NCBI GenBank assembly: GCA_021157815.1
Contig: JAGGVT010000108.1
Span: 1 to 9,686, forward strand
DNA: 9,686 nucleotides
Source of the DNA: a bacterium
GTDB taxonomy: Bacteria; JAJVIF01; JAGGVT01
Direction: 5' to 3'
The translations under genes and the position numbers were made by a program. Shown one piece after another: positions 1 to 9,686 of the stretch; position 1 is the first letter of the stretch; every line of letters starts with the position of its first letter. Below the pieces are notes generated by a model. It had not been told where the DNA came from, made no database searches, and worked only from the letters and a program-made list of their open reading frames with translations.

Positions 1-174
1 CATGTAACCCGGCGTCCCTTCGCCGGGGTTTGCGTGAATTAACCACGTTTTCCCAATCTACATAAGATCAATCTATATTTGCCCAATCATGTAACCCGGC
101 GTCCCTTCGCCGGGGTTTGCGTGAATTAACCACGTTTTCCCAATCTACATAAGATCAATCTATATTTGCTCAAT
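1..174. repeat. Two tandem copies of an 87-bp unit
   Basis: Copy 1 is 1-87 and copy 2 is 88-174. They differ at one position (C at 83, T at 170). Copy 1 begins exactly at the window edge, so the array may continue to the left. Each unit carries a 7-bp GC-rich hairpin (CCCGGCG, loop TCCCTT, CGCCGGG), with no T-run after it on either strand, so it is not a standard intrinsic terminator. Copy 2 contains the stop codon and last four codons of the neighbouring minus-strand gene. The unit therefore looks like a duplication of that gene's 3' end plus downstream sequence, rather than an inserted element. Neither strand has an open frame through it. Confidence 0.9.
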
Positions 175-1170
175 TGTGTCCATAAGATACATGGAAATTT
201 CCGCTCTCGGTGACCAGATTGCACCGCGATTATGTCCTGACAGTTTTTTCAGTTCGATTACCACGCCTAAAATCATTTCAGATTCACTTTTACCGCTTAC
301 AATAAAACCGCCATCGATGTTGTGCTCATACACACCATCGAATTTTAAATTAAAATACGGTTTAACCGAGACAACCTCAAATTCCTTGTCTTCGAAATAC
401 TCAAATGTTTCTCCGACAACAAAGGGGTCAAGTTCGGTACATTCCCAGTGCCAGTCAGCATTAAAGCCGATTTTGGCAATATTCATACCGTTTTTATCCT
501 TTCTGACACCATCCAGAGAATAATCGCAAACCATTTGCGGCATTTTCACAAACGGGATTTTGTCGAGTAAAAGGGCTTGAGTCCATGTATCGCCAACTGA
601 AATGGCATCTTCGGGAAAGCATGGTTCGGTAATCATCTTGAGATAGTTCTCGTACATTCCCATAACAAACTGTCCCTGCATGCCGGCTTCATCCGGCAAT
701 TCCATATCCATGCCGAGGAATTTTCCTCTGGGAGTCATTTTGATTGTAACAGCGCTCGGCTTGGCCATATCCTCGATATCGGGAATCTCCTCACCGGTCG
801 CCATTAAAATATCATGAAGGAAAATATCCAATGGCGGAAGCTGAAAAAACTCATAGCCCATGCGAACAGTTGGCATCTGCTGCATGACGATCATTTCAAG
901 ATATCCAAGCTCAGGATCGAATCTTTTACACTCAATCCATGATTCCATTATCGTATGCATTTCAATATTTCTAAGGTCTATTGTCGCTCCGGGAAGTGGA
1001 AGGTTTTCCGCGTGGAAATTGAGTGTTCCCGTCTCGTCCATGAGATAATCAAGTTTTGAATTGTGGTTTCCATAACGAAGCTTGTACGAATCCTTCGCAT
1101 CAGCTTGAGGAATTAGTGCCACCATTAGAAAAGCAATAGCAATTGCCGATAAAGCCACGATTTTTTTCAT
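160..1170 (-). CDS. Exported protein of unknown function, 336 aa
   Basis: I do not recognise a named gene. The start is the ATG at 1170, because GGAGG (1176-1180) lies 5 nt upstream; the in-frame TTG at 1182 would overlap that ribosome-binding site. Residues 1-25 form a signal peptide (MKK, a hydrophobic stretch, then ADA before Lys26) with no lipobox, so a periplasmic or secreted product is expected. The mature part is mixed alpha/beta in character and rich in Met and acidic residues. A PEDAISVGDTW stretch at residues 186-196 recalls the 'vGdtW' motif of DUF6263-like secreted proteins of the Bacteroidota, but this is only a resemblance. Cysteines sit at about 81, 184, 215 and 244. The last residues (IEQI) and the TAG stop come from copy 2 of the 87-bp repeat. 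Expression and length look intact. Confidence 0.85.
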   Translation of the reverse strand: MKKIVALSAIAIAFLMVALIPQADAKDSYKLRYGNHNSKLDYLMDETGTLNFHAENLPLPGATIDLRNIEMHTIMESWIECKRFDPELGYLEMIVMQQMPTVRMGYEFFQLPPLDIFLHDILMATGEEIPDIEDMAKPSAVTIKMTPRGKFLGMDMELPDEAGMQGQFVMGMYENYLKMITEPCFPEDAISVGDTWTQALLLDKIPFVKMPQMVCDYSLDGVRKDKNGMNIAKIGFNADWHWECTELDPFVVGETFEYFEDKEFEVVSVKPYFNLKFDGVYEHNIDGGFIVSGKSESEMILGVVIELKKLSGHNRGAIWSPRAEISMYLMDTIEQI

Positions 1171-1265
1171 TGTTGCCTCCAATGTCTGTTAAAGCATTAC
1201 TGTAATAGCCTCTCTCATACTATGGTGTCGAAAAAGGCAATTTATTAATTGATTTTCCTCATCTA

Positions 1266-1380
1266 ATCCTTCGGGTGCCGCCCATACAGCCGTCTCGGCT
1301 TTATGGGTAAAATTGCATGACTTCACTTTAATCACCCACAAATCACAAAAAGACGTGATGTGTGGGCGGCACCCGAGGAT
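1266..1380. other. Foldback that could form a three-way junction
   Basis: Three stems fit together. The outer stem pairs 1266-1280 with 1367-1380: TCGGGTGCCG against CGGCACCCGA is 10 perfect pairs, and 4 more follow after bulged T1270. Hairpin A, 1281-1307, is CCCATA-C-AGCCG, loop TCT, CGGCT-T-TATGGG (11 of 12 paired). Hairpin B, 1335-1366, has CCCACAAATCAC and GTGATGTGTGGG around an 8-nt loop (11 of 12 paired). Both hairpins abut the outer stem directly, and 1308-1334 stays unpaired. CCCA 1281-1284 can pair instead with TGGG 1363-1366, so two conformations compete. The structure could be a palindromic mobile element, a dispersed repeat or a structured RNA; the sequence does not decide which. 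Confidence 0.7.
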
Positions 1381-1394
1381 AATCATCATTTTAT

Positions 1395-1430
1395 ATCCCT
1401 CGACTCCGCTTCGCTCCGCTCGGGATGACG
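1395..1430. repeat. GC-rich palindromic dispersed-repeat-like sequence
   Basis: The segment opens with ATCCC, closes with GGGATGACG, and has a purine-free, CTCCGCT-rich core. ATCCC (1395-1399) pairs with GGGAT (1422-1426). The reverse complement begins CGTCATCCCGAGCGGAGCG, which I remember as a very common intergenic repeat type in many bacterial genomes; this is recollection, not a search. It is followed by TTTTT on the plus strand, but the stem is short and no plus-strand gene precedes it, so I do not call a terminator. Confidence 0.55.
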
Positions 1431-1579
1431 TTTTTCTTGTTCATCAAAACTTTTCCGACACCCTCAAACGTCAGAGGTTTGGAATATTCAATCCATTAAC
1501 AATCGTTAATCCTGAAATGGCATCTGCTTTACTCAAAAAGCGCAGTATTTACATTCCAAAACCATATCTAATCTGAGTG

Positions 1580-2026
1580 CTACTCCTCTGCGCTTTCCTC
1601 TGTGGTTTCATCCGCGCTACCATCCAGCCAGGTAAATGTCAGGTTGCCTTCCACACTGTGAGATGGGCCGGCATTGTAAACAACCTTGAGTTTTCGCTTT
1701 CCGTTGACTTTGCCAAAACCTTTCAAAGCTGTAATGCCTGTACCAGCGGAATTGTTGTTATTGGCATACATAGTGATTACATGCCCAATGACCCACTCCA
1801 TTTCCTCTTTCTCCATGGATGCATCCGTAAAATCAAACTCGATAGCGTTCCCAATGTATTTCACATTACCAACCTTGCCATCCATCATGTTCGATCCTTT
1901 AAGATCCGCCATCAGATTGTTAAAAGCCATTTTCTCTTTGGCGCCCTGCGGGTTAAGCTGGCATCCAGATACAGAAATGATAAGCACAGCAGAGAGCAAA
2001 ATAGCGATTGTAAATATCTTTTTCAT
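1580..2026 (-). CDS. Small outer-membrane lipoprotein of unknown function, 148 aa
   Basis: The product starts with a lipoprotein signal peptide: MKK, a hydrophobic segment, then the lipobox VSGC with Cys22 as the lipidated residue. Gln23 at position +2 is not an Asp inner-membrane retention signal, so by the E. coli rule the outer membrane is likely. The mature part of about 127 residues has alternating hydrophobic stretches (KYIGNAIEFDF, KRKLKVVYN, NLTFTWLDG) that suggest a small beta-rich domain. It ends in an acidic Glu/Thr/Asp tail from about residue 135. I recognise no family. The ATG at 2026 has GGAGG 7 nt upstream and a good promoter at 2072-2099, so the gene is probably transcribed alone. 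Its leader closely matches that of the CsgG-like gene upstream. Confidence 0.88.
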   Translation of the reverse strand: MKKIFTIAILLSAVLIISVSGCQLNPQGAKEKMAFNNLMADLKGSNMMDGKVGNVKYIGNAIEFDFTDASMEKEEMEWVIGHVITMYANNNNSAGTGITALKGFGKVNGKRKLKVVYNAGPSHSVEGNLTFTWLDGSADETTEESAEE

Positions 2027-2071
2027 TTCGAAGCCTCCGGGCTTTATGAATCAGGTTAATACAAACTAAAT

Positions 2072-2099
2072 ATTATAACGCGAATAATCGCAAGGTAAA
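2072..2099 (-). promoter_or_regulatory. Sigma-70-type promoter of the lipoprotein gene
   Basis: On the minus strand the -35 is TTTACC (2094-2099; 4 of 6 consensus), followed by a 16-nt spacer and a perfect -10 TATAAT (2072-2077). Transcription would begin near 2065, giving a leader of about 40 nt before the ATG at 2026. The spacer holds a small dyad, GCGA TTAT TCGC (2080-2091), that a repressor could use. That regulatory role is speculative. Confidence 0.6.
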
Positions 2100-2132
2100 T
2101 ACCCACTATCAAATGGAGAGATTTATATTTTA

Positions 2133-2342
2133 GGCGCTTCAATAAATTGTGTGGATTATTTGCCCCCCGTAAAAAAGGGGGCATTCCCCGATAACGGGGT
2201 ACGTCCACATGAGGCTTCAAAACAGATGTTATCAATATACTATCCTGTAACCCCTTGTTTATACTGTGTTTATTCACTTTGTTGGGACAGTCCCTTTTTT
2301 TTACTCAATCTAAACTCAACCCACACGATTTATTAAAGAGCC
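2133..2342. mobile_element. MITE-like element, 210 bp, with 8-bp target duplication
   Basis: The ends are 22-bp imperfect inverted repeats, 2133-2154 and 2321-2342, matching at 19 of 22 positions. The right end read inward starts GGCTCTTTAATAAATC and the left starts GGCGCTTCAATAAATT. The bases directly outside are the same 8-mer, ATATTTTA, at 2125-2132 and 2343-2350, as expected for a target-site duplication. No coding sequence lies inside. The interior has two hairpins, GCCCCC/GGGGGC (2162-2182) and CCCCG ATAA CGGGG (2186-2199). Near the right end is a mini-hairpin, GGGA CAG TCCC (2284-2294), followed by eight T. As I recall, ISL3-family elements have ends beginning GGCTCTT or GGTTCTT and make 8-bp duplications, so an ISL3-type transposase is the best guess for the mobiliser. 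The element fills most of the 344-bp gap between the two flanking genes. Confidence 0.82.
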
Positions 2343-2370
2343 ATATTTTAATCAGAAATGCCCTTTTTTA

Positions 2371-3354
2371 CTAATCATCGTCCTTGTCGTCATCGTCCTT
2401 ATCATCATCAATCTCCTGAACAATGTTGCCCTCTTTCACTCCGTGGCATCCCGATATGATTTTCGCCATCGATGATTTCAGCTGAATCTTTGTTATTTCA
2501 ACCTCACCGATGATATTAGCCTCACGGAAAACAATTTCACCATCTGCATTTCGGATGACATCCTCCTGAATGACCTTGAATCGCTGTCCGACCTCAAGCT
2601 CGGCACCCTCGCCAAGGTCGATAATCAGACTGTCTCCTGTGACCGCGATAATCGCGCCGGTCAGCGGAAAATGTTCCACCATTTTCTTCGCGATAGCGTC
2701 AACGGCTTTGACAGTGGCTTTACCGACCATGCTGTCGCGGAATTCGTCTGAATCAAATCTGATATGGCCAACCCAGTTATCAAAATCACTCCCGCCAAGA
2801 GCGACACCGGACTTTTTCTCGACACCCTCAGCCGATTCCGCGATTAGAGTTTCACCGGTTTTGGCATCAACAAGCCTGAAATCAATCCAGACAACAGCTT
2901 TTGATTTCTTGACACTGACATCTCCCCAACCGCCGGGAACAATACCGCCAAGTCCGCCGGAGCTTTTCTTGTGTCCAAAATTGGTTACTTTTCCCATGAG
3001 GATATAATCAACGCCCTTGATTTTGCCTTTTTCGACTTTGGTTTCCTTTTCAATATAACCAGTATCACCAAGGTCGATTTCATCCTTTAATTCATCGAAT
3101 GATTCGTGGCGCGCGATAACGTTGAATCGTCCGCTCTGGACAAGCTTTGTGATAAGCATGTCCGTAATACCGTTGCCAATGGTCGAGTTGTAGTATGTCG
3201 AAGGATTTTCGAATGTCTTGACCGAAATTCTCGGCCTTCCCTCTGTGCGAAGAGCATCGTCATCATTGCCGTTGGATGCATCATCATCAGCAAAGGCGAA
3301 TCCCGCAAGCAGAAAAATCATGCAGGTGATAATAAGTGCCAGGTTTCTTTTCAT
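2371..3354 (-). CDS. CsgG-family exported protein with FlgT-like C-terminal region, 327 aa
   Basis: Residues 1-22 are a signal peptide ending AFA before an Asp run (DDDASNGNDDD). There is no lipobox, unlike E. coli CsgG, so a soluble periplasmic or secreted product is likelier than an outer-membrane lipoprotein. Residues 41-228 match the CsgG/TolB-N style: RISVKTFEN, then GNGITDMLITKLVQSGRFNVIAR at 61-82, GVDYILMGKVTNF at 114-126, and VWIDFRLVDAKTGETL at 155-170. Residues 232-315 (GAIIAVTGDSLIIDLGEG, VGQRFKVI) resemble the FlgT C-terminal domain. A Gly-rich loop lies at 133-144. The tail, residues 316-327, is almost pure Asp with two Lys (DDDKDDDDKDDD). The ATG at 3354 has GGAGG 6 nt upstream and a strong promoter at 3434-3462. 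No curli genes are nearby, so a role in curli secretion is not implied; such proteins are common as envelope components of unknown role. Confidence 0.85.
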   Translation of the reverse strand: MKRNLALIITCMIFLLAGFAFADDDASNGNDDDALRTEGRPRISVKTFENPSTYYNSTIGNGITDMLITKLVQSGRFNVIARHESFDELKDEIDLGDTGYIEKETKVEKGKIKGVDYILMGKVTNFGHKKSSGGLGGIVPGGWGDVSVKKSKAVVWIDFRLVDAKTGETLIAESAEGVEKKSGVALGGSDFDNWVGHIRFDSDEFRDSMVGKATVKAVDAIAKKMVEHFPLTGAIIAVTGDSLIIDLGEGAELEVGQRFKVIQEDVIRNADGEIVFREANIIGEVEITKIQLKSSMAKIISGCHGVKEGNIVQEIDDDKDDDDKDDD

Positions 3355-3395
3355 TTCGAACCTCCAATAAGTTCGTTTCGTGTTTTTACATTAGC

Positions 3396-3410
3396 TCATG
3401 TTTAACATGA
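3396..3410. promoter_or_regulatory. 15-bp perfect dyad in the leader of the CsgG-like gene
   Basis: TCATGTT-T-AACATGA is a perfect 7+1+7 palindrome. It lies about 17 to 31 nt downstream of the predicted start site and 42 to 56 nt upstream of the ATG at 3354. It could be a repressor operator or an AT-rich hairpin in the leader RNA. No regulator gene is next to it. Confidence 0.4.
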
Positions 3411-3433
3411 ACTTAAATATTTTCAATTATGCA

Positions 3434-3462
3434 ATTATAAAGGTTATCGTGCTGTGTGTCGA
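3434..3462 (-). promoter_or_regulatory. Sigma-70-type promoter of the CsgG-like gene
   Basis: The minus strand reads TCGACA (3457-3462; 5 of 6 for -35), a 17-nt spacer, then TATAAT (3434-3439; 6 of 6 for -10). Transcription would start near 3427, with a leader of about 72 nt that carries the 15-bp dyad. Both boxes and the spacing are close to consensus. Confidence 0.68.
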
Positions 3463-3553
3463 ACAGGTTGAGTTGATAATTTCGGATTTTGAACTCATCC
3501 CGTATTGATAAATCCAAAAATTGTGATTATAAATTCGTGATTATAAATTTTTT

Positions 3554-3626
3554 GTCATTCCGGGCTTGGCCCGGAATCCATCTTAGCACCGAAATATAGT
3601 GGATTCTGAATCAAGTTCAGAATGAC
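3554..3626. repeat. Paired palindromic repeat element
   Basis: Two 27-bp units face each other across a 19-bp spacer. Unit 1 (3554-3580) folds as ATTCCGGGC, loop TTG, GCCCGGAAT. Unit 2 (3600-3626) folds as ATTCTGAA, loop TCAAG, TTCAGAAT. Unit 2 reversed matches unit 1 at 20 of 27 positions, and all seven differences are transitions that mostly keep base pairing. Outer ends are GTCATTC and GAATGAC. I remember this type (a cattccgggcttggcccggaatcc core) as a widespread bacterial intergenic repeat, without having searched. It ends 6 bp from the methyltransferase stop codon. It has no T-run on the minus strand, so it is not an intrinsic terminator, although it could stabilise the transcript's 3' end. 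Confidence 0.82.
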
Positions 3627-3632
3627 ATTATA

Positions 3633-5573
3633 TTATGCAATCCGCCACTCAGGTTCAGTATGCCTGATAATTCTCTTTCTTTGCTTTTGGCTCATACGGT
3701 ACAAGCCAAACACAGCATCATCCAGCTCAATCAGAAGATTACTGATATCGCCATCGGCTGTTCGAATTAATTCCACGCAGCGAGCAATTTTCTCAAATTG
3801 CATTTCATCAGGCACTCTTACCGGCAGCTCCTTTAAATCAGCGATATGAACCTGGGGAAAAGCCTTTGCCGTTTCACGGGTAATCGAACGGTAGTAGTAA
3901 TTCATCAGGCGTGAGTTTAGAATTCCGAGCAGGAAATGCAACATTGCTTTTTGCATTTCATAAGTAGCGTTGCCATTCCGAATGCTGTTCTTGTTCAGAT
4001 TTAATGCTTGATGGCAGTCCTCTCTCAGGATTGTGTTATGGACTGAATTAAGGCTGCAGAGCTTGTTATCATCAAGCGCGAAGATTAGTTTGTCCGCGGT
4101 TTGGCGGTTGACCAGTTTAAGCGGTGAAGTAAATATCCACTCCTCACGCAGGCTGACACCGCGTTTTTGCAGTTCAGGCGTAACAAGCGATTTGTCATAG
4201 TTGATAAACAGCTCTCTTGCTTTCACCTTGAAAGGGGTAATATCAGCGCCTTCTATCAGCCTTTGGTACGTTTTCGCTTTTTTGGTATCTGAAAGGACTC
4301 TGTTTCTAAATTCCGCAAATGCCGGATTTATTCCATCCCTGACATGCGCTATTTCCTTGAGAGGAATTGCATTTGCAGCGATTTTTTCAGACAGGGAATC
4401 CGGCACAATGAATTTGAAATCCTTTTGCAGTGCGAATTTCTGAATGGGAACCTGTTCCTTGTTCATAATGCTAATTGTGTTATCGCGATTATCCAGCGTG
4501 AGTTTTGAAAGGGTGCATTCGGTTTGCTTTTTTGCCGTTTTCTCAAGAAGGACAATCACATTCCCCACAGTCGCGCCTTGAAAGACATTCTCCCCCACAT
4601 TAAAAAGCGCCCGGGGAGGGGCGTTATCCAGAATGTATTTCCTGATTTTGTGATAACGTCGATTCCACAGCAGTTTGTCCGGTACGATGAAGCAGAGCAT
4701 TCCGCCATCTCTCAGAAGTTCAATACTGCGGATAAGGAAATACAAAAACGTGTTGGCGCTTCCACCTCCGGCTTTTTTGTAACGCTTTACCAGTCGGGTT
4801 TTTAATTCATCAGTATCAACATGTGATTCGCGTGAATAGTAAGCGATATACGGCGGATTCCCGATTATAAGGTCATATCCGCTATCGGGATGATTCAGCA
4901 GGTCGAGAAGAAAATCGCCTTTGAAAAAATGATTGCCCTGAATATCACCCCCGCCTGATTTTTTAATCAAGACTCTCTTCGACAATTCCACGGCATCTGA
5001 ATCAAGATCAGCGCCATACAGTGAATCTAAAATATTCTCGCTTTTGAAATTTCTCCTCTCAAGTTCCGAGTAAACAACATCGGGGAAAATACCAACGCCA
5101 ACTGACGGGTCAAGGATTTTAAGATCTCGCGCTTCAGTGGAATTGGATTTGAAATACTCCTCAATGAGAACATGAGCCATGAACTCAGCGATTACCAAAG
5201 GTGTGAAAAAGCGTCCGCTGCGTCGCCTGTCGCCGTGCTGCTCTCCATATTTTAAGTTTGAATCATCCTTTTTCGATATTACGTCAGGTTTCAATTCGAA
5301 AAGAGATGCCACAACAGCTGGATTGTTTTCAAACGCCCTCGCTGTTTCCATAAGGCTTTTGAGACTTTTAGCGGGTACAAGCTGATTTGCAATTGAATCG
5401 TTGAAATTGGAAATGGCATCCGAGACTCCGGATTCGACAGATTTCATGCAGGAATCAAAGAGAATGGAATGTAAATCTGTTTTTGAATTTGTGGATAAAG
5501 GAAATTTACGGGCGAGATTATTTCGCACCGTAACAAATTGTTTTCTTAATTGGCGCTCATCCGGCAGGATCAT
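3633..5573 (-). CDS. Eco57I/TaqI-like adenine-N6 DNA methyltransferase, 646 aa
   Basis: Predicted to transfer a methyl group from S-adenosylmethionine to adenine N6 in a specific DNA site. Visible motifs in order are: motif X region GRFFTPLVIAEFM (120-132), motif I LDPSVGVGIF (154-163) for cofactor binding, motif II GADLDSDA (187-194), and catalytic motif IV IIGNPPYIAYY (236-246) with NPPY at 239-242. About residues 400-600 look like a TaqI-type target-recognition region (VNRQTADKLIFA at 488-499, LNSVHNTIL at 508-516, GILNSRLMNYYYR at 550-562). The N-terminal 110 residues show no nuclease motif that I can find, so this looks like a methyltransferase only, not a type IIG fusion. No restriction gene is adjacent. 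The ATG overlaps the rmlA stop as ATGA, and its own Shine-Dalgarno is poor, so translation is probably coupled. The recognition sequence cannot be read from the protein. Confidence 0.9.
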   Translation of the reverse strand: MILPDERQLRKQFVTVRNNLARKFPLSTNSKTDLHSILFDSCMKSVESGVSDAISNFNDSIANQLVPAKSLKSLMETARAFENNPAVVASLFELKPDVISKKDDSNLKYGEQHGDRRRSGRFFTPLVIAEFMAHVLIEEYFKSNSTEARDLKILDPSVGVGIFPDVVYSELERRNFKSENILDSLYGADLDSDAVELSKRVLIKKSGGGDIQGNHFFKGDFLLDLLNHPDSGYDLIIGNPPYIAYYSRESHVDTDELKTRLVKRYKKAGGGSANTFLYFLIRSIELLRDGGMLCFIVPDKLLWNRRYHKIRKYILDNAPPRALFNVGENVFQGATVGNVIVLLEKTAKKQTECTLSKLTLDNRDNTISIMNKEQVPIQKFALQKDFKFIVPDSLSEKIAANAIPLKEIAHVRDGINPAFAEFRNRVLSDTKKAKTYQRLIEGADITPFKVKARELFINYDKSLVTPELQKRGVSLREEWIFTSPLKLVNRQTADKLIFALDDNKLCSLNSVHNTILREDCHQALNLNKNSIRNGNATYEMQKAMLHFLLGILNSRLMNYYYRSITRETAKAFPQVHIADLKELPVRVPDEMQFEKIARCVELIRTADGDISNLLIELDDAVFGLYRMSQKQRKRIIRHTEPEWRIA

Positions 5574-6715
5574 AGTGAAACCTGCGAATTGTCACCAAGC
5601 ATCGCGCGAACAGCTTTGGGACGCTCTCCGCTCATTGTCATCAGCGAATTCTTTCCCAACACACAGTCAGCCAGGCGTGTGTCAATATCTATTATTTCAG
5701 CTCCCTCCATGATAATTGAATGTTCTATTTCACTCCCTCTAATCTGAACACCCGGTCCTATTGATGTGAAAGGACCGATATATGAGTTTTCGATTTTAGC
5801 TTCCTTCCCAATGATAACAGGGCCACGAATGCGTGAATCCATAATCAGGGCTTCCTTATGGGCGATCACATTGCCCTCAATGGGCTGCTGTCCCCTTATT
5901 TCGCATTGCACATCCCGGCCAATGTTCTGCAGAACAAGACGGTTGGCATCGAGCAAATCATCCTTTTTGCCGGTATCCTTCCACCAGCCATTGACCATGC
6001 TTGGCCGGACAGTATAACCGCTAGTGATTAAAAACTGGATTGCGTCCGTGATCTCAAGCTCCCCGCGCGCGGAGGGCCTTATGTTTTCACAAGCTTGAAA
6101 GATACGCTTATCGAATAAATATACTCCGACCAGAGCAAGATTGCTTCTTGGTTCAGCCGGTTTCTCAACCAGGCGGGTAACATTTCCCATCCTGTCAACT
6201 TCCGCCACTCCGAACTGCTGCGGATTTGGAACAGTTGTCAGCAGGATAAGCGAATTCGCGCGGGTTTTTTCATATTCAGCGATGATGTCATGCAAACCGT
6301 CTCTTAGAATGTTGTCGCCGAGATACATGCAGAATTTGTCATCGCGAATAAAATCGCGGGAGATTTTAACAGCATGGGCAAGTCCCAAAGGCGATTCCTG
6401 CTGAATGTATGTAATGTTCACTTTCCACCGGCTGCCGTCGCCGCACGCGGAACGAATATCGCGATGCGTATCCCCGACAACAATTCCAATATCCTCAATG
6501 CCAACATCAGCCATTGCCTCGATTCCATAGAAGAGAATGGGTTTGTTCGCGACCGGAATAAGTTGTTTCGCGGATGTGTACGTTAACGGCCTGAGACGGG
6601 TTCCCTTGCCGCCGGCAAGAATTAACCCTTTCATTTTGATTTTTGGTTTACGTTTCCAGTCGTCCATGGATTCATGCCTGACGGCGCGTGAATCGATTCC
6701 TGGTGACTTTGCCAT
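5570..6715 (-). CDS. rmlA: Glucose-1-phosphate thymidylyltransferase, long form, 381 aa
   Basis: Joins dTTP and glucose 1-phosphate to make dTDP-glucose, the first step toward dTDP-rhamnose and related sugars of surface polysaccharides. The nucleotidyltransferase domain runs from residue 28 to about 265: LILAGGKGTRLRPLT (31-45) binds the nucleotide, followed by PLGLAHAV (109-116), YLGDNIL (131-137), EKP (184-186), GELEITDAI (218-226) and WWKDTGKKDDLLDAN (244-258). Residues 280-360 form hexapeptide turns of a left-handed beta helix, the mark of the long (TIGR01208-type) form. The start at 6715 is favoured by GGAGGG 8 nt upstream. It adds a basic 27-residue extension before the usual MKGLILAGG start at 6634, which has no good ribosome-binding site. 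No rmlB, rmlC or rmlD is in view. A related sugar-phosphate nucleotidyltransferase with another substrate is possible. Confidence 0.9.
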   Translation of the reverse strand: MAKSPGIDSRAVRHESMDDWKRKPKIKMKGLILAGGKGTRLRPLTYTSAKQLIPVANKPILFYGIEAMADVGIEDIGIVVGDTHRDIRSACGDGSRWKVNITYIQQESPLGLAHAVKISRDFIRDDKFCMYLGDNILRDGLHDIIAEYEKTRANSLILLTTVPNPQQFGVAEVDRMGNVTRLVEKPAEPRSNLALVGVYLFDKRIFQACENIRPSARGELEITDAIQFLITSGYTVRPSMVNGWWKDTGKKDDLLDANRLVLQNIGRDVQCEIRGQQPIEGNVIAHKEALIMDSRIRGPVIIGKEAKIENSYIGPFTSIGPGVQIRGSEIEHSIIMEGAEIIDIDTRLADCVLGKNSLMTMSGERPKAVRAMLGDNSQVSL

Positions 6716-6723
6716 TACTTTAT

Positions 6724-6729
6724 CCCTCC
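6724..6729 (-). promoter_or_regulatory. Ribosome-binding site that fixes the rmlA start
   Basis: GGAGGG on the minus strand lies 8 nt before the ATG at 6715. The internal ATG at 6634, where typical homologues begin, is preceded by an A-rich stretch with only GGAAACG about 20 nt away. This supports translation of the 27-residue extension. Confidence 0.75.
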
Positions 6730-6769
6730 GGCAGATTCTGAGAGAATTAATAATATGTGAATTTATTTT

Positions 6770-6797
6770 ATCATATTTTAAGAAACATAAAAGGCAA
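6770..6797 (-). promoter_or_regulatory. Possible promoter of the rmlA-methyltransferase operon
   Basis: The minus strand has TTGCCT (6792-6797; 4 of 6), a 16-nt spacer, then TATGAT (6770-6775; 5 of 6). Transcription would start near 6763, about 48 nt before the ATG at 6715. The whole 6716-6860 gap is AT-rich and serves two divergent genes, so chance matches are likely. I could not settle on a plus-strand promoter for the DUF401 gene. Confidence 0.4.
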
Positions 6798-6860
6798 AAA
6801 TCAAACGAACCTCATCTCTTTAACTTACACGCTATCAATGGTTTAATACTGCATGTTGAT

Positions 6861-8186
6861 TTGGAAGCGACACTGAAAATAGCGGTTATTTTCATCCTGC
6901 TGATAATACTTATCAGGAGGAAGATGGACATTGAATGGGCAATGATGCTTGGCTGTCTTGGCCTTTGGTTGCTTTTTCTTTTCCCGCCGGCAGCCGTTAA
7001 GGCTATGTCCTCCGGTTCATTCGCTCCGGTGGGCGGAGCAACTGTTGAGTTTCTTCGAGAAATTCTCTATGGCGCAATCGACACCGACACGCTGCTTCTA
7101 ATAGGAACTGTTTACACAATCACAGTTCTTGGTTCATTCATGGATATCTCCGGGCATTTGAAGAAACTCATGGAATCCCTTGGCGAACTAATGCGGGACA
7201 GCCGTTATGTCGCCGCCATTGCGCCATCCTTAATCGGTCTGATGCCGATGCCGGGAGGAGCGTTGTTCAGCTGTCCCATGGTTGAGGAGGTCGGGAAACC
7301 GATTGGGCTGACAAATACTCGCATGGCTGCTATCAATTTTTGGTTCAGGCATGTTTGGGAATATGTCTGGCCCCTGTATCCGGGAATCCTGATGATGTCC
7401 GCAATCTTCAGAGTTGATATCCGCACGATAATGCTTGTCCATGCTCCGTTGACGCTCGCAACCATAATTTTCGGTTTGATTTTCCTGATTCTGCCTGTGA
7501 AAAAACCGCCTCGAAACGGTGTTTTTCACACACTGCGGGAGAATATCGGGAAAATTTTCCTCGCGCTCTGGCCGCTGTTGATAATTATCGTATTCACGAT
7601 GATGCCTTTCCCTAATCCGGACTTGTTCACTATGCAAGCTGACGCACTGACTCGAACTAAACTGCTTTTAGGGCTTATTCTAAGCACAATCGCATATGGG
7701 ATAGCCAATAGAATCAATTACAAATCCACTTTGGATGTAATTATTATCTGCCTGAGGAAACACACAATCATGCTTGTTCTTTCCATCATGCTGTTCAAGC
7801 ATCTAGTCGAGCATACTGGCGCGGCGGTTGAGATGGCTCCATTTTTCGCGCAGATGGGCCTGCCTCCAATAGTTGTGATTTTCCTCCTTTGTTTCATAGT
7901 CGGATTACTCACCGGAATAACAATCGGATATGTTGGAATCTGTTTCCCAATAATCATGCCACTTATCGGAGCAAGCGGCTCCATTGACCTCGGATTGATG
8001 CAGTTCGCATTCGCAACCGGATTCGTCGCCGTCATGCTGACACCCGTTCATTTGTGTTTTTCGCTGACACGAGACTATTTCGATGTCGAATGGGGTGGTA
8101 TGTATAAATTGATAATCCCATGCTCGTTGCTTGTGTTAGCGGTGAGCCTTGTGATTGCGCTGATTGGCCTGCCTGATTGGGGTTAG
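6861..8186 (+). CDS. DUF401-family integral membrane transporter-like protein, 441 aa
   Basis: Very hydrophobic, with roughly ten or more membrane segments (for example 5-19, 27-43, 75-95, 190-212, 233-248, 266-282, 302-315, 336-372, 382-400, 415-436). It matches the DUF401/TIGR00529 pattern: LIGLMPMPGGALFSCPMV (124-141), NFWFRHVWEYVWPLYPG (159-175), FIVGLLTGITIGYVGICFP (345-363) and LTPVHLCFSLTRDYF (393-407). These proteins are related to ion-transporter-superfamily carriers; the substrate is unknown. The start is uncertain. TTG at 6861 keeps the first membrane segment (LKIAVIFILLIILIRRK) but lacks a clear Shine-Dalgarno. ATG at 6924 would give 420 aa; it has AGGAGG only 3 nt upstream and would lose that segment. 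The frame stays open back to 6537, but this would overlap rmlA and is not credible. The gene is divergent from rmlA. Confidence 0.82.
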   Translation: MEATLKIAVIFILLIILIRRKMDIEWAMMLGCLGLWLLFLFPPAAVKAMSSGSFAPVGGATVEFLREILYGAIDTDTLLLIGTVYTITVLGSFMDISGHLKKLMESLGELMRDSRYVAAIAPSLIGLMPMPGGALFSCPMVEEVGKPIGLTNTRMAAINFWFRHVWEYVWPLYPGILMMSAIFRVDIRTIMLVHAPLTLATIIFGLIFLILPVKKPPRNGVFHTLRENIGKIFLALWPLLIIIVFTMMPFPNPDLFTMQADALTRTKLLLGLILSTIAYGIANRINYKSTLDVIIICLRKHTIMLVLSIMLFKHLVEHTGAAVEMAPFFAQMGLPPIVVIFLLCFIVGLLTGITIGYVGICFPIIMPLIGASGSIDLGLMQFAFATGFVAVMLTPVHLCFSLTRDYFDVEWGGMYKLIIPCSLLVLAVSLVIALIGLPDWG

Positions 8187-8209
8187 AGATTTTGAGTTGT
8201 GTTTTCCTC

Positions 8210-8408
8210 CCCTGGGAGCGCTGGTCTCTGACCGGCACTTGAACAGACTGGCAGATACGAATTAAAATACACTAACATTTAGACTAAATTATTTTCGACT
8301 CTTTTTATAAAAGAAATATTGCGGTTAAGGCATTTGAATTGTTAATGTCAGGTTGTGTTGTTCTATTTAGCTTGTACAAGTGCCGGTCAGAGACCAGCGC
8401 TCCCAGGG
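8210..8408. repeat. Two perfect 32-bp inverted arms around a 135-bp spacer
   Basis: The left arm, 8210-8241, starts CCCTGGGAGCGCTGGTCTCT and ends ACCGGCACTTG. The right arm, 8377-8408, is its exact reverse complement. Each arm contains an AGCGCT palindrome and a short internal dyad (GGTC-TCT-GACC). The arms are GC-rich and the spacer is AT-rich. No flanking direct repeat is visible. Either this is one MITE-like foldback of 199 bp, or two copies of a short dispersed repeat inserted in opposite directions. The 'GGGAGCGC...' start is familiar to me from intergenic repeats in other bacteria, from memory only. Confidence 0.85.
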
Positions 8409-8433
8409 AGATACAAACTGATTCCAGGAAGAT

Positions 8434-8461
8434 AAAAAAAGCCTCCCGTGAAGGGGGCTTT
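8434..8461 (-). terminator. Intrinsic terminator of groEL
   Basis: On the minus strand the hairpin reads AAAGCCCCC, loop of about 5 nt, CGGGAGGCTTT. It has 8 Watson-Crick pairs plus a wobble and one mismatch, and runs into a tract of seven T (8434-8440). It starts 28 nt past the groEL stop at 8490. Confidence 0.85.
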
Positions 8462-8489
8462 GTAAATTTCATTAATTGGAATACGCGTA

Positions 8490-9686
8490 TTAGTATCCGC
8501 CCATACCACCCATGCCACCCATGCCACCCATGTCGCCACCGGGCGGCATTGCAGGGGCTTTGTCATCTTCGGGCTTGTCAGCGATTAGTGTTTCAGTGGT
8601 GAGAAGCATACCGGCGATTGACGCCGCGTTCTCAAGCGCCGCTCTTGTAACGAGAGTCGGATCGATAATTCCGCTCTTTACAAGGTCCTCATATTTCTCG
8701 GATGCCGCGTTGAATCCGTGATGTTCTTTCAGGTCTTTGACTTTCTCGAGAACAACAGAACCCTCATGTCCCGCGTTGTTTGCGATGAGCTTAATTGGCT
8801 CGGCAAGCGCACGCTTGACAATGTTGATTCCGATTTGAACATCGCCCTCAACTTTGAGTTTCTCGATTGCGGAAGCTGCTCGAACGAGCGCTACACCGCC
8901 GCCGGTTACTACGCCTTCCTCAACTGCCGCTCGTGTAGCGGAGAGAGCATCCTCATAACGATGCTTTCGCTCTTTGAGTTCAGTCTCTGTCGGCGCTCCA
9001 ACTTTGATAACGCCAATTCCGCCGGAGAGTTTCGCATGTCGTTCCTGCAGTTTCTCGCGATCCCAGTCGGATGTTGTCCTGTCGATTTCGGCTTTAATCT
9101 GGGCAACTCTGCCATTGATATCAGCTTTTTTGCCTTGACCCTCGACGATTGTTGTTGTGTCTTTTGTGATTCTGATTTTCTTCGCCTGGCCAAGCTGATC
9201 CATCTCGATCGTGTCGAGCTTGTAGCCAAGGTCGTCTGAGAAGAAAGTTCCGCCTGTGAGAACAGCGATATCCTGCATCATTTCCTTGCGCCTGTCGCCG
9301 TAACCCGGTGCTTTTACCGCAACACAATTCAATGTGCCGCGAAGCTTATTGACCACGAGTGTAGCGAGAGCCTCGCCCTCGATATCCTCGGCGAAAATCG
9401 CGAGAGGCATGCCTTTCTTCGCAATCTTCTCAAGCAGTGGAACAATATCCTGAATCGCGCTGATCTTCTTTTCCCAAAGGAGAATGTAAGCGTTCTCAAG
9501 AACCGCTTCCATGTTCTCTTTGTCGGTGACCATGTAAGGTGAGATGTAGCCCTTGTCGAGCTGCATACCCTCAACAATTTCAAATGTTGTTTCAGTTCCC
9601 TTTGATTCCTCGACAGTGATTACGCCGTCTTTTCCTACTTTGTCCATGACATCTGAAATGACATCGCCAATCTCAGGATCGTTTCC
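8490..9686 (-). CDS. groEL: Chaperonin GroEL, C-terminal 398 aa (5' end outside window)
   Basis: The 60-kDa chaperonin folds cytosolic proteins in an ATP-driven double ring with GroES. The reading frame is open through the right edge ([13 protein letters not shown] before the first Met), so about 150 N-terminal residues lie outside. Recognisable parts are: the apical domain with [11 protein letters not shown] (where E. coli has GYLSPYFINK) and [40 protein letters not shown]; and the hinge and equatorial return [27 protein letters not shown] and [24 protein letters not shown], with the Asp matching the E. coli catalytic Asp398. The C-terminus is a flexible GGM-repeat tail ending GGMGGY. An intrinsic terminator follows. 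Whether groES precedes it cannot be seen. Confidence 0.98.

Follow-up and report, generated by a model that had tools for sequence, protein, structure and literature searches.

A gene-less 210-bp element from a sparsely sampled bacterial lineage belongs to a high-copy MITE family whose interior recurs as a separate repeat

A 210-bp stretch with no gene-like coding capacity lies between two genes in the DNA analysed here, a stretch of 9,686 bp referred to below as the window. Both neighbours are on the minus strand and encode a small lipoprotein-like product (positions 1580-2026, no Pfam match) and a CsgG-family secreted or outer-membrane protein (positions 2371-3354, PF03783, E 1.5e-34). In the first-pass annotation the stretch was described as an intact MITE-like element with an exact 8-bp target duplication and ISL3-like ends, whose insertion may have brought a transcription stop between the two genes. 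What kind of element is it, which enzyme moves it and does it matter to the genes beside it?

The element occupies positions 2133-2342 (plus strand) and matches its copies elsewhere in the genome mostly from end to end. Its borders are 22-bp terminal inverted repeats, GGCGCTTCAATAAATTGTGTGG at 2133-2154 on the plus strand and GGCTCTTTAATAAATCGTGTGG on the minus strand at 2321-2342, which were recognised from the genome-wide end pattern and from shuffles of the window. The two ends pair at 19 of 22 positions, and each is directly bordered on its outer side by the 8-mer ATATTTTA (2125-2132 and 2343-2350). Assignment of these 8-mers as the target duplication is based on the sequence, the window shuffles and a comparison of flanks. 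Ends and duplication were thus found at 2125-2350 exactly as first described. The statement that they are hard to get by chance also held, since none of 40 first-order window shuffles gave an inverted repeat of at least 19/22 at spans of 100-400 bp, with or without an 8-bp repeat. The interior proved non-coding as stated, with no gene-like ORF in the 210 bp, and an Rfam search of the window gave no match. The left subterminal arm GTAAAAAAGGGGG (2169-2181, plus strand) pairs in inverted orientation with 2290-2304, as seen in the sequence and the family alignment. A core module, GGGG...GTCCACATGAGGCTTCAAA...GGGACAGTCCC, extends over 2177-2294 (plus strand), and its right edge is formed by the GGGACAGTCCC palindrome, which together with the following T8 and AC (2284-2304, plus strand) is also the right subterminal arm.

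Comparison of the 210 bp with its own genome, a 3.2-Mb draft of 221 contigs that is 91% complete, gave at least 40 alignments at 83-100% identity, mostly full-length at 83-95%. The end pattern, with up to 3 mismatches allowed, matched 118 places in the genome, and a reversed control pattern matched 0. The family comprises at least 60 copies, namely 49 two-ended ones and more than a dozen that are truncated or located at contig ends, where many of the copies lie. Most two-ended copies are about 210 bp long, some 14 are about 192 bp and one is 105 bp; the family consensus is 211 bp. The count of 49 took in one mis-pairing by the script (L027 2794-2897), for which the true element is L151 1278-1487, a copy with the exact 8-bp repeat AGATATTT when read by eye. 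Exact 8-bp duplications were present in 22 of the 49 copies, and 30 had at most one mismatch. As a control, the left flank of one copy was paired with the right flank of another, and only 5 of 2,352 such pairs matched exactly over 8 bp. The duplications differ from copy to copy and have an A+T content of 89%. Weak ends on contigs C163, C186, C193 and C48 proved to belong to MITE copies, to a chimera or to a fragment at a contig end. Most copies are about 2-8% diverged from the consensus, and this divergence suggests that the family may be inactive today.

For an empty-site search the two flanks of each copy were joined and matched against the collected DNA. Paralogous empty sites were found for three copies (L013, L015 and L019), each with a single copy of the target. 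L013 and L015 are inserted in a different repeat, of which the members L132 and L121 are empty and read straight through, and the host sequence of L019 occurs without the MITE in L008. The single target copy at these sites means that the inserted unit was the element plus one 8-bp duplication. Copy number, copy-specific repeats and paralogous empty sites together establish the sequence at 2133-2342 as a member of a MITE family with an 8-bp target duplication, and further copies with differing repeats were present as the first-pass annotation had anticipated.

The ends of the family were absent from the other three genomes of the phylum (four examined in all), no match to the element was found in 58 other genomes compared, and searches of 84,980 genomes of other species, viral contigs, plasmids and phages, at the sensitivity of exact patterns or blastn, revealed no element bearing them. 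One 22-mer match in an alphaproteobacterium was rejected; it had no second end within 3 mismatches, and about 0.2 chance matches were expected by estimate. The end sequences were also looked for in the literature, where the one match was unrelated.

The interior of the element is a repeat in its own right. It has the form GGGGACAGTCC...GGACAGTCCCC and is found not only in the MITE but also on its own in the genome, as well as in the interior of a second MITE-like family whose ends are unrelated. The L074 sequence (C56:52399-52559) matches the MITE interior and has different outer flanks; the L074 core used as query found at least 40 places in the genome, comprising MITE copies, solo copies and members of the second family. 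The second family has the arms ACTATTGTCCGGTTAAGTT and AATTTAACCGGACAGTAGTG around the same core and was seen at L105, L114, L121, L126, L127 and L129. Several solo cores have the form GC-A6-GGGGACAGTCC...GGACAGTCCCC-T6-GC. In a tree of the cores the solo ones were the most diverse, and those of the MITE and the second family grouped mostly by family, with some mixing. Chimeras were read by eye at three loci. In L152 and L076 the left arm of the second family runs through the core into the MITE right end, and in L074 the MITE is joined at the palindrome to the right arm of the second family.

The ~210-bp and ~192-bp subfamilies are told apart in the alignments by an additional CATTCCCCGATAACGGGGTAC block, located in the window element at 2182-2202 (plus strand). 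The block is absent from the solo cores and from the second-family cores, and the ~192-bp subfamily retains GGGGACAGTCCACA as the solo copies do. From this distribution, the GC block is probably a derived feature of the ~210-bp subfamily. The 105-bp version (L058 1501-1605; C195:27258-27362) has a lone GGGGACAGTCCCC palindrome as its interior, without the spacer, and would be either a form that preceded core capture or a deletion between the two palindromes.

Some MITE ends adjoin still other sequences. At L070 4000-4290 a truncated left end continues into a palindromic repeat, GTAGCCCGG...CCGGGCTAC, and GGCTACAAT, which may belong to that same repeat, borders the MITE copies L004 and L025. 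Right ends at L079 3580-3665 and L084 1-122 are fused to one and the same sequence of yet another type, AATGTCAAG.GGGAGG...AAAACTTATACATTTAAACAGTCCCC, which may be a further nested repeat.

The window element is very probably a copy of a high-copy non-autonomous MITE, moved in trans by a DDE-type transposase and built from 22-bp ends and a captured REPIN-like core. A transposase of this type would recognise the 22-bp GGCKCTTCAATAAAYYGTGTGG ends, and its staggered cuts at AT-rich targets would give rise to the exact 8-bp duplications. The element itself would have been assembled from these ends and a core in which a spacer separates two GGGGACAGTCC palindromes in inverted orientation. The same core, present solo in the genome, would have been captured by the second MITE-like family as well.

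How the core spread can be addressed through its architecture. REPINs consist of paired inverted palindromes around a spacer (PMC3116915), and RAYT genes are flanked by their own REPs (PMC2817692). The core has this layout, with two inverted palindromes around a spacer and many dispersed copies. Nine Y1 transposase genes were found in the genome, of which L095 alone is flanked on both sides by GGGACAGTCCC, in inverted orientation. The palindrome is not beside the other eight Y1 loci. In addition, no GTAG- or CGTC-type tag was found at the palindrome foot in the core, which is flanked instead by A5-6 and T5-6, with GC outside these flanks in several solo cores. Because of the eight Y1 loci that lack the palindrome and the missing GTAG-type tag, involvement of a RAYT in the spread of the core is a moderate inference. 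Tentatively, unrelated DDE-type MITE families in this one genome could have picked up, on repeated occasions, a REPIN-like core that a RAYT spreads. A single module would then be dispersed and rearranged by two transposition systems together, and the chimeras would stem from exchange inside the core. We regard this extension as possible, at somewhat less than even chance.

Other repeats were noticed in the window. An 87-nt unit at 1-174 is present as a tandem duplicate (99% identical) and contains CCCGGCGTCCCTTCGCCGGGG; stretches of 27-29 nt from it recur several times around a Y1 transposase gene (L096). REP-like repeats at 1271-1380 and 3550-3627, one of which is an inverted pair of TCGGGTGCCGCCCATACA, match 45-49-nt and 28-35-nt stretches beside the Y1 gene in L098 at 97-100%. 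A 36-nt inverted repeat (97%) with arms 127 nt apart lies at 8210-8408, between a DUF401 gene and groEL, which are convergent; it is probably another repeat element.

Which DDE family moves the MITE was considered next. Duplications of 8 bp together with GG- ends are found in several families, including ISL3, IS6, IS1595 and IS256. The GGCTCTT end of the element presumably resembles that of the ISL3 family, and the 8-bp duplication fits ISL3, but duplication size and GG- ends also fit IS6, IS1595 and IS256. Searches of the element's own genome, within the 91% covered by the draft, were negative for transposases of ISL3 (DDE_Tnp_ISL3, PF01610), IS1595, IS256 and IS6. The DDE_Tnp_1 domain was found at four places, none of which bears the ends of the MITE; among them L130 is an intact IS5-like gene without MITE ends and L131 a fragment adjoining a MITE copy. 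A full-length IS with the 22-bp ends was not found in the fragmented draft. Single ends in the middle of contigs (L070, L074, L077, L079 and L081) were considered as candidates for long parent elements and rejected; no second end was present within the available flanks, and these loci were truncated copies, chimeras or nested repeats. A multicopy parent IS may be missing from the assembly, since this is 91% complete and split into 221 contigs, with many copies at contig ends.

The ISL3 origin proposed in the first-pass annotation accordingly found neither the transposase nor the full-length ISL3-type IS that it called for. It could be upheld if the ISL3 transposase has since been lost or is missing from a draft in which repeats are under-assembled. 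Members of the family do combine an 8-bp duplication with imperfect ends of about 20 bp (ISAeme19 has 19-bp IRs and 8-bp DRs; PMC12554700), and another genome from this class (G001) carries a degraded ISL3 transposase, although no MITE-type ends occur near that degraded copy. With no DDE_Tnp_ISL3 match in the element's own genome, an ISL3 origin is rather unlikely.

It was also weighed whether the element was recruited to, or serves in, transcription termination or RNA processing between the neighbouring genes. The stop codon of the CsgG-family gene is 20 bp from the target duplication, and the gap separating the element from the lipoprotein-like gene contains a promoter-like site (2099-2072). 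The whole element folds strongly, with z -4.2 on the plus strand and z -7.4 on the minus strand, the latter being the direction in which the neighbours are transcribed. However, the strong fold is mainly due to the long terminal repeats, together with the GC blocks, and the terminator scan found nothing terminator-like inside the element, including the palindrome and T8 at 2284-2304. The hairpin plus T8 reported earlier was overstated, as GGGACAGTCCC-T8 (2284-2302) pairs over only about 3-4 bp. At L149 3783-3972 a MITE copy of about 190 bp is located between rnfD and rnfG, adjoining the rnfD stop, in an otherwise intact rnf operon. This copy has the same orientation, which argues against strong termination, but it lacks the extra GC block. 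The suggested transcription stop was therefore not sustained, and recruitment as a terminator or processing site is improbable. MITE copies avoid genes: by crude ORF calls, 4 of 38 testable copies lay within an ORF, whereas 77% of positions drawn at random from their flanks did. For the neighbouring genes the effect of the element is most likely small or neutral, and an important one is probably absent.

Spread of the whole repeat family as a REPIN or BIME by a single-strand Y1 transposase (RAYT) alone, without any DDE enzyme, would suit the REPIN-like core and the nine Y1 genes, one of them bordered by the same palindrome, but is largely refuted for the whole element. The 22-bp ends are directly bordered by exact, copy-specific 8-bp duplications, and the empty sites lack all 210 bp and one duplication; both are signatures of DDE enzymes, and Y1 enzymes are not known to make target duplications. 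Spread by a RAYT may still apply to the core alone.

A DDE-moved MITE with a captured core resembles several known systems in part. Like the bacterial elements MITEAba12 (PMC6382973), MITEPsy1 and MITEPsy2 (PMC3189936), the family is short and gene-less and has terminal inverted repeats and target duplications, with movement in trans inferred or shown. In contrast to these elements, its parent IS was not found, and its interior is a separate repeat common to another MITE-like family. ISL3-family IS such as ISAeme19 (PMC12554700) are alike in their 8-bp duplications and in having ends that are imperfect and about 20 bp long, whereas an ISL3 transposase was not found in the present genome. The inverted palindrome doublet and spacer of the core, and one RAYT gene flanked by the palindrome in inverted orientation, recall REPINs and BIMEs with their RAYTs (PMC3116915, PMC2817692). 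This likeness is limited to the core, which differs in lacking the GTAG-type foot, in its conserved spacer sequence and in riding in DDE-type MITEs. TIMEs, the mosaic miniature elements derived from Tn3 (PMC4133298), are also non-autonomous, in some cases mosaic, and directed to AT-rich targets, but have Tn3-type ends and 5-6-bp duplications. What began as a guess from a single sequence has become a measured transposon family in a sparsely sampled lineage, with four genomes of its phylum compared here. If the RAYT link is true, it would provide a clean case of cargo common to two unrelated transposition systems. The elements combined here are of known kinds; the most interesting and new feature is the exchangeable core common to two MITE-like families, by which short repeats of differing origin can become modules of each other.
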